NCBI RefSeq assembly: GCF_041429795.1
Contig: NZ_CP163424.1
Location: 1,304,001-1,368,000, forward strand
From: Algimonas porphyrae
Lineage (GTDB): Bacteria; Pseudomonadota; Alphaproteobacteria; Caulobacterales; Maricaulaceae
Reading direction: 5' to 3'
DNA: 64,000 nt
Shown: positions 1 through 64,000 of the stretch, in pieces
How positions within the stretch are numbered: position 1 is the first letter of the stretch
Layout: each line of letters starts with the position of its first letter
Notes under the pieces: model-generated
What the model was told of the DNA's origin: nothing
The model's database searches: none
Seen by the model: the letters and a program-made list of their open reading frames with translations, nothing else
Made by a program: the position numbers and the translations under genes

Positions 1-2
1 AT

Positions 3-257
3 GCGGCCATGGAGATGAGCGAAGAAGACCGAAGGCTCATGATCAGAGGCATGGTCGATCGGCTGGCCGAACGGCTTTACGAAAATCCGCAGGATGCGCC
101 GGGCTGGATCCGCCTGATCCGTGCGCGGATCGTGCTGGGCGATCCGCTGGACGCGGACATTGCCCGGATGCGCGCAGCCTATGTCGAGCGGCAGGATGTT
201 GCCGATCAGATCCTGCGAGAAGCAGGATATCCACCGCCTGAAAGCGAGACGCCCTAG
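3..257 (+). CDS. ccmI: Cytochrome c maturation protein CcmI/CycH, C-terminal fragment (5' end outside window)
   Basis: The reading frame is open from the left edge, so this is the last 84 residues of a longer protein. The visible part has the signature of the CcmI/CycH periplasmic region: a stretch reading MIRGMVDRLAERLYENP, followed by a Trp-containing helix (GWIRLIRAR) and a TPR-like continuation. In this family the segment is the start of the TPR module that holds apocytochrome c for heme ligation by CcmF/CcmH. The upstream neighbours that would confirm a ccm operon lie outside the window. No terminator is obvious in the 146 bases that follow. The family call rests on one short segment. 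Confidence 0.6.
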   Translation, partial: AAMEMSEEDRRLMIRGMVDRLAERLYENPQDAPGWIRLIRARIVLGDPLDADIARMRAAYVERQDVADQILREAGYPPPESETP

Positions 258-403
258 CAATATGATTGGGCTAGGGCACGGACTTGCGCAGCGGCTGAAA
301 TATCCATCCATTGAACAAGAATTGGTCGCCATAACCTGTTGCAAGGGGTTCCATACTGCGTGTGAGCCACGCTATGGGACGGCTTTGACCGGGAACTCAT
401 TCG

Positions 404-1636
404 ATGAACGCACAGCCTGAAATCGTTGCCGCACTCAAGCCCAAAGACGCACCCGCGCTGGGTAAATTCGCTTGGGACGACCCGTTTTTGCTGTCCGAAC
501 AGCTCACCGAAGATGAGCGGATGATCGCGGATGCGACGCGGGCTTTTGCGGACGAACATCTCATGCCGCGCGTAACCAAGGCCTTTGCGGAGGAGACCGT
601 CGATCCATCCCTGTTCAAGCTCATGGGTGATCAGGGATTGCTCGGCGTGACCTTGCCGGAAGCCTATGGCGGCATTGATGCGGGCTATGTCACTTACGGG
701 CTGGTCGCGCGCGAAGTCGAACGGGTCGATTCCGGTTATCGCTCCATGATGAGCGTCCAGTCCTCGCTCGTGATTTACCCGATCTATGCTTACGGGTCAG
801 AAGCCCAGCGCCGCAAATATCTTCCGGGTCTGGCCAGTGGCGAGCTGATCGGTTGCTTCGGTCTGACCGAGCCGGATGCCGGTTCCGATCCGGCGGGCAT
901 GAAAACGACGGCAACCAAGACTGATGGCGGTTACCGCCTCAACGGGTCCAAAATGTGGATATCCAACTCCCCCATCGCCGATGTCTTCGTGGTCTGGGCC
1001 AAATCCGACGCGCATGATGGCAAGATCCGCGGTTTTGTACTCGATAAGGGCACGCCTGGCCTCAGCGCGCCCAAGATTGGCGGCAAAATCAGCCTGCGAG
1101 CCTCCGTCACGGGCGAAATCGTGATGGATGAGGTCGAAGTCGGTGAAGACGCGCTGCTGCCGAATGTCGAAGGGCTCAAAGGCCCATTCGGATGCCTGAA
1201 CCGCGCGCGATACGGCATCAGCTGGGGTGCGATGGGCGCGGCGGAATTCTGCTGGCATGCGGCGCGCCAATACGGTCTCGACCGGATCCAATTCGGCCGC
1301 CCTCTGGCCCAGACGCAGCTGTTCCAGAAGAAGCTCGCCGATATGCAGACGGAAATCGCGCTCGGCTATCAGGCATCTCTACGCGTCGGTCGTCTCATGG
1401 ACGAGGCCAAGGCTGCCCCGGAGATGATTTCGCTGATCAAGCGCAATAATTGCGGCAAAGCGCTCGATATCGCCCGCCAGTCCCGCGACATGCATGGCGG
1501 CAACGGCATCAGCGAGGAATTTCAGGTCATCCGCCACATGGTCAATCTGGAAACCGTGAATACCTATGAAGGCACGCACGATATTCACGCGCTGATCCTG
1601 GGCCGTGCCCAGACCGGTCTGCAAGCCTTCTTCTAG
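404..1636 (+). CDS. gcdH: Glutaryl-CoA dehydrogenase (acyl-CoA dehydrogenase family)
   Basis: Flavoenzyme of 410 residues, the usual length for GcdH, which converts glutaryl-CoA to crotonyl-CoA plus CO2 with electrons passing to ETF. The acyl-CoA dehydrogenase signatures are in order: [13 protein letters not shown] near residue 150 (FAD and substrate binding), the Arg-containing middle domain, [20 protein letters not shown] near 300, and the C-terminal [20 protein letters not shown]. The catalytic Glu is about residue 389, in the YEGTHD context typical of glutaryl-CoA dehydrogenases. The gene lies 12 bases before the fused E1 gene, and a 2-oxoadipate dehydrogenase would make its substrate. 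The family call is very safe; the glutaryl-CoA specificity rests on the C-terminal motif and on context. Confidence 0.92.
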
Positions 1637-1648
1637 GGTCCGGCTGGT

Positions 1649-3862
1649 ATGAGCCGCGATCACGCGGAAACGGTTCACCGCAACTTTCTGTCTCGGGTTG
1701 CCGCGACAGACTTGCCGTCGCCGCGAACTGATATGGATCTGGCACGGTCGGGTCTTGCCGCGCATGATCTGGTCGCCCTGTTTGATGCGCAGCTTTTGTC
1801 GCGTCATCTCGACCGGATTGCGTTAAAGCTTCAGGCTCGAGGCGAGGGCTTCTACACGATCGGGTCATCCGGTCATGAAGGGAATGCCGGCATCGCCTGG
1901 GCGCTCCGTCCGACGGATATGGCGTTCCTGCATTACAGGGATGCGACGTTCCAGATCGCACGCTCCTTGCAGGTGCCAGGCACGACCCCGCTCTGGGATA
2001 TGCTGCTAAGCTTCTCGACCTCGACGGAGGATCCGATTTCCGGCGGTCGCCACAAGGTTTTGGGGTCCAAGACGCTTGCCATTCCGCCGCAGACATCGAC
2101 GATTGCTTCGCACCTGCCAAAAGCTGTCGGAGCGGCCTATAGTATCCCGCTATCGCGGCGGATCGATCCCGAGCATCGTGAGATGGAAAAGGACGGGGTG
2201 GTCGTCTGTACGTTTGGCGATGCCTCGCTCAACCACTCGACGGCGCAAGGTGCGCTGAACACAGCGAGCTGGACCGCCTATCAGGGGTCGCCCCTGCCGA
2301 TCCTGTTCGTCTGCGAAGATAATGGTATCGGGATTTCGACCAAGACCCCGGAAAACTGGGTTGAGCAATCCGTCGCGTCGCGTCCGGCGCTGGATTATTT
2401 TCAGGCAGATACGACGGACATCCTCCAAGCCTATACGGTCACGAAACAGGCTGCCGAGCAGGTACGACGCCGTTGCCGCCCGGCTTTCCTTCACGCTAAA
2501 TGCGTCCGTCTTTACGGTCATGCGGGACCGGATGCACCCAGCACCTATCTCTCCAAAGCGGAAATCGAAGCTACGGAAGCGCGGGACCCGCTTCTCGTGA
2601 CGGCGGCGCGCCTGATCGCTGAAGGCGTGATGACAGCGCAGGATGTTCTTGATCGCTATGTCGCTATGGACACGCGCGTGGCGCGTGTGGCCGAGCAGGC
2701 CATCCGACGCCCGCGACTGAATTCGGCTGAGGCTGTGGCGCAAAGCCTGATCCCGCCGACGCGCAGTTGCAAGGAACCATCTGCCCCGGTTCCGATGGCG
2801 CGGGATCGATGCTTCGGCGAAAGTGACAAGCGCGCGCTCGGTCAATCCCAGCATATGGCGAAGTTGATCAATTTCGCGCTGACCGACCTTATGCTCTGCC
2901 ATGAGGAGATCGTGCTCGCAGGCGAGGATGTCGGACGCAAAGGCGGCGTTTACGGCGTCACGCAGCGACTGCAGAAACGCTTCGGCGCGCACCGTGTCAT
3001 CGATACGCTCCTGGATGAGCAGGCCATACTGGGACTTGGAATCGGGATGGCGCAGAATGGCTTTCTGCCGATCCCGGAAATTCAGTTTCTGGCCTACCTT
3101 CATAACGCGATCGATCAGATGCGCGGGGAGGCGGCAACGCTACCCTTCTTCTCCAAGGGACAGTTTACCAACCCGATGGTCGTGCGCATTGCCGGTCTGG
3201 GATATCAGCGCGGCTTTGGCGGGCATTTCCATAATGAGAACAGTCTTGTCGCGTTGCGCGATATTCCGGGCCTGATCCTGGCTTGCCCATCCAATGGACG
3301 CGACGCCGTTCTGATGCTCCGCGAATGTGTCCGTCTTGCCCGCGAAGAACAAAGGCTTGTCGTGTTCCTCGAACCCATCGCGCTCTACATGACGCGCGAT
3401 CTCCACGACGCTGGCGATGGTGGCTGGATGTGCGACTATCCGAACGGTGATGAAGCGGTTCTGTTGGGCGAAGTGGCCACACATGGATCGGGTGATGATT
3501 TGGCGATCGTGACTTATGGAAATGGGGCCTATCTGTCGCGGCAAGCACAGAAGATCCTCAAGGATACGCACGAAATCGACGCCAGGATCATCGATATGCG
3601 TTGGCTATCCCCGCTGCCGAAGCAGGCGGTGCTGGATGCTGTGGCAGGCTGCAAGCAGGTCCTGATTGTCGATGAGTGCCGCGAACAGGGTTCGCACAGC
3701 GAAGCCTTGATGACCTTATTTGCGGAAAACGGTGACGTTCCGGCACACCGCCTGATGGCGACCGATTGCTTCATTGCGACGGGTCCGGCCTACGGCGTAA
3801 CCATGCCGGATCGGGACGCGATCGTCACCAAGGCTGTCGCAGTCGTGGAGGAGGCGAAATGA
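1649..3862 (+). CDS. Fused alpha/beta 2-oxoacid dehydrogenase E1 component (ThDP-dependent)
   Basis: A single 737-residue chain carries both halves of a branched-chain-type E1. Residues about 30-350 are the alpha part, with the ThDP/Mg motif starting at GDAS (190-193) and closing with CEDNGIGIS near 222-230. Residues about 400-735 are the beta part, with GEDVGRKGGVYGVT, LDEQAILGLGIGMA, and a C-terminal transketolase-like domain (VDECREQGSHSEAL). E1 decarboxylates a 2-oxoacid and passes the acyl group to lipoyl-E2. No E2 or E3 gene is nearby. The stop overlaps the next start by 4 bases (ATGA), so the two are probably translationally coupled. The position between gcdH and a lysine-dehydrogenase-like gene suggests 2-oxoadipate as substrate, which is inference. 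A branched-chain oxoacid substrate is the main alternative. Confidence 0.8.
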   Translation: MSRDHAETVHRNFLSRVAATDLPSPRTDMDLARSGLAAHDLVALFDAQLLSRHLDRIALKLQARGEGFYTIGSSGHEGNAGIAWALRPTDMAFLHYRDATFQIARSLQVPGTTPLWDMLLSFSTSTEDPISGGRHKVLGSKTLAIPPQTSTIASHLPKAVGAAYSIPLSRRIDPEHREMEKDGVVVCTFGDASLNHSTAQGALNTASWTAYQGSPLPILFVCEDNGIGISTKTPENWVEQSVASRPALDYFQADTTDILQAYTVTKQAAEQVRRRCRPAFLHAKCVRLYGHAGPDAPSTYLSKAEIEATEARDPLLVTAARLIAEGVMTAQDVLDRYVAMDTRVARVAEQAIRRPRLNSAEAVAQSLIPPTRSCKEPSAPVPMARDRCFGESDKRALGQSQHMAKLINFALTDLMLCHEEIVLAGEDVGRKGGVYGVTQRLQKRFGAHRVIDTLLDEQAILGLGIGMAQNGFLPIPEIQFLAYLHNAIDQMRGEAATLPFFSKGQFTNPMVVRIAGLGYQRGFGGHFHNENSLVALRDIPGLILACPSNGRDAVLMLRECVRLAREEQRLVVFLEPIALYMTRDLHDAGDGGWMCDYPNGDEAVLLGEVATHGSGDDLAIVTYGNGAYLSRQAQKILKDTHEIDARIIDMRWLSPLPKQAVLDAVAGCKQVLIVDECREQGSHSEALMTLFAENGDVPAHRLMATDCFIATGPAYGVTMPDRDAIVTKAVAVVEEAK

Positions 3863-4881
3863 CACGCAAGACGGCGCTCATCGTCTGTCCGGGCAGGGGC
3901 GTCTATAATGCGCCGGAGCTCGGCTATTTGCGCAGCCATCATGCCGACAAGTCGGTGATGATCACGCGGTTCGATGAACAGCGTCAGGCGCTCGCTCAGC
4001 CATCGATCGCAGAGCTGGATGGCAGCCACAGATTCTCACGCGCGCGACTCACGCGCGGCGATAATGCATCGGGTCTGATCTATAGTTGCTCCATCGCCGA
4101 TTTTCAGAGCATTGATCGCGACGCCTACGACATCGTCGCCGTTACCGGCAATTCCATGGGCTGGTATACGGCGCTCGCCGGTGGCGGGGCCCTGTCGCCA
4201 GATGACGGGTTCCGTGTCGTCAACACGATGGGCACGATCATGCATGAACATGCGGTTGGCGGTCAGTTCGTACATCCGGCCATGGATGCGGATTGGCGAC
4301 CCGATCCGGCGATGCGAGAGATCCTGTTCGGTCTGATCGAGGCGATCGATGGTCTCTATCTGTCCATTCCATTTGGCGGGATGCTGGTGCTGGCTGGAAC
4401 GGATGCCGCATTGGCCGAAGCCGAAAGCCGCCTCGATAAGATCGATGGACGTTTTCCGATGCGCCTTCCGAATCATGGCGCGTTTCACACGCCGTTGATG
4501 GACGATAATAGCCGGCGCGGCCGGACGGCACTGCCGGAGTCGCTATTCCGTCAGCCCGATCTTCCTCTCATTGATGGGCGCGGCGCTATCTGGATGCCCC
4601 GCGCAGCCGATCTGTCGGCGCTGTGGGACTATACGTTCGGCGCTCAGGTGACAGAACCGTATGATTTCACCCGCGCCGTTCAGACCGGGTTGAAGGAATT
4701 TGCGCCGGATTGCATTATCGTGCTGGGGCCAGGCAATACGCTGGGCGGCGCGACGGCGCAGGCCATGCTGATGTGCGATTGGGACGGGCTGACGACGAAA
4801 ACCGAGTTCATCGACCGTCAGGCGACGGATCCGATTCTGCTCGCCATGGGTCATGCGGAACAGCGGCCTCGCGTGACATAA
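3859..4881 (+). CDS. FabD-fold acyltransferase, probably not malonyl-specific
   Basis: Protein of 340 residues if started at the ATG overlapping the E1 stop (preceded by GGAGGCGAA); a longer frame exists upstream but lies inside the E1 gene. It follows the FabD acyltransferase pattern: nucleophile elbow GNSMGW, a helix corresponding to the FabD R-G motif, and the catalytic His in NHGAFHTPLM. Where E. coli FabD has the malonyl-binding Arg117 (MRGK), this protein reads TMGT, so the residue that holds the malonate carboxylate is absent. The natural acyl group may therefore be something other than malonyl. Its coupling to a 2-oxoacid dehydrogenase E1 is odd for a fatty-acid gene; no acpP, fabH or fabG is nearby. 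Substrate and acceptor are unknown. Confidence 0.65.
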   Translation: MTRKTALIVCPGRGVYNAPELGYLRSHHADKSVMITRFDEQRQALAQPSIAELDGSHRFSRARLTRGDNASGLIYSCSIADFQSIDRDAYDIVAVTGNSMGWYTALAGGGALSPDDGFRVVNTMGTIMHEHAVGGQFVHPAMDADWRPDPAMREILFGLIEAIDGLYLSIPFGGMLVLAGTDAALAEAESRLDKIDGRFPMRLPNHGAFHTPLMDDNSRRGRTALPESLFRQPDLPLIDGRGAIWMPRAADLSALWDYTFGAQVTEPYDFTRAVQTGLKEFAPDCIIVLGPGNTLGGATAQAMLMCDWDGLTTKTEFIDRQATDPILLAMGHAEQRPRVT

Positions 4882-4883
4882 TT

Positions 4884-4908
4884 CGCAAAATTATACCGTC
4901 ATTTTGCG
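4884..4908. promoter_or_regulatory. Perfect inverted repeat upstream of the lysine-dehydrogenase-like gene
   Basis: CGCAAAAT, 9 bases, then ATTTTGCG: an exact 8-base inverted repeat centred near 4896, directly after the acyltransferase stop and 66 bases before the next start codon. It is not followed by a T-run, so it is more likely an operator for a dimeric regulator (the downstream MarR protein or an Lrp/AsnC-type factor) than a terminator. No binding evidence is available from sequence alone. Confidence 0.4.
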
Positions 4909-4973
4909 CATTCGCGCGATGACAATGGCGCGCCTCCCTGTCAAAGCGCGCTCTTTCTATCTCGGAGAGCATC

Positions 4974-6032
4974 ATGAAGAGCATTGCCGTTCTGGGGCTT
5001 GGTAAAGTTGGCGCATTGGCGGCGCAATTGCTGGTCGATAGCGATTTCAAAGTTGTCGGTGTCGATATGCATGCCGAGCCGCACAATCATAATCATGAAG
5101 TCCGTCGCATCGATGTGACGGATGCGGTCTCACTCGGCGCTCTGTTCGCCGAGATGGATGCCGTTCTGTCCTGCCTGCCTTATCACCTCAATATCGGTGT
5201 CTCTGATGTCGCTCATGCAGCGGGGATACACTATTTCGATCTGACCGAAGATGTGCCGACAACCAATCATGTGCGCAAACTGGCTGAAACCTCCAAGGGG
5301 CTGATGGCACCGCAATGTGGTCTGGCGCCGGGTTTCGTCGGGATCGTCGGTGCGGACCTGATTGAGAAGTTCGATGAATGCCGGTCCTGCCGGATGCGGG
5401 TCGGCGCGCTGCCGCAGAATCCGACCGGGCTGATGGGCTATGCGTTTAACTGGTCGCCGGAAGGGGTGGTGAACGAATATCTCAATGATTGCGAAGTGAT
5501 CGAAGAGGGCGAACGCAAGATGGTTTCCGCCATGGAGTGGCGCGAGAAAATCTTCATTGACGGTCTCGAACTGGAGGCCTTCACCACATCGGGCGGGCTC
5601 GGCACCATGTGCGAAACCTATCTCGGCCAGGTCGAGAATATGGACTATAAGACCATGCGCTATCCGGGTCATTTCGACCTGATGAACTTCTTCTTCCACG
5701 AGCTTCTGATGCGTGAAGACCGGGAGAGAGCAGGTGAGATTCTCGTCAACGCCAAACCGCCCGTTGATCAAGACGTCGTCTATGTCCATGTCGCAGCTGA
5801 AGGGACGATCAACGGACAGTTGTCACGAAAGGAATATGTCGGGGCCTACAAGCCGCTTATGATTGCCGGCAAGTCCCGCACCGCGATCGCTTGGACGACG
5901 GCGGGCTCGGTCGTAGCCGTGATCGAAATGGTCCGGGACGGCAAGCTGCCCAGTAGAGGCTTCCTCAAGCAGGAAGACATTTCGCTCGACAATCTGCTGA
6001 ATACGCGAACCGGCAGCTTCTACACACGCTAA
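4974..6032 (+). CDS. Lysine 6-dehydrogenase / saccharopine dehydrogenase-like oxidoreductase
   Basis: Protein of 352 residues with an N-terminal Rossmann motif (VLGLGKVG, residues 6-13) and an acidic residue after the second strand (VVGVDMHA). The middle and C-terminal parts follow the lysine 6-dehydrogenase layout: QCGLAPGFVGIVGADL, a long insert containing FNWSPEGVVNEYL, EAFTTSGGLGTM, then MDYKTMRYPGHFDLM. Lysine 6-dehydrogenase oxidises lysine to allysine (2-aminoadipate semialdehyde) with NAD(P)+; saccharopine dehydrogenases share the fold. A good ribosome site (CTCGGAGAGC) precedes the ATG. Two genes before it lies an E1 that could act on 2-oxoadipate, and gcdH follows in the pathway. 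Lysine rather than saccharopine is favoured by length and motifs but remains inference. Confidence 0.72.
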   Translation: MKSIAVLGLGKVGALAAQLLVDSDFKVVGVDMHAEPHNHNHEVRRIDVTDAVSLGALFAEMDAVLSCLPYHLNIGVSDVAHAAGIHYFDLTEDVPTTNHVRKLAETSKGLMAPQCGLAPGFVGIVGADLIEKFDECRSCRMRVGALPQNPTGLMGYAFNWSPEGVVNEYLNDCEVIEEGERKMVSAMEWREKIFIDGLELEAFTTSGGLGTMCETYLGQVENMDYKTMRYPGHFDLMNFFFHELLMREDRERAGEILVNAKPPVDQDVVYVHVAAEGTINGQLSRKEYVGAYKPLMIAGKSRTAIAWTTAGSVVAVIEMVRDGKLPSRGFLKQEDISLDNLLNTRTGSFYTR

Positions 6033-6094
6033 CCGCAGCCCCGCTCGGATGATTTGCCTTATCGAAGCTGGGATATTGACAAACAGGATCAGAT

Positions 6095-6601
6095 ATGCAA
6101 CCAGTTGCGCAACTGATGGCATTTCTGACTGACCATACGACCAAACAGGCCTATCTGGGGAAGGCCGCGCATGATCTTGTCAGGCTGACCTCTGATCAGG
6201 TGGCAGACATCTATGACCGTCGACAGATAATCATTCCCGTCGAACTGTCTTCAACCCTTCATAGTCTATCGCTCAAAAGTGGGTCGTCTCTGACAGAAAT
6301 TGCGAGCACTCTGGGATTGCCGCATCAGCTTGTCGCCCAGCGTGTGCGTAAACTCATATCGCTTGGCCTGCTCGAACGACGTCCTGACGCGACAGACGGT
6401 CGGCGATTTGAGCTTCACCTGACGGATTACGGCCATGACCAGGCCGATAGGCTGCGTGTCTGCATGCGTGACATGTCGCGTGTCTATGAGGGACTCTATG
6501 AGGAAATAGGTTGTGATCTGCCCGCGATCCTGGGTGCGGCGATGAAAGCGATCCGCGATCATTCTCTCGTCGATCGGTTCGAATCCCGCGGGCTGCTCTG
6601 A
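6095..6601 (+). CDS. MarR-family transcriptional regulator
   Basis: Protein of 168 residues with a winged-helix core: an HTH (SLTEIASTLGLPHQLVAQRVRKLISLGLLERRPD), then the wing DGRRFELHLTDYGHDQADRL, which is the standard MarR pattern. Flanking helices at both ends would form the dimer interface. It starts 62 bases after the lysine-dehydrogenase-like gene on the same strand, so it may regulate that cluster; the inverted repeat at 4884-4908 is a candidate site. The ligand is unknown. Confidence 0.75.
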   Translation: MQPVAQLMAFLTDHTTKQAYLGKAAHDLVRLTSDQVADIYDRRQIIIPVELSSTLHSLSLKSGSSLTEIASTLGLPHQLVAQRVRKLISLGLLERRPDATDGRRFELHLTDYGHDQADRLRVCMRDMSRVYEGLYEEIGCDLPAILGAAMKAIRDHSLVDRFESRGLL

Positions 6602-6623
6602 TTATAGGAAAAGGGGACTGCAG

Positions 6624-7547
6624 ATGGGCAATGAGATAACGAAGACTGTCACCTGTTTGAGTATAGCGCTAGTGTTGTGTGGTTGCGAGGCAACTATCGA
6701 GACTCCCTTTGCTGAGCCTATCGGCTTTAACGCGACACCCTATTGCGATGTGGATAGGGGCGCTGAACTGGTCATCCCCGACGCGATTAAGGACGTCATT
6801 GCGGCTGAGACGGTCGATGAGGACGCTCTCGCCAATGCCGTTCTTGTCAGGTCGGCGATGAGAATGGCGCACGGCTCACCATCCACTGAGGCGTGCCAGG
6901 CAACTTTTGCCGCCGGAGATGTCACATTTCGGTGGCAACTCAGCGCCGCTCAGGATGACCATGCGACACGCGGCGGGTTTGACCCTGCTCAGGACGAAGA
7001 TATTCTCGCAGTTCAGACGGACATCACCCGGCTCTGGCGGGAAGATCAGGCCGCTCGCCATGCCATGATTGGCTTACGAAAACTAGATGAGACAGATACT
7101 ACAAAGTGGGCGCAAAGTCGCGCTGTCGCGCATGGGACACGGATCGACGCCATGGCAACGACGGCTATTGCAGATTACGCAGATCGCTACGGCTGGATTG
7201 ACACGAAACGGTTCGGCGAGAGCGTGTCCGCTCATGCCTGGATTCTGGTTCAGCACGCGGACGACCATCCGGAATTTCAGGCGGACATTCTGGCCAGGAT
7301 GAAATCCTATGTGGACCGCGGCGAAACGAGCCTGCGCAATTATGCCTATCTGTGGGACCGGGTTGCCGTGAATACCGGGCAATTGCAGCGCTACGGTACG
7401 CAACCGAACTGGGAATGCGACGAAAATGGCAAGATGGAACTCAGGCCGCTGGAAAATCCCGAAACGGTCAATGAGCGTCGTGCGGAAATGGGCCTGAACA
7501 CTGTTGAGGAAGGCCTGGCCAGCATGGAAGCGAATGTCTGCGGCTAG
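6624..7547 (+). CDS. Lipoprotein with a DUF6624-like domain, function unknown
   Basis: Protein of 307 residues. It begins with a signal peptide ending in a lipobox (LVLCGC, Cys about residue 21), so it should be lipid-anchored in the envelope. The C-terminal half has a recognisable pattern (YGWIDTKRFG, HAWILVQHADDHPEFQ, YAYLWDRVAVNTGQLQRYGTQ) found in DUF6624 proteins, which have no assigned activity. The start is preceded by GGAAAAGGGG. It lies 22 bases after the MarR gene, but a functional link is not evident. Base composition is slightly lower in GC in the first third than in its neighbours. Confidence 0.6.
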   Translation: MGNEITKTVTCLSIALVLCGCEATIETPFAEPIGFNATPYCDVDRGAELVIPDAIKDVIAAETVDEDALANAVLVRSAMRMAHGSPSTEACQATFAAGDVTFRWQLSAAQDDHATRGGFDPAQDEDILAVQTDITRLWREDQAARHAMIGLRKLDETDTTKWAQSRAVAHGTRIDAMATTAIADYADRYGWIDTKRFGESVSAHAWILVQHADDHPEFQADILARMKSYVDRGETSLRNYAYLWDRVAVNTGQLQRYGTQPNWECDENGKMELRPLENPETVNERRAEMGLNTVEEGLASMEANVCG

Positions 7548-7572
7548 TTCTGATCCGCCTAATCCTGCGCGC

Positions 7573-7905
7573 CTAACCCTCTCGAGGCGGGGGTTGCTGG
7601 GCTTCGACGATGCGATCATCAGCGACATCAAGCCCGATCCCGTCGGCGGATTCTCGATCGACCTCGATTCCCTGCTCCTCCAGAGCGTCCATGCGGACGG
7701 ATACGGCATTCCGGATTTCTGCGGCGTAGAGCTTCGGCGTGTCCGGCGTATCGATCAGCGGCGGCAGGATGCGGAAGCTTGTATCGCCTGTGTTCGGACC
7801 GGGTGCACCCGCTTGCGCTGAGGCAGCGAGCAGGCCCAGCGTGACTGTGGCGAGAGCGGTCCGGAACCGGGATGAAAGGCGCTGTGTCATGCTGTCCGTA
7901 TCCAT
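7573..7905 (-). CDS. Small exported protein of unknown function
   Basis: Protein of 110 residues (105 if the second Met, at 7890, is used). The N-terminus is a clear Sec signal peptide (basic start, hydrophobic ALATVTLGLLAAS, cleavage after AQA). The mature part is short and acidic and has no family I recognise. It lies 60 bases downstream of the ACC-deaminase-like gene on the same strand, so it may share that transcript. The plus-strand frames in this stretch lack a signal peptide or ribosome site and look like shadows. The gene itself is moderately supported. Confidence 0.5.
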   Translation of the reverse strand: MDTDSMTQRLSSRFRTALATVTLGLLAASAQAGAPGPNTGDTSFRILPPLIDTPDTPKLYAAEIRNAVSVRMDALEEQGIEVDRESADGIGLDVADDRIVEAQQPPPREG

Positions 7906-7965
7906 TGGGAATCAGACAGAAATAGGGCGAGCACTGGGCCATCCCATGGTGGTTTGTCGCTAATC

Positions 7966-8967
7966 CTAGCCCATCAGGCCCAATTGAGACGGCTCATAAG
8001 CGAAGATCGCGGCGTCGCCGCCCGTATGCACGAAGACAATATCGTCAGCCTTGTCGAATGTGCCGTCCATGACCAATGAGATCAGCCCTGCGAGCGATTT
8101 GGCCGAATAGGTCGGATCGAGCACCAAACCCTCCAGACGTCCAGCAAGTCGCATCGCCTCCAGGCATTTTTCGTGTGGCACACCGTAGGACGGACCTGCC
8201 ATGCCACTGCGCAGGTCGATAGCGTCCAGATCGAATATCCAGCCTAGCCGTTTACCGGCGGCAAGCATGATCGCGGCCGTGTCCTGTCGAACGCGATCCG
8301 GCTGGGCGTCGATGTCGAAACCGATCGCCTGCGTCTGCTGCAAACCGATCTGACAACCCATGGCAATCCCTGCGTGGGTGCCGCCGGATCCAGATGCGAA
8401 AATGATCGCAGCCGGGGCGCGGTCCATCTGCTCGCCGATTTCGGCAATGAGTGTTGCATAGCCGATCGCGCCCATGGGGCTGGAAACCCCGTAGGGCAGA
8501 ATGGCCGGATCAAACCCGTCTGCGCGTAATCGCGATGCTATCGTCTTCAGCGCCTGATTGGGGTCTGAGGACCAAGGCATCGGGTGTTTGGTTGCCCCGA
8601 ATAGATCAGATAGAAGCGCATTGCCGGATGTATAGTAACGCTCGGACCCCGCCTCGACCCGGCCTTCGAAAACGGCCAGATGGCAGGGAATGCCGGCGGC
8701 GGCACAGGCTGCAGCAACCTGCCGCGCGGAATTGCTCTGCACCACCCCGCCGGACACGACGCAGTCTGCGCCCGCGTCCAGCACATCGCGCAAGGCGTAA
8801 TCGATTTTGCGTAGCTTGTTTCCGCCCGTACCCAGTCCGGTCAGATCATCGCGTTTAACCCAGATTCGCGGGCCGCCGAGATGCTGGCTCAGATTGTTCA
8901 GCGGGTGGAGCGGGGTCGGCAAATGTGCGATGCCCATGCGCGGGAACGCATCAAGGATGCCCCGCAA
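7966..8967 (-). CDS. PLP-dependent 1-aminocyclopropane-1-carboxylate deaminase / D-cysteine desulfhydrase family
   Basis: Protein of 333 residues belonging to the fold-type II PLP enzymes. The N-terminal PTPLHPLNNLSQHLGGPRIWVKRDDLTGLGTGGNKLRK contains the Schiff-base Lys in the GGNKLRK context, and VVSGGVVQSNSARQVAAACA is the substrate-carboxylate loop. SGSGGTHAG binds the phosphate, and the end (DDIVFVHTGGDAAIFAY) is typical. The family includes D-cysteine desulfhydrase (giving pyruvate, H2S and ammonia) and ACC deaminase; residues separating the two are not decisive here. D-cysteine desulfhydrase is the commoner activity outside plant-associated bacteria. It sits 20 bases after folD on the same strand. 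Confidence 0.85.
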   Translation of the reverse strand: MRGILDAFPRMGIAHLPTPLHPLNNLSQHLGGPRIWVKRDDLTGLGTGGNKLRKIDYALRDVLDAGADCVVSGGVVQSNSARQVAAACAAAGIPCHLAVFEGRVEAGSERYYTSGNALLSDLFGATKHPMPWSSDPNQALKTIASRLRADGFDPAILPYGVSSPMGAIGYATLIAEIGEQMDRAPAAIIFASGSGGTHAGIAMGCQIGLQQTQAIGFDIDAQPDRVRQDTAAIMLAAGKRLGWIFDLDAIDLRSGMAGPSYGVPHEKCLEAMRLAGRLEGLVLDPTYSAKSLAGLISLVMDGTFDKADDIVFVHTGGDAAIFAYEPSQLGLMG

Positions 8968-8987
8968 ACTGTCTGTGCCTGTTGCGC

Positions 8988-9878
8988 TCAGATCGATAGT
9001 CCGTCTGGCACGGGCAGGTCGCGCCGCGCGCAGGCCGCCAGAACGGTATTTCGCAACAGGCAGGCGATCGTCATCGGGCCGACACCGCCCGGCACAGGCG
9101 TGATCGCGCCGGCCACTGGCTCGGCTTCGGCAAAATCCACATCGCCGACAAGGCGCGATCCGGATTTGCGTGACGCATCCGCCACGCGATTGATGCCGAC
9201 ATCGATCACGCAGGCCCCGGCCTTGATCCAGTCGCCCTTGACCATGTTTGGACGCCCGACGGCCGAGACGAGAATATCCGCGCCGCGACAGACGACGGGC
9301 AGATTATCGGTGCGGGAATGCGCGACCGTGACGGTGCAGTTCTGCTGCAGAAACAGTAAAGCCGCCGGTTTTCCGACGAGGATCGAGCGGCCGATGATAA
9401 CGCAATGTTTGCCAGATAAATCGCCGAGCGCTTCCTTGGCCAGAATTACGCAGCCTGTCGGTGTGCAGGGTCGCAGACCGGGTTTTCCGAGCGACAGTCG
9501 CCCGGCGCTGATTTCCGTGAGCCCGTCAACATCCTTGTCCGGGTCGATTTCGGCGATCACCCGATCGCTATCGATATGGGCGGGCAGCGGCAGCTGCACG
9601 AGAATGCCGTCCACGTCCGGGTCGGCATTGAGAGCGCGAACCGTTTCGACGACATCCGCCTCCGTCGTCTCCGCGGGCAATCGGCGCTCCACACTGTTCA
9701 TGCCGACCGCCTGGGAGAACTTGACCTTGTTGCCGACATAGACCTGGCTGGCCGGATCATCGCCGACCAGAACGACGGCGAGCGTCGGAGTGACAGAGAG
9801 TGACGCGATGGTGAGCGCGACATCTTCGCGCAGACGCGCCGCGACCGCTTTGCCATCAATATGGTTGCTGTTCATCAT
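8988..9878 (-). CDS. folD: Bifunctional methylenetetrahydrofolate dehydrogenase / methenyltetrahydrofolate cyclohydrolase
   Basis: Protein of 296 residues that interconverts methylene-, methenyl- and 10-formyl-tetrahydrofolate with NADP. The family landmarks are all present: [22 protein letters not shown] (catalytic Tyr and Lys), [42 protein letters not shown], and [11 protein letters not shown] near the end. A longer frame exists upstream, but the first of two adjacent Met codons at 9878 is preceded by ACGGAGCAG, a good ribosome site, and gives the standard length. It is the first gene of a minus-strand group with the PLP enzyme. Confidence 0.95.
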
Positions 9879-10182
9879 CTGCTCCGTCACGACCAAGACG
9901 CATGTCCGCCTGACCATCAGGATCGTCTATCCGAAAATCCATTCAATGGTAGGGTCAGCGTTGTTTCGTGTGAGCTATAGAGGCGATGAAGGGTGTTCGG
10001 GAAGGCGGTTATCACATGTTAGAACTGTGTGTCTGCCTGACCTGTACCATGGACAGGATGCGAATTGCCCGGCAAACCTTTCTGAGTGTCGTAAACTGTT
10101 CGCAAAGACGCGCTAGGGCGCATCTTTTGTAACTGGACCGGTTTGCGATGAATAGGCCGGTACCGAAGGGGACAGAATTGAG
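9879..10182. promoter_or_regulatory. Divergent intergenic region between folD and gspC
   Basis: About 300 bases with no coding potential I can support. It must contain the promoters of folD (minus) and of the gspCDN operon (plus), since these start at its edges. I see no strong -35/-10 pair, hairpin with T-run, or repeat. GAAGGGG about 15 bases before the gspC ATG is a plausible ribosome site. Confidence 0.4.
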
Positions 10183-11022
10183 ATGAACCGTGACGGTTCG
10201 ACATCGACAGGGCAACCGGACAGGCTGATGGCGGTGCTTCGCCTTGTCTTTATGACTGTGTTCTGCACTCTGGCCGCATGGTTGACGATCCGGCTCATCC
10301 TGGCCTTGTTCGTCCCGTCCTCGACATGGGAGCCTGTTCTCATCGCAGATGCGGGTCCGATCCAGGCCCGAACCGCGGTCAGCTATGATTTTTCCTATAA
10401 TCCCTTTGCTGCTGGAGACGCGGATAACACCGAGATTCCGCCTGTCGATACGGGCGATGATGCCCCTGAGACGACGCTGAACCTGACACTCAAGGGCTTG
10501 CGTTCGGGTCTGAACGGCACAGCCTTTATCCGGACCCCTGATGGGCAGGAGGACAATTACTATATCGGTGACACGATCATGCCGAACGTAGTCTTGCGCG
10601 GCGTCTTTCCAACCCATGTCCTGATCGACGTCAATGGCCAGACGCAACGACTGACGACCGAAGACGCCAAGACGGCGGCGCGCGCCACCCGCTCCACATC
10701 CGCCCCACAATCGACAGGCCTGCGTACGCTGGGCACGGTGGACGCCACACAACTTCTGTCGCAGGTCGAGCTTGTCCCGTCATTCGATCGCGAGATGCAG
10801 CGCAATGGCTTGCTGATAAAGGCCCGTAACAGCTCCGCCGACCTGTCCGCATTCGGCTTGCAGTCCGGCGATATCATTACGCGGTTTGCCGGGCAGAGCC
10901 TGATGAGCGGCATGCCCGACATCGTCGCCATCCGTCAGGCAGCGGGTGCGGGCCGCCCGGTCGTTGTCGATCTGATCCGCAACGGCCAACCCATGACGAT
11001 CACGATTGGATCATCTTCATGA
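10183..11022 (+). CDS. gspC: Type II secretion system inner-membrane protein GspC
   Basis: Protein of 279 residues with the GspC layout: a short cytoplasmic N-terminus, one membrane segment (about residues 17-40), and a periplasmic HR domain (LNLTLKGLRSGLNGTAFIRTPDGQEDNYYIGDTI). After a linker (VELVPSFDREMQRNGLLIKAR) comes a PDZ-like end (FGLQSGDIITRFAGQSLMS). GspC links the inner-membrane platform to the GspD secretin and contributes to substrate choice. Its stop overlaps the gspD start (ATGA), supporting the pairing. The other gsp genes (E to M) are not in this window. Confidence 0.88.
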   Translation: MNRDGSTSTGQPDRLMAVLRLVFMTVFCTLAAWLTIRLILALFVPSSTWEPVLIADAGPIQARTAVSYDFSYNPFAAGDADNTEIPPVDTGDDAPETTLNLTLKGLRSGLNGTAFIRTPDGQEDNYYIGDTIMPNVVLRGVFPTHVLIDVNGQTQRLTTEDAKTAARATRSTSAPQSTGLRTLGTVDATQLLSQVELVPSFDREMQRNGLLIKARNSSADLSAFGLQSGDIITRFAGQSLMSGMPDIVAIRQAAGAGRPVVVDLIRNGQPMTITIGSSS

Positions 11023-12926
11023 GCTTTTTCAGAACCCTGATGGTCGGCGCAGCGCTGGCGACCTTGCCGCTGACACTGGCAGCCGGTCCGGCCATGGCAA
11101 ACGATAATTACGTCAGCCTGCAGGAAGCCGATATTCGCGATTTTATCGACGATGTCGCCGTGGTGACAGGGCGTACATTTCTGGTCGATCCGCGGGTGCA
11201 AGGCAAAGTGACGATCAGTAGTGAACAGGCGCTGACTGACGGCGAAGTCTTCACGGTCTTCAAGGAAGTTCTACGCGTTCATGGCTACACGCTGATCCGT
11301 ACACCCAATGGCGAATACCGCGTGACATTGCTGCAAGGCAGCGCGCAGGATGCCCCGCTAACCCGTGCCAATGGTGTATCAGGTCAGATGAGCACGGCGA
11401 TCATCAAGCTGCGGGAAGCGGATGCGTCCGCTGCAGCGCGACTGATCAAGCCCGTCATGCACAGCCAGGGACAGGTCACGGCCAACCCGAATGGAAGCGT
11501 TCTCGTCGTGACCGACTTCCCGGAAAATCTTGTCAAGGCGCGGGAAATTGCCGCCGCGATGGAAACGACCAATCTGGTCCGGGAGGTGGTCACGCTCAAT
11601 CAGATTTCTGTTGTCGATGCGCAGGAGGTCCTGACGGCGCTGAGTGGGCGCACGCCCGACCAGCAGACCTACAAGGCGGTCGCTCTGCCGGGAACGAACA
11701 GCCTGATCATTGAGGCGGCACCGGATGAAATGGCCCGGCTGCGCCAGCTGCTTGCGACAATGGATGTTGGACGCGCGACTCCGCGCGGTGCTCTGACGAC
11801 AATTCCCCTGCGCTTCGCTAACGGCGCGGATCTGCTGGAGATGCTGAACGGTCTGCTGCCGTCCTATGTGCGTGATGGGCAGGCGGCGCCGACGGTCGCC
11901 TATGATGTCGGCTCCAACACGCTGGTCATCAGTGCGGACGGCGATACGCAGGCCGATCTGGCGCGGCTGATCCGTCAGCTGGACGTGCGTCGTCCGCAGG
12001 TTCTGGTCGAAGCGCTGATTGTCGAAATTTCCGAAACCGCAGCGAAAGAACTGGGCGTCCAGTTTGCGCTGGGTGATACGTCGGGATCGACCGTGCCGCT
12101 GATTTCGACCAACTATACGCGCAGTGCGCCCAATCTCCTCTCTCTGGCTGGGGCTTTGACTGGTGCGACGACGGATGACGCCACACAGGCGGCTGCCTTG
12201 TCCAGCCTGACCGGGCTTGGTGGCGGGACGATCGGAGTCGGTGGCCAGAGCGACGATATTCTGTTTGGAGCTATTTTGAATGCGGTCGAAACCGATGATG
12301 ACAGCAATGTTCTGTCGACACCGTTCGTCACGACGCTGGATAATCAGCCGGCGACCTTTCTTGTCGGTCAGGAAATTCCGATCACCACGGGCGAAACGCT
12401 CGGCACGGCTAATCTGAATCCATTCCGCACTTTCGAACGCAAGGAAGTCGGTATTCAACTGGATGTCCTCCCGCAGATCAGTGAGGGTGACGTCATCCGG
12501 CTGGAAATCAATCAGGAAGTCAGCTCGATCGCCGGCGTTCTGACATCGACGGCTGGGGACTTCGTGACCAATAAGCGCCAGATCGAAACGACCGTTCTGG
12601 CCAATGACGGCGAAATCATCGTGCTGGGCGGTCTGCTGCAGGACGACGAACAGATCGATATTGAAAAAGTGCCCGTACTCGGTGATCTTCCTGTCGTGGG
12701 GAATGCGTTCCGCTCTAAAGGACGTACGCGTGCCAAGACCAATCTGATGGTGTTCCTGCGACCGACCATCATCCGGGACAGCAATGACGCTGCACTGGCC
12801 ACGCAGAGCCGTCTGAGCCGGATGCGGATGGAAGATCGTCTGCAGAGCGGTCGAGACGTGTCCAAGATAGACCTGATTCCAATCGATCCGATCGATCCGC
12901 TCAATCCAATCGCGCCAACCGAATGA
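11019..12926 (+). CDS. gspD: Type II secretion system secretin GspD
   Basis: Protein of 635 residues with a Sec signal peptide (cleavage after AMA, about residue 27), an N0 domain (YVSLQEADIRDFIDDVAVVTGRTFLVDPRVQGKVT), N1-N3 repeats, and the secretin core ending in VPVLGDLPVVGNAFRSKGR and KTNLMVFLRPTIIRD. It forms the outer-membrane channel for folded exoproteins. The C-terminus after residue 615 is a short repeat of Ile/Asp/Pro/Asn residues (PIDPIDPLNPIAPTE) encoded by near-repeated DNA; this could be a pilotin-binding S-domain substitute. It is coupled to gspC and gspN by 4-base overlaps. Confidence 0.94.
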   Translation: MSFFRTLMVGAALATLPLTLAAGPAMANDNYVSLQEADIRDFIDDVAVVTGRTFLVDPRVQGKVTISSEQALTDGEVFTVFKEVLRVHGYTLIRTPNGEYRVTLLQGSAQDAPLTRANGVSGQMSTAIIKLREADASAAARLIKPVMHSQGQVTANPNGSVLVVTDFPENLVKAREIAAAMETTNLVREVVTLNQISVVDAQEVLTALSGRTPDQQTYKAVALPGTNSLIIEAAPDEMARLRQLLATMDVGRATPRGALTTIPLRFANGADLLEMLNGLLPSYVRDGQAAPTVAYDVGSNTLVISADGDTQADLARLIRQLDVRRPQVLVEALIVEISETAAKELGVQFALGDTSGSTVPLISTNYTRSAPNLLSLAGALTGATTDDATQAAALSSLTGLGGGTIGVGGQSDDILFGAILNAVETDDDSNVLSTPFVTTLDNQPATFLVGQEIPITTGETLGTANLNPFRTFERKEVGIQLDVLPQISEGDVIRLEINQEVSSIAGVLTSTAGDFVTNKRQIETTVLANDGEIIVLGGLLQDDEQIDIEKVPVLGDLPVVGNAFRSKGRTRAKTNLMVFLRPTIIRDSNDAALATQSRLSRMRMEDRLQSGRDVSKIDLIPIDPIDPLNPIAPTE

Positions 12927-13603
12927 ATCGACGCTTGATCATACTCGTAGTGGCGCTGGCGGGGGTGGCCTCGCTGATCCAACATGCGCCTCTGGCATGG
13001 GTCGATAGCGCCCTGCCTGACGGGTTCGGTCCGGTTACAGGTACATATTGGAATGGTCAGATCGACGATGTTCCCTTGCTCGGAGACGTGTCGGTCGATG
13101 GCCGTCTGGGCCATGTCCAGCTGGCGACGGCCCCCGGAGAAGTCACGTTTCGTGGGGATGTCAGCCCGACCGGGGTCACGGACCTGGTCCTGTCCATGCC
13201 GATTGCCCGGCTTCCGATCTCCGATGCGCGTCTATCGGGACTAGTGGGTCGTGTCAGTCTGCAGATCGACGAGGCCGTTATCGAAGAAGGTGCTTGTGTG
13301 TCGGCTGTCGGACATGCCTCGACCGACGTCCTGTCCGCCAACCGTGCGACCTTTGACTGGTACGGACCCGAGCTGGCAGGACCGGTCGACTGCATCGACG
13401 GACGCTTGCGCGTGCGCCTGTCGGGTCAAGAGGGCGGACAAAACGTATCGGCCACAATCCTGACCGGTATGGACGGCACCTACCGGTCGGACATTTCGGT
13501 CGTCACGGCGGACCCGATGGCAGGCAATGCGCTGGCGCTGTTTGGATTCGGTCCGGATGGGCAAGGCGGATATAGCCTGTCTGAGCAAGGGCGCTGGCGC
13601 TAG
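12923..13603 (+). CDS. gspN: Type II secretion system protein GspN-like
   Basis: Protein of 226 residues with one N-terminal membrane segment and a mainly beta periplasmic part, matching the small GspN family in length and position. The stretch LPDGFGPVTGTYWNGQIDDVPLLGDVSVDGRLG resembles GspN, which contains a similar L-S-G-T-xW-x-G element. GspN is an accessory, often dispensable, T2SS component. The start overlaps the gspD stop by 4 bases. The call leans on context as much as on sequence. Confidence 0.7.
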   Translation: MNRRLIILVVALAGVASLIQHAPLAWVDSALPDGFGPVTGTYWNGQIDDVPLLGDVSVDGRLGHVQLATAPGEVTFRGDVSPTGVTDLVLSMPIARLPISDARLSGLVGRVSLQIDEAVIEEGACVSAVGHASTDVLSANRATFDWYGPELAGPVDCIDGRLRVRLSGQEGGQNVSATILTGMDGTYRSDISVVTADPMAGNALALFGFGPDGQGGYSLSEQGRWR

Positions 13604-13605
13604 GC

Positions 13606-14028
13606 ATGCGTGCAATTCTTCTCATAGTCGCGCTCGGTGTCAGCGCGTGCGCGAGCAATCCTGACGCGGGCTCGATGGCCGCCGACATGTCGGCGACGGG
13701 ATCGGCATCTGCCGACAGACTGCCGCCGCAGACGCTTGCCGCAGGCGAGTGCGGCCTGTTCGGCTGGGACGCCGTGGCCGCGACCCGTTTCGTGTTTTTC
13801 GCAAAGGGCGGTGCAGCGCTCTACGCCGATGGGCAATCCATCCGTTCGATGCGTTCCGAAGGCGCGTTTCCGGCCACGGATTACGGTCCGGTCCAGATCG
13901 AGCTGGGGCCGCCTGACGCCCTGATCGATGGTGTCCGCTATCCTGAGGCGCGTCTCACCGCCCTGATGGATGACGGCTATACGCGGGTACAGCCCCTGGT
14001 CATGCTGGAAAGTTGTCGCGGCAATTAA
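13606..14028 (+). CDS. Small lipoprotein at the end of the gspCDN operon, function unknown
   Basis: Protein of 140 residues with a lipoprotein signal (hydrophobic stretch ending GVSAC, Cys about residue 15). The mature part has two further Cys residues that could pair, and no family I recognise. It starts 2 bases after the gspN stop, so it is probably co-transcribed with the secretin gene. A lipoprotein in that position could act as a pilotin that carries GspD to the outer membrane; that is inference from position only. Its stop interlocks with that of the prepilin peptidase gene on the other strand. Confidence 0.6.
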   Translation: MRAILLIVALGVSACASNPDAGSMAADMSATGSASADRLPPQTLAAGECGLFGWDAVAATRFVFFAKGGAALYADGQSIRSMRSEGAFPATDYGPVQIELGPPDALIDGVRYPEARLTALMDDGYTRVQPLVMLESCRGN

Positions 14029-14474
14029 ACGAGGCGCTGGACCAGCCAGACCGCCCCGATGCCGACCGCCAGAAAAGGCCCGAATGGTATGCGCGCGTCC
14101 CGCGCTTCGCCTTTCGGCAGGACATAGGCGAGCGCGGCCAGACTGGCGATCAGTACGATTGCAGGCAACGCCCATGCCCCGCACCAGGCCCCGCCGACGG
14201 CCAGCAGCTTGGCATCGCCGCGCCCCAATCCGTCGCGTTTGCGGATCAGCTTGTAGAGCGTTTCTACAGCCCAGAACGTTGCATAACCCAAGGCCGCGCC
14301 GAGCAGGTGCGGATAGAAGTCCAGGGCGGTGCCAAACGCCCATGCCAGACCAGCCGCCAGAAGGGGAAATGTGATCAGATTGGGCAGACGCTGCGTGGCC
14401 CAGTCTATTCGCGCCAGCTGCACCAGCGCGCCGATCAGCACCACACCGCTCAGAATTGTCACACCGGTGATCAC
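14025..14474 (-). CDS. Minimal type IV prepilin peptidase (A24 family)
   Basis: About 149 residues if started at the GTG at 14474; the frame stays open further upstream without a convincing start. It is a hydrophobic protein with about four membrane segments and the two aspartates of A24 peptidases: the first in RIDWATQRLPNLITFPLL (usual form D-x-x-x-x-x-x-P-N), the second in GLGRGDAKLLAVGGAWCG (the GxGD motif). It lacks the N-terminal Cys-rich and methylase part of full-length PilD/GspO, like the short Cpa-type peptidases of alphaproteobacteria. It probably matures the T2SS pseudopilins. It runs convergently into the gspCDN lipoprotein gene. Confidence 0.75.
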   Translation of the reverse strand: MITGVTILSGVVLIGALVQLARIDWATQRLPNLITFPLLAAGLAWAFGTALDFYPHLLGAALGYATFWAVETLYKLIRKRDGLGRGDAKLLAVGGAWCGAWALPAIVLIASLAALAYVLPKGEARDARIPFGPFLAVGIGAVWLVQRLV

Positions 14475-14567
14475 AGGCGTTGCTTTATCGGAAAAGCCCT
14501 TGGACGGAAGCGGGTAAATCCGCCATAGCGCGCATATTCGTCCACCTTGCCCATCCGGGAGCCGCGC

Positions 14568-15950
14568 ATGTCCGACACGCCCGATCGGCTGGACCTGAAA
14601 GAGCCTTACGAGCGATTGGAGGAGGACCCTCCCAATCCGATCGTGACTGCCTTGGGTCTGAGCAGTGATGACGAGCTTCACATCCGGCTGGATGCGCTGC
14701 ACCCGGCTGATTTCTCCGATTATCTGGAAGAAATGACCGACGCTCAGCGTGAGGAGTTGATCGCGCGCGCTCCGGGTCTGATCACAGGTGAGCTGCTCGC
14801 GGAGCTCGAAGATGATGTCGTTGAGGATGTGCTGCCGCTGCTGGAACCCGGAGCGATTGCCGATGCGCTGACGGAGCTCGACTCCGACGATGTCACGCAG
14901 ATCATCGAAGAAATGGATGAGGCACAGCGCGAAGACGTGCTGGAGGCAATGGAGCCACTGGAGCGGGCAGGTGTCGAGGCGTCGCTAAAGTTTGACGACG
15001 AAACCATTGGCCGGCTGATGCAGCGCGAGTTTGTCTCCGCGCCCGAATTCTGGACAGTCGGCAATACGATCGACCATATGCGCGATGCCGGTGAAGAGCT
15101 GCCGGAGCTGTTCTTCAATATCTATATCGTCAATCCGCGCCTGCAGCCGGTCGGCTATGTCCCGGTCTCAAAGCTGATGCGCGCCCGGCGCGATGCCACG
15201 CTGGCATCGCTGATGGAAGAAAAGCTGTTCACGATCGCGCAGGATCTCGATCAGGAAGAGGCAGCCTATCTGTTCGAAAAATACCATCTGATTTCCGCGC
15301 CCGTTGTCGATATGCAAGGCCGGATCGTCGGCATGATGACGGTCGACGATATTCTCGACATTATTCAGGACGAGAACAAGGAAGACATTCTCGCGCTTGC
15401 GGGTGTGAGCGAAGCGGGCATTACCGATACCGCCTACGAGACAGTGCGGTCGCGCGCGCCCTGGCTGCTGGTCAATCTGGTTACGGCCATTCTTGCCAGT
15501 TTCGTGATTGCGCGTTTCGATTACGCCATCGAGCAGATCGTCGCGTTGGCCGTGCTGATGCCGATCGTGGCGAGCATGGGCGGAAATGCAGGAACGCAGG
15601 CCCTGACCGTTGCGGTCCGGGCGCTGGCGGAGCGTGATCTGACCCGCGGCACGGCCCTGCGCACCATTCGCCGCGAAGCGATTGCTGCAGTCATCATCGG
15701 ACTGATGTTCGCGGTCGCCATGGCCGGGATCAGTTTCGTCTGGTTCCGCGACATCGAACTGGCGGGCGTTGCCTTCATCGCCATGATCATCAATCACTTC
15801 TTTGCCGGTCTGGCTGGCATATTGATCCCGCTCGGATTGAAACGCGCCGGGGCCGACCCGGCTGTCAGCAGTTCCGTATTCGTCACGACTGTGACCGATG
15901 TGGTCGGCTTTGCCGCCTTCCTGGGTGTTGCAGCTTATGTTCTGCTCTGA
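14568..15950 (+). CDS. mgtE: Magnesium transporter MgtE
   Basis: Protein of 460 residues with the three MgtE parts: an acidic N-domain of helical repeats (about 30-150), paired CBS domains (about 150-280, including SAPVVDMQGRIVGMMTVDDI), and five membrane helices with the pore signature PIVASMGGNAGTQALTVAVRAL. It is a Mg2+ channel gated by intracellular Mg2+ bound between the CBS and N domains. The ATG at 14568 has CGGGAG at good spacing; an upstream TTG in frame is less likely. It is divergent from the prepilin peptidase gene. Confidence 0.94.
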   Translation: MSDTPDRLDLKEPYERLEEDPPNPIVTALGLSSDDELHIRLDALHPADFSDYLEEMTDAQREELIARAPGLITGELLAELEDDVVEDVLPLLEPGAIADALTELDSDDVTQIIEEMDEAQREDVLEAMEPLERAGVEASLKFDDETIGRLMQREFVSAPEFWTVGNTIDHMRDAGEELPELFFNIYIVNPRLQPVGYVPVSKLMRARRDATLASLMEEKLFTIAQDLDQEEAAYLFEKYHLISAPVVDMQGRIVGMMTVDDILDIIQDENKEDILALAGVSEAGITDTAYETVRSRAPWLLVNLVTAILASFVIARFDYAIEQIVALAVLMPIVASMGGNAGTQALTVAVRALAERDLTRGTALRTIRREAIAAVIIGLMFAVAMAGISFVWFRDIELAGVAFIAMIINHFFAGLAGILIPLGLKRAGADPAVSSSVFVTTVTDVVGFAAFLGVAAYVLL

Positions 15951-16020
15951 TTAACGGTGCCGAGCCCGTTAGGGGTTTGTTAACCACGTTCCTGCGTGCC
16001 GCTCTCCTGTCAGGGGAATG

Positions 16021-16036
16021 CGGCACGGAGCTTGCA
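16021..16036 (+). promoter_or_regulatory. Sigma-54 (-24/-12) promoter of spmX
   Basis: CGGCACGGAGCTTGCA matches the sigma-54 consensus TGGCACG-N4-TTGCA at all but the first base, with exactly 10 bases between the invariant GG (16022-16023) and GC (16034-16035). Transcription would begin near 16047, 24 bases before the ATG at 16071. In Caulobacter crescentus spmX is known to be driven by sigma-54 and the activator TacA, so the site fits the gene it precedes. Confidence 0.75.
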
Positions 16037-16070
16037 ACTTCGCTCCCGACCTATGAGCGAGAGTGCCACT

Positions 16071-17675
16071 ATGACCCGGAGCCTTTCCGTATCGGAGACC
16101 GGACTTCGCCTGATCAAGGCGTTCGAAGGATTCCGCCCTGTCGACCGCGAACTTGTGACGGGCGCACGCGTCGTCGGATATGGCCACCGCGTTTTCTCCC
16201 AGACGCCGATCCGGATGACGGAAGAGCAAGCCGAGGAAACCCTGCTCCTGGATCTGGAAGCCTATGAAGAGCTGATCAATGAAGAGGTTCACGCGCCATT
16301 GACGCAGAGCCAGTTCGATGCGCTGGTGTCGCTGGCCTTCAATATCGGTCCGAAGGCCTTCCGGGGATCGGATATACTGCGTGCCATAAATAATGGGCGC
16401 CCGCTGGATGCCGCCGCCGGGTTCGACGTCTGGCGCAAGGCGACCATCGACGGGAAAACCTTCGTCGTGGACGCGCTGATGCGCCGCCGTACGGCTGAAA
16501 AATCCCTGTTCCTGCGTACCGAAGCCATCATACCCGCCCCGAGCGCCCTGCTCGAACCCAAAGCGGATTACGATACCGGGCTTGGCCCGATCGAAGACGG
16601 CTTACCCATTTTTACCGAAGACGATGCTATCGGGATTATTGCGCGTGCGCCCTATGAGGCCACGCCGGATCCAGCTTTCGATGAGGACGAGGAAGTTGAT
16701 ATCGACGAAGATGACGATGTCCTGACCCTGTCTGCAGACATGGAGGCGGAGATCGAGCCTGAAGCCGATCCAGAGCCCGAGCCCGAGCCGGAAGAAGACC
16801 CCTTTGAGTTTTCCGATCTTGCGTCCCTGATGGCGGTTACGACCGCCGAGCCGGAACTTGCACCTGATGATGAAGACGCGCTGGTCGTCGATGATGAGGA
16901 CGGAGATGATGACGAAGATGAGGGCGATGACGACGACGACGACGAAGATGATGGCAGTGCGTTGGCAGCGGACAGTGCTGAGAGCGAAGGAGAGCTTGAC
17001 GACGAAGAGGACGAACTGGAGGTCGCGGCCCGCACTATTGACGAGACTGTCGAAGAGACCCTCACTGAATCGCCCATATCCGAAGCCGCCGACTCGCTGG
17101 GCGAGCGCCTCAGTGCACTGCTGGACTCAGATGCCGAGGAGACGGTCACGGAAACTGTTGATCTTCCTGAATCGCTGATCGAAGCGCCCAGTGATGACAA
17201 GCGCTCCAACCTTGTGACCTTTCCGTCCCGTCAGCTGGTCGATCCAGAGCCCGTCGATCCCGGTGATCCCGATGGCCTGGCTTTCAATGACGGCGAAGCA
17301 GTCGCCGAAGACGCCCCGAATAATAGCGTAATCAATCCGATTGTGATCGACAATCTGGCGGCGGACGATGTGATCCGCGCCAGCGGAGACTCCAAAGACG
17401 TCATCTACGATCCAGAGGGTGACCCAGTCGAAGCGGCAACGCGCTATCTGGAACGGGCCGGTGTGGCGATGGATGAAGACAAAGCGGGCGGCGGCATGTG
17501 GATCCCGTTGGCTCTGGGCGCCATTCTGATCGGCGTCAGCGCCGTATTGCTGGGCCGGGGCGCAACGAGCCTTTTGAACGCCTGGGGCCCGGCCTCGGTT
17601 ATTGCGGCCGCCGTGACGGGCGGGCTGATGATCCTGTTCACCCTCTATGCGGCGGCGCGCGGACGGTTTGCCTAG
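16071..17675 (+). CDS. spmX: SpmX-like polar localisation protein (GH24 muramidase-like domain, acidic linker, two membrane helices)
   Basis: Protein of 534 residues. Residues about 5-150 form a GH24 lysozyme-like domain (LIKAFEGFRP with Glu19, VVGYGHRV, LDALVSLAFNIG-type helix, MRRRTAEKSLFL). Residues about 190-440 are a low-complexity acidic and Pro-rich linker dominated by Asp and Glu, including long Asp runs near 16900-16960. Two C-terminal membrane helices follow (WIPLALGAILIGVSAVLL and a second ending at the C-terminus). This three-part layout is that of Caulobacter SpmX, which marks the stalked pole and recruits the kinase DivJ. The start at 16071 is chosen over 16053 because the sigma-54 promoter would leave only a 6-base leader for the latter, and GAGCGAGAG precedes 16071. 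Muramidase activity may or may not be retained. Confidence 0.85.
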   Translation: MTRSLSVSETGLRLIKAFEGFRPVDRELVTGARVVGYGHRVFSQTPIRMTEEQAEETLLLDLEAYEELINEEVHAPLTQSQFDALVSLAFNIGPKAFRGSDILRAINNGRPLDAAAGFDVWRKATIDGKTFVVDALMRRRTAEKSLFLRTEAIIPAPSALLEPKADYDTGLGPIEDGLPIFTEDDAIGIIARAPYEATPDPAFDEDEEVDIDEDDDVLTLSADMEAEIEPEADPEPEPEPEEDPFEFSDLASLMAVTTAEPELAPDDEDALVVDDEDGDDDEDEGDDDDDDEDDGSALAADSAESEGELDDEEDELEVAARTIDETVEETLTESPISEAADSLGERLSALLDSDAEETVTETVDLPESLIEAPSDDKRSNLVTFPSRQLVDPEPVDPGDPDGLAFNDGEAVAEDAPNNSVINPIVIDNLAADDVIRASGDSKDVIYDPEGDPVEAATRYLERAGVAMDEDKAGGGMWIPLALGAILIGVSAVLLGRGATSLLNAWGPASVIAAAVTGGLMILFTLYAAARGRFA

Positions 17676-17766
17676 CGTTCGGTTAACGCCCTAGTGTCAG
17701 AGCTTTAACGGATTTGTGGCAGGACGCGTCGCTCTAAGACCGAACCCAATTATCGGAGACACCATC

Positions 17767-18786
17767 ATGTCGACGGCCCTTGCCCAGACTTCTGCCAGCC
17801 GTAGCGCCAATTTGGCTCCGCTACGCAAATCCGTGCCTGTCGCGACCGTGCCTGACATGCTCGATGGCTGGACGGACGAGCATAGCGCGACCTTCCAGTC
17901 CGACATCATGACGTTCCGTCACCGGCTGGAGAAAACCGGATTGTTCAGCGACGACGCGCTGGTCGATCTTCTGGAACGCCACCCCGGTACGATGTTGGAC
18001 GTTTGCACGATGGGTGCGGCTGACCATCCGCTCTATCCGAACCGGTTCCGGACCGGCGATTTTCGTGGCATCCCGGGTGCGGATCTGCTGGCCGCTGCCA
18101 AGGCGGGCAAGATCTGGATCAATGTTCGTCAGGCTATGAATATTCATCCGGAATATAAAGCCGTACTCGACCGCATGTATGGCGATCTGTCCGAAGCGAC
18201 GGGCAACCGGGCCTTCAATGCCAAGGGCGGCATTCTGATCAGTTCGCCGGTCGCGCGCGTACCCTATCATTTTGACAAGACCGAAGTCATTCTCTGGCAT
18301 GTGCGTGGCAGGAAGACCGTCTATGTCTGGCCTGTCAATCAGACCTTTATTCCAGACCGCGCGCATGAAGCGACGCTGACCAATATGATTGATGACGATC
18401 TGCCTTACACCGCTGATTTCGAACAGCATGCAACCGTGCTGCGACTGGAAGACGGCGACGGGGCGACTTGGCCACTCAACGCGCCGCACCGCGTAGATAA
18501 TGAGACTTTCTGCGTCTCTGTCACGACCGAATATTCGACGACGGAAAGCGGTATGAAAAACGCGGCAATGCTGACCAATGCCACGATGCGCCGCTATCTC
18601 GGCGCGCAGCCGCTCTATGAACGGGACGGCGCCATGTCGCGCCAGGTCAAGTCATTCGCCGGACGCATCATTCGCAAAACGCCCTTGGCCAAGGACAACA
18701 CACATACCGACATGGTGACATTCCGCATCGATGCGTCGCAGGAGGGCTATCTGGTCGATGTCGAGCCCTTCGAACGGAATTTCTAG
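17767..18786 (+). CDS. Cupin-like (JmjC-type fold) protein
   Basis: Protein of 339 residues. The central block YHFDKTEVILWHVRGRKTVYVWP, followed by LRLEDGDGATWPLNAPHRVDN, has the spacing of a cupin/JmjC-like barrel: a His-x-Asp pair (HFD) and a later His (APHRV) could bind Fe(II), and GRKTVYVWP resembles the strand seen in 2-oxoglutarate oxygenases. The N-terminal 130 residues include a module with FRGIPGADLLAAAKAGKIWINVR. Substrate unknown. The ATG at 17767 has CGGAGACA at good spacing. Its stop interlocks with that of rnhB. Confidence 0.6.
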   Translation: MSTALAQTSASRSANLAPLRKSVPVATVPDMLDGWTDEHSATFQSDIMTFRHRLEKTGLFSDDALVDLLERHPGTMLDVCTMGAADHPLYPNRFRTGDFRGIPGADLLAAAKAGKIWINVRQAMNIHPEYKAVLDRMYGDLSEATGNRAFNAKGGILISSPVARVPYHFDKTEVILWHVRGRKTVYVWPVNQTFIPDRAHEATLTNMIDDDLPYTADFEQHATVLRLEDGDGATWPLNAPHRVDNETFCVSVTTEYSTTESGMKNAAMLTNATMRRYLGAQPLYERDGAMSRQVKSFAGRIIRKTPLAKDNTHTDMVTFRIDASQEGYLVDVEPFERNF

Positions 18787-19391
18787 AGCAGTCTGAAGGC
18801 TTTCTGCACAGGCGCAAAGCTGCGCCTGTGAATGGGGCTTGGGCCCAGACGCATCAGCGCGTCGAGATGGGCGCGGGTCGGATAGCCCTTATGGCTTGCA
18901 AATCCGTAGCCGGGATAACGCTCGTCTGCCTCGATCATCAGCCTGTCGCGGACCACCTTTGCGACGATTGACGCGGCTGCGATGCAGCGACTTTTCGCGT
19001 CGCCTTTGATAATGGCCTCTCCGCTGCAGCTCAAATCCGGTGGAACACGGTTGCCATCGATCAGCGCATAGTCGGCCTGCAGGCTGCTGGCGGCACGCGC
19101 CATGCCGCTCATGCTGGCCCAGAGGATGTTCAAGGCGTCGATTTCCGCCGGTTCGATAACCGAAATCGCAATTTCAGCCTTGTCTTGGAGCGCGTTCAGC
19201 AAGCATTCACGACGCATAGGTGACAAGGCCTTGCTGTCGTTCAGCCCGTCCGGGATGTCTGACGCATCAAGGATGACTGCCGCGCAGACCACTGGCCCCG
19301 CCAGTGGACCGCGCCCGGCTTCATCCGCACCGCAGATACGGGCGAACCCTCTTGCCTGTGCCGCGTTATGATGCGTGTCATCCGGTGTCAT
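18783..19391 (-). CDS. rnhB: Ribonuclease HII
   Basis: Protein of 202 residues that removes ribonucleotides and RNA from DNA duplexes. The catalytic carboxylates are in place: Asp and Glu in GADEAGRGPLAGPVV, and later Asp in the ALIDGN segment and in KGDAKSRCIAAASIVAKV. The HKGYPTRAHLDALMRLGPSPIHRRSFAPV end is typical of the family. Length is normal. It converges with the cupin-like gene, sharing a CTAG at the two stop codons (18783-18786). Confidence 0.95.
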   Translation of the reverse strand: MTPDDTHHNAAQARGFARICGADEAGRGPLAGPVVCAAVILDASDIPDGLNDSKALSPMRRECLLNALQDKAEIAISVIEPAEIDALNILWASMSGMARAASSLQADYALIDGNRVPPDLSCSGEAIIKGDAKSRCIAAASIVAKVVRDRLMIEADERYPGYGFASHKGYPTRAHLDALMRLGPSPIHRRSFAPVQKAFRLL

Positions 19392-19502
19392 GTCTGAGCG
19401 GCCTTATGGCACGGGACCTGCACGAACGATATGTAATGCAGGACTTTCTCGCGCTGTGTGTAAATGATAAACGGCTTTAACCGAATTCTTCAGGAGTTAC
19501 CC

Positions 19503-19967
19503 ATGTTCAACGTCAAGATCGCCGCAGTTCTGGCCGTTGCCAGTCTCGCCCTGAGTCCCGTCGCCTTTGCGCAGGACGCAGCCCCTCAGACCGACGATGC
19601 AGCCCAAGCCAAGGCGAAAGCCGACGCAGAAGCTCTGGCCACGCCGTCGACTGAAGGCGTCGTTACTGACGCGGCGTCCTGCACCTATGAGGGCGGGAAT
19701 GTGGAAACATTGTCAAATGGAACAATCTGCCTGATCCCGATGCGTGGCGAAGCGCTGGCATCGCAATTCTACGACGGTCAGGGTTTTGGCGTCATTCAGT
19801 GTGAAGGCAATGGTGAATTCGCCAATGAGATCACACCGGGTGGTAGCTTCTGCCGCGTCTATCTGACCGAGAAAATCGTCCCGAAGACCCGTGAAGAGAT
19901 CGAAGCCGAACTGGCCGCACAAACGGCAGCAGCACTGGCTGAAGGCGCGTCCGACGCCACCAACTAA
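19503..19967 (+). CDS. Small exported protein of unknown function
   Basis: Protein of 154 residues with a textbook signal peptide (MFNVKIAAVLAVASLALSPVAFAQ, cleaved after AFA) followed by an Ala/Asp/Lys-rich stretch. A compact domain with four Cys residues (ASCTYEGG, GTICLIP, VIQCEGNG, GSFCRVY) could hold two disulfides. An Ala/Glu-rich tail follows. CAGGAGTTACCC gives a strong ribosome site for the ATG at 19503. A perfect terminator follows the stop, so the gene is a one-gene transcript. No family recognised. Confidence 0.7.
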   Translation: MFNVKIAAVLAVASLALSPVAFAQDAAPQTDDAAQAKAKADAEALATPSTEGVVTDAASCTYEGGNVETLSNGTICLIPMRGEALASQFYDGQGFGVIQCEGNGEFANEITPGGSFCRVYLTEKIVPKTREEIEAELAAQTAAALAEGASDATN

Positions 19968-19988
19968 GCAGAGCTTCACCCGAATGTG

Positions 19989-20018
19989 AAAAAGCCCGGC
20001 ATTGCGCCGGGCTTTTTC
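19989..20018 (+). terminator. Intrinsic terminator
   Basis: A perfect 12-base stem (AAAAAGCCCGGC at 19989-20000 and its complement at 20006-20017) with a 5-base loop and a T-run. It can work in both directions. It ends the transcript of the exported-protein gene and rules out the upstream ATG at 19986 as start of the next gene. Confidence 0.9.
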
Positions 20019-20048
20019 TTTGCGCGGATGACGGGTAAGCGCGCGACC

Positions 20049-20717
20049 ATGCTGATCATCGTGATCCCGACCTGGCAGGCCCAAGACGGCCTGCGCCGCC
20101 TGCTGCCGCAGCTTGCCGACGCGCACGTCATCGTCTCTGACGGCGGATCGACGGATGAGACGTTGGACATTGCCGTTGGGGCAAAGTGCGTCATGGCGCT
20201 CGGCGCGTCAGGCCGCGGCGCACAGCTCCGTCTCGGTGCCAAGGCCGCATGCCTGTCGGGCGACACGGATGATTGGTTTTTGTTCCTGCATGCTGACTCG
20301 CAATTGCCGGAGGACTGGCAATCCGTGGTGACGAAAGCGATGCGCGGATCCGATGCGCGCTATTTCAAATTTCGCGCTGATGCGTCCGGGATGCGCGCGC
20401 GGCTCATGGACCGACTGGTCGGCCTGCGGTGTCGCGTGCTGGGTCTGCCTTACGGCGATCAGGGCCTTCTGATCTCCCGGCGTTTGTATGAGCGTGTGGG
20501 CGGCTATGCCGCCATGCCCCTGTTCGAAGACGTGGATGTGGTGGAACGCATTCGCAAGGTGGCGGCGTTGCGTCCGCTACCAGCAGTCCTGACGACGGAT
20601 GTGTCCAAACACTGGCAAGAGGGTCTGTGGCGTCGGGGCACGCGCAATCTGGGCCTTCTCTGGCGCTATAAGCGCGGGGCATCGGTTGACGTCCTGTTGC
20701 GGGACTATTCAGCATGA
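20049..20717 (+). CDS. Glycosyltransferase, TIGR04283-type (rSAM/selenodomain-associated transferase 2)
   Basis: Protein of about 222 residues with a GT-A fold start (IVIPTWQAQDGLRRLL) and VSDGGSTDETL as the nucleotide-sugar-binding segment. WFLFLHADSQLPEDW carries the metal-binding DxD-like HAD, and GLPYGDQGLLISRRLYERVGGYAAMPLFEDVDVVERI is diagnostic of the family. Starts at 20028 or 20049 are both possible; 20049 fits the family N-terminus. It overlaps the next gene (ATGA). The two families commonly occur as a pair, sometimes with a radical SAM enzyme, which is not seen here. The product is unknown. Confidence 0.8.
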   Translation: MLIIVIPTWQAQDGLRRLLPQLADAHVIVSDGGSTDETLDIAVGAKCVMALGASGRGAQLRLGAKAACLSGDTDDWFLFLHADSQLPEDWQSVVTKAMRGSDARYFKFRADASGMRARLMDRLVGLRCRVLGLPYGDQGLLISRRLYERVGGYAAMPLFEDVDVVERIRKVAALRPLPAVLTTDVSKHWQEGLWRRGTRNLGLLWRYKRGASVDVLLRDYSA

Positions 20718-21292
20718 CCCGTCCGGAGCTTTTCGTTTTCGCCAAGCGTCCGGCCATGGGAGCCGCAAAGACGCGGTTGTCCCGCGATATCGGCCCGGTT
20801 CATGCGCAGCGCCACTACCGCGCCATGACGGCGCAAATCCTGCGCAATGTCACCGACCCGCGCTGGGATACGACGCTCTACGTGACGCCGAAAATGTCTG
20901 TCGGCAGAGTCCCGGCCTGGGCGGGGTTTGATCAGCGCGCGCAGCCTGGCGGATCCTTGTCGCCGCGTCTGGCCGAGCTTTTTTCCGGGCCGCCCAGGCC
21001 CGTTCTGGTCATTGGCACAGACTGTCCACAAGTGAGGGCGAACGATATTGCCGAAGCGATACAGGCATTGAAAAAGGCGCCGTTCGTATTCGGTCCAGCC
21101 AGCGACGGCGGCTTCTGGTTGATGGGCGCACATGCGCCCCTGCCGACGGACACGTTCGACAGGATTCGCTGGTCAAGCGAGCATACCTTATCCGATCTGG
21201 AAGGCCGGATTGGTGGTCATGTCGCCAAGTTGCGCATGCTGACCGATGTCGATGACCTGCACGGGCTTCAAGTCTGGAAACGGCGCGCCTAA
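20714..21292 (+). CDS. TIGR04282/DUF2064-type nucleotidyltransferase-like protein
   Basis: Protein of 192 residues of the family paired with TIGR04283. FAKRPAMGAAKTRLSRDIG is the nucleotide-binding start, comparable to the G-x-x-KTRL motif of these transferases; GTDCPQVRANDIAEA and GPASDGGFWLMG carry the metal-binding aspartates. The fold is that of a GT-A nucleotidyltransferase. Overlap by ATGA with the upstream gene suggests joint function, probably in building a sugar conjugate; the exact product is unknown. Its stop interlocks with that of the metallo-beta-lactamase gene on the opposite strand. Confidence 0.82.
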   Translation: MTRPELFVFAKRPAMGAAKTRLSRDIGPVHAQRHYRAMTAQILRNVTDPRWDTTLYVTPKMSVGRVPAWAGFDQRAQPGGSLSPRLAELFSGPPRPVLVIGTDCPQVRANDIAEAIQALKKAPFVFGPASDGGFWLMGAHAPLPTDTFDRIRWSSEHTLSDLEGRIGGHVAKLRMLTDVDDLHGLQVWKRRA

Positions 21293-22089
21293 TTCGCTTG
21301 CCCGAGCTCCGCGTCGATCAGCGCCACCGTCGCGTCGATCAGCGACAGGTTAGCGCCCTTGCCATGTCCCGGAACGACGGTTTGCGTGTTGGGATAGGTT
21401 GCCTTGGTCCAGAGCAGGGATTCCCTCCACAGGGGGAGGTCGGCGTCCAGCGTATTGCCGAGTGTTCGGCTTTCCGCACCGCGTACGGCGCAGCCTGCAT
21501 AGAGAATGTTGCTGTCGGGCAGGTAGGCGATCAGATTGTCGGGTGCATGGCCATGGCCGGGAAAGGCGAGTTCGATCTTGCCGACCCGCGTACGCGATTG
21601 CGGCGCGTCGAGAGCTGCCACGGACGTGTTCGGCACCGGCCAGCCCGCGCGTGCGGCGAGCGTCGGCGTGTCCGGATGGGTGAAGACTTCCAGCCCTTCG
21701 CGCTCAGCGGCATCGACCCCCTGCGTCCGGTCCGCATGGTGATGGGTGACGACCAGCCGCGTCACCGGCAGTCCCGTTTCCTCGCGCACGGCGTCGATCA
21801 GCGACAGGGTCGCTAATTCGCCCCAGGCCGCATCGATCAGGGTCACGGCCTCGCCGTCGATGACGACCAGGCCGTTGACTGGGATCGGCGCCTGACCTGG
21901 TAGAGTATAATGGGTCGTATGGACCCAGACACCTTCCGCGATGGGTGATAATGTGACCGGGTAGTCGGCCCGAAGCTCGGTCAGAAATCTATCGGCAGCA
22001 AGTGCTTCCGTGGCCGGAGGCGTCACGGCCTCGGTTTGGCTGCCGCAGGAGGCAAGAAGAACGACAGAAAGAAGAAGAATGCGTTTCAT
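21289..22089 (-). CDS. Lipoprotein metallo-beta-lactamase-fold hydrolase resembling subclass B1
   Basis: Protein of 266 residues starting with a lipoprotein signal (LLLSVVLLASC, Cys15). The zinc ligands follow the B1 pattern: His116-x-His118-x-Asp120 in THHHADRTQG, His181 in FPGHGHAPDN, Cys200 in YAGCAVRG, His242 in VPGHG. The B1-specific segment after the Cys (LGN, then DADLPLW) is also present, with Arg where Lys is common at the substrate-carboxylate position. These features separate it from glyoxalase II-like relatives. Subclass B1 enzymes hydrolyse beta-lactams in the periplasm; whether this chromosomal member does so is unknown. No transposon or integron features surround it, so it looks resident. 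Confidence 0.82.
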   Translation of the reverse strand: MKRILLLSVVLLASCGSQTEAVTPPATEALAADRFLTELRADYPVTLSPIAEGVWVHTTHYTLPGQAPIPVNGLVVIDGEAVTLIDAAWGELATLSLIDAVREETGLPVTRLVVTHHHADRTQGVDAAEREGLEVFTHPDTPTLAARAGWPVPNTSVAALDAPQSRTRVGKIELAFPGHGHAPDNLIAYLPDSNILYAGCAVRGAESRTLGNTLDADLPLWRESLLWTKATYPNTQTVVPGHGKGANLSLIDATVALIDAELGQAN

Positions 22090-22144
22090 GGTCGCGCAGG
22101 TAGCAAGGGCTGCGCCGCAGTGGAAGAGGCCATAACCCCGACAA

Positions 22145-22903
22145 TCAAAGCGCGGCCAGAGCCTCGCGCAGTGTCAGCAAATCCTGCCACGCTTCGGCCT
22201 TGAGTGCAGGCTGGCGCAGCAGAAAAGCCGGATGGTAAATCGGCAGAACGGGAATATCGCTGGTCCCGACATTCACGCTCATCCACTGACCGCGATTTTT
22301 CATGATGCCGGTCACGCCGGTCATCACCTGCATGGCTGTCCCGCCCGTCAGCAGGATCAGTTTCGGTTTCGCCAGCTGGATATGCCGGTTCACAAAGGGG
22401 CGGCACAGTTCCAGCTCCGCCGGATCGGGCTTGCGATTATTGGGTGGACGCCAGAAACAGACATTGCCCACATAGACGTCATCCGTATCGCCTTCGCCGG
22501 ACTTCAGCCCGATGGCCCCGAGCATGCGGTCCAGCAATTGGCCCGACCGCCCGACAAAGGGTTTGCCCGCCATATCCTCGTCCCGACCCGGCGCTTCGCC
22601 GATTATCATCAGGTCGGATTCCGGATTGCCGCGCGACAGAACGGCCTGCCGCGCCCCGTCTGACAATGGACCAGCGTCAAACTGGTCCAGCGCGGTCTTA
22701 AGGTCTGCGAGCGTCTTGCAGGCCGCAGCGATCGGGCCGGGATCGGCAACGTCTGATTTGGGCGACGTCGGCGCGCGTGCCGGGACGCTTTCGGGAGCGG
22801 GCTTGGGCCGGATCCGCCTGACAGATCGCGCCAGCGGCAGATCGGGCGCTTCGACGCCGACGCGCTCATACCAGTCGAGCAGGGATCGGAGGGATGTCTC
22901 CAT
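22145..22903 (-). CDS. Uracil-DNA glycosylase, family 4-type
   Basis: Protein of 252 residues that removes uracil from DNA. Motifs: IIGEAPGRDEDMAGKPFVGRSGQLLDRML, VYVGNVCFWRPPNNRKPDP, and IYHPAFLLRQP near the end, all diagnostic of the type 4/SPO1 polymerase-like family. Classical family-4 enzymes hold a 4Fe-4S cluster with four Cys; only three Cys (in AAACKT, NVCFW, ELCRP) are visible here, so the cluster may be altered or lost, as seems common in alphaproteobacterial members. The ATG at 22903 is chosen because it gives the usual N-terminus; a longer frame runs upstream. Confidence 0.85.
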   Translation of the reverse strand: METSLRSLLDWYERVGVEAPDLPLARSVRRIRPKPAPESVPARAPTSPKSDVADPGPIAAACKTLADLKTALDQFDAGPLSDGARQAVLSRGNPESDLMIIGEAPGRDEDMAGKPFVGRSGQLLDRMLGAIGLKSGEGDTDDVYVGNVCFWRPPNNRKPDPAELELCRPFVNRHIQLAKPKLILLTGGTAMQVMTGVTGIMKNRGQWMSVNVGTSDIPVLPIYHPAFLLRQPALKAEAWQDLLTLREALAAL

Positions 22904-23030
22904 AAAGCCTCTATAGGGCAGTTTAACGTGATTGACCCCCCGGTTATGCACAGGCTGGGGGCGATCCTGGGGGCATCTGTCGCGGGTTTTCACTTTCACC
23001 GCTCGGATCGTTTCGCTAACAGCCCAAGTG

Positions 23031-23528
23031 ATGCTGCGTTTTGCCACCATCCTTCTGATTGCACTGGCCGCCACCTGGTGGGTCCTGTCAGGCTACACCA
23101 AGCCGCTGTTGCTGACGCTGGGGGCGATCAGTCTCGGGCTGGTGCTGATCATGACGATCAGGATGCGAATCGTCGATGAGGAAACCGCGCCCTATCTGAC
23201 CGTTCCGCAAGCGCTGGCCTATTTCGCCTGGCTGATGGTCGAAATCGTCAAAGCCAATCTCGCCGTCGTCCGCGCCGTCGTTTCGCCCAATCTCGAAGTC
23301 TCGCCGACCCTGACCAAAATACCGACGGGGCAGAAATCCGCGCTGGCGAGAACCATGTTCGCCAATTCGATCACGCTGACGCCAGGCACCGTGTCGGTCG
23401 ACATGCAGGATGATCATATTCTTGTTCATGCACTCCTGTCGGAGATGAGCGCCCCCGAAGATTTCGAGGAAATGAGCGACCGTTCGGCCTGGGCGGTCGG
23501 TGAACCCGAAGCGGGAACGGCAGAGTAA
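23031..23528 (+). CDS. mrpE: Mrp-type antiporter subunit E
   Basis: Protein of 165 residues with two N-terminal membrane helices, then ALAYFAWLMVEIVKANLAVVRAVV and FANSITLTPGTVSVDMQDDHILVHAL, the MnhE/MrpE signature (NSITLTPGT). It is the first gene of the antiporter operon; MrpE is needed for assembly of the complex in the inner membrane. The ATG at 23031 fits the family length; an in-frame start at 22932 would add 33 unrelated residues. The stop overlaps the next start (TAATG). Confidence 0.9.
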   Translation: MLRFATILLIALAATWWVLSGYTKPLLLTLGAISLGLVLIMTIRMRIVDEETAPYLTVPQALAYFAWLMVEIVKANLAVVRAVVSPNLEVSPTLTKIPTGQKSALARTMFANSITLTPGTVSVDMQDDHILVHALLSEMSAPEDFEEMSDRSAWAVGEPEAGTAE

Positions 23529-23842
23529 TGCGCGATCCCATGCCCTATATCATGCTGGCCGCGACACTGGTTCTGATTATCGCCATGGTGCTGATGCTGA
23601 CACGGCTGATCGGGGGGCCGTCTCTCTATGATCGCCTGCTGGCCGTGAACAGTTTCGGGACGAAGACAGTCCTGTTTCTCTGTGTCTTCTGTTTCATTAT
23701 CGATCGGCCCGATGGGATCGACATTGCCTTGCTTTATGCACTGATGAATTTCATCGCGACCATCGCCGTGCTGAAATTCTTCAATTACCGCGCTTTGACG
23801 GTCGATTTGCGCGATGTGGCGGATCAGGAGGACGGGTCATGA
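23528..23842 (+). CDS. mrpF: Mrp-type antiporter subunit F
   Basis: Protein of 104 residues with three membrane helices. The pattern RLIGGPSLYDRLLAVNSFGTKTVL and DIALLYALMNFIATIAVLKFF is the MnhF/PhaF signature. It is a small structural subunit of the Mrp cation/proton antiporter. It is coupled by overlap at both ends (TAATG upstream, ATGA downstream). Confidence 0.92.
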   Translation: MRDPMPYIMLAATLVLIIAMVLMLTRLIGGPSLYDRLLAVNSFGTKTVLFLCVFCFIIDRPDGIDIALLYALMNFIATIAVLKFFNYRALTVDLRDVADQEDGS

Positions 23843-24252
23843 TGACGGTCCTGCTGATGGCGGCGGAGCCTGTTGCCACGACTGCGTCCAGCGGCGGCAT
23901 AAGCGGTGCCGACGTCATCGGCTTCCTGCGTGATCTGATCACTGTCATCAGTCTGGCGGGAGGATTGTTTTTCGTCCTTGCGGGGACGATCGGCGTCATT
24001 CGGCTGCCGGATTTCTATACCCGTCTGCATGCGGCGGGCATGACCGACACGCTCGGTGCCGAGCTGATTCTGTTCGCCCTGATCGTTCAAAGCGATAGCT
24101 GGCAGGTGATCGCCAAGCTGCTGCTGGTGGCCTTCTTCCTTTTCGTGACATCGCCGACAGCCACCCATGCCGTCGCCCACGCCGCATACCGGGCCGGGGA
24201 AAAGCCGAAGCTCGGCCCATGGCGCGCGCCTTCCATCGAAGATGAGGGCTGA
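23839..24252 (+). CDS. mrpG: Mrp-type antiporter subunit G
   Basis: Protein of 137 residues with three membrane helices. GLFFVLAGTIGVIRLPDFYTRLHAAGMTDTLGAELIL is the MnhG/PhaG hallmark (RLPDFYTRLHA). The C-terminal TSPTATHAVAHAAYRAG is also typical. It is part of the antiporter membrane module between mrpF and the DUF4040 protein. Confidence 0.92.
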   Translation: MMTVLLMAAEPVATTASSGGISGADVIGFLRDLITVISLAGGLFFVLAGTIGVIRLPDFYTRLHAAGMTDTLGAELILFALIVQSDSWQVIAKLLLVAFFLFVTSPTATHAVAHAAYRAGEKPKLGPWRAPSIEDEG

Positions 24253-24260
24253 GCGAACCT

Positions 24261-24998
24261 ATGCCGATACTCGCAGTTCCGACATCCCCGCTGATTTCAA
24301 CATTGCTCCTCGATATCGGTCTGCTGACGCTGCTGGTCATTGTCGCCTTTGCCATCGTCCGGATGCGGTCGCTTTTTGCCATCGTCATGCTGCAGGGCGT
24401 GTTCTCACTGGTTGCGGCGGCCTGGTTCGTGACGCTGGACGCTGTCGATGTAGCCTTTACCGAGGCCGCTGTCGGTGCAGGTGTGTCAACGGTTCTGATG
24501 CTCGCGGCGATGCTGCTGGCCGACCGCGAATCCACGCCCGTGCCGATGAGCCGACAATGGGGACCGCTCGCCGTCGTACTCGTTGCGGGGACGGCCCTGA
24601 TGTATGCCGTGCCGGACCTGCCCGCCTATGGCGATGCGGACAGCCCCGCCAATAGCTATGTCGGCACGGATTATCTGGCGAAGACGGTGACGGAAGTCGA
24701 TATTCCCAATGTCGTCACGGCGGTGCTGGCCTCCTATCGGGGCTATGACACGTTCGGTGAGGCGGTCGTGATTTTCGCTGCCGGGCTGGGCGTTCTGCTG
24801 CTGTTGGGCCTTAACGGCAATGCCGGACAGTTCCGCGCTCAGGTCAAGGGCCAACGCCTGTCCGACCCGCATGCGCCGCCAGGCGCGACCAGCGCGGACA
24901 CACAGACTGTCACCTCGCCCGCGCCAGCGAACCCGCCCGGTCGCAAGCGACGGAAACATCCGCCATCCGTCACGCAGATCGGGGAGGGCGGATCATGA
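24261..24998 (+). CDS. DUF4040/MbhD-E-like membrane protein: the C-terminal part of MrpA as a separate subunit
   Basis: Protein of 245 residues. The first half (IVRMRSLFAIVMLQGVFSLVAAAWFVTLDAVDVAFTEAAVGAGVSTVLMLAAMLL) is the DUF4040/MbhD domain that in canonical MrpA is fused after the NuoL-like part. The second half has further helices resembling MbhE (DTFGEAVVIFAAGLGVLLLL). The soluble Pro/Arg-rich tail is unrelated to known domains. In this operon MrpA is thus split: this protein carries its tail and a separate NuoL-like protein its body. It overlaps mrpB (ATGA). Confidence 0.85.
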   Translation: MPILAVPTSPLISTLLLDIGLLTLLVIVAFAIVRMRSLFAIVMLQGVFSLVAAAWFVTLDAVDVAFTEAAVGAGVSTVLMLAAMLLADRESTPVPMSRQWGPLAVVLVAGTALMYAVPDLPAYGDADSPANSYVGTDYLAKTVTEVDIPNVVTAVLASYRGYDTFGEAVVIFAAGLGVLLLLGLNGNAGQFRAQVKGQRLSDPHAPPGATSADTQTVTSPAPANPPGRKRRKHPPSVTQIGEGGS

Positions 24999-25477
24999 GC
25001 CGCCCTGTCGACAAGCCGAATGATGATGTGACCCTGCCGCACGATCCGCATGTGCTGCTACGCGTTATTGCGAAGTTCCTGATCCCGCTGATCGCGCTGT
25101 TTGCCTTTTACGTCCAGTTCCACGGAGAATATGGTCCGGGCGGCGGCTTCCAGGCCGGCGTCATCCTCTCAGCCTCCGTTATTCTCTATGCGCTTGTCTT
25201 CGGTCTGGATGAGGCCAAGCGCGCCTTTCCGCCCTGGCTGATCCGGGTCGGGATGAGTCTCGGCGTTCTGCTGTATGGCGGGACCGGTGTCGTCGCCTGG
25301 CTGCTGGGCGGAGAGTTCCTGAATTACAGCGTGCTCGCCCATGATCCGATCCATGGTCAGCATTGGGGGATCATCGCCATCGAGGTCGGCGTTTTGACGA
25401 CGGTGACCTCGGTCATGCTTGCCATCTTCTATGCTTTCGGCTCCCGTCAGCCCGATATTCAGAACGAGGAATGGTAA
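24995..25477 (+). CDS. mrpB: Mrp-type antiporter subunit B
   Basis: Protein of 160 residues with four membrane helices. LIALFAFYVQFHGEYGPGGGFQAGVILSASVIL is the MnhB signature (HGEYGPGGGFQAG). The C-terminus HWGIIAIEVGVLTTVTSVMLAIFYAF also fits. It is a structural subunit; in canonical Mrp operons it follows mrpA, here it follows the split MrpA tail. Confidence 0.92.
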   Translation: MSRPVDKPNDDVTLPHDPHVLLRVIAKFLIPLIALFAFYVQFHGEYGPGGGFQAGVILSASVILYALVFGLDEAKRAFPPWLIRVGMSLGVLLYGGTGVVAWLLGGEFLNYSVLAHDPIHGQHWGIIAIEVGVLTTVTSVMLAIFYAFGSRQPDIQNEEW

Positions 25478-25481
25478 GGTC

Positions 25482-25958
25482 GTGGACTCGCTCTTCTCGC
25501 ACTTCAACTATGTCGTCGTCATTATCCTGATGATGACCGGCCTGCATGTCGTCTTCGCATCCCGGAACATGATCAAGAAGCTGGTCGGGCTGGCCGTGTT
25601 TCAGACGTCCGTCTTTCTCTTCTATATTACCCTCGCCAAGATCGCGTCGGGTCAGCCGCCCATTCTGGAAAAGGACCCCAATTCCAAGACGGGCTATGAT
25701 GATCACAGCGCCTTTATCGAACCAGTGCAGCTGGCCGCGTCGGGCGATGTCTATGTGTTGCCGGGGCAGGGCAGCGAGCTGATCTATTCCAATCCGCTGC
25801 CGCATGTTCTGATCCTCACGGCCATTGTGGTCGGTGTGGCGACGCTTGCAATCGGACTGGCACTGACGGTGCGTATTCGTGAAGTCTACGGGACGATCGA
25901 AATGGACGCGGTCGAAGCTCAGGACTTCGAATATAATCTCGAAGGGATCGAGCGCTGA
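25482..25958 (+). CDS. mrpC: Mrp-type antiporter subunit C (NuoK-like)
   Basis: Protein of 158 residues, started at the GTG at 25482 (GAGGAATGGTAAG just upstream). Three membrane helices: HFNYVVVIILMMTGLHVVFASRNMIKKLVGLAVFQTSVFLFYI is the MnhC/NuoK pattern. PLPHVLILTAIVVGVATLAIGLALTVRI holds the third helix. The loop between helices 2 and 3 is longer than in NuoK (DHSAFIEPVQLAASGDVY), as usual for MrpC. The stop overlaps the next ATG (TGATG). Confidence 0.9.
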   Translation: MDSLFSHFNYVVVIILMMTGLHVVFASRNMIKKLVGLAVFQTSVFLFYITLAKIASGQPPILEKDPNSKTGYDDHSAFIEPVQLAASGDVYVLPGQGSELIYSNPLPHVLILTAIVVGVATLAIGLALTVRIREVYGTIEMDAVEAQDFEYNLEGIER

Positions 25959-27487
25959 TGGCCCCGCTCTTTGCCAGCTGGCTCGCCGATCACGGCGCGG
26001 CCTTTGCCATCGCCTTGCCGCTGCTGGCTGCAGCGATCACGGCCTTATTGCCGAAAGTGCGGCGTCTGCCCTGGGCTGTCGCGCTGCTGGTCTCGGCCAT
26101 CGTGACGATAGCCGCCTATGCCGTACTGCAAACGCAGGTCGATCTGGGCAGCTTCATCTACCGCATGGGTGGATGGGAGCCGCCTCACGGGATTTCCCTG
26201 AAGATCGATGCGGTCAATGCGCCGATCCTGCTGCTGATTGCCGCCATGGGTCTGATGACCCTCGTCTATTCAGCACCGTCTGTCGAAGCCGAAGTCCAGA
26301 CCAAGAAACGCGCGCCTTTCTACGCAGCCTTTCTGCTCTGCATGGCCGGGCTGTGCGGCATGGTGGTTACGGGCGATGCCTTTAATGTTTTCGTCTTTCT
26401 CGAAGTCAGTTCGATCTCAACCTATACGCTGGTGGCAATGGGAGCGAACCGGGACCGGCGTGCCTTGTCGGCGGCCTTCAACTATCTGATCCTCGGCTCG
26501 ATCGGGGCGACGTTCTTCGTCATTGGCGTCGGTTTTCTCTATGCGGAAACCGGCACGCTCAACATGGACGATATGCAGCGTATTCTTGCCAATCTCGATG
26601 GTGGGTCCCGGGTCGCACAGGTCGCGTTCGGCTTCATCGTCGTCGGGCTGGGCCTGAAGCTGGCCATGTTCCCGCTGCATACCTGGTTGCCCGGCGCTTA
26701 TGCCTATAGCCCGACCATGGTCACGGTCTTCCTGTCCTCCACGGCGACCAAGGCCGCGCTCTATCTCATGTACCGGTTCAGCTTCAATGTGTTCGACCCG
26801 AGCTTCGATTATGTCGCGGTGGTGCTCACCTACATCGTGACGGCGCTGGCTGTGACGGGCATGATCTTCTGTTCGCTGCAGGCATTTTTCCAGACCGATA
26901 TCCGGCGCACACTCGCGTTCAGTTCCGTTGCACAGGTCGGTTATATGCTGCTTGGCATCGGCCTGATCAGCATGTCGGGACTGGCCGGTTCCTATCTGCA
27001 TCTGATCAATCACGCAGTCGTCAAGGGCGGCTTGTTCCTGGCGCTCGGGGCCATGTGGTACCGGTTCGGGATCGTCCGTCTTGATGATATGGCGGGTCTT
27101 GCCAAGACCATGCCGATCACGACCGCCGCGTTCACCATTCTCGCCTTCAGCCTGATCGGTGTGCCGTTCACAGCCGGCTTCGTCTCCAAGGTCGCGCTCG
27201 CCGAAGCCGCAGCCGAACAAGGCTGGTGGTGGGCCGTCGGCGTTATCATGATCACTTCGATCATTGCGCTGTTCTATATGGGGCGCATGATGATGATGGC
27301 CTATTTCCGTGACCCGCCCATGGTGGACGGTGTTGCGGTCAAGCGTAATGAAGCGCCGCCATTGATGCTGATTCCGATGGTAGGACTGGCCCTCCTGTCC
27401 ATCATGATTGGTGCGCGCGGACATGTCCTGCTGACCGAAATCAGCGAGAATGCGGCCCGTGTTCTCATTCCCGGGGGCGGGCTATGA
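25958..27487 (+). CDS. NuoL/M/N-like antiporter subunit (first of three, MrpD-like)
   Basis: Protein of 509 residues with about 14 membrane helices. It carries the proton-channel features of the complex I antiporter-like family: Glu in NVFVFLEVSSISTYTL (helix 5), Lys in GLGLKLAMFPLHTWLPGAYAYSPTMVT (helix 7), and DIRRTLAFSSVAQVGYMLLGI with NHAVVKGGLFLALG (Lys of helix 12). It probably conducts one of the ions exchanged by the complex. The next gene overlaps it by 4 bases. Three such paralogues in one operon is unusual for Mrp, which normally has two (MrpA and MrpD). Confidence 0.88.
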   Translation: MAPLFASWLADHGAAFAIALPLLAAAITALLPKVRRLPWAVALLVSAIVTIAAYAVLQTQVDLGSFIYRMGGWEPPHGISLKIDAVNAPILLLIAAMGLMTLVYSAPSVEAEVQTKKRAPFYAAFLLCMAGLCGMVVTGDAFNVFVFLEVSSISTYTLVAMGANRDRRALSAAFNYLILGSIGATFFVIGVGFLYAETGTLNMDDMQRILANLDGGSRVAQVAFGFIVVGLGLKLAMFPLHTWLPGAYAYSPTMVTVFLSSTATKAALYLMYRFSFNVFDPSFDYVAVVLTYIVTALAVTGMIFCSLQAFFQTDIRRTLAFSSVAQVGYMLLGIGLISMSGLAGSYLHLINHAVVKGGLFLALGAMWYRFGIVRLDDMAGLAKTMPITTAAFTILAFSLIGVPFTAGFVSKVALAEAAAEQGWWWAVGVIMITSIIALFYMGRMMMMAYFRDPPMVDGVAVKRNEAPPLMLIPMVGLALLSIMIGARGHVLLTEISENAARVLIPGGGL

Positions 27488-28959
27488 GCTTCGGTCCCGA
27501 AATGGCGCTGGCATCGCTGATGTTGATCCCGCTAGCGGCAGCGGGGTTGATCCCGCTCATCGGTCCGCGCTGGCCCAATCTGCGCGAAGCGGTGACATTC
27601 CTGGCGGGCCTCCTGCTACTGGCCAACGTCATCTATCTTTGTGGACTGGTATCGACGGGCGCGCGACCCGAACTTCTGATCGGCAGTTTTTCGGGCCTGT
27701 TCGAGATCAAGTTCCGTCTGGAGCCGCTCGGCGCGACCTTTGCCGCGATTGCGAGCTCGCTCTGGATCGTGAATTCCATGTTCACGCTGGGTTATATGCG
27801 CGGCAATAATGAGAAAAACCAGACGCGCTTCTTCACCTTTGTCGCCATCGCCATCGCCTCGGCCATGGGGATTGCCGCGTCGGCCAATCTGATCACCCTG
27901 TTCATTTTCTACGAAGCCCTGACAATTTCGACCTTCCCGCTCGTCAGCCACAAGGGCGATGCCAAGGCGCGCAAAGGGCTGACCATCTATACGGTGATCC
28001 TGATGGGGACATCGCTGGGCTTGTTGCTGCCAGCCATCATCGGCACGCAGGTTATTGCAGGCTCAATCGATTTCGTCCCGGGCGGTGTCTTCGGGCCTGA
28101 CGCGTCCCTGCTGGCGACATCCACACTGCTTGTCCTGTTCGCTTTTGGTATCGGCAAGGCCGCGCTTATGCCCGTCCACCCCTGGCTGCCCAACGCCATG
28201 GTCGCGCCGACGCCGGTCTCTGCATTGCTGCATGCGGTGGCGGTCGTGAAAGCAGGCGTTTTCACCATGTTGAAAGTGGTGGTCTACACATTCGGTACGG
28301 ACATTACTCTGGCGACGCCGTCTTCCGAATGGCTCGCCTGGATCGCCGCTTTGTCCATTGTCATCGCGTCCATCATCGCGCTGCGACAAGATAATCTGAA
28401 GGCACGTCTGGCCTATTCAACGGTCTCGCAACTTTCCTACATCACCCTGGGGGCGATGCTCGCAACCAGCTGGGGCATTCTCGGTGGCGGTCTGCAGATC
28501 GTCATGCATGCCTGGGGCAAGATCACGCTCTTCATGGTCGCGGGGGCCATCTATACAATTGCGCACCGCACCAATGTCAGCCAGCTCGACGGCCTTGGAC
28601 GCAAGCTGCCCTGGGTATTCGGCGCGTTCCTTGTTGCCAGTATCAGCCTGATCGGTGTGCCGCCCTTCGGTGGCTCATGGCCCAAATTCTATCTGATGTG
28701 GGGTGCGCTCGATTCCGGCAAGGCGGTACTGATGGCCGCGCTGATCGTGTCGAGCCTGCTTAACATTCTCTATCTGATGCCAATCGCGATCCGGGGGTTC
28801 ATGAAGCCGCCTGCGGATCCTGCGGCAGATGCCGCCATCGCGCTGGAAGCGCGCAAGCATCGCTGGGTGATCATACCGCCCGTCATCACCGCCATCGGCA
28901 CGCTGGTTCTATTCTTTGCCGCACCGTGGATTATCACCTTCCTGGAGCCGATCTTATGA
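27484..28959 (+). CDS. NuoL/M/N-like antiporter subunit (second of three)
   Basis: Protein of 491 residues with about 14 membrane helices. Key elements: Glu in LFIFYEALTISTFPLV, Lys in FGIGKAALMPVHPWLPNAMVAPTPVSALLHAVAVVKAG, and LRQDNLKARLAYSTVSQLSYITLGAML. The HAVAVVKAGVF stretch is typical of NuoL-type subunits, so this is a second proton-conducting module and could stand in for the body of MrpA. It overlaps its neighbours by ATGA at both ends. Confidence 0.87.
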   Translation: MSFGPEMALASLMLIPLAAAGLIPLIGPRWPNLREAVTFLAGLLLLANVIYLCGLVSTGARPELLIGSFSGLFEIKFRLEPLGATFAAIASSLWIVNSMFTLGYMRGNNEKNQTRFFTFVAIAIASAMGIAASANLITLFIFYEALTISTFPLVSHKGDAKARKGLTIYTVILMGTSLGLLLPAIIGTQVIAGSIDFVPGGVFGPDASLLATSTLLVLFAFGIGKAALMPVHPWLPNAMVAPTPVSALLHAVAVVKAGVFTMLKVVVYTFGTDITLATPSSEWLAWIAALSIVIASIIALRQDNLKARLAYSTVSQLSYITLGAMLATSWGILGGGLQIVMHAWGKITLFMVAGAIYTIAHRTNVSQLDGLGRKLPWVFGAFLVASISLIGVPPFGGSWPKFYLMWGALDSGKAVLMAALIVSSLLNILYLMPIAIRGFMKPPADPAADAAIALEARKHRWVIIPPVITAIGTLVLFFAAPWIITFLEPIL

Positions 28960-29336
28960 GCTCTCAGTCTGGATCCGATCCCGAAGTCCGCAGCGATTAC
29001 GGCATTCACCCTGCCGCCCGGCCTTTTCTGTTTCTGGGTGATCCCAAGATCAAACGGAACTTTATCTGGCTGCCACTGGGCGGTCTTATCATCGCCTCCA
29101 TTCTCGGTGTGCTGCATCCGCAAAAACATCCCGCCCCTTGGGAAATGATCGGCGGCACGCCCATTCCGGGAAGTTGGGCAATTTTTGGCTTTATCGCCTA
29201 TTCCTTTATCGTCTTCGCCGCGCCCGTCCTGTTCAAGCTGCTGGCGCGAAAGGAAGATTTCTACGGCGAAGGCGGCTTGCCCGATCCCGAGGTGAGCACC
29301 GATCCGGAGATCACCGGGGAGGCGCATCATGACTGA
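28956..29336 (+). CDS. Small two-helix membrane protein in the antiporter operon
   Basis: Protein of 126 residues, start overlapping the previous stop (ATGA). It has two membrane helices (FIWLPLGGLIIASILGVL and IPGSWAIFGFIAYSFIVFAAPVLF) with a short cytoplasmic acidic tail. I do not recognise a named family; proteins of this kind sit between the second and third NuoL-like genes in similar operons of other alphaproteobacteria, as far as I recall. It may be an accessory subunit of the complex. It overlaps the next gene by 8 bases. Confidence 0.7.
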   Translation: MSSQSGSDPEVRSDYGIHPAARPFLFLGDPKIKRNFIWLPLGGLIIASILGVLHPQKHPAPWEMIGGTPIPGSWAIFGFIAYSFIVFAAPVLFKLLARKEDFYGEGGLPDPEVSTDPEITGEAHHD

Positions 29337-31089
29337 TACCATCCTGGGACAGATCAATCCCGGCCTGTGGGTCATCGTCGCCGGTCTGATCTGCGCGCTG
29401 ATGCCTGCCAATGCGCTGCGCAAGGGGCTGGCCGTTGTAGCGCCGGTCTTCGCAGCGATCATGATTTTCCTGATCTATGACCGGGCGGGTCCGATCGAAG
29501 GGTCGCAGTTCAACGGCGTTCTGGCGGGGCAATTCTATATTGGCGATGTGCTGCTGACGACTCTGCGGATCGATACGCTCTCCGTCGTCTGGGGCTATCT
29601 CTTCTGTCTCGCGGGCTTCATCAATGCGATCTACGCCCTGCATGAAAAGTCCTGGATCACGGACAGTTCGGCGCTGGTCTATACGGGTGCGGCCGTTGCG
29701 GGCGTGCTGTCAGGCGACATGCTGACGCTGTTCCTGTTCTGGGAATTTACGGCGATTTCCTCGGTCTTCCTGGTCTGGCAGGGCGGCGACCGGGCCTATG
29801 CGGCGGGGATACGCTATCTCGTCATCCAAGTGCTGTCGGGCGTGTTGCTGCTGGCCGGAGCGGTGATCTATGCCGGGTCGAAAGGCGGGGACTTCACATT
29901 CGGATATATCGGTATCGACTCGCCCGGTGCGTGGCTGCTGCTGATCGGGATGGGCATCAAGGCCGGTTTCCCCATGCTGCATATGTGGATGCAGGATGCC
30001 TATCCGAAAGCGTCGATCACCGGGACGGTCATTCTGTCCGCCTTCACGACCAAATTCGCCATTTATGCGCTGGCGCGCGCTTTTCCGGGCACGGATATTC
30101 TGATCTGGATCGGCTGTATCATGACCATGTTCCCGGTCTTCTTCGCGGTGATCGAAAACGATCTGCGACGTGTCCTGGCCTACTCGCTCAACAACCAGCT
30201 GGGCTTCATGGTGGCGGGTATCGGGATTGGGACGACCATGGCGATGAACGGCGTGGTCGGACAGGTCTTCGTCCATGTCATCTTCAAGAGCCTGCTTTTC
30301 ATGTCGATCGGTGCCGTCATTCACCGGACGGGGACGGCCAAGGCGTCCGAACTGGGCGGCCTGTTCCGAAGTATGCCCTACACGACCGTGCTCTGTCTGA
30401 TCGGGGCCGGGTCGATCGCGGCCTTCCCCTTGCTGGCCGCCTTCGTCACCAAGGCGATGATCCTCGCCGCCGCTATCGATGAACATCTCTGGGTGCCATT
30501 TGCGATGATGCTGTTCGCCTCCGCGGGTGTGATGGAACATAGCGGGATCAAGGTGCCGCATTTCACCTTCTTCGCCCACGATAGCGGACGCCGCGTCAAG
30601 GAAGCGCCGTGGAACATGCTGGTCGCGATGAGCCTGGCTGCGGTGCTGTGTATCGTGCTGGCCTGGCCGTGGGGCGGCTATGACATCCTCTATTCGCTGA
30701 TGCCCTATGTGACGGATTACAAACCCTATACGTGGGATCACGTCGTCTTCCAGTTGCAGCTGCTGTTTGCGGCGATCTTCGCCTTTACCTTGTTGAAGCG
30801 CTACAAGCTCTATCCGGCTGAACGACGCGCGGAGATTGTCGATGTCGATGTGCTGTATCGCAAGCTTGGCAGGAATGTCGCGGTCTGGGCCGATGCCGTC
30901 TGGGTGCGTCTATCGGCGCGCATGTCCAGCTGGCGCAAGCTCGGTATGAAACGTGCTGGTCGCAGACTCTATCAGGCGTTCTCGCCAGCCGGAGCGCTCA
31001 GCCAGGCCGCGCCGTCCGGATTACCCGCTGTGCTGACGGCCGCCGTGCTCGTCTTCGTGCTGATCTTTGCCTATGTCGCCGGGACCTGA
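29329..31089 (+). CDS. NuoL/M/N-like antiporter subunit (third of three, longer C-terminus)
   Basis: Protein of 586 residues with about 14 membrane helices plus an extended C-terminus. The core carries Glu in TLFLFWEFTAISSVFLVW, Lys in LLLIGMGIKAGFPMLHMWMQDAYPKASITGTVI, and NDLRRVLAYSLNNQLGFMVAGIGI with HVIFKSLLFM. After residue 490 a cytoplasmic stretch rich in basic residues leads to one last helix (LPAVLTAAVLVFVLIFAYVAG). The lateral extension recalls the NuoL C-terminal arm. This is the last structural gene of the operon; the MucR gene starts inside its 3' end. Confidence 0.87.
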   Translation: MTDTILGQINPGLWVIVAGLICALMPANALRKGLAVVAPVFAAIMIFLIYDRAGPIEGSQFNGVLAGQFYIGDVLLTTLRIDTLSVVWGYLFCLAGFINAIYALHEKSWITDSSALVYTGAAVAGVLSGDMLTLFLFWEFTAISSVFLVWQGGDRAYAAGIRYLVIQVLSGVLLLAGAVIYAGSKGGDFTFGYIGIDSPGAWLLLIGMGIKAGFPMLHMWMQDAYPKASITGTVILSAFTTKFAIYALARAFPGTDILIWIGCIMTMFPVFFAVIENDLRRVLAYSLNNQLGFMVAGIGIGTTMAMNGVVGQVFVHVIFKSLLFMSIGAVIHRTGTAKASELGGLFRSMPYTTVLCLIGAGSIAAFPLLAAFVTKAMILAAAIDEHLWVPFAMMLFASAGVMEHSGIKVPHFTFFAHDSGRRVKEAPWNMLVAMSLAAVLCIVLAWPWGGYDILYSLMPYVTDYKPYTWDHVVFQLQLLFAAIFAFTLLKRYKLYPAERRAEIVDVDVLYRKLGRNVAVWADAVWVRLSARMSSWRKLGMKRAGRRLYQAFSPAGALSQAAPSGLPAVLTAAVLVFVLIFAYVAGT

Positions 31090-31492
31090 TCCGGCGGATG
31101 AGGCCCGGCTGGCACTGACGGCGCAGGTGCTAGCGGCCTATGTCGGAAACCACACGGTGGCTTCGTCCGACATTCCGCAGCTCGCAAGGACCATTCATCA
31201 GTCACTGGCCGACGCCGCCATGCCGGCAACAGCGTCTCCGGATCGCGCGCCAGCCGTCCCGATTGCGGAGTTGATCACGGACGCGCACCTGATCTGTCTC
31301 GAAGACGGAAAGCCGTATCAATCGCTGAAGCGCCATCTGCGCGTCGCCTATGGGTTGAGCCCAGATGATTACCGCAAGAAGTGGGGCCTGCCGCGCGATT
31401 ATCCGATGGTGGCCCCGGCCTACGCCCGCCGCCGATCGGAGTTGGCGCGCCAATCTGGATTGGGGAAACCCGGTTCGGACAAGACGGAGTGA
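31073..31492 (+). CDS. MucR/Ros-family transcriptional regulator
   Basis: Protein of 139 residues from the ATG at 31073, inside the end of the last antiporter gene. The C-terminal half has the Ros/MucR zinc-finger region: LITDAHLICLEDGKPYQSLKRHL, then SPDDYRKKWGLPRDYPMVAPAYARRRSELA. The first ligand is Cys and the second position is Asp, as often in MucR; a second His is not evident. In alphaproteobacteria MucR acts as a global, H-NS-like repressor of AT-rich promoters and of cell-cycle and surface genes. Its fusion to the antiporter transcript could make its expression follow cation stress; that is inference. Confidence 0.85.
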   Translation: MSPGPDPADEARLALTAQVLAAYVGNHTVASSDIPQLARTIHQSLADAAMPATASPDRAPAVPIAELITDAHLICLEDGKPYQSLKRHLRVAYGLSPDDYRKKWGLPRDYPMVAPAYARRRSELARQSGLGKPGSDKTE

Positions 31493-31717
31493 CGCGAACT
31501 CGATCTGCCGCGTCTGAATATAACTCAGTTTAATTTCTCATCAGCCTCGGCGAGAAGCCCGGCGAATTATTAAGCGAAACGATTCGGGAGCGAATCAAAA
31601 AAGCGACTCATTTCGAGTCCGGGCCGCTATTTATGGTTAACGAACCCTTGTCGCCGATTCGCCGATCCCCGATGGTCTGATTCGTGGGAGCGAGTAGAAC
31701 GGGACGGGGGAGACAAC
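31493..31717. promoter_or_regulatory. Intergenic region with a repeated GATTCG-GGAGCGA element
   Basis: Non-coding, locally AT-richer than its surroundings. It contains an inverted repeat GATTCG-GGAG-CGAATC (31581-31596) followed by six A, and a second similar element, GATTCG-T-GGGAGCGA, near 31680-31694, just before the PAS gene. The pair looks like an operator or two copies of one site. GGTTAACGAACCC near 31634 resembles half of a CtrA site. No sigma-70 pair is clear. Confidence 0.35.
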
Positions 31718-32227
31718 GTGCTCAAGGGGAATGCGCTACGGCACCAGATGGTGCTGCCGCAGCAACAAGCGATCTATGATTATTGGCGGCGGCAGTGCCA
31801 GGGTGGTAGATTGCCCACACGCGCCGACATCGAACCCGCCGAGATTTCCGCCCAGCTGCCGATGATCACCTTGACCGAATGCCGGGACGGTGAAGCGGGT
31901 CGCCGCTACCTGTTTCGTCTGGCCGGAACCGGCTTCTGGCGTTTCTACGGCGACGAAATTCAGGGCCTTCACGTCGATGAATTACCCATCGGTTGCCGGG
32001 CGGATTACTGGCACCGTGTTCTCGATATGGTGGTCGATCAGAAGCGCCCCTTCCACGGTGTGACCAAACCCAATACCCCGATGGGATCGCATCTTGCGCA
32101 GTTCTGGCTCCGGCTTCCGCTCTCGGAAGATGGTGTCACCGTGACAACAATCCTCGGTTATGACCATATCTGCCCGCTGGAAACGGCTGTTCAGCCGCAG
32201 CCGACGCAGAAAAAACTCTACGCCTGA
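31718..32227 (+). CDS. PAS-domain protein (PAS_5-like)
   Basis: Protein of 169 residues starting with GTG (GGGGGAGACAAC upstream). The pattern IYDYWRRQCQGGRLPTRADIEPAEISAQLPMITLTE, then FRLAGTGFWRFYGDEIQG, is the small stand-alone PAS_5 family common in alphaproteobacteria. There is no output domain, so it would act by protein contact. It lies between the MucR gene and the GTA cluster; a link with either is not shown. Confidence 0.75.
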   Translation: MLKGNALRHQMVLPQQQAIYDYWRRQCQGGRLPTRADIEPAEISAQLPMITLTECRDGEAGRRYLFRLAGTGFWRFYGDEIQGLHVDELPIGCRADYWHRVLDMVVDQKRPFHGVTKPNTPMGSHLAQFWLRLPLSEDGVTVTTILGYDHICPLETAVQPQPTQKKLYA

Positions 32228-32300
32228 TTCAATGATCTAGAGAAAAATCTGCCACTTTCGGGTGGAAGGCCTCGTCATGCCCTCGAAAAGGGTATAGGAA

Positions 32301-32306
32301 TATAAT
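32301..32306 (+). promoter_or_regulatory. Possible -10 element before the GTA regulator pair
   Basis: TATAAT, 53 bases before the ATG of the first regulator gene. The matching -35 position (TGCCCT) is weak, so the promoter would need an activator or an extended contact. This is the only good -10 in the 132 bases upstream. Confidence 0.35.
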
Positions 32307-32359
32307 CCTCGCTATCGTGCTGCCGCTTTATGGTCGTCGGCAGAGATGAAGGAGGATAT

Positions 32360-32701
32360 ATGTCTCGCCGTAAATCGACCAACCCCAATGATCCGGCCCG
32401 CGCTCGCCTCGCTCTGGCCGCCGCAGCAATCGAATTCGGCGTCCCCGATCTCGACATCACCCGTCCGCACCAGCGCGCACCCCTGACCGATTATGCGCGG
32501 CAGGTGGCCATGTACCTCAGTGCCTGCAGTTTCGGCATGACGATGACCCGTATCGGGGAGTTGTTCGGACGAGACCGGACGACTGTCAGCCATGCTATTC
32601 GCGTGATCGAGGATGGGCGGACGGACCCTGTGCTCGATGCCAAGCTCGAGCGACTGGAACGCTGGCTCGTCCGCGCGCCCCGTATGGCGGACGCACAATG
32701 A
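32360..32701 (+). CDS. Small regulator with DnaA domain IV-like helix-turn-helix (GafY-like)
   Basis: Protein of 113 residues from the ATG at 32360, which follows a very strong ribosome site (AAGGAGGATAT). Residues about 55-100 (YARQVAMYLSACSFGMTMTRIGELFGRDRTTVSHAIRVIE) match the DNA-binding domain IV of DnaA, including the GRDRTTVSHA core, but no AAA+ domain is present, so it is not DnaA. In Rhodobacter the GTA activator GafA begins with such a domain; in Caulobacter the function is split in two proteins, GafY and GafZ. The 4-base overlap with the next gene and the position just before GTA g1 support this as the GafY counterpart. Confidence 0.68.
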   Translation: MSRRKSTNPNDPARARLALAAAAIEFGVPDLDITRPHQRAPLTDYARQVAMYLSACSFGMTMTRIGELFGRDRTTVSHAIRVIEDGRTDPVLDAKLERLERWLVRAPRMADAQ

Positions 32702-33513
32702 AGAGCCCGCGCAGCGCCCGCCTCCATGACGAGCAATTGTTACGCAGCCTTCTGGCGAGCGACGGCCTGATCCGCCGTGAGCCGCTGAGCGAGGATTGGC
32801 CGGCCTATGTGAGGGGCGATAAACGCAAACGTCCGCTCTTCTGGGTCAATTGCGCCGATATAGACCGGCTGATCGCCGATGGGGCGCTGATTGCAACGGA
32901 ACGCGGCATTGGCCCGTCTGGGCCTACACGTCGGCGCCTGCAATATGGGTCATCCGCCTTCGAGATGGAGGAGCGCGTCGAATACATCCCCTCGGGCGTG
33001 GAGAGACCTGTGCGTCGCAATGTACGCGGCTCCGTGATCGAAAGGCTGGCCCGCCGTCAGGACGCGCAGGATCGACCGATCCTGACAGCGGCTCAGATCA
33101 CAGCGGCGCAGCGCTATACGCATTCTCTGCTTGCTGCGGGGGAAGGGCGCGTCGGCTCAAGCGCACAGACCCAGCCCAAAGTCGATGGAGCGTGGCGTCA
33201 CGATTCCGCGGAGAGGGCTGCGCTGGCACGTATCGACGCCGGCAAGAGCTTGCAGGCGGCGCGCATGGCGGTCGGCGATGACATGGCGCGGTTACTCAAC
33301 GCCATCTGCGGGGCGAATGAACGGCTAGAGGCGATTGAACGGGCAGAGCGCTGGGCGCGCGGCACGGGCCTGATCGTGCTCCGCATGGCGCTGGATATTC
33401 TCAGCCGGCATTACGGCACCGTTGTGGGCGAGGGGCCGCGCCCCCTGTCCATTGACCCCCAATCCCCCTGCGCCGAAAGACCTGTCCACCCCTTGGATGC
33501 GGATGCAGCCTGA
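32698..33513 (+). CDS. DUF6456-type helical regulator (GafZ-like)
   Basis: Protein of 271 residues. The N-terminal third is a winged-helix-like region (LLRSLLASDGLIRREPLS, later VNCADIDRLIADGALIATERG). The C-terminal half (AERAALARIDAGKSLQAARMAVGDDMARLLNAICGANERLEAIERAERWARGTGLIVLRMALDILSRHYG) is the DUF6456-like helical domain that ends GafA/GafZ-type GTA activators. It overlaps the GafY-like gene by ATGA. In Caulobacter the GafY/GafZ pair turns on GTA transcription and lets polymerase read through terminators. The assignment is by domain pattern and location; I could not compare sequences directly. Confidence 0.62.
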   Translation: MKSPRSARLHDEQLLRSLLASDGLIRREPLSEDWPAYVRGDKRKRPLFWVNCADIDRLIADGALIATERGIGPSGPTRRRLQYGSSAFEMEERVEYIPSGVERPVRRNVRGSVIERLARRQDAQDRPILTAAQITAAQRYTHSLLAAGEGRVGSSAQTQPKVDGAWRHDSAERAALARIDAGKSLQAARMAVGDDMARLLNAICGANERLEAIERAERWARGTGLIVLRMALDILSRHYGTVVGEGPRPLSIDPQSPCAERPVHPLDADAA

Positions 33514-33551
33514 TTGATCCCCGTTCTGCCGCGCCGGGCTAGCTTGATGCC

Positions 33552-33872
33552 ATGACCCGCTCAGACACTGAAACCTGTTCCGATCCCAAACATGCGCAGC
33601 CTGTAACGGCGAATGATCTGATCCGCGCTTTGCAGGCCCGCCTCTTAGCCTTGGGCGATACGCAGGACGCCTTGTCGGTGAGTGAAATCGAACGGACGGC
33701 CAAGGCTATCACCCAGATGATCAACAGTCTCGAACGGGCCGAGGGGTTTTTGCGCGACAGGACAGGCGTCCCCCAGCCAGGAGATCGGCTGGAAGGCGAC
33801 GCCAGACAGGCATTCCTGCGAAAACTTAAACGCCTTGTTGCGACCGGTATTCTGGACGAACTTGATGACTGA
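33552..33872 (+). CDS. GTA g1, terminase small subunit-like
   Basis: Protein of 106 residues, the expected size of RcGTA g1, which was recognised as a TerS-type protein. The sequence is helical, with VTANDLIRALQARLLALGDTQDALSVSEIERTAKAITQMINSLERAEGFL, and an acidic C-terminus (VATGILDELDD). It overlaps the large terminase gene by 8 bases. TerS would bind the large terminase to start headful packaging of host DNA. Confidence 0.7.
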   Translation: MTRSDTETCSDPKHAQPVTANDLIRALQARLLALGDTQDALSVSEIERTAKAITQMINSLERAEGFLRDRTGVPQPGDRLEGDARQAFLRKLKRLVATGILDELDD

Positions 33873-35136
33873 CATATCGGACCTGCAACTAAGCGCATGG
33901 TTCAGCGATAGTGAGACCGCTTCGATCAATTGTGATTGGGGCGCGTTTGCGCGGTGCGATCAGAGAGCGCCTGACAACCCCGACTGGTCCGTCTGGCTCC
34001 TGCTGGGCGGTCGCGGTTCGGGCAAGACGCGGGCCGGTGCGGAATGGGTTCTGGAACAGGTCCGGCAGGGGGCACGACGTATCGCGCTGATCGGGCCGAC
34101 ATTGCACGATGCGCGCGAAGTCATGCTAGGCGGCGATAGCGGCCTTCTGAATGTCGGTTTTCGCAATGAACGGCCCCATTATGAGCCGACACGTCGGCGG
34201 CTGGTCTTTCCCAGTGGCGCGATCGCCTATCTGTTTTCAGCACATGAGCCGGACAGTCTGCGCGGTCCGCAATTCGACGCGGCCTGGGGCGATGAATTCT
34301 GTGCCTGGCGGGATCCGGATGCCGTGCTGTCCAATCTGCGTCTCGGCCTGCGACTAGGGTCAAGCCCGCGTCTGACTCTGACCACCACACCGCGTCCCAT
34401 GCCTGCACTGGACCGACTGATCCATGCGCCCGGCACCTGCGTAACCCGGTCCCGAACCCGCGACAATGCGGACAATCTTGCGCCGGGTTTCATTGCGGCG
34501 ATGACCGATCTTTATGGCGGAACGGCGCTAGGTCGGCAGGAACTGGACGGGGTCATTGTTCGCGATCATCCCGGTGCGATTTTTCAGCGTGGCGATATCG
34601 ACAAGGCGCGGGTGAAGAATGCGCCGCCGCTGGGTCATATTCTAATCTGTGTCGACCCGCCGGCCACGTCTGGTCCCAAGTCGGACCGCTGCGGTATTAT
34701 CGTCGTAGGACGGGCGCGCCGGGACGGCACGGCTCACGCCTATATCCTGCAAGACGCGACCGTGTCGCGCGCCCGCCCCGAAACCTGGGCCCGGCGGGTT
34801 GTCGATCTGTTTCACGCTCATGCGGCGGATGCCATTCTGGTCGAGTCCAATCAGGGCGGAGAGATGATCGAAACGGTCATCGCCCAGGTCGATGCCGATG
34901 TGCCTGTACAGCGCCGCCACGCGGCCCGCTCAAAGGCGCGTCGGGCGACGCCCGTCGGGTTGATGTATGCACGCAGTCGCGTCCACCATGTGGGCAGACT
35001 GGATGATCTGGAGGACGAGCTGTGTGCGTTCGGCTCGGACGGCGCAAAAGGCAGTCCTGACCGGATGGACGCGCTGGTCTGGGGAGTCTCGGAATTGCTG
35101 CTTCAGACGCAAACCCCACGGCTTCATTTTCTTTAA
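33865..35136 (+). CDS. GTA g2, terminase large subunit
   Basis: Protein of 423 residues from the ATG at 33865. Walker A is LLLGGRGSGKTRAGAEWV, Walker B lies in FDAAWGDEFCAW, and the C-terminal RNase H-like nuclease has ILICVDPPATSG, VESNQGGEMIETVI and a late Asp in GSPDRMDALVWGVSELL. It is the ATP-driven motor that packages DNA into GTA heads. Length and motifs look complete, with no frameshift. Confidence 0.92.
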   Translation: MTDISDLQLSAWFSDSETASINCDWGAFARCDQRAPDNPDWSVWLLLGGRGSGKTRAGAEWVLEQVRQGARRIALIGPTLHDAREVMLGGDSGLLNVGFRNERPHYEPTRRRLVFPSGAIAYLFSAHEPDSLRGPQFDAAWGDEFCAWRDPDAVLSNLRLGLRLGSSPRLTLTTTPRPMPALDRLIHAPGTCVTRSRTRDNADNLAPGFIAAMTDLYGGTALGRQELDGVIVRDHPGAIFQRGDIDKARVKNAPPLGHILICVDPPATSGPKSDRCGIIVVGRARRDGTAHAYILQDATVSRARPETWARRVVDLFHAHAADAILVESNQGGEMIETVIAQVDADVPVQRRHAARSKARRATPVGLMYARSRVHHVGRLDDLEDELCAFGSDGAKGSPDRMDALVWGVSELLLQTQTPRLHFL

Positions 35137-35198
35137 CCGCGCATTTACCCTGTTGGCGTCATAGTTCATGCAATCCAGGAGGGGTGCCGTCTTGCGGG

Positions 35199-35660
35199 AT
35201 GGTCAAAGGTGCGACTATGTCAAAAACCGTGAAATCGAAGCGGCGTCAGACAGCGGACTTGCAAATCAGATTGCGACAGACCGATCGGGAACTCGGTCAG
35301 CTCAACTGGGAGCTGGCGCAGGAACTGGTCACGCTTGCCGATCAGGCCAATAATCCCGAACCCCTGATCGAAGCCGTCGAAGCGCTTCGGTCCGCCAAAC
35401 GCTACTATTCTTTCGAAGACGCGCCACGCGAACATGCGCTGATTCAGCAATCCATTGCGGATACGCTTCTGATTCTGGGCCGCCGCACAGGGGACCGGGA
35501 AGCGCTGCAAACCGCACGCGACGCTTATCGCGGTGCCATTACGCTGGCCTCGCTTCTGTCCGATGAGGCTCTTCGCGACGCTTTGCGGATCAATTACCGC
35601 GAGACTCAGACCTTGCTGGGTGAGACGCTGCAGAGCGCGGCCCTGTTCCGGGTCGCCTGA
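35199..35660 (+). CDS. TPR-like helical protein inserted between GTA g2 and g3
   Basis: About 153 residues; starts at 35199 or 35217 are both possible. The sequence is two or three TPR-like helical pairs (ELAQELVTLADQANNPEPLIEAVEALRSAKRYYSFEDAPREHALIQQSIADTLLILGRRTGDREAL). It is not part of the standard RcGTA gene order (g2 is followed by g3). It might be a lineage-specific GTA accessory factor or an unrelated insertion. A strong AGGAGGGG lies about 15 bases before 35199. Confidence 0.6.
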   Translation: MVKGATMSKTVKSKRRQTADLQIRLRQTDRELGQLNWELAQELVTLADQANNPEPLIEAVEALRSAKRYYSFEDAPREHALIQQSIADTLLILGRRTGDREALQTARDAYRGAITLASLLSDEALRDALRINYRETQTLLGETLQSAALFRVA

Positions 35661-35671
35661 TCCGGCAATCA

Positions 35672-35689
35672 ATCCGCGCGAACGCGGAT
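35672..35689. other. Short hairpin between the TPR gene and the portal gene
   Basis: ATCCGCG-CGAA-CGCGGAT: a perfect 7-base stem with a CGAA loop, 11 bases after the TPR gene stop. The following bases (GGAAAATTCTT) are not a clear T-run, so terminator function is weak. It may be an RNA processing site in the GTA transcript. Confidence 0.35.
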
Positions 35690-35798
35690 GGAAAATTCTT
35701 GTCTTTCAGGCCGCTGAAAGAAAATCAGCCGAATAAATCCCCGCTATTCCGAATGGGGTCATAAAAGACCTATCGCTGCTCAAAGGGTTTGGGCACCG

Positions 35799-36956
35799 AT
35801 GGGAACCACCATCATGAAATTGCCTTTCACGGGCCGCACGCTCAGTCCGCGCGTTGCGCCTGCTCCTGCCTTGCTGGCCGATGAAACCAAATCCGGTGAC
35901 GCGCCGCTGGTCGCCGTCGAACTGTCGCGCCGCGCCTGTTTCACCAGCCCTGATTTCGTCTCCCTCTGCCGCGAAGGATTTGCGCGCAATCCTGTCGTCT
36001 ATCGCTGTGTGCGCATGATTGCGGAAGCGTGCGCGTCTGTACCGCTACTCGGCGACGGCCTGCCGGATGAGGCCGCCGAAGTGCTGGAGCGCTTCTACGG
36101 CTATCTCCAGGTTTCAGGCAGCGCCTATCTGCAGGGTGTCTGGCTGGACGGGGACCTCGTCGGATTGCGCGCGCTGCGTCCCGACAGGGTCAGCGCCCTG
36201 ACGGATGCGGCTGGACGTCCCGCAGGATTTGGGATCCGCACCGACAAGGCCCGCAGCGTCCATCGTCGCGATCCGTTGAGCGGTCAGTGCGAGATCATGG
36301 CGCTGACCCTGTTCGATCCGCTATCCGACGTGGATGGACAGTCGCCCTTGCGCGCCGCGGCGACGAGTATCGATCTGCACAATCAAGGCACGCGTTGGGC
36401 CAAGGCCCTGCTCGACAATAGCGCGCGCCCATCCGGTGCGCTCGTCTATAAGGGCGGATCGGGCGACAGGCTGTCGCGTGATCAGATCGACCAGCTCAAA
36501 GCCGAACTGGAACAGGGCTTTACCGGCCCGGCTCGCGCTGGCCGTCCGATGGTGCTGGAAGGCGGGCTCGACTGGAAGACGATGGGACTCAGCCCCTCCG
36601 ACATGGATTTTACTCAGGGTCGTCGCGAAGCCGCTCGCGACATTGCGCTCGCATTCGGCGTCCCGCCCATGCTGCTCGGCATTCCGGGCGACAATACTTA
36701 CGCGAATTATGCCGAGGCGAACCGTGCTTTCTGGCGCCAGACCGTCATTCCTCTTGTCGGGCGTACGGCGCGCTCTCTCAGCCGCTGGCTGACGGCAGCA
36801 GGGCAAGACGTTTCGCTGAACCCGGATCTGGATGCAGTCCCGGCCCTGGCGGCGGAGCGGACGGCGCTATGGGCGCGGATCGATGCGGCGAGCTTCCTCG
36901 ACATCGATGAGCAGCGTGATCTGGCAGGCTTGGGACCGCGCGGGGACGGCGCATGA
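35799..36956 (+). CDS. GTA g3, HK97-type portal protein
   Basis: Protein of 385 residues (380 if started at 35814). FARNPVVYRCVRMIAEACASVPLL, then SAYLQGVWLDGDLVGLRALRPDRV, then GRREAARDIALAFGVPPMLLGIPGDNTYANYAEANRAFWRQTVIPL, are classical for the HK97 portal family. The dodecameric portal forms the DNA channel at the head vertex. Its end overlaps the next gene (ATGA). Confidence 0.92.
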   Translation: MGTTIMKLPFTGRTLSPRVAPAPALLADETKSGDAPLVAVELSRRACFTSPDFVSLCREGFARNPVVYRCVRMIAEACASVPLLGDGLPDEAAEVLERFYGYLQVSGSAYLQGVWLDGDLVGLRALRPDRVSALTDAAGRPAGFGIRTDKARSVHRRDPLSGQCEIMALTLFDPLSDVDGQSPLRAAATSIDLHNQGTRWAKALLDNSARPSGALVYKGGSGDRLSRDQIDQLKAELEQGFTGPARAGRPMVLEGGLDWKTMGLSPSDMDFTQGRREAARDIALAFGVPPMLLGIPGDNTYANYAEANRAFWRQTVIPLVGRTARSLSRWLTAAGQDVSLNPDLDAVPALAAERTALWARIDAASFLDIDEQRDLAGLGPRGDGA

Positions 36957-37216
36957 CCATGACGGTAATGGGACCGGTCCGGCTTGAACGGACAATCACG
37001 TTCGGTCTGATCATGACACTGATCCTGCAGACGGCCGGAGGGCTCATCTGGGTCGGGGCTGCCGAAGCGCGTCTGACCGAACTGGAACATGAATTTGAAA
37101 GCCAGCTCGCCATCAGTGAACGGCTGGCACGGCTCGAGGGGGAAACCGCGATCATGCGCAGCAGCGTGCTTCGGATCGAACAGACTCTCGTTCGGACCAA
37201 AGGCGACAGGCCATGA
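36953..37216 (+). CDS. GTA g3.5-like small membrane protein
   Basis: Protein of 87 residues: one hydrophobic helix (ITFGLIMTLILQTAGGLIWVGAA) followed by a coiled-coil-like stretch (RLTELEHEFESQLAISERLARLEGETAIMRSSVLRIEQTL). Size and place between portal and protease genes match RcGTA g3.5, whose role is not settled. It overlaps both neighbours by ATGA. Confidence 0.7.
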   Translation: MTMTVMGPVRLERTITFGLIMTLILQTAGGLIWVGAAEARLTELEHEFESQLAISERLARLEGETAIMRSSVLRIEQTLVRTKGDRP

Positions 37217-37641
37217 CCGCCGGCCTGAAGATTTCCGGCTATGCGTCGCGCTTCGACGAGCGTGACGCTGGCGGTGACAGGGTGCGGCGCGGGGCCTTCG
37301 CCGCTTCGCTACTCAGCCGCTCCACATCCCTGCCCATGCTGTCCGACCACCAACGTCAGATCGGCGTCTGGGACCGTGTGACGGAAGACGGCACCGGACT
37401 GTTCGTGGAGGGCCGCGTGACGGATCCGGCGCTGACGCGACTGATTACAGCCGGAAAGGTCAACGGCCTGTCGATCGGCTATCGCACCCGCCGCGCTACG
37501 CCGCGCGAGGGTGGGCGCGACCTGCTCGACCTGGACTTGCGCGAAATATCCGTCGTCGCCTTTCCGATGCTGGGCTCCGCCCGGATCGACACAGTTTCTG
37601 AACCCGTAACCGAACGCACCAACCACAGGAGACTTGCGTGA
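37213..37641 (+). CDS. GTA g4, HK97-type prohead protease
   Basis: Protein of 142 residues. ISGYASRFDERDAGGDRVRRGAF opens the fold; the catalytic His lies in PMLSDHQRQIGVW and the Ser in KVNGLSIGYRTR. It cleaves the delta domain of the capsid protein during head maturation. It ends in a GTGA overlap with the capsid gene, as usual for the HK97 module. Confidence 0.9.
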   Translation: MTAGLKISGYASRFDERDAGGDRVRRGAFAASLLSRSTSLPMLSDHQRQIGVWDRVTEDGTGLFVEGRVTDPALTRLITAGKVNGLSIGYRTRRATPREGGRDLLDLDLREISVVAFPMLGSARIDTVSEPVTERTNHRRLA

Positions 37642-38789
37642 CTACCCCAATTCTGGAGACCAAAATGGCGAGCGATGATTTCGCCGCAACCTTTGCGGCC
37701 TTTCGCGAGGCCAATGACGAACGTCTGACCGAAATCGAGAAAAAGGCCGCTGCCGATCCCTTGCTCGACGCGAAAGTCGACCGGCTGAACAAGCGACTGG
37801 AGACCTTGTCGCTCAGCCTGTCGCAACCCGCATTGAGCCAGCCCGTCGACGAAGCCAAGTCCGCTTGGGACCGGTTCATTCGCACGGGTGATGAAACGGC
37901 GCTGATCGAAGCCAAATCCCTCTCGTCCAGCGATGGCAGTGGGGGGTTCATCACCCCGATCGAAACGGAAAACCGCATCGACAGTGTTCTTGAAGCCGCC
38001 TCGCCATTCCGGCGCATCGCCACGGTTCGCAAGATCGGGGCGGGACGGTTTCGCAAGCCTGTCGGGACTGGCGATGCCACATCCGGCTGGGCCGGGGAGT
38101 CAGACGCCCGGCCTCAAACGACGGCGCCGTCCCTGACGCTGATGGATTTTCCTGTCGGCGAGCTTTACGCCATGCCGGCCGCGACGCAGGCGTTGCTGGA
38201 CGATAGCGTGGCCGATGTTGATGCCTGGCTCGCCGAAGAGGTCCGCGATGTGTTCGCCGCGCAGGAAACTGCCGCATTCGTCAACGGAAACGGGCAGAAT
38301 AAACCCAAGGGTCTGCTATCCTATCAAGACGGTGCGGATGCGCTGGCGGTCGTGAAAACGGGCGTGAACGGCAGTTTTGCGGTGGGATCGCAGATCGATG
38401 CACTGATGTCCCTGATTTACACGCCCAAGTCCAAATTTCGTCCCGGTGCGTCCTTCATGATGAACCGCAGGACGCTTTCGGAAATCCGCAAGCTGAAGGA
38501 TGCAGACGGCAACTATATCTGGACGCCGCCCAGCACGATCGGCGAACCGAGCCAATTGCTGGGTTATGCCGTGACAGAGGCTGAGGACATGCCGGATATC
38601 ATCGATAACGGTCCGGCCGTCGCATTCGGTGACTTCCGCCGCGGCTATCTGATTGTGGACCGTCAGGGCATCCAGGTGCTGCGCGACCCCTATTCCGCAA
38701 AGCCCTATGTGTTGTTCTACACGACCAAGCGTGTCGGCGGCGGCGTGCAGGACAAGAACGCCTTCGCTCTGCTGGAATTTGCCGAATAA
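37638..38789 (+). CDS. GTA g5, HK97-type major capsid protein
   Basis: Protein of 383 residues with a GTG start inside the protease stop. Residues 1-100 are the helical delta domain (MASDDFAATFAAFREANDERLTEIEKKA) removed by the protease. The HK97 core follows: SSSDGSGGFITPIETENRI, ATQALLDDSVADVDAWLAEEV, FVNGNGQNKPKGLL, and FGDFRRGYLIVDRQGIQVLRDPY. It looks intact. A terminator-like hairpin follows 110 bases after the stop. Confidence 0.95.
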   Translation: MTTPILETKMASDDFAATFAAFREANDERLTEIEKKAAADPLLDAKVDRLNKRLETLSLSLSQPALSQPVDEAKSAWDRFIRTGDETALIEAKSLSSSDGSGGFITPIETENRIDSVLEAASPFRRIATVRKIGAGRFRKPVGTGDATSGWAGESDARPQTTAPSLTLMDFPVGELYAMPAATQALLDDSVADVDAWLAEEVRDVFAAQETAAFVNGNGQNKPKGLLSYQDGADALAVVKTGVNGSFAVGSQIDALMSLIYTPKSKFRPGASFMMNRRTLSEIRKLKDADGNYIWTPPSTIGEPSQLLGYAVTEAEDMPDIIDNGPAVAFGDFRRGYLIVDRQGIQVLRDPYSAKPYVLFYTTKRVGGGVQDKNAFALLEFAE

Positions 38790-38899
38790 CCCTCTCTGAC
38801 GCGGTGATCGCCGCAGTCAGTCGCAGGGCCAGCCTTTTCACAAGGAACTCTGCGAAACATGCTTGCGATCGGACCCGTGACCGGTCGCCGCCACTTCAT

Positions 38900-38925
38900 A
38901 CCCGCCTTCACGGCGGGTTTTTCTT
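38900..38925 (+). terminator. Intrinsic terminator inside the GTA cluster, after the capsid gene
   Basis: ACCCGCC-TTCAC-GGCGGGT: a 7-base GC-rich stem followed by TTTTTCTTT. It lies between the major capsid gene and g6, 111 bases after the capsid stop and 25 before the g6 ATG. It would stop most transcription of the downstream connector and tail genes unless read-through is enforced. Confidence 0.8.
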
Positions 38926-38949
38926 TGCCATTCTGGAGGGACCCCATTC

Positions 38950-39450
38950 ATGCTGATCGATCTGGATGACCCGCCGGTCGAGCCGATTACGCTCGCCGAA
39001 ACGAAAACCTTTCTCCGCGTCGATCACGACGATGATGACGGCTTGATCGCAACGCTGATCGCGTCGGCGCGGCAGACGCTGGAAAACCATTTGAATGTCG
39101 CCATGATCCGGCGATCCATGCAGCTCTCGAGCCCGGCGACCGACGAGTTCCGCTTGCCGCGCTGGCCTGTCACCAGCGTCGAGACCGTTCTGGTCGATGG
39201 CGAACAGGCCACGGATTATATTGTCAATCTGCGTAAACGCCCTGCGACAGTCTGCGCAAGTGCCATGGATCATGTCGAGATCGCCTTTACGGCGGGTTAC
39301 GGCACGGAACCATCCGACATTCCGGCCCCCTTGCGACAGGCGCTCTTATTGCTGGTCGCCCAAGCTTACGAACATCGGGACGCCACACCGTCCACCTTGC
39401 CGCTGATGGTCGATGCGCTGACCATGCCTTACCGGGTGGTCGGACTGTGA
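38950..39450 (+). CDS. GTA g6, head-tail connector protein
   Basis: Protein of 166 residues. PPVEPITLAETKTFLRVDHDDDDGLIATLIASARQTLENHLNVAMIRRSMQ is the gp6-like connector signature, with the usual C-terminal helix (PAPLRQALLLLVAQAYEHRD). It forms the adaptor ring under the portal. Ribosome site TGGAGGGAC. The stop overlaps the g7 GTG. Confidence 0.9.
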   Translation: MLIDLDDPPVEPITLAETKTFLRVDHDDDDGLIATLIASARQTLENHLNVAMIRRSMQLSSPATDEFRLPRWPVTSVETVLVDGEQATDYIVNLRKRPATVCASAMDHVEIAFTAGYGTEPSDIPAPLRQALLLLVAQAYEHRDATPSTLPLMVDALTMPYRVVGL

Positions 39451-39764
39451 TCGGCCAGTTGCGCCACCGCATCGGGATCTACGCGCCGAGCCGGATCGCC
39501 GATGATCTGGGCGGGACCGTCACGAATTGGACGTTTCAGCGCGCCGTCTGGGCCGCTGTCGAACCGCGATCCCTGTCCGAAACACAGACGAACGGCCGTC
39601 TCAGCGTCACGCAGACCTTTCGGGTGACGCTCCGCTTTCGCAGCGACTTCCCCCGTCTGGCTCGCCTTGTCTGGCGCGGTCGGACGCTGCGCGTGGTCGC
39701 GGTCAGCGACCCCGATACGCGGCGTGAACGTCTGCATCTAATTTGTGAGGAGGAACGCCAATGA
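39447..39764 (+). CDS. GTA g7, head-tail adaptor (stopper)
   Basis: Protein of 105 residues with a GTG start. IGQLRHRIGIYAPSRIADDLGGTVTNWTFQRAVWAAVEPRS is the SPP1 gp16-like head closure family; TLRFRSDFPRLARLVWRGRTLRV follows. It closes the head after packaging. It is coupled to g6 and g8 by 4-base overlaps. Confidence 0.88.
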   Translation: MIGQLRHRIGIYAPSRIADDLGGTVTNWTFQRAVWAAVEPRSLSETQTNGRLSVTQTFRVTLRFRSDFPRLARLVWRGRTLRVVAVSDPDTRRERLHLICEEERQ

Positions 39765-40186
39765 GCAGCGTCAATCTGGCTGAGGCCGCACTGGCCGTGC
39801 AGCATGACATCCATACGGCGCTGGGTTTGGATCTGACTCTCCAGACGGTGCTGGGTGATCCGATCCGGGCGTATGATCATCGTCCCACGGACCCAGCCTA
39901 TCCCTATCTGACTTACGGCAGCATCCGGTCAGAGGATTCCAGCGGCGATGCCGCCCCGCAATCGACCCATCAGATCACTCTGCACCTCTGGAGCCGGTAT
40001 GAAGGTCGATCCGAAGTGCTCGACCTGCTGCGGCGCGTATCCGACACCATTTGCGACGCCCTCCCACAGGCGGTCGTGCCGCTTTATCTGGACGTGCTGC
40101 GCGCCCCGGATGGACGGACCTTCCACGGCCTGCTGCGACTGTCCGTGACAACCACCGAACCTTCTCAAGAGGAGACCACGCCATGA
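39761..40186 (+). CDS. GTA g8, tail terminator-like protein (DUF3168)
   Basis: Protein of 141 residues. LAVQHDIHTALGLDLTL, PIRAYDHRPTDPAYPYLTYG, HQITLHLWSRYEGRSEVLDLLRRVSDTICDAL and DGRTFHGLLRLSVTTTE are the DUF3168 pattern; in RcGTA g8 sits at the top of the tail tube. Overlaps g7 and g9 by ATGA. Confidence 0.9.
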   Translation: MSSVNLAEAALAVQHDIHTALGLDLTLQTVLGDPIRAYDHRPTDPAYPYLTYGSIRSEDSSGDAAPQSTHQITLHLWSRYEGRSEVLDLLRRVSDTICDALPQAVVPLYLDVLRAPDGRTFHGLLRLSVTTTEPSQEETTP

Positions 40187-40587
40187 GCGTAGCAAGAGGA
40201 CGCGACCTTCTGTTGAAGGTCGAAGATGAAGGCAGTTTCATGACGGTTGCAGGGTTGCGAACCAAGTCGATCCGGCTCAATGCGCAGACGGTCGACGTAA
40301 CGGACATGCAGTCGAATGGCTGGACGGAATTGCTACCGGAAGCGGGCATTCGGTCCATTGCCATAACGGGCTCCGGCGTTTTCAGAGACGCGCAATCGGA
40401 TGCCCTGATCCGCAGCGCCTTTTTCGCCCAGACCGTGCTCAACGCGCAGATGATCCTGCCAGGTTTCGGCACGATCACATCCCCTATTCTTGTGTCGGGA
40501 CTGACCTATGGGGGCACGTTCAAGGGCGAAGCAACGTTCGAACTGACCTTGGTCAGTGCCGGAGAACCGGTCTTCATGCCGTCATGA
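40183..40587 (+). CDS. GTA g9, major tail (tube) protein
   Basis: Protein of 134 residues from the ATG overlapping the g8 stop. GRDLLLKVEDEGSFMTVAGLRTKSIRLNAQTVDVTDMQSNGWTELLPEAG is the tail tube signature of TP901-1/RcGTA type, ending in TYGGTFKGEATFELTLVSAGEPVF. It would polymerise into the short tail tube. Complete. Confidence 0.92.
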   Translation: MSVARGRDLLLKVEDEGSFMTVAGLRTKSIRLNAQTVDVTDMQSNGWTELLPEAGIRSIAITGSGVFRDAQSDALIRSAFFAQTVLNAQMILPGFGTITSPILVSGLTYGGTFKGEATFELTLVSAGEPVFMPS

Positions 40588-40856
40588 ATTATCGCGCAGG
40601 AGATGTCATGACCGAGATCGGGCCGCTGCGCCTGACGGTCGGTGGCCTAGCCGAACTGGCCGCGCGATGTGACGCCAAAACGCCAGCGGCTCTGGCTGAC
40701 ATGATCCGGACCTTGTGTCCGGACACGGCGCGCCACCTGCTAACCGCCTTGCTACGACCCTCCGGCAATGAAGCGGAGGTGGCGCGCCTGACCGATCAAC
40801 AGGTGGCAGATCATATGCCGGCGGCATCACAGTGCATCGTCACGGCGCTTTCATGA
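40584..40856 (+). CDS. GTA g10-like tail assembly protein
   Basis: Protein of 90 residues; overlaps g9 by ATGA. The core IGPLRLTVGGLAELAARCDAKTPAALADMIRTLCPDTARHLLTALL resembles the small GTA family protein encoded after the tail tube gene (gp10). Such proteins act as tail assembly chaperones together with the next gene. Confidence 0.75.
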   Translation: MNYRAGDVMTEIGPLRLTVGGLAELAARCDAKTPAALADMIRTLCPDTARHLLTALLRPSGNEAEVARLTDQQVADHMPAASQCIVTALS

Positions 40857-41044
40857 CCTGGCCATTCGATGAGTGGCACCGGCTTGCCGTGCGCCATCTG
40901 CAGCTCTCGCCGAGCGAGTTCTGGGCCATGCCGCTGGCGGACTGGCTGTCACTGATCGCGATCGACCGCTCCGCGCTGGATCGGTCAGACCTCAATAAAT
41001 TGATGAAGGACCACCCCGATGGAATAGATCGGCAAGGCGGCTGA
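40853..41044 (+). CDS. GTA g10.1, tail assembly chaperone-like (DUF2376)
   Basis: Protein of 63 residues; overlaps g10 by ATGA. WPFDEWHRLAVRHLQLSPSEFWAMPLADWLSLI is the usual pattern of this short family, and LNKLMKDHPDG is close to its normal end. The last residues (IDRQGG) and the stop at 41042-41044 are followed in the same frame by a remnant of g15, so the 3' end was probably altered by the deletion described for that remnant. Confidence 0.75.
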   Translation: MTWPFDEWHRLAVRHLQLSPSEFWAMPLADWLSLIAIDRSALDRSDLNKLMKDHPDGIDRQGG

Positions 41045-42046
41045 CGCCGTCGCGGCGCTGGATACGGATCAGCGCTTCTGGATCGCTTTGCCTTCGATGG
41101 GCATCTGTGGACGGTCGATACGCTTGAAATCGGATCGCAGATCGACCTGACGGCGCGGCGGGCCTATTCGGCGGATCGGACCTGGCTTGCGGGAGCCACG
41201 CCCGGAACTGCGCAACCCATTGCATGGTCCGGGCCGGCGCAGCTCTTCGCTTTCGATCTACCAGACCGGTCTGGCATCAGTGTCGGCGCCATGCTCAACC
41301 CGTTCGAACCGGTCACGATCGCGGGTCCAGAGGGCGAACAGACACTGACCAGACCCTTGCGACTCGGAGCGACACTCAGTGCGTTTCCGGCGCGTTCGGC
41401 ACTGATTGTTGATGAACAGACGTCGCTGACGATATTCATGCCGAACCTGGCAGTCAGTTCCGTCTCCGATGATGACGTCCTGCACTCGGCCAATCGCTTT
41501 GCCATCGAGACACCGCTGGGATGGGAAATCATCGCAGCACGGGATGTGACCTTGGTCGGCGCGCACGAATATGCGCTCTCGCATTTGCTGCGGGGGCTGG
41601 ACGGGACGGACATTTATCAGGCAGACCCGCTGGCCTCTGGAGCTCGTATCCTCTGGCTTGGATCCGGCGTGGAGACGCTTGCGCTCTCCGCCGATTGGAG
41701 AGGGACATCGGTGACCGTGACAGGCATGACCCAGAGTCGGGCCGCGCAGGCGACGGATCTGATCTGGCAGGACCTTGCCGGTGTGCCGCTTCATCCTGTC
41801 CATGCGACATGGGATTCCCAGCGACTGAGCTGGATTGGTCGCGACCGCGCATTCACCGGATGGGAAAGCGATGCCGATCATCTTCGTTACCGGGTCCGGC
41901 TGTACCGCGGTGAAACGATCGAAACGGTCGACACGACCCAGACTTTCATCGAAACGAGCGAATTCGACAGGGCTGAGATCGTCCAGCTCGGACCGGATGG
42001 CCGGGAAAGTCTTATGCCGGAGACGTTGAATGTAGGCGGCGCGTGA
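41045..42046 (+). pseudogene. Remnant of GTA g15 (host-specificity/tail tip protein), C-terminal part only
   Basis: From the g10.1 stop the same frame stays open for 333 codons to the TGA at 42044-42046. It reads as the end of RcGTA-type gp15: a fibronectin-like part (FAFDGHLWTVDTLEIGSQIDLTARRAYSADRTWLAG) and then the late gp15 motif ETPLGWEIIAARDVTLVGAHEYALSHLLRGLDGTD. Full-length gp15 has well over 1000 residues. There is no start codon before the ATG at 41291, and no ribosome site there. g11, g12, g13, g14 and the N-terminal three quarters of g15 are absent. The frame itself carries no stop, so the deletion may be recent or the fragment may be kept. Confidence 0.75.
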
Positions 42047-42060
42047 CTAAATAGTCGCCT

Positions 42061-43041
42061 ATGGCGGCGAAGAATCCATATGACCTGCTTGGTGTAGCGA
42101 AAACGGCGACGGATAAGGAAATCCGGTCAGCATATCGCAAACTCGCCAAGAAACTGCACCCGGACGTCAATCCGGACGATGCGGCATCGGCTGAGCGCTT
42201 CAAGGAAGTGACGGCGGCGTATAATCTATTGTCGAACGAAGAGTTGCGCAAACAGTATGATAGCGGCGCTATCGACGAACAGGGACAGCAACGCAATCCG
42301 TTCGCCGGTGCAGGCGGTTTCGGACAGCGTGGTCAAGGTCCCGGCTATAATACGGGTTTTGGCGGGTTCGAAGGGTTCGGTGCCAGAGGTGGGTCAGGCG
42401 GCGGCAGAATGGGTCAGGATGATATGTCCGACCTGTTCGGGTCACTATTCGGTATGAATACGGGGCCGTTCTCCGGTGGCATGCGAGGCGGTATGAACCG
42501 GCCACCTGTGCGCCGGAAGGGTGCAGACATTCAATACACAGTCAATCTGTCCTTGCCTGAGTCTCTGAGAGGCGGATTACGGCAGCTTCCATCCGGCACG
42601 AAAGTCCGCATTCCCGCCGGTATTCGGGACGGGCAGAGCCTGCGCGTCCGCGGGAAAGGCGAACCAGGAACGGGCGGCGGACCGGCCGGTGACGCCAAGG
42701 TCAGGATCAGTGTCCGACCGCATCCCAATCTTGCGCGAGACGGCGATGACCTTCATCTCCGCCTGCCGATCAGTCTGGGCGAGGCTTTGCGCGGCGGTTC
42801 GGTCCGGATCGACATGCCTAGCGGTGCGGTCAGTCTGAAAATTAAACCGGGCTCCAATACCGGGCAGAAGATGCGCCTGAAAGGGAAGGGCGCGACGGGA
42901 AAGAACAAGGTGCGCGGGAATCTGATTGTCGAACTGGTCATCATGTTGACAGAGGCTGAACTGGCGCAGGCAGACGATACCAAGCAACAGATAGGCGATG
43001 AAAATGGTGCTGTATTGCGTCAGGGATTGATCGGAAACTAA
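42061..43041 (+). CDS. DnaJ/CbpA-type co-chaperone without zinc finger
   Basis: Protein of 326 residues. J domain at residues about 4-70 (NPYDLLGVAKTATDKEIRSAYRKLAKKLHPDVNPDD, with the HPD motif that stimulates DnaK). A Gly/Phe-rich linker (GAGGFGQRGQGPGYNTGFGG) and two beta-barrel substrate domains (KVRIPAGIRDGQSLRVRGKGEPG; GEALRGGSVRIDMPSGAVSLKIKPGSNTGQKMRLKGKG) follow. The Cys-rich zinc module of DnaJ is absent, so it belongs to the CbpA/class II group. It starts 14 bases after the GTA remnant and may share the transcript. Confidence 0.88.
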   Translation: MAAKNPYDLLGVAKTATDKEIRSAYRKLAKKLHPDVNPDDAASAERFKEVTAAYNLLSNEELRKQYDSGAIDEQGQQRNPFAGAGGFGQRGQGPGYNTGFGGFEGFGARGGSGGGRMGQDDMSDLFGSLFGMNTGPFSGGMRGGMNRPPVRRKGADIQYTVNLSLPESLRGGLRQLPSGTKVRIPAGIRDGQSLRVRGKGEPGTGGGPAGDAKVRISVRPHPNLARDGDDLHLRLPISLGEALRGGSVRIDMPSGAVSLKIKPGSNTGQKMRLKGKGATGKNKVRGNLIVELVIMLTEAELAQADDTKQQIGDENGAVLRQGLIGN

Positions 43042-43089
43042 ACGCACTATTCAGTCTTCGTTCAGAGGACCGAACATAGAAGGGCTGAA

Positions 43090-43401
43090 ATGCGACACAT
43101 GCTTGTCATATCCACCGCGCTTCTCAGCGGCTTTCTGGCGACTCCGGCTTTGGCGGCGGCACCAGCCAGCTTGCCGATCAGCCCGTCTGTTCTGGCAGCA
43201 GAGACGGCCCCTTCGGTTGAACAGGTCGCACAGCGGCAGATCTCGGCGCGCGAAGCGCGGGCCATCGCGCTTGCCCGTGTGCCTGGCGGCGAAGTCGTCG
43301 ATATCCGTCGGACCCGGGATACTTACCGCGTACGCATCATTGCCCGCGATGGCCGCGTCGTCGATATCGTGGTTGACGCGAATACGGGTCGCATCCGATA
43401 G
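43090..43401 (+). CDS. Exported PepSY-domain protein
   Basis: Protein of 103 residues with a signal peptide (cleaved after ALA, about residue 22). It has one PepSY domain (QISAREARAIALARVPGGEVVDIRRTRDTYRVRIIARDGRVVDIVVDANTGRI). PepSY domains are thought to restrain peptidases or sense envelope state; such genes often precede two-component pairs. It is 47 bases before the response regulator gene on the same strand. Confidence 0.8.
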   Translation: MRHMLVISTALLSGFLATPALAAAPASLPISPSVLAAETAPSVEQVAQRQISAREARAIALARVPGGEVVDIRRTRDTYRVRIIARDGRVVDIVVDANTGRIR

Positions 43402-43448
43402 GTCCATTCGAAGCCTTATGATGTTTCACCAATCCGTGCGGAGCCCCC

Positions 43449-44126
43449 ATGCGCATTCTTGTCGTTGAAGATGATCCCGATCTGTCCCGCCAGCTTAAGC
43501 AGGTGCTGAAAGAGCAAGGCTATGCCGTCGATGTCGCCAGTGACGGCGTCGAAGGCCATTTCCTGGGCGATACGGAACCCTATGACGCTGTCGTTCTCGA
43601 CCTGGGTCTGCCCCAGATCGATGGGGTTTCGATCCTGCAGAAATGGCGCGCGGATGAGCGCAAAATGCCTGTCCTGATCCTGACGGCGCGCGACCAGTGG
43701 AGCGAGAAAGTCGCTGGGTTCGATGCGGGCGCAGACGATTACCTCACCAAACCCTTCCATACGGAAGAGCTGCTGGCCCGTCTGCGCGCCCTGTTGCGCC
43801 GGGCTGCTGGACACACCACGGATACGATCGAGATCGGGGATCTGGTTGTCGATAACCGCGCGGCGCGCGCTTTCGTGAACGGCATGGGTATCAAGCTGAC
43901 TAGCCATGAGTTCCGTCTGCTGGCCTATATGGCGGCCCATAAAGGACGGGTGATCTCCCGGACTGAAATGGTCGAGCATATTTACGATCAGGATTTTGAC
44001 CGCGACAGCAATACGATCGAAGTCTTTATCGGTCGCCTGCGCAAGAAGATCGGCACGGACCGGATCGAAACAGTGCGCGGCCTTGGCTATCGTCTGATCG
44101 ACCCCGAGGCACCGGATACGGCATAA
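43449..44126 (+). CDS. OmpR/PhoP-type response regulator
   Basis: Protein of 225 residues. Receiver domain: MRILVVEDDPDLSRQLK (acidic pocket), phospho-acceptor Asp in YDAVVLDLGLP, then LTARDQWSEKVAGFDAGADDYLTKPF with the conserved Lys. The C-terminal winged helix (SHEFRLLAYMAAHKGRVISRTEMVEHIY, NTIEVFIGRLRKKI, VRGLGYRL) binds DNA. The kinase gene begins 4 bases after the stop. PhoP-like by overall pattern; the signal is not known. Confidence 0.93.
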   Translation: MRILVVEDDPDLSRQLKQVLKEQGYAVDVASDGVEGHFLGDTEPYDAVVLDLGLPQIDGVSILQKWRADERKMPVLILTARDQWSEKVAGFDAGADDYLTKPFHTEELLARLRALLRRAAGHTTDTIEIGDLVVDNRAARAFVNGMGIKLTSHEFRLLAYMAAHKGRVISRTEMVEHIYDQDFDRDSNTIEVFIGRLRKKIGTDRIETVRGLGYRLIDPEAPDTA

Positions 44127-44130
44127 GTCC

Positions 44131-45528
44131 ATGGTTGGAGACGTTCCGAACCCTTCGCTCGTCTCCCGTCTGGTCCGCGCGGCGTTGCTGTGGACGGTCC
44201 CGGCGCTCATTACGGCGCTTGTGCTGCTCACCTGGTTCTACCGCAATACGGTCTACCAGTCCTTTGACGATCCGCTGGATTCTGCCGTCACGGCGCTGAT
44301 CGCCTCTGTCGAAGTCACAGAGACAGGACAGCTTTCGCTGACGCGCGAACCGATCGATCCACGCTATCAGCAGGCCTTGTCGGGGCGTTACTGGATGATT
44401 GGGCAACCACGTGAAGAAGGGCGTGTCGTACCCTTACTGGCATCCCGCTCTCTCTACGGCGAAACGCTGATTGTCAGTGACAGAGCCCGCACAGCTTTGT
44501 CCGAAGCGTCTGGCGAAGCGGTTCGCTTTGCCAGTGATGGCCAGAACGGCTCGGAGCCACTTCGCATTGTCGGGCGCGAGGTTCGGCTGCCGGGCATGAA
44601 TGACCCTGTTATCGCCATGGCCGGCGCGGACCGCCGCCCGGCCACCCGTTCCATTCAGCGCTTCGCAGTCATCGCCTTGATCGTGCTGGGGCTTCTCAGC
44701 GCAGGCCTGCTGGCGGCGATCTATGCGCAGGTCCGCTTGGGGCTTAGGCCGCTCTTTACGCTCGCCGAGCGCGTCGCCGCCGTCCGCGAAGGGCAGACGA
44801 CGCGGGTGGAAGGGCGCTACCCGGCCGAGATTGCCGGTGTCGCGGAAGAACTGAACTCCCTGATCGCCCATAACCGCAATGTGGTGGAGCGAGCTCAGAC
44901 CCATGTCGGCAACCTTGCGCATGGGCTGAAAACGCCGATCGCCGTGCTGCAGAACGAAGCCAGTCTGGGATCATCCGTCGATCCCGGTGTCGTGAAACGC
45001 CAGACGGACGCCATGTCGGCACAGGTCGACCATCATCTGCGCCGCGCGCGCGCTGCGGCCCGCGGGCAGGCGATCGGTCTGTCGAGCGACGTCGATAGCG
45101 TGATCAGCGCAATGGCGCGGACTTTGCCCCGTATACATCGCGACAAGGATCTGGTGATCGATGTCGATGGTGATGCCGGTCTGCGATTTCGCGGCGACAA
45201 GCGCGATCTGGAGGACATGGTTGGCAATCTGATGGATAATGCGGCGAAATGGACAGATGGCCGGATCGATGTGATGCGCGGCTGCGACGAAAGCAGCCTG
45301 CAGATTATCATCGAGGATAGCGGTCCGGGCATTCCTGAAACCGCTATTGAGACGGCCCTGAAACGCGGCGCAAGGCTTGACGAAGCCACGCCGGGCTCAG
45401 GCCTGGGCCTGTCGATTGTTGATGATCTGGCCGAAGCCTATGGCGGTTCGCTCAGCCTGTCTCGCAGTCAACTTGGCGGGTTGCGGGCCGCCTTGACCCT
45501 GCCGCGCGCCCAGAAAGATCGGTCGTGA
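44131..45528 (+). CDS. Membrane sensor histidine kinase (PhoQ/EnvZ-type), partner of the preceding regulator
   Basis: Protein of 465 residues. Two membrane helices (about residues 18-38 and 175-195) enclose a periplasmic sensor. Then come HAMP, the dimerisation helix with the phospho-acceptor His in NLAHGLKTPIAVLQNEA, and an HATPase with N-box DLEDMVGNLMDNAAKW and G-boxes EDSGPGIPE and GSGLGLSIV. It overlaps the methyltransferase start (GTGA). Phosphorylates the 43449-44126 regulator by inference from pairing. Confidence 0.92.
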   Translation: MVGDVPNPSLVSRLVRAALLWTVPALITALVLLTWFYRNTVYQSFDDPLDSAVTALIASVEVTETGQLSLTREPIDPRYQQALSGRYWMIGQPREEGRVVPLLASRSLYGETLIVSDRARTALSEASGEAVRFASDGQNGSEPLRIVGREVRLPGMNDPVIAMAGADRRPATRSIQRFAVIALIVLGLLSAGLLAAIYAQVRLGLRPLFTLAERVAAVREGQTTRVEGRYPAEIAGVAEELNSLIAHNRNVVERAQTHVGNLAHGLKTPIAVLQNEASLGSSVDPGVVKRQTDAMSAQVDHHLRRARAAARGQAIGLSSDVDSVISAMARTLPRIHRDKDLVIDVDGDAGLRFRGDKRDLEDMVGNLMDNAAKWTDGRIDVMRGCDESSLQIIIEDSGPGIPETAIETALKRGARLDEATPGSGLGLSIVDDLAEAYGGSLSLSRSQLGGLRAALTLPRAQKDRS

Positions 45529-46145
45529 ACGACAGACCGATTGCACTGGAAGACAGAGATCGGGACGGGGATCGCCTGTTTTCGCCGAGCGCAGGCCGGA
45601 ACAAGGCTGTCATTGCGGCGCGCCTGTCGGACTGGCTGCCTGATGCGGCCACGGTTCTGGAGGTCGGCTCGGGTACGGGTGAACACGGCGCCGCGCTTGG
45701 CGATCTGCGAACGGATGTGATCTGGCAATATAGCGATCCTGATCCGGCCTCACGCCGGAGCCAGAACGCGTGGGCGCATGAGGGGTGGCCAGCCGCGTTG
45801 GCATTGGATCTGACGCAGTCGGACTGGTGGCAGGATCTTGGCCGCTATGATGCGGTCTTTTCAGCCAACATGATCCATATCGCACCGATCGAGGCTGCCC
45901 ATGGACTGGCCCAAGGGGCTTCAGAATGCAGCGATATGGTCATCCTTTACGGACCGTTTCTATTCGGCGAGGCGAGCGCGCCGTCCAATCTGGACTTCGA
46001 TGCCTCGCTCAAACGCCGTGATCCGCGCTGGGGTGTCAGGGATTTGCAGCTTGTTAAGTATATCTTTGAAGATGTCGGCTTTAGTCGGCTCGAAAGCTTC
46101 GACATGCCGCGCAACAATCATCTTGTGAGGCTGTCCAGGCGCTGA
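45525..46145 (+). CDS. DUF938 SAM-dependent methyltransferase-like protein
   Basis: Protein of 206 residues. FSPSAGRNKAVIAARLSDWLPDAATVLEVGSGTGEHGAALG holds the SAM-binding loop, then ANMIHIAPIEAAHGL and YGPFLFGEASAPSNLDFDASLKRRDPRWGVRD, all DUF938 features. Substrate unknown. Starts with GTG overlapping the kinase stop, which suggests co-expression. Confidence 0.88.
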   Translation: MNDRPIALEDRDRDGDRLFSPSAGRNKAVIAARLSDWLPDAATVLEVGSGTGEHGAALGDLRTDVIWQYSDPDPASRRSQNAWAHEGWPAALALDLTQSDWWQDLGRYDAVFSANMIHIAPIEAAHGLAQGASECSDMVILYGPFLFGEASAPSNLDFDASLKRRDPRWGVRDLQLVKYIFEDVGFSRLESFDMPRNNHLVRLSRR

Positions 46146-46159
46146 GCGAGGAGCCTGCC

Positions 46160-47635
46160 GTGCGTGCCGCCCTGATGACTGCCAGTCTGGTTCTGTTCGC
46201 CGCTCCGGCGATGGCCCAGACCGTTCCCACGATCGATATCAAGCGTCCTGCTCAGCAGGAACCCTATCAGCCACTTCGCGACGGGGCTCAAGCCACGCAG
46301 CCGACGCATATAGCGGGCCTACCACCAACGATCATGCAGACGCCGATTGCCGCCCTGCCGTCGATTGCCGATCTGGTCGAGCGCGTCAGCCAGTCGACCG
46401 TCAACATCATCGTGACCACCGCGACAGGTCAGACATTGTCCGAAGGGCAGGGGTCCGGCTTCGTTATTTCGCCAGACCGTGAAGTGGTCACCAACTACCA
46501 TGTGATTGAAGGCGGTCAGACGATCGAAATCGAATTCAATGATGGCCGTCGTTACCCGGCGGAAATCATCGGGACGGACGAGGAAACGGATATTGCGCTG
46601 CTGACCTTCGCGACGAGCGAGCCGATCCCGCATGTCTCGTTTCATCAGGGCAATGCGACCCGCATCGGCGACTGGGTTGTTGCGATCGGTAATCCGTTCG
46701 GGATCGGGCAATCGACATCGCTCGGCGTCGTCTCCGCCATCGGTCGCGCGCGCGTGGATAGTGGGTCCTTCGTCGATTACATCCAGACGGACGCCACCAT
46801 CAATCGTGGCAATAGTGGGGGTCCGCTCTTCAACCTTCAGGGCGATGTCATCGGCGTCAATTCAGCGATCTATTCTCCGACCGGCGCGTCTGTCGGGATT
46901 GCCTTTGTCATCCCGCATCAGACTGCCGAGGAGGTCGTTCAGGCCCTTCGCACCGATGGTCGTGTGCGCCGGGGTTATATGGGCGCCGGTTTGCGTGACG
47001 CCGTGTTCGAGATGGATGGGCTGCCAGGCATTTTCAAATCCGGAGCGCTGGTCAACAATCTTGTCCCGGGCAGTCCGGCTGCTGTCTATGGTCTGCAAAT
47101 CGACGACGTCATCCTGCGCATCAACGACACGCCCGTTCGCAACTCCGTCGAGGCGACACGCGCCATCGGCGAGCTGGACCCCGGCGATGTCGCCACGTTG
47201 ATTTATGAACGCGGCAAGAAAACCTATTCCATCGACGTATCCATCGGCGAGCGTCCGACCAAAGCGGAAGTCCAGCGTGACGCGGCCATCAGTCAGGGCC
47301 TGCCACCACCCGCCCCGAAAACCGCACCCCATGCGCGGATCGATATTGATACAGGCGTGCATGTGCTCGACATTTCGGATGAGTTCCGCAGCGCCATCGG
47401 CATGCGTCTGGACCAGTCAGGGATTTATGTTGAAAGTGTGGAGTTGTCGTCCGAGGCAGAGGCGGCGGGTTTCGAAATCGGCATGGTCCTGCTCTATGCG
47501 GACGGCAAACCAATTGCCGACGTTGATAGTTGGAAGTCGATGATCCTAAACGCCAAGCTCGACAAAAAACGCAGCCTGCAGATCCGCCTGCGACCCAAGA
47601 ATGGCGGTGAGACGACATTGAGGTTGCCACTCTAA
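46160..47635 (+). CDS. Deg/HtrA-type periplasmic serine protease
   Basis: Protein of 491 residues. A GTG start with GAGGAG upstream gives a signal peptide (cleaved after AMA). Protease domain: His in TNYHVIEGG, Asp in DEETDIALL, Ser in RGNSGGPLFN. Two PDZ domains follow (ALVNNLVPGSPAAVYGLQIDD and VESVELSSEAEAAGFEIGM). It degrades or refolds envelope proteins. It lies between two two-component pairs, which suggests an envelope-stress role. Whether it is DegP or DegQ type cannot be told. Confidence 0.92.
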   Translation: MRAALMTASLVLFAAPAMAQTVPTIDIKRPAQQEPYQPLRDGAQATQPTHIAGLPPTIMQTPIAALPSIADLVERVSQSTVNIIVTTATGQTLSEGQGSGFVISPDREVVTNYHVIEGGQTIEIEFNDGRRYPAEIIGTDEETDIALLTFATSEPIPHVSFHQGNATRIGDWVVAIGNPFGIGQSTSLGVVSAIGRARVDSGSFVDYIQTDATINRGNSGGPLFNLQGDVIGVNSAIYSPTGASVGIAFVIPHQTAEEVVQALRTDGRVRRGYMGAGLRDAVFEMDGLPGIFKSGALVNNLVPGSPAAVYGLQIDDVILRINDTPVRNSVEATRAIGELDPGDVATLIYERGKKTYSIDVSIGERPTKAEVQRDAAISQGLPPPAPKTAPHARIDIDTGVHVLDISDEFRSAIGMRLDQSGIYVESVELSSEAEAAGFEIGMVLLYADGKPIADVDSWKSMILNAKLDKKRSLQIRLRPKNGGETTLRLPL

Positions 47636-47736
47636 CCAGTTTGTCATGCAGAAAGGCCGAACCTTACGGAATGGTCGTTATCTTTTCCTAATATCTGTCT
47701 ATAGAAACATGGACAGAGCATTACGGAGAAAAACCG

Positions 47737-48408
47737 ATGAAGATTCTGGTTGTCGAAGACGACGAAGTCGCAGCGGAATATGTCAAAAAGGGCCTGAGCG
47801 AAGCCGGTCATGTCGTCGATCTAGCGGCAGATGGTGATATGGCCCTCGAAATGGCCCGGGCCGCTGATTATGACGCGCTGATCCTGGATCGCATGCTGCC
47901 CAAACGTGACGGTCTGGAAGTGCTGACTGATCTGCGCGAAGACGGCGACGCCACGCCCGTCCTGATCCTGTCCGCTCTGGGTGAAACAGATCATAAGGTC
48001 GAAGGCTTGCGGGCGGGCGGCGACGATTATCTGGCCAAGCCCTACTCCTTTACGGAGCTTCTGGCCCGGGTCGAAGCTATCGGCAGACGCTCCGATCCGA
48101 CGGCGGCTGTCACCAAGCTGAAGGTTGGCGATCTGGAAATGGATTTGCTGGCCCGAACCGTGCGCCGGGCCGGACAGAAGGTTCTGTTGCAGCCACGAGA
48201 GTTTCGTCTGCTGGAATGCCTGATGCGTAATGCGGGTCGGGTCGTGACGCGCACCATGCTGCTGGAAAAAGTTTGGGACTATCATTTCGACCCCCAGACC
48301 AATGTTATCGACGTCCACATTTCGCGTCTGCGCGGGAAGATCGACAAGGAATTCGATACGCCCTTGCTGCATACGGTGCGTGGTGCCGGCTACCGACTCC
48401 AGCCCTGA
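47737..48408 (+). CDS. OmpR-type response regulator
   Basis: Protein of 223 residues. Receiver: MKILVVEDDEVAAEYVKKGLSEAGH, phospho-Asp in YDALILDRMLPKRDGL, Lys in GGDDYLAKPYSFTELL. DNA-binding winged helix: QPREFRLLECLMRNAGRVVTRTMLLEKVWDYHFDPQTNVIDVHISRLRGKID. The pattern (DYHFDPQTNVIDVH) is that of CusR/QseB-like regulators. The kinase gene starts 17 bases after the stop. Confidence 0.93.
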   Translation: MKILVVEDDEVAAEYVKKGLSEAGHVVDLAADGDMALEMARAADYDALILDRMLPKRDGLEVLTDLREDGDATPVLILSALGETDHKVEGLRAGGDDYLAKPYSFTELLARVEAIGRRSDPTAAVTKLKVGDLEMDLLARTVRRAGQKVLLQPREFRLLECLMRNAGRVVTRTMLLEKVWDYHFDPQTNVIDVHISRLRGKIDKEFDTPLLHTVRGAGYRLQP

Positions 48409-48425
48409 TCTGCGTCTGATCAGCC

Positions 48426-50084
48426 TTGCCGGCCGGCACCAAATCCAAGGATGTTCAACCGCTCGGTGATCTGGCCGAGACGCTTGGTCGGCTGCTCAAA
48501 AATACGGTGTTCCGGCTGGCCTTGGTCGGGGCGCTTCTGTTTGGTGGGTCGCTGCTGGTCGCGCAGTTGATTGTCTATGACCAGATCGTGTCCTCTGAAC
48601 AGCGACGTCTCGAAGCCGGTCTTCGGGACGACCTGACGGAACTGGAACGGCTTTTTGCGCGTGGCGGCGAAAACGCGTTGCAAGCGGCGCAGCGCAACGG
48701 TGTCATTCCGGCAGATGCGACCGAGCAAACTCCGATCGTGCGGGACGTTTATGATGGTGGGGCGCGTGAAACCCTCTCCCGTGTGGTGACGCTCCGCGAT
48801 GTTTCCCCCGACATCTATTCCATGTTCGTTTTCAAGGGGGCCGCTGTTGGTAAACTCGTTACCGAGGAAATTCAGCGTCTGGGGATCAACGCTCCGGAAC
48901 TGTCAGAGTTCGACTCCCGCAATCTGATCTGGGAACAGGCTATCGCCGCTGTCGAGAACCCCGATACGGGTGAGGTCGAGGAGCGCCGCATCGTCGCGGT
49001 CGGTCATGCGATCTGGGAAGACGATGTGCGTGTCGGCATGCTCTTTGTCGGGCGTGATATCGAAAACATCATGCGCACGGGGGAGCGCATGCGACGGGCC
49101 ATGACAACGTCCTCGCTGATTGCGCTGATTATGGGTATTTTCTCCTCCATCTTCGTCGCGCGCCGCTTTGCGCGTCGTGTCGACGGGTTGAACAAGCTCG
49201 CGACCGATGTGCAGGCCGGGCATCTGGATCGGCGTGCGCCGCGCACCTATTCTGAAGATGAGATGGATCGGCTGGCAGAGCATTTGAACGGCATGCTCGA
49301 TCATATCGACCGGTTGATGCAGGCCATGCGCTATGCGGGCAACTCGGTCGCGCATGATCTGCGCACGCCGCTGACGCGCCTGCGCACCCGGCTGGAAACG
49401 GCGGCTGTCGAGGCCGGCGACAGTCCCGAAGCCGATGTTTTGTTTGCAGCGGCGGGCGACGCGGACCAGTTGCTCGGCACGTTCGACTCCGTGCTGCGGA
49501 TCGCCCGGCTCGAAGCCGGCGAGCGCCGCGAACTGCTCAAGCCGCTCGATCCGAAACCCATTCTGGACGATCTGGCCGAACTCTATGAACCCGCCTGCGA
49601 AGATGCCGGGCTACGTTTTACCCATGATATTGCTGACGGGCTGAATATCATGGCGGATCGGGGGCTGCTTTCGCAGGCCGTGTCCAATCTGGTCGAAAAT
49701 GCCATCAAATATGCGGGCGGTGGCGGGGGGTCGCGCATTTACCTGTCTGCCACCAAAGGTCAGAAAGGACGTGTGCGGATCGCGGTTGCTGATGATGGTC
49801 CGGGCATTCCCATGTTCGACCGGGAACGGGTTAAGGAACGTTTCGTCCGGCTGGATAAAAGCCGTACCCTACCAGGCTCGGGTCTGGGGCTGGCCTTGGT
49901 CGATGCGGTTGCCGAACTGCATCAGGCCGAATTTACGATGGATGACGGGCTCGGATCGCAGGCCGTAATGGACGGGGACGAAGATGACGCCGGGCGTCCG
50001 GGATTGAAAGTTTCGTTGATCTTCCCGCGGGTCAGATCGCCCCGGAAATCTGACAGCCCGGCACCCAAGGACGGTTCGACTTAA
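48426..50084 (+). CDS. HAMP-type sensor histidine kinase, partner of the preceding regulator
   Basis: Protein of about 552 residues; the TTG start at 48426 is only a guess, since no ATG precedes the first membrane helix (FRLALVGALLFGGSLLVAQLI). A periplasmic part (about 50-215), second membrane helix (ALIMGIFSSIFVARRFA), HAMP and coiled coil follow. The H-box is NSVAHDLRTPLTRLRTRLE, and the ATPase has LSQAVSNLVENAIKYAGGG and SGLGLALVDAVAELHQA. The C-terminal 60 residues are a loop-rich extension. The stop interlocks with that of the PleC-like kinase on the other strand (TTAA at 50081-50084). Confidence 0.9.
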   Translation: MPAGTKSKDVQPLGDLAETLGRLLKNTVFRLALVGALLFGGSLLVAQLIVYDQIVSSEQRRLEAGLRDDLTELERLFARGGENALQAAQRNGVIPADATEQTPIVRDVYDGGARETLSRVVTLRDVSPDIYSMFVFKGAAVGKLVTEEIQRLGINAPELSEFDSRNLIWEQAIAAVENPDTGEVEERRIVAVGHAIWEDDVRVGMLFVGRDIENIMRTGERMRRAMTTSSLIALIMGIFSSIFVARRFARRVDGLNKLATDVQAGHLDRRAPRTYSEDEMDRLAEHLNGMLDHIDRLMQAMRYAGNSVAHDLRTPLTRLRTRLETAAVEAGDSPEADVLFAAAGDADQLLGTFDSVLRIARLEAGERRELLKPLDPKPILDDLAELYEPACEDAGLRFTHDIADGLNIMADRGLLSQAVSNLVENAIKYAGGGGGSRIYLSATKGQKGRVRIAVADDGPGIPMFDRERVKERFVRLDKSRTLPGSGLGLALVDAVAELHQAEFTMDDGLGSQAVMDGDEDDAGRPGLKVSLIFPRVRSPRKSDSPAPKDGST

Positions 50085-53000
50085 ACAGGCGCGGAGCTGA
50101 TGGGCTGCTGCGCGGGTGCGGCTGGGTCCATTGGTGGGTTCATGGCGGGCTGGGGCAGCGGTGCAGCCGGGGCCGTATCGCCTTGACCGAGAACATTGGC
50201 GATATCCTGCGCCAGACGCGTAATCTCGTCGCCAACTTCTCTGTCTTCGGTCACAGCCTCCTTGACGATCGGCTCGTTCGGCAAAGTGAAGGTCACGGTC
50301 GTACCTTCGCCCAACTTCGAGGCGATGCTGAAGTTGCCGCCATGCAGTTCGACCAGCGATTTGGACAGGGCCAGACCAAGTCCGGTGCCTTCGTGCTGGC
50401 GTGAATGCTGGCTGTCGATTTGCTCGAATGGCTGTGCGAGACGGGCAATATCCTCTTCGGAAATGCCGATACCGGTGTCGGTGACGTGAATGATTACGCC
50501 TGTCGCCTTGGCGTCGACGGTTATCGTGACCGTGCCGCCTTCGGGCGTAAATTTGATCGCATTAGTCGCCAAGTTCAGCAGTACCTGCTTGACGGCGCGC
50601 GGGTCGGCCTGAATGTCGTGCGCGTCGATATCTTCATGGATCAGCTTAAGGCGATTTTCGTCGGCGCGCCCCCGGACGATCCGCATGACCTGCGTGATCA
50701 TGTCAGAGATGGACAGGGTTTCCACGTTCAATGTCATCTTACCGGCTTCAATCTTCGACATGTCCAGAATGTCGTTGATCAGGCTGAGCAGATGCTGTCC
50801 GGAGAATAGAATGTCGGCAATATATTCGCGGTAGCGCGGATCGCCGAGCGGGCCGAACATTTCCTTTTTCATGATGTCGGAAAAGCCGTTAATGGCATTG
50901 AGGGGCGTGCGGAGCTCGTGGCTCATATTCGCCAGGAACTCGGATTTGGACTGGCTGGCTTCTTCGGCGCGGATTTTCTCCTGCTCGTAATTCTCCGCCA
51001 GTTCGACAATCCGCGTCTGGGATTCACGCAGAATGTTGATGGTCGATTGCAGGCGGTCGCGATTGGCTTCGAGTTCCGACTCGCGCGAGCGAATGGCCGT
51101 GACGTCCGTCCCGATCGAAACACGGCCGCCATCGACGGTTTCCGTTTCCAGGTAGCGCAGCCAGCGCCCGTCATTGAGCTTGATCTCCCGTCCGGTTCCA
51201 TCCGCCAATTCCTGCACCGTTTCGACAACCTGATTGGAATAATGTTCGACGACGGCGTAATCCATGCCGACCTGCAAATTGCCGTTCTGGAAGCCGAAAA
51301 AGTCCTCGAACTTGCGGTTCCACAGCACGAGCCGATCCATTTGGTCCCAGATCACGAAACTGTCGTTCATGGACCGCAGTGCATCGAACAGGCGCGCTTC
51401 GGCGGCCTTCAGACGCACTTGCGTGCCCCGCGCCTCGGTCACATCCAGTGCCATGCCGATGATGACTTTGGCGCGGTCGCTGCCACGGGTCGACGGAACG
51501 CCGCGGCAGGACACAAAAAGCGGAAGCTGCGCGAGAGCCAGATCGAGATCGAAGGCACCCGTCACATGGGCGCGCCGTATCGTATTATAGAGCCTGTCGC
51601 GATCAGCCGGTTCGAACAACCCCAGGAACTGCGGCAGAGAAATGGTGGCATCGCACTCTTCCATACCGATCAGCTTGGCCAGAGACGCGCTGACGAAAGC
51701 GGTGTTGCGCGACAGGTCGATCTCCCAGATTCCGCCGCCCGATCCATCCATGGCCGCGCGAAAACGCTGCCGGGCGATTTCCTCTTCCATATTCTGGGTC
51801 CGCATGATTTTCAGCTGGCTGGACAGGCGACTGATCAACATCCAGCCGAGCCACAGAATGCCGGCCACGAGCAATCCAAACATGATGATATTCTGGGCCA
51901 GGAAGCCGGGCATGGAGCGGTCTTGCCGATCGAGCAGCAGCATGGAGCCACCTGACTTCGGAACTGGAACGGCACCGAGCCAGACGGGCACTTCACCGGC
52001 GCGTGTCTGCAGGAGCTCGGGTTGATCCAGCTGTGCAAACCGCGCCATGTTGGCAGGGGTCAGTTCGAAATGCGAATAGGCTCCGGCGCGTCCAATGGCG
52101 GGCGGCGCATCGATGATCCGTCCATTCGACAGAACCAGCGCAGTTTCCGGATTTCGGGTCCCGATCAGAGCGCCCGGATTGAGCGCAGCCAGAAGGTAGA
52201 GGTCTTGTGCGCGCTGCACGATGACTGGTGTGGTCTCACCCGTTTCGGGTTGGATCAGCGAGGCGATCCGCGTCTGACCGTCGCCAATTCCGGCCAAGTC
52301 GATCTGGGCCAGGGCGGGACCAGCCCCGTCCGTTTCGGCCAGGATCTGGTTCTGTCCGTTCAGGACGGCGATCCCGCGCACAGCGTCATTCTGGCGTGCC
52401 AGAGGTGCGATCAGGGACGGGTCGCGCGTGACCGACAGCGCCAACGACATGACGGCGGTCTGTGCATCGATGGTGCGAGATACGCTGCGGGCGCGGGCCG
52501 TCAGGTCCGTCGTAAAGGTTTCGATCACAGCACTATTATGCTGGCGATAATCGCTCATCGTCTTGGTTGTGAAGAGCACCGCGATCAGGATCAGGAAGGC
52601 CAAGCCGGCCAGAACGGGCCGCTTGATGTCATCTCCGGCAAGACGGCCTGACAGCCCCCGCTTCCTGGTCGTGTCCGCTGTTTCCAAAGAAACGGGGTTC
52701 TCCGGCGGCAGAGGCGGTGTCTGGCGTGCGGACGGCACGTAGGCAGGCCCGCGCGCAGCGGGCTGTTGAAGCTGCGGCGAACTCTGGAGGGCACTCTGAG
52801 GCGCACCTGGCGGTGTTCGCATGGGCGGCGCGCCCGCAGCATGAGGAAAAGGAGGCTGCGCAGGCTGTTGCGTTGCTGGCGGCTGATAGGACTGCGTCGG
52901 AGGGTAGGCGGGCTGGAACAGGGGTTGCGTCGGTGCAACCTGTGTGGGCGCGCTTGGATATGGCTGGGGCTGAGCGTGTGACTGAGGCTGAGCGTGTGAC

Positions 53001-53242
53001 TGAGGCTGATTCTGGTGTTGCGTCGCTATCTGAGGCTGGGCGTAGGCTTGCGGCGGATTTGGCGCTTGGGCGGGTGCTGATTGCGGAACATATTCGACAG
53101 GCCCGGGTGCGGGCTGAGCCACGGCTTGCACCACGGGTTGGGGTCCTGCTTGAGGACCAGCGCTCGCATCCGGAGCCGCATAGGCTGGTGCGTAGGGTTC
53201 GCTACCCGGTGCAGGTACAGGATATGTGCGGTTGGCCGCCAT
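50081..53242 (-). CDS. PleC/DivJ-type polar histidine kinase with a long Pro/Gln-rich N-terminus
   Basis: Protein of 1053 residues. Residues 1-190 are Pro/Gln/Ala-rich and disordered-looking. They precede a membrane helix (about 209-226), a periplasmic sensor (227-447), a second helix (450-471), two PAS domains (about 490-600 and 640-740; NDSFVIWDQMDRLVLWNRKFEDFFG), a coiled coil and HisKA. The HisKA is strikingly PleC-like: SEFLANMSHELRTPLNAINGF and MFGPLGDPRYREYIADI, then SGQHLLSLINDILDMSKIEAGKM; the ATPase ends SQHSRQHEGTGLGLALSKSL. In Caulobacter PleC sets DivK/PleD phosphorylation at the pole. The Pro/Gln head is extra. Confidence 0.8.
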   Translation of the reverse strand: MAANRTYPVPAPGSEPYAPAYAAPDASAGPQAGPQPVVQAVAQPAPGPVEYVPQSAPAQAPNPPQAYAQPQIATQHQNQPQSHAQPQSHAQPQPYPSAPTQVAPTQPLFQPAYPPTQSYQPPATQQPAQPPFPHAAGAPPMRTPPGAPQSALQSSPQLQQPAARGPAYVPSARQTPPLPPENPVSLETADTTRKRGLSGRLAGDDIKRPVLAGLAFLILIAVLFTTKTMSDYRQHNSAVIETFTTDLTARARSVSRTIDAQTAVMSLALSVTRDPSLIAPLARQNDAVRGIAVLNGQNQILAETDGAGPALAQIDLAGIGDGQTRIASLIQPETGETTPVIVQRAQDLYLLAALNPGALIGTRNPETALVLSNGRIIDAPPAIGRAGAYSHFELTPANMARFAQLDQPELLQTRAGEVPVWLGAVPVPKSGGSMLLLDRQDRSMPGFLAQNIIMFGLLVAGILWLGWMLISRLSSQLKIMRTQNMEEEIARQRFRAAMDGSGGGIWEIDLSRNTAFVSASLAKLIGMEECDATISLPQFLGLFEPADRDRLYNTIRRAHVTGAFDLDLALAQLPLFVSCRGVPSTRGSDRAKVIIGMALDVTEARGTQVRLKAAEARLFDALRSMNDSFVIWDQMDRLVLWNRKFEDFFGFQNGNLQVGMDYAVVEHYSNQVVETVQELADGTGREIKLNDGRWLRYLETETVDGGRVSIGTDVTAIRSRESELEANRDRLQSTINILRESQTRIVELAENYEQEKIRAEEASQSKSEFLANMSHELRTPLNAINGFSDIMKKEMFGPLGDPRYREYIADILFSGQHLLSLINDILDMSKIEAGKMTLNVETLSISDMITQVMRIVRGRADENRLKLIHEDIDAHDIQADPRAVKQVLLNLATNAIKFTPEGGTVTITVDAKATGVIIHVTDTGIGISEEDIARLAQPFEQIDSQHSRQHEGTGLGLALSKSLVELHGGNFSIASKLGEGTTVTFTLPNEPIVKEAVTEDREVGDEITRLAQDIANVLGQGDTAPAAPLPQPAMNPPMDPAAPAQQPISSAPV
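52971..53006. repeat. Tandem repeat, 18-base unit, two copies
   Basis: TGAGCGTGTGACTGAGGC twice in a row (52971-52988 and 52989-53006), inside the PleC-like kinase gene. On the minus strand it encodes two copies of a six-residue Pro/Gln/Ser/His/Ala unit. It is a likely site of length variation between strains. Confidence 0.85.
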
Positions 53243-53324
53243 GTTCGGTCTTTCCGGCCTCCCCCTTCCGAATCACCCTTAAAGGGGTAACGGGCAGCAT
53301 CCGGACTGTCGAACCAAATTAGGG

Positions 53325-53339
53325 TTAACAGTGTGGTAA
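53325..53339. promoter_or_regulatory. CtrA-like box upstream of the PleC-like kinase
   Basis: TTAA-CAGTGTG-GTAA: one base away from the CtrA consensus TTAA-N7-TTAA, 83 bases before the kinase start codon and beyond the EAL gene stop. The organism group makes a CtrA site plausible, but the short motif could also be chance. Confidence 0.4.
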
Positions 53340-53387
53340 CACGTGCAAAATTTGCAGCTTTTATCGGCCTTTACCGACCGGAACGGG

Positions 53388-54128
53388 CTAGGCGATCCGG
53401 GTTTCTGGCTCGGGCTTGCCCAGCGCGTAGCCTTGCGCCGCATCGATACCCAGCCGGCTCACGAAATCGAGCAACTCCTTGGTCTCGATTCCTTCTGCGA
53501 TGAATTTGACGTCCAAGGGCTCGCGCAAGGTCAGCAAGGCCTTCAATATGGCCCGGTCCCGCGCATTCTCATAGGCGGCGACGACGAACTGACCGTCGAT
53601 CTTGAGCCAGTTGGCGGGCAGGGCGCGTAGATAACGGATCGATGCCGCGCCTGCGCCGACATCGTCGAGACAAACAGGATGGCCGCGCTGTTTCAATTCC
53701 GTGATCAGGCTTTCGGCGAGATCGAGCCGGTCCATGTCCCAGCTTTCCGTCAGCTCGATTACCAACTGCGACGGTGATGCTTCGAGGGCCGTTAAGCAGG
53801 CCATGACGGACGGTTTGAAGGTTTCCCGGTCAACGGACGCGCCGGACAGGTTGATGGCAATTCCAGCCCCGTCCGGATCCTTGTTCAGGACAAGTATGGC
53901 CTGTGCGAGCATGGACAGATCCAGATCGCGAATGACACCCGAAATTTCGGCAGGGCGCAGAACGCCCTCCGTTCCCTGACCTTCAAACCGGACCAGCCAT
54001 TCATAATGATGGATGTGACCATCCGCCAGATCGATGATCGGCTGGCGCATGACGGTATAGCGCTGTTCGGATACGTGTTCACGGAAACCGGCCGCCGTCA
54101 GGACGTTTGTCAGGACATTCATGGCCAA
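53388..54128 (-). CDS. EAL-domain cyclic-di-GMP phosphodiesterase
   Basis: Protein of 246 residues consisting of one EAL domain. The signature is E-W-L (YEWLVRF) instead of EAL. Metal and catalytic residues appear present: Asn in INLSGAS, Glu in IELTES, Asp-Asp in CLDDVGAG, Lys in LKIDGQF, Glu in FIAEGIET, Gln in AQGYALGKP. It should hydrolyse c-di-GMP to pGpG. There is no sensory or GGDEF domain and no membrane helix. It is upstream of the PleC-like kinase on the same strand (145 bases apart). Confidence 0.88.
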   Translation of the reverse strand: MAMNVLTNVLTAAGFREHVSEQRYTVMRQPIIDLADGHIHHYEWLVRFEGQGTEGVLRPAEISGVIRDLDLSMLAQAILVLNKDPDGAGIAINLSGASVDRETFKPSVMACLTALEASPSQLVIELTESWDMDRLDLAESLITELKQRGHPVCLDDVGAGAASIRYLRALPANWLKIDGQFVVAAYENARDRAILKALLTLREPLDVKFIAEGIETKELLDFVSRLGIDAAQGYALGKPEPETRIA

Positions 54129-54171
54129 CGCCTTAGCGGCGAGGCGCTAAGATGGAGTGAACGCAAGCCTG

Positions 54172-56784
54172 TCAGGCGCCGCGCATCCGCTGCGCGATTT
54201 CAAGCACGTTCTTGCTGGGTCGGGTCGCGATGATCCTGTCCAGCTGATCGCGGATCAGTTGCTGGCGTTTGGCGTCCAGCTTGCGCCAGATTTCGAACGC
54301 CCCCAGCAGGCGAGCGGCTACGGACGGATTGCGCCCATCCATATCCAGCACCTGATCGGCGAAGAAGCGATAACCCGACCCGTCCAGCCGGTGGAAGAGG
54401 CGAACATTGCCCATGGCAAACCCGCCGACAAGGGCGCGCACCCGGTTCGGGTTGCTGCGTTCATAGGTCGGTGTTTCCGCCAGACGGATGATGGCATGAA
54501 TGCCGTCCGCGTGGTGTCGCATGGCTTGCACCGAATAGTATTTATCGAGGACGAGCGGCTGATCCTTCCACTTCTCGAAGAAGCTCTCCATCGAACTTTC
54601 AACCCGTTGTCCGCCCAGTCGCGACAGGGTGATCAGTGCGCCGATCTCATCTGTCATATTGGTGGCGTCGTCCAGTTGCTGCGCGGCGAGTGATGCCGCC
54701 AGCGGATCGAACCGCGCCGCCAGCAGGGACAGGCAACGACCTTTCAAGGCGCGACGCCCTGCCGAAGCGGCGTCCGGCGAAAACGGCCCGCTATCCTTCA
54801 TGGCTGCATAGGTCTGCAAGAGATCGTTCCGCAGCCCGTCCGCGACGGCGCGGGCGAGCCAGTCCCCGGCCTCGCTGACGGCGATGGGGTCAATTGGCGC
54901 AGCCGCCATGAGAACTTCCATTCCGGTCGGCTGGGTCAGGACCAAGGCCTTGAACGCATCATCGAAACTGTCATCGCGCAAGGTCTTGCCGAGTGCGCCG
55001 AAAAATGCGCCCAGCGCCGGGTCTGGTTCCGGCATCGTGCCGGATTCCAGAGCGCGGGCACAATCGACCAGCAGACGTCTCGCCAGAGTTTGGCCCGCCT
55101 CCCAGCGATTGAACGCATCGGGATCCTGTCCCATCAGGCGGATCAGATCCTCCGTCGTGGCATCGGAACGCAGAATTGCCGGTGCGGAGAAACCCTGCAT
55201 GATGGACAGCGAATGCGGCACGTCGAAACGTGGATAGGAAACGGTTTGCGTATCCGTGGTCATGACAGTCAGCTGCGGATCCATCAGCGGGCCGTCATCG
55301 CCGATCGCCTGCCAGCGGATCGGGATCATCAGAGGCGCCTTGTCGGCCTGCCCCGGGGTCGGCGGCGTCATCTGTGAAAAGCTCACGACCTGACTGATGA
55401 CGGGACTGGTCGGGGTCTGGTGCCGTTCGACCGTCAGCCGCGGCGTTCCGGCCTGATGGTACCATTGCATGAAGGGATGCATGTCTTCGCCGGACGCCGC
55501 CTCGAAACAGGCGATGAACTGTTCGACCGTGGCCGCGGTCCCATCGAGTTGGTCGAAATAGATGTCGCAGCCTTTGCGGAAGGTCGCGTCGCCGAGCCAT
55601 GTCTTGAGCATGCGGATCAGCTCCGCACCCTTTTCGTAAATGGTGGCCGTGTAGAAATTGTCGATCTTCAGATATTCCGTCGGACGCACAGGATGGGCCA
55701 AGGGGCCATTATCTTCGGCGAACTGTCGCGCGCGAAGGGCCCGGACGTCCTTGATGCGCTGAACCGCAGCGCCGCGCTGGTCGGCGGAAAATTCCTGATC
55801 GCGAAAGACGGTAAAGCCTTCTTTCAGGCAGAGCTGGAACCAGTCGCGGCAAGTGATGCGGTTGCCGGTCCAGTTATGGAAGTATTCGTGCGCGACAACG
55901 CTCTCAATCCGTTCGAAATTCAGATCGGTCGCTGTCTGCGCATCAGCCAGCAGTAGCGAGGAGTTGAAGATATTTAGCCCCTTATTCTCCATCGCGCCGA
56001 AATTGAAATCGCGAACGGCGACGATCATGAACCGGTCGAGATCATATTCGCGACCAAAGGCGCGCTCGTCCCACGCCATCGACCGTTTCAGACTGTCCAT
56101 GGCGTAGGCGGCCTTGGGCGCGTCGCCGGGATCGACATAGATTTCGAGCGGAATGGTGCGCCCGTTCATGGTGATGAAACTGTCATCCAGCCGATCGAAC
56201 TCACCCGCGACCAGCGCGAAAAGATAGCAGGGTTTAGGGAAGGGGTCGTGCCAGATCGCGTAATGCCGCCCGCCGTCAATATCGCCTGCTTCGATCATGT
56301 TGCCATTGGCCAGCAGGGTCGGATAGGCGGCCTTGTCGGCATCGATTAGAACCGTGAACTCGCTCATCACATCCGGTCTGTCGGGATAGTAGGTGATGCG
56401 GCGAAAGCCCTCCGCTTCGCATTGCGTGCAGAACCGTCCACCCGACACATACAGGCCCATCAAGGTCGTATTGGCACTGGGATCGCAGCGCGTCGTGATG
56501 TTCAGGGCGAACTGATCAGGAACGTCATCGAGGATAAGCTGGGTCTGCGTGACCCGGTATGCCGTTCGTTTCAGTAGCCGTCCGTCGATTTCGACCGAGA
56601 CGAGATCGATATTCTCGCCGTCCAGGACGAGCGGTCCCGGTGCGGTCCGGGTCAGGCTCAGCAGGGACCGGACGGTAGTCTGTCTGGGATCAAGCCTGAA
56701 GTCGAAGCGTGACTCCGACAGGTCGAAATTAAATGGCGTATAATCTTCCAGCCGGGTCGGCTTGGGGGCAGCATCGGTTTTCAT
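54172..56784 (-). CDS. pepN: Aminopeptidase N (M1 family)
   Basis: Protein of 870 residues, the size of bacterial PepN. GAMENKGLNIFNSSLLLA is the substrate-binding GAMEN motif; the zinc site is VVAHEYFHNWTGNRITCRDWFQLCLKEGFTVFRDQEF (HExxH and the distal Glu). C-terminal helices include the ARPSKNVLEIAQRM stretch. The start at 56784 is preferred over 56847, which would add 21 residues with no family match. It degrades peptides in the cytoplasm. Confidence 0.95.
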   Translation of the reverse strand: MKTDAAPKPTRLEDYTPFNFDLSESRFDFRLDPRQTTVRSLLSLTRTAPGPLVLDGENIDLVSVEIDGRLLKRTAYRVTQTQLILDDVPDQFALNITTRCDPSANTTLMGLYVSGGRFCTQCEAEGFRRITYYPDRPDVMSEFTVLIDADKAAYPTLLANGNMIEAGDIDGGRHYAIWHDPFPKPCYLFALVAGEFDRLDDSFITMNGRTIPLEIYVDPGDAPKAAYAMDSLKRSMAWDERAFGREYDLDRFMIVAVRDFNFGAMENKGLNIFNSSLLLADAQTATDLNFERIESVVAHEYFHNWTGNRITCRDWFQLCLKEGFTVFRDQEFSADQRGAAVQRIKDVRALRARQFAEDNGPLAHPVRPTEYLKIDNFYTATIYEKGAELIRMLKTWLGDATFRKGCDIYFDQLDGTAATVEQFIACFEAASGEDMHPFMQWYHQAGTPRLTVERHQTPTSPVISQVVSFSQMTPPTPGQADKAPLMIPIRWQAIGDDGPLMDPQLTVMTTDTQTVSYPRFDVPHSLSIMQGFSAPAILRSDATTEDLIRLMGQDPDAFNRWEAGQTLARRLLVDCARALESGTMPEPDPALGAFFGALGKTLRDDSFDDAFKALVLTQPTGMEVLMAAAPIDPIAVSEAGDWLARAVADGLRNDLLQTYAAMKDSGPFSPDAASAGRRALKGRCLSLLAARFDPLAASLAAQQLDDATNMTDEIGALITLSRLGGQRVESSMESFFEKWKDQPLVLDKYYSVQAMRHHADGIHAIIRLAETPTYERSNPNRVRALVGGFAMGNVRLFHRLDGSGYRFFADQVLDMDGRNPSVAARLLGAFEIWRKLDAKRQQLIRDQLDRIIATRPSKNVLEIAQRMRGA

Positions 56785-56944
56785 GGGCAGGATATGCGTG
56801 AGGATGGGCGATGCTGCAATGTTGTGGGCGAAGATAATCGCGCGCACTTGATGTAATCTGGTTTAAGTTTCTGTTTTTATGCAGTTTCTTTGGAACGTTA
56901 ATGCGTGGCAGCCATTGATTAGGCAAGACGAGCACAAAGCTCGC

Positions 56945-56965
56945 CGCGATGACAATAGTGCGCCT
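56945..56965. promoter_or_regulatory. Short motif shared with the region before the lysine-dehydrogenase-like gene
   Basis: CGCGATGACAAT, two variable bases, then GCGCCT: this element occurs here and at 4915-4935 with 19 of 21 bases identical. Both copies lie 40-70 bases before a plus-strand start codon. This spacing suggests a shared promoter or operator, but only two copies were noticed. Confidence 0.35.
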
Positions 56966-57032
56966 GACCAGATTGAAGTTTCACCACTTCTAACCTGTGT
57001 GCCGCGGTCGAACTCCAAATATAGGAGACACC

Positions 57033-57623
57033 ATGTCAAACTTAAACGAAAAGAAAATTCTCATTATTGCTGCTGACGGATTTCAGCAGGAGGAATTCTT
57101 CGAACCGCTCGAATATATGCGCGATCAAGGCGCAGACGTTCATGTCGCTTCGATGAAGACCGAGCCGATCAAGGCCGATAGCGAGGAGCAACGCGAATAT
57201 ACGCCGGAACTGACCTTTGGCGACGTCAATGTCGCCGATTATGACGGTCTGATCATTCCAGGCGGTCTGAAAAACCCCGACACGCTGCGTCAGCAGGATG
57301 ATGCTGTCCGGATTGTCCGTGAGTTTGCCGAAGCTGGTAAAACGATCGGTGCGATCTGCCATGGGCCGTGGTTGCTCGCAGAGGCCGATGTAATCGAAGG
57401 TCGGGAGCTGACCTCATATCCGTCGATTCAGACAGATATGCGTAACGCCGGTGGCCGCTGGACGGATAGCGAAACTGTGACCGACAACGGTTTCGTGACC
57501 AGCCGTAAACCGGCCGACATTCCCGCCTTTAACCGGAAGTTGGTCGAAGAAATCAATGAAGGCCGTCACGAACGAACCTTCACGAGAGATTTCAGGCAGC
57601 GCGAGATCAAACGCGCCGCATAA
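57033..57623 (+). CDS. DJ-1/PfpI-family protein (YhbO-type)
   Basis: Protein of 196 residues. KILIIAADGFQQEEFFEPLEYMRDQGADVHVAS opens the fold; the nucleophilic Cys is in GAICHGPWLLAEAD, with the Glu of FQQEEF and His of CHGP completing the usual site. YhbO-type members act on glyoxal or methylglyoxal adducts or as stress proteins. The ATG has ATAGGAGACACC upstream. A terminator follows. Confidence 0.9.
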   Translation: MSNLNEKKILIIAADGFQQEEFFEPLEYMRDQGADVHVASMKTEPIKADSEEQREYTPELTFGDVNVADYDGLIIPGGLKNPDTLRQQDDAVRIVREFAEAGKTIGAICHGPWLLAEADVIEGRELTSYPSIQTDMRNAGGRWTDSETVTDNGFVTSRKPADIPAFNRKLVEEINEGRHERTFTRDFRQREIKRAA

Positions 57624-57681
57624 GCAATCCGCTCGATAGGGCTGACAGGTCAGATGTAATAAGCTGAAACCATCAGTCGAG

Positions 57682-57718
57682 AAAGCCGCTTCCATCCTTG
57701 CGATGGAGCGGCTTTTTT
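57682..57718 (+). terminator. Intrinsic terminator after the PfpI gene
   Basis: AAAGCCGCTTCCATC pairs with GATGGAGCGGCTTT with one bulged T, followed by a T-run. It lies 60 bases after the stop of the PfpI-like gene. Confidence 0.88.
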
Positions 57719-57791
57719 CTTGCCTCAACCCGGTGTGATTGGAATGTGAGCCTCATCGCCGCTAGGACCCCGCCATGACGAGGATTTCTCC

Positions 57792-58640
57792 ATGACACAA
57801 ACACTCTCTGACTACACACCTGCCAAGGTCTGGACCTGGGATAAGGAAAGCGGTGGGCGCTTTGCTAATATCAACCGTCCGGTCAGCGGGGCGACCCACG
57901 ACAAGGACCGCCCTGTTGGGCAACACCCGTTCCAGCTGTATTCACTCGGAACGCCCAACGGCGTCAAAGTGACGATCATGCTCGAAGAGTTGCTCGAGGC
58001 GGGCGTTAGCGATGCCGAATATGATGCCTGGCTGATCAATATCGGGGAGGGCGATCAGTTCTCATCCGGTTTCGTCGCAGTCAATCCGAACAGCAAGATC
58101 CCCGCCTTGATGGATCACTCCGAGGACCCGCCTGTGCGTATCTTCGAATCCGGGGCGATCCTGACTTATCTCGCCGAGAAGTTCGACCGGTTTCTGCCGA
58201 CGGAGCGGGCGGCGCGCGCGGAATGTCTGTCCTGGTTGTTCTGGCAGGTCGGCAGCGCGCCCTATCTGGGTGGCGGGTTCGGACATTTCTACGCCTATGC
58301 GCCGATGAAGATCGAATATGCCATCGACCGGTTTGCGATGGAGACCAAACGCCAGATGGATGTATTGGACAAACGTCTTGCCGAGCATGAATTCATCGCC
58401 GGAGATACTCTGACGATCGCTGACTTCGCCATTTACCCCTGGTATGGAGGAATGGCGCGCGGCATCCTCTATGATGCCGCCGAGTTCCTGCAGGTTGAAA
58501 GCTATGAACATGTTCTGCGCTGGGCGAAGCAGCTCGCGGAACGTCCGGCCTTCCGCCGCGGCCAGCTCGTCAACCGGACTTGGGACGATAAGGGTCTTGC
58601 CGAGCGTCACAGTGCGGCAGACTTTGATGGGAAGCTTTAG
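57792..58640 (+). CDS. yghU: Glutathione transferase, YghU type
   Basis: Protein of 282 residues. The N-terminal extension DYTPAKVWTWDKESGGRFANINRPVSGAT is typical of YghU/Nu-class transferases. The thioredoxin fold has HPFQLYSLGTPNGVKVTIMLEELLEAG with the Thr-Pro-Asn motif, and the helical domain GDTLTIADFAIYPWYGG. These proteins bind two glutathiones and reduce organic peroxides or disulfides. The nearby PfpI-like gene also fits an electrophile/oxidant stress theme. Confidence 0.92.
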   Translation: MTQTLSDYTPAKVWTWDKESGGRFANINRPVSGATHDKDRPVGQHPFQLYSLGTPNGVKVTIMLEELLEAGVSDAEYDAWLINIGEGDQFSSGFVAVNPNSKIPALMDHSEDPPVRIFESGAILTYLAEKFDRFLPTERAARAECLSWLFWQVGSAPYLGGGFGHFYAYAPMKIEYAIDRFAMETKRQMDVLDKRLAEHEFIAGDTLTIADFAIYPWYGGMARGILYDAAEFLQVESYEHVLRWAKQLAERPAFRRGQLVNRTWDDKGLAERHSAADFDGKL

Positions 58641-58674
58641 GCGATAATCACTCTTGGATAATCGGCCTCCATTG

Positions 58675-58702
58675 AAAAACCCGGCTCCAAGGCCGGGTTT
58701 TT
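58675..58702. terminator. Bidirectional intrinsic terminator between yghU and the STAS-like gene
   Basis: A perfect 11-base stem (AAAAACCCGGC and complement) with a 6-base loop, T-runs on both strands. It serves the plus-strand yghU gene and the minus-strand STAS-like gene that end towards each other. Confidence 0.9.
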
Positions 58703-58723
58703 TGTCACGATCTATAAAACGGA

Positions 58724-59110
58724 TCAGGCGGCTTCGAGCCAGTCTTCGGCTTCAGCCAGTTCGACGATCCCGAAACTGTCCACTTCCATCTGCGGTAGCG
58801 CTGTCCCTTCGATCTTGGCGGTCGAACGAAGAAATGGGCTGTCTGTCACGACGGCGCACTTCTCGCAGCTGTCGAGCCCGCGCATGATATTGGCAAGCGA
58901 CAGGAAGGTCCGCCGGACCGATCCCAGATCAGGGAAGTTCATTTTTGGAATTTCCAGATAGAGCTGATAGTCGTCCTGCCCCTCGCCGAGTTCATCGAAC
59001 CAACTCATGGCGGTCTCGATTTCTTCTGTAGTCGCAGGGCCCGTCACGTTCAGCCGGACGAGCGGGTCTTCAAATTTGGCGTTCAGGTTGGCGGTGTTCA
59101 AATCATTCAT
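58724..59110 (-). CDS. STAS/SpoIIAA-like protein
   Basis: Protein of 128 residues, started at 59110. The pattern FEDPLVRLNVTGPATTEEIETAMSWFDELGEGQDDYQLYLEIPKMNFPDLGSVRRTFLSLANIMRGLDSCEKCAVVTDSPFLRSTAKIEGTALP is that of the SpoIIAA-like STAS/CRAL-TRIO-type small domain seen in proteobacteria. There is no enzymatic residue set. The role is unknown. A longer frame upstream adds a stretch with no match. Confidence 0.65.
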   Translation of the reverse strand: MNDLNTANLNAKFEDPLVRLNVTGPATTEEIETAMSWFDELGEGQDDYQLYLEIPKMNFPDLGSVRRTFLSLANIMRGLDSCEKCAVVTDSPFLRSTAKIEGTALPQMEVDSFGIVELAEAEDWLEAA

Positions 59111-59342
59111 AAAGGGGGTTGGTCTCCTGTGGTTAGACAGGACCAACGAGACACACCGGGTCTTGTTCCGAAAAACTCCCAAAATTGTTAACTCTCAACC
59201 TCCCGATCAGTTCCCTCCATTGAGAGCGCCGAAATTATCGAACATTCGATGACGGCGTTTAACGCGTCCGTAAGGCCGCTCGCCTATGAGCGGGCAATTC
59301 CATGCGCCCGACGGCGTGTGAGCGATCCTTAAGGAGACCCCC

Positions 59343-60020
59343 ATGTACCGAACTCAGTTCCGCCTTGCCGTCACGGCATCCGTGTGCGCCCTGCTGAGCA
59401 CAGCTTGCGTATCGATGCCCGGTGTCGGTGTCGGCGTGACGGCCGGCACGACTGGTGTCGCTGCCGAAGTCAAGGCCAACCCCTTGCCAACGGGTCGGCT
59501 GCTGCTGCGCGGTGCCTATAATTTTGCAGAGTTTTCCGGCGAAATCGAGAGTGACGGCATCGAGTATGAGGGTGATTTCACTCTTTCCAATGCCGGTGCA
59601 TTTGCCGACTTCGCCCCGTTCGGTGGCCCGTTCTACCTGTCCGGCGGTGCTTATATCGGCAAGAAGGAAGCCGATCTGGTTGCGACCCCAGCCAATAATG
59701 TCGTCATCGGCGGCACGACGTTCACACCCGCCCAAGTCGGCTCTCTGCTCGGAACGGCGGAATTCAATGATGTCGCGCCCTATGCCGGCATCGCGTTTGA
59801 CAATTTTGCCCGCAGTATTGGCGGTTGGTCGTTCAATGCGCGCGCCGGCGTGATGTTCGTTGGCTCAGCCGACGTCAATCTCGTCTCAGCCAACGGATTG
59901 CTGAGCTCCGACCCGGCCCTGCTGACAGAGCTGCGCGAAGAGATCGAGTTGATCGAAGAAGACGCGGAGGACTATAAATATTTCCCGGTCGTGACTTTGG
60001 GTATCACGCGCCGCTTCTAG
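59343..60020 (+). CDS. Outer-membrane lipoprotein with beta-barrel-like C-terminus
   Basis: Protein of 225 residues. A lipobox-like end (LLSTAC, Cys about residue 22) and a mature part of alternating beta strands ending in an aromatic residue (GITRRF), typical of outer-membrane proteins. Motifs like GRLLLRGAYNFAEFSG and GPFYLSGGAYIGKKEA suggest an OmpA/OmpW-like barrel. The ATG has TAAGGAGACCCCC, a strong site. Function unknown. A near-perfect terminator follows. Confidence 0.6.
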   Translation: MYRTQFRLAVTASVCALLSTACVSMPGVGVGVTAGTTGVAAEVKANPLPTGRLLLRGAYNFAEFSGEIESDGIEYEGDFTLSNAGAFADFAPFGGPFYLSGGAYIGKKEADLVATPANNVVIGGTTFTPAQVGSLLGTAEFNDVAPYAGIAFDNFARSIGGWSFNARAGVMFVGSADVNLVSANGLLSSDPALLTELREEIELIEEDAEDYKYFPVVTLGITRRF

Positions 60021-60041
60021 CGCCCGCACGCAGTCTTGATG

Positions 60042-60073
60042 AAAAGCCCCGGACGGAAATCCGGGGCTTTTTT
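60042..60073. terminator. Intrinsic terminator
   Basis: A perfect 12-base stem (AAAAGCCCCGGA and complement) with a 6-base loop and T-runs on both strands. It lies between the outer-membrane lipoprotein gene (plus) and the Met/His-rich barrel gene (minus), whose stop codon is 5 bases away. Confidence 0.92.
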
Positions 60074-60077
60074 GTCG

Positions 60078-61166
60078 CTAGAAAGCTGTCTGCCAACCCA
60101 GTGTCAGGGCGGAGTCCGTTTCCAGCTGCGGGCCGTTCAGGTCACGGTGGAGCGGCACGCCATATTCGATCGCCAGCCGGTGACCTTTGAGCGCGCCTGT
60201 CTGCCCAGCCAGATTGACTCCGAAGAGGAGCGCAACCGTATCACCGCCGAAATTATCCGGATCCGCTGTCTGAACCGGGGCCATGATGGCGGGATCCATA
60301 CCAGAGATGTCGCCCTGCGTGACGGCTTTCAGCCGCGTTGAAAACGACACCCAGTAATCGGGCTCGTATGACAGCCAGGCCGTGCCTTCGATGCGGCTGC
60401 CACGCTTATAGCCCTCTTCATTATTGCCCAGCGGAAGCCGGGTCGCGGCTTGCGCACCAAAACCGATCCTGCCGCGCCGATCAAAGGCGGTGACGGCGGA
60501 TTTCAGGTCCCAGGTCCCGGTACCCAGCTGCATCGGATAGGGCAATCGCGGGCTCGGCGTTCCGCCCATGGGAGTCAGAATCTGATCCGTCTCTTCATTC
60601 GATCCGGTCGGAATGGACAGGCCGACATTAAGATTGATCTGACGCTCTGGGCGTGTGCCGTCATCCAGTCCGATGATGGCCGCGACACTGGAATCACCGA
60701 AGCCTTCGGATTGTGTCGTGAACCCACCCCGGATCATGGTGCCCATTCCGCCCATGAAGGTCAGATGGTCCATGTCATTGGACAGATAGTGCGTCATCGC
60801 CATCAGCGTGACGCGGTCCGACAGGCCGTACATGCCGCCGACCATATGCATGTCCATGGTCATTTGCGTCGGCACAACCCGCAAGGTTGGAGGCTGCATC
60901 GGATTGCCGAAAAAGCGGTTGGGAACTGACGTGGCGATGGTTTGCGCATTGATCGGGTTCGTGCCGTCGCGATTGCCGGACATGTCCATCGTCATGAAGC
61001 GGTAGGACAGCATCCATTCGCCCTGTTTGTGGCGATGGTCGGCCATGACGCCGATCGGGGCATGCCCGGATGCATGGGGTCCGTCGCTACCATCTTCATG
61101 GGCGACGGCAGGGGTCGTCAGGGCGGTTGCCAGCATGGCAGCCCCGCACAAAGTTGCGTGTTTCAT
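60078..61166 (-). CDS. Outer-membrane beta-barrel protein with a Met/His-rich mature N-terminus
   Basis: Protein of 362 residues from the ATG at 61166. A signal peptide (cleaved after AVA) is followed by a His-rich segment (AHEDGSDGPHASGHAP, HRHKQG). Methionine clusters follow (FMTMDMSGN, QMTMDMHMVGGMYG, MDHLTFMGGMGTMIRGG). The remainder is beta-rich and ends with WQTAF, as in barrel proteins of the phenol-degradation meta-pathway/transporter family. Clustered Met and His suggest binding of copper or a similar metal. It is 59 bases after the DUF2946 gene. The metal role is inference. Confidence 0.7.
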   Translation of the reverse strand: MKHATLCGAAMLATALTTPAVAHEDGSDGPHASGHAPIGVMADHRHKQGEWMLSYRFMTMDMSGNRDGTNPINAQTIATSVPNRFFGNPMQPPTLRVVPTQMTMDMHMVGGMYGLSDRVTLMAMTHYLSNDMDHLTFMGGMGTMIRGGFTTQSEGFGDSSVAAIIGLDDGTRPERQINLNVGLSIPTGSNEETDQILTPMGGTPSPRLPYPMQLGTGTWDLKSAVTAFDRRGRIGFGAQAATRLPLGNNEEGYKRGSRIEGTAWLSYEPDYWVSFSTRLKAVTQGDISGMDPAIMAPVQTADPDNFGGDTVALLFGVNLAGQTGALKGHRLAIEYGVPLHRDLNGPQLETDSALTLGWQTAF

Positions 61167-61224
61167 GGTGTAAAAGTCTTTCGTTTGAACAGGAGGGTGA
61201 GCCGTCATGGCTCAGTCAGGAGGT

Positions 61225-61617
61225 TCAAACGAGAATGGGTGGTGCGCGGGTGCCGCAGGGCGGTCCACGCACTCTATGCATGCTGACGCGGGCAGATGCG
61301 GGATGCTGATGGGCGGCAAGCGAAAAGGCTGGACGCAGGTCGCCTGAATGCAGAGACTGAAGAATGGCTACGCCCGGCACGACGCAGCGCTCGCAGTCCG
61401 GCATGGGTTCGGGCGCTTCGCTCTGGCCCAGCGTTTCCAGCAGGGCGGCCATCTGGGCCTGTGCCGAAGCAGTCAGCGCCTGACCGGACGGGTTACAGAT
61501 CAGCGACGATAAGGGTGTGCCGTTGGCAGCGGCCCGCGCTTGCGCCAGCGGCATGACCGCTTGCAGAAAGACTGCCAAAATGGCGACTAGCCGGACGATA
61601 TGCAGACTCACGCGCAT
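61225..61617 (-). CDS. DUF2946-type exported protein
   Basis: Protein of 130 residues from the ATG at 61617; a longer frame upstream is unlikely. The signal/membrane segment (IVRLVAILAVFLQAVMPLAQARA) is followed by the CxxC-type motif (PDCERCVVP) and a His-containing end, as in DUF2946 proteins. DUF2946 genes are often found beside copper-resistance genes. It is 59 bases upstream of the Met/His-rich barrel gene on the same strand, so the two probably form an operon. Confidence 0.68.
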   Translation of the reverse strand: MRVSLHIVRLVAILAVFLQAVMPLAQARAAANGTPLSSLICNPSGQALTASAQAQMAALLETLGQSEAPEPMPDCERCVVPGVAILQSLHSGDLRPAFSLAAHQHPASARVSMHRVRGPPCGTRAPPILV

Positions 61618-61716
61618 GAACAGCGCGCCATTAGACGGATCACCGAACCGAAGAAACCGCAACGGTCACATTATTGATTCAGATGTGAAAGATTTGGACA
61701 GCACGATCGCGACTGA

Positions 61717-62385
61717 TCAGCGTTCGAATTCGCGCATATCCGAATAGGCTTCCTGCCAGCTCGGGCGCGCCTGCAATCGCTTGGCGTAAGCGCGTAGCGC
61801 GCCTTTGCGGCCGATCCCGTAGGATCGCATCCAGCCGAGATTCTGCGCCATGATGCAATCGGCGGCGGTGAAAGTGTTGCCGCAGATCCAGTCATGCCGG
61901 GACAGTCTCGCCTCCAGTTGCGGAAGAACTTCACGCTCCAGCTTGTCCATATTGAACTGAACCGTGGCCTCGCTGCGGACGGCTTTGGGAAACAGATCCC
62001 GGTGTAGGCGGATATTCCACAAGATCGTATCTAGATGGGACGCGTTGAAGGCCACCATCTGCAGCACATCTCCGCGCGCGACAGGATCGCTGATCGGGGG
62101 AATAAGTTCGGCATGCGGATGCAGATCGGCCAGATGAATGATCATGGCCCCGCTTTCCAGTAATGTCTGTTCCGAGCCGTCCGAATAGCGAAGCTGCAGG
62201 ACAGGGACGGCATGGTTCGGGTTGATCGCCATGAAGGCCGGACTCAAGCCTTCGCCTCGCACGACGTCCACGCGTCTCACCTCATGCGGAATGTCGAGCT
62301 CGATCAGCAGCATCCGGACCCGCGCGGAACGGGATAGTGGATAGTGATAGAGCGTCGCCTGGTCGATGGGAGATGATTGTGTCAT
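61717..62385 (-). CDS. Glutathione transferase family protein
   Basis: Protein of 222 residues. LYHYPLSRSARVRMLLIELDIPHEVRRVDV opens the thioredoxin fold with Ser in the catalytic region (PLSRSAR); NPNHAVPVLQL and LLESGAMIIHLADLHPHAELIP give the cis-Pro and the Glu-Ser-Gly motifs. The C-terminal helical domain has GNTFTAADCIMAQNLGWMRSYGIG. Substrate unknown. Divergent from the next gene. Confidence 0.88.
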   Translation of the reverse strand: MTQSSPIDQATLYHYPLSRSARVRMLLIELDIPHEVRRVDVVRGEGLSPAFMAINPNHAVPVLQLRYSDGSEQTLLESGAMIIHLADLHPHAELIPPISDPVARGDVLQMVAFNASHLDTILWNIRLHRDLFPKAVRSEATVQFNMDKLEREVLPQLEARLSRHDWICGNTFTAADCIMAQNLGWMRSYGIGRKGALRAYAKRLQARPSWQEAYSDMREFER

Positions 62386-62413
62386 GCTGGGATCATAGGC
62401 TAGCAGGACGGCG

Positions 62414-62752
62414 ATGGAACATCTCTTTTCCTATGGCACGCTACAGCTCCCAGCCGTGCAGCGTGACACGTTCGGCGAGACGGTCGCGGGCCGGGCGGAT
62501 GCGCTGGTCGGCTATCGTCGCGACATGATCGAAATCACCGACCCTGACGTTCTGGCGCTCAGCGGCGAATGTTTTCACCCCGTCGTGCACAGAACGGATG
62601 ACCCTGATGACCGGGTTGCCGGCATGGTGTTCGCGCTTACGGCTGAACAGCTCGCTCGCGCCGACGCCTATGAGGTCGACGATTATGTGCGCGCCCGCGT
62701 CACCCTCGCCAGCGGCCAGCAAGCCTGGCTTTATGTAGCGCGTCAGGCTTGA
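62414..62752 (+). CDS. Gamma-glutamylcyclotransferase-like protein (AIG2 family)
   Basis: Protein of 112 residues. HLFSYGTLQLPAVQRDTFG is the YGTL-type start of the fold; the acidic catalytic residue would be Glu in ADAYEVDDYVRARVTLASG. The middle carries VAGMVFALTAEQLA. Some family members cut gamma-glutamyl compounds such as glutathione products, which fits the flanking glutathione transferase gene. Small single-domain protein of normal length. Confidence 0.88.
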   Translation: MEHLFSYGTLQLPAVQRDTFGETVAGRADALVGYRRDMIEITDPDVLALSGECFHPVVHRTDDPDDRVAGMVFALTAEQLARADAYEVDDYVRARVTLASGQQAWLYVARQA

Positions 62753-62772
62753 GTACGGATCGCGGATCGGGG

Positions 62773-63999
62773 CTAGTGATTCATGCTTCCCATGCCGTGC
62801 CCCATATTGACGATGTCCGGTTCTTCCTGAGTTCCGGGCTGTGTGCCTGACAGACGGTAACCATTGGCGAGATTGCCGTCATGGCAGTCTAGTTCGCCCT
62901 TGATGCAGACATCCAGAACGGCTTGCAGCGCTTCAGGGTGCCATGCGTTGAACCAGTCCCCATGCAGTGACATTCCACCGGGCGTGGCTTGGTTGACGTC
63001 ATACATGTCCGACGCGATCCGCCATCCCCGACTGGATTGCGTGACGGGATCATAAACGTCGGGTGTCACACCGAATGCATAATGGAAACTGACCCGTATG
63101 ATTGGTTCGGGATGTTCAGTCGGGCACATGGTCATGCCGTCATTGGTCGTGATCGGATAGGCCAGATGACTTTTATGATCATCGGAGTCGAGGTTCACGC
63201 CGTCCCAGCAACTTGGGAAAAACACATCCATACGCAAACGGTCCGGCGCCTGGCACTCAGGGATTGACGTACTCCAGCGGGGATTGGTGGCGTCACTCGA
63301 TTCCCAGGACTGGCAATGCCAGCGAACAATCGATGTATCCTGCTCCATGCCGGGCATGGCAGCGCCATTCCCCGCAATCATCTTCAAGCCTAGCGGGATA
63401 GGTTGAATAGACTCAAGGTCGTCGACACCGGCAGAGTAATAGAAAATCTCATGCGCCACATCATCATTGCCTACGACGGCTGACACGACCTGCCATGCCG
63501 GATCCCCATTATCGTCCAGCAGGCGTGCTTCGGTCTGCTGATTATAGGACGGAGCAAGCAGAGCCGGTATCCAGTATGCGGAGCGGTTGAGTTCATCGCC
63601 CTGACAGCTCGATTGCCCCGTCGTAAATAATGACTCCAGCGTACTCGTTTCATCCAGCAACATGTTGCCGTAGAAACGGTGCAGGTGAGCTGCGTTATCC
63701 TGATCCGGGAAAACGATCGGATCGTCATAGCTGGAATGGGCAAAGTCGCAGTTGATCCGCAAAATTCCGCGCCAGCTGTTCGGCTCCACTCTGTTCGGCT
63801 GCACCGTCGTCCGGATCAGGTTCTCGTCGATCTCGGCGTCATTATGGTCACCGAAAATACTGCTGACGGTCCAATCATGACGGGTAATTTCTCTGACGCT
63901 GCCATCAGCCCCGATCGCCCGGATGGAAAGTTGATGATCGCCAACAGAAATCGGCATGACTGTGTAAGGGCTCTGACAGTTGGCAAACTCGCCGCCATC
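62773..63999 (-). CDS. DUF1996 protein with an upstream Ig-like segment (5' end outside window)
   Basis: The frame is open to the right edge, so the N-terminus lies beyond the window; the ATG at 63957 is internal. The last 14 codons before it (DGGEFANCQSPYTV) and the next residues (GDHQLSIRAIGADGS) match a bacterial Ig-like or fibronectin-like repeat. The DUF1996 domain follows: RVEPNSWRGILRINCDFAHSSYDDPIVFPDQDNAAHLHRFYGN, several Cys, FFPSCWDGVNLDSDDHKSHLAYP and the late FNAWHPEALQAVLDVCI. DUF1996 proteins are usually secreted and of unknown role. Last residues are Met/His (MGHGMGSMNH). Confidence 0.8.
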   Translation of the reverse strand, partial: DGGEFANCQSPYTVMPISVGDHQLSIRAIGADGSVREITRHDWTVSSIFGDHNDAEIDENLIRTTVQPNRVEPNSWRGILRINCDFAHSSYDDPIVFPDQDNAAHLHRFYGNMLLDETSTLESLFTTGQSSCQGDELNRSAYWIPALLAPSYNQQTEARLLDDNGDPAWQVVSAVVGNDDVAHEIFYYSAGVDDLESIQPIPLGLKMIAGNGAAMPGMEQDTSIVRWHCQSWESSDATNPRWSTSIPECQAPDRLRMDVFFPSCWDGVNLDSDDHKSHLAYPITTNDGMTMCPTEHPEPIIRVSFHYAFGVTPDVYDPVTQSSRGWRIASDMYDVNQATPGGMSLHGDWFNAWHPEALQAVLDVCIKGELDCHDGNLANGYRLSGTQPGTQEEPDIVNMGHGMGSMNH

Positions 64000-64000
64000 A

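Follow-up and report, generated by a model that had tools for sequence, protein, structure and literature searches.

A GTA cluster of Algimonas porphyrae with open head genes and a deletion from g11 into g15, probably in recent decay

In the genome of Algimonas porphyrae, a GTA cluster runs from g1 to g10.1 and then passes directly into the end of g15, raising the question of whether a head and packaging unit is being kept by selection or whether a formerly complete cluster has been broken. The locus lies in a window of 64,000 nucleotides (the whole stretch of DNA analysed, to which the positions below refer) within a closed genome of 3,169,281 bases on a single contig (99.88 % complete). This genome (G000) was compared with those of relatives (other G numbers; their loci carry L numbers), the sample comprising 137 genomes of the family Robiginitomaculaceae (order Maricaulales), among them G007 with a complete set of g1–g15. 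The locus begins at 32330 and has the order gafY-like, gafZ-like, g1, g2, gX, g3, g3.5, g4–g9, g10 and g10.1, followed by the deletion junction and the downstream operon:

32330..32701, + strand: gafY-like activator gene, DnaA-type helix-turn-helix (PF08299, 1.4e-12)
32698..33513, + strand: gafZ-like gene, DUF6456, C-terminal part of GafA (PF20057, 1.6e-19)
33552..33872, + strand: g1, small terminase candidate (35 % identity to G007 g1, E 1e-11)
33835..35136, + strand: g2, large terminase (PF03237/PF17289; 68 % to G007)
35184..35660, + strand: gX, family-specific, between g2 and g3, conserved in relatives (no match in Pfam or PHROG)
35799..36956, + strand: g3, portal (PF04860, 3.5e-65)
36953..37216, + strand: g3.5 (50 % to G007)
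37213..37641, + strand: g4, prohead protease (PF04586, 1.3e-19)
37638..38789, + strand: g5, major capsid (PF05065, 2.9e-81)
38950..39450, + strand: g6, head-tail connector (TIGR02215, 3.3e-29)
39447..39764, + strand: g7, head closure (PF05521, 3.9e-23)
39761..40186, + strand: g8, tail completion (PF11367, 1.8e-19)
40183..40587, + strand: g9, tail tube (PF06199, 2.2e-33)
40584..40856, + strand: g10 (PF11836, 0.0007, below cut-off; 52 % to G007)
40853..41044, + strand: g10.1, 63 aa, 57 in G007 (TIGR02216, 1e-4, below cut-off; 63 % to G007)
41020..41066, + strand: 5' remnant of g11 (tape measure), stop at codon 3 (by-eye alignment with the g11 starts of G007 and G012)
41067..41080, + strand: g11/g15 deletion junction, ~4.6 kb gone relative to G007 (g11 homology stops, g15 residue 853 starts)
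41045..42046, + strand: stop-free frame with the gp15 C-terminal remnant (homology from 41081; no start before 41291)
42061..43041, + strand: dnaJ-like gene, first of the conserved downstream operon (PF00226, PF01556; spacing)

As the original prediction had stated, g1 to g10.1 (33552-41044) are complete and in canonical order, every frame being open. The conserved head order with HK97-type capsid, portal, protease and terminase is a hallmark of RcGTA-type clusters and is common to G000 and the systems of Rhodobacter capsulatus (RcGTA) and Caulobacter crescentus (CcGTA); in contrast to both, G000 lacks g11-g14 and about three quarters of g15, and its gafYZ genes are located directly upstream of g1. 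The activator is of the GafA/GafYZ type as in Caulobacter (PF08299 and PF20057 matches at 32330-33513), GafY and GafZ being the counterparts of the N- and C-terminal parts of GafA (PMC11150451). The flanks are shared with relatives (nuo genes, mucR-like and gafYZ on one side; dnaJ, PepSY, regulator and kinase on the other), as for a vertically inherited cluster at a fixed chromosomal site. Since the tail hallmark (g11-g14 and full-length g15) is absent, the locus is a remnant of a GTA cluster rather than a complete one. The remaining genes encode head, neck and tail tube, and the lost parts are the tape measure, distal tail, hub, peptidase and most of the baseplate protein. Thus, the description as a tail-less head applies to g11-g14 and most of g15, but not to g9 (tail tube) and g10, which are still there. 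The GafZ proteins (32698-33513 in G000) of G000 and G017 are 61 % identical and both only 37-40 % identical to that of G007, a genus outlier with 27-40 % to all others, in contrast to the nuo genes, which are 82-88 % alike.

The stop codon of g10.1 (TGA, 41042-41044) is followed in the same frame by 333 stop-free codons up to the TGA ending at 42046, and no ATG, GTG or TTG occurs in this frame before 41291, all as originally predicted. The frame (41045-42046) corresponds to the C-terminal portion of gp15, the GTA baseplate protein (Pfam Rcc01698_C, 3.5e-23); it covers positions 1035-1249 of 1299 of the NCBIfam GTA_megatron profile and matches, from 41081 up to the 42046 stop, residues 853-1165 of the 1168-residue gp15 of G007. 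The deletion had been placed directly after the g10.1 stop; the frame does continue from there, but a 5' piece of g11 survives, starting with the ATG at 41020 inside g10.1 and traceable over ~16 codons (M E (stop) I G K A A D A V A A L D T D, compared with M D R D Q N Q A A D A L D A F D A D at the g11 start of G007), and the junction therefore lies at about 41067-41080. Apart from this piece, g11-g14 and most of g15 are indeed missing, amounting to ~4.6 kb as computed from the gene coordinates of G007. The gene actually cut is g11, relative to which g15 is out of frame. Since, in addition, a stop intervenes and no start precedes 41291, the frame match between g10.1 and g15 is a one-in-three coincidence carrying no information, and an in-frame g10.1-g15 fusion as a protein that is made was rejected.

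The original prediction had considered that the tail genes might reside at another locus. A tblastn search with the joined g11-g14 proteins of G007 yielded no match in G000 at E<=0.1, the same query finding matches in G012, G004 and G016. The profiles for g12 (TIGR02217) and g13 (TIGR02218) likewise had no match in G000, and the sole match of the megatron profile was the gp15 remnant itself. GTA-type tail genes at another locus of this closed genome are thus refuted. A weak PF13550 match at C1:330672 belongs to a GPD-type baseplate hub. The surrounding region (C1:298000-332000; L276, L274) appears to be a complete Mu-like prophage with a contractile tail, as judged by inspection of the sizes and order of the open reading frames, the hub being the only protein scanned. 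As this was the only other tail locus seen, supply of a tail from elsewhere was rejected. Scanning a collection of genome contigs with the gp15 remnant gave no match, and a scan of IMG/VR with g5 gave no relative above 65 % identity.

In a tree of four core genes, G000 forms a clade with G006 and G017 (support 98) beside G007 and G012, the latter containing g3-g15 on a contig that ends in gX. Both sister species in this clade are also broken. In G006, gp15 residues 24-1168 remain, interrupted by one internal stop; this remnant opens a contig, and g5 and g11-g14 were not found in this genome. G017 (NZ_CANMJB01, Algimonas sp. 4-908) is broken at the same site as G000 and likewise keeps the g15 3' end, with the g15 breakpoints about 33 codons apart. 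Unlike in G000, however, the deletion starts in g5 and removes the greater part of the capsid gene, fusing its first ~125 codons in frame to the gp15 C-terminus. This fusion frame (L034:16705-17955) comprises 416 aa from the g5 start codon, ~125 aa from g5 and ~290 aa from gp15, and g1-g4 upstream of it are open. A single ancestral deletion common to G000 and G017 is not favoured, since the core tree pairs G000, with a support of only 77, with G006, in which nearly all of g15 (residues 24-1168) is still there; contrary to this, a second tree (fewer genes, FastTree) groups G006 with G017.

Across the 137 genomes, g12 is present in 98, a g5 match in 101 and the gp15 C-terminal domain in 115. With the low-completeness genomes G127, G140 and G158 set aside, G000 has the only demonstrated head-without-tail cluster, and conservation of this arrangement was seen in no second species; three further genomes (G118, G078, G126) have g5 without g12, but there the contig ends inside the cluster. 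At least eight relatives carry deletions or rearrangements next to the same dnaJ site, their breakpoints differing from that of G000 (G017, G028, G083, G021, G031, G105, G141, G025), and the collapsed clusters of G021, G031, G105, G141, G083, G028, G025, G029 and G079 were dissected. A tree built from the flanking genes intersperses collapsed loci with intact congeners, indicating repeated and independent losses. Two of seven dissected junctions are in frame (G017, G122), those of G021, G031, G105, G141 and G083 being out of frame. Selection for in-frame junctions was rejected accordingly, and the predominance of out-of-frame junctions is the pattern that random deletions would give. In genus g19, five genomes (G035, G084, G085, G087, G089) contain no upstream GTA gene and yet keep the dnaJ-PepSY-response regulator-kinase operon, and near-total loss has left gX alone in G136 and g2 alone in G123. 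Total loss is therefore an end point, and in the long term the dnaJ operon can do without the g15 remnant.

The dN/dS comparison originally proposed for close relatives was carried out with a branch codon model (MG94-type, own script) and gave low values on the G000 branch, 0.111 in the head genes (background 0.072) and 0.102 in the flanks (background 0.056), the relatives compared being distant. No clear extra relaxation of the head genes relative to the flanks was observed. With G017 included, omega of g2-g4 was 0.14 in G000 and 0.18 in G017 versus 0.08, and that of the flanks 0.077 and 0.104 versus about 0.065; mild relaxation in both broken lineages is thus possible. All omega values are rough, since the lineages are distant and saturated (tip branches with 1 to 3 or more neutral changes per codon), and those of the G000 branch pool the time before and after tail loss. 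More telling is that the 6705 bases of the head genes contain neither a stop nor a frameshift. Neutral evolution should introduce 1.7-7 disruptions for each 1 % of divergence, the range reflecting different assumed indel rates; hence, either less than about 0.4-1.8 % neutral divergence has accumulated since the break or selection persists. Intact head frames and low dN/dS (0.11 versus 0.10 in the flanks) also fit continued selection.

Under continued selection, a head and packaging unit without tail would be kept, e.g., for DNA storage or protection or as a non-injecting particle released by lysis. The open genes up to g10.1, the open gafYZ regulators and the low dN/dS on the G000 branch agree with such a unit, as do Caulobacter GTA particles without visible tail in electron micrographs, in which case tail genes are present (PMC9632790). 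It is nevertheless very unlikely: no second head-only cluster was shown in 137 genomes (the clusters of G118, G078 and G126 being cut off by contig ends), sister G017 lacks most of the capsid gene, g2-g4 may be mildly relaxed on the G000 branch (0.14 versus 0.08, compared to 0.077 versus 0.066 in the flanks), and the break is possibly too young for open frames to reflect selection. The selected-for head of the original prediction hence finds no support in the family, and its specific version, in which head, neck and tail-tube genes under gafYZ control are expressed and selected as a never-delivering DNA packager forming an intracellular or lysis-released protected store, seems scarcely probable.

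An independent function of the gp15 C-terminal part, or a role in dnaJ transcription, might have preserved this part after GTA loss. Its domain is more widespread than g12, several collapsed clusters have long open g15 3' ends, and the g15 stop precedes dnaJ by 14-16 bases in the G000 clade (14 bases in G000, counted from the stop at 42046), requiring that dnaJ transcription originates within or above g15. However, the dnaJ operon persists without any g15 in seven genomes (G035, G084, G085, G087, G089, G136, G123), the remnants start at many different residues, mostly out of frame with the upstream genes, and dN/dS of the G000 remnant is raised, though imprecisely so (0.17 versus 0.06, 2dlnL 3.7); this explanation is rather unlikely. 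That the 4.6 kb are present in the cell and were collapsed or lost in the assembly is extremely improbable given a closed and near-complete genome on one contig with no extra gene copy and no unplaced contig, a junction explicable without a repeat, similar deletions in relatives and a stop of its own in g11.

Very probably, an RcGTA-type cluster was inactivated by a single deletion of ~4.6 kb from g11 to g15, i.e., by ordinary and recent breakdown. Gene content, the junction, the lack of any other copy of the lost GTA genes in this genome and the repeated collapse of the locus in relatives were observed directly. The broken clusters of G006 and G017 and the g11 nonsense codon also point to decay. 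A GTA-producing ancestor would have lost g11 to the 5' part of g15 in one event, and the lineage would now be a non-producer, probably making no infectious or transducing particles; any head still expressed would package DNA without delivering it. The deletion is presumably recent, and head genes and regulators may be intact only since decay has not yet arrived. The gp15 end may have survived because deletions into the adjoining dnaJ operon are not kept and little time has elapsed. Pseudogenisation and complete loss of GTAs have been stated for several alphaproteobacterial lineages, the pseudogenised clusters being read as recently arisen non-producer lineages (PMC10883770); by analogy, the incomplete G000 cluster would fit this reading. 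Different from those clusters, G000 contains one clean deletion with every gene before the cut open. The alternative of a recently broken locus in the original prediction is thus favoured by the independent and differing deletions in relatives, the lack of disruptions so far and the known GTA loss in the class.

The type of event is already known; the G000 cluster, intact to g10.1 and cleanly cut after it, adds a neat new case. Taken singly, the locus is an ordinary broken GTA; together with the relatives it becomes a usable data set on GTA loss, since G000, G006 and G017 are broken, apparently recently, beside intact sisters, and other lineages represent every stage to complete loss. This pattern fits the proposal that non-producers arise often and seldom persist. 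Most interesting, and speaking against plain decay, is that three sister species next to intact ones have each lost parts of the cluster, apparently not long ago, which is unexpected if losses were spread evenly along branches.

Further observations concern cluster structure in other family members. The g2 breakpoints of four genera almost coincide, lying immediately behind the codons of the Walker B motif (..PQF[DE]xAW[CA]D), at L150 ~11592 (G021), L152 ~12086 (G031), L153 ~3401 (G105) and L163 ~4152 (G019). In both G021 and G031, the truncated g2 continues into g15 at residue 523. A site-specific break was set aside, since short similar codon stretches in g2 (AW-D-E) and g15 (LW-D) may account for the joins in G021 and G031 by ordinary slippage. 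In G025 (L154:6400-12500), inversion and deletion have rearranged the cluster, such that g3 and the g15 end now enclose an opposite-strand block of g13, g14 and the beginning of g15; the cluster of its close relative G096 is intact. In three otherwise complete clusters, gp15 occupies two separate frames, divided near residue 830-900 (L041 ~5980, G004; L156 ~13450, G081; L157 ~15700, G080), which may represent frameshifts, assembly errors or two proteins. The gX gene (~150 aa) is kept in much of the family, and where it is the sole remaining cluster gene (G136, L268:9834-10187) it is located 85 bases before dnaJ.
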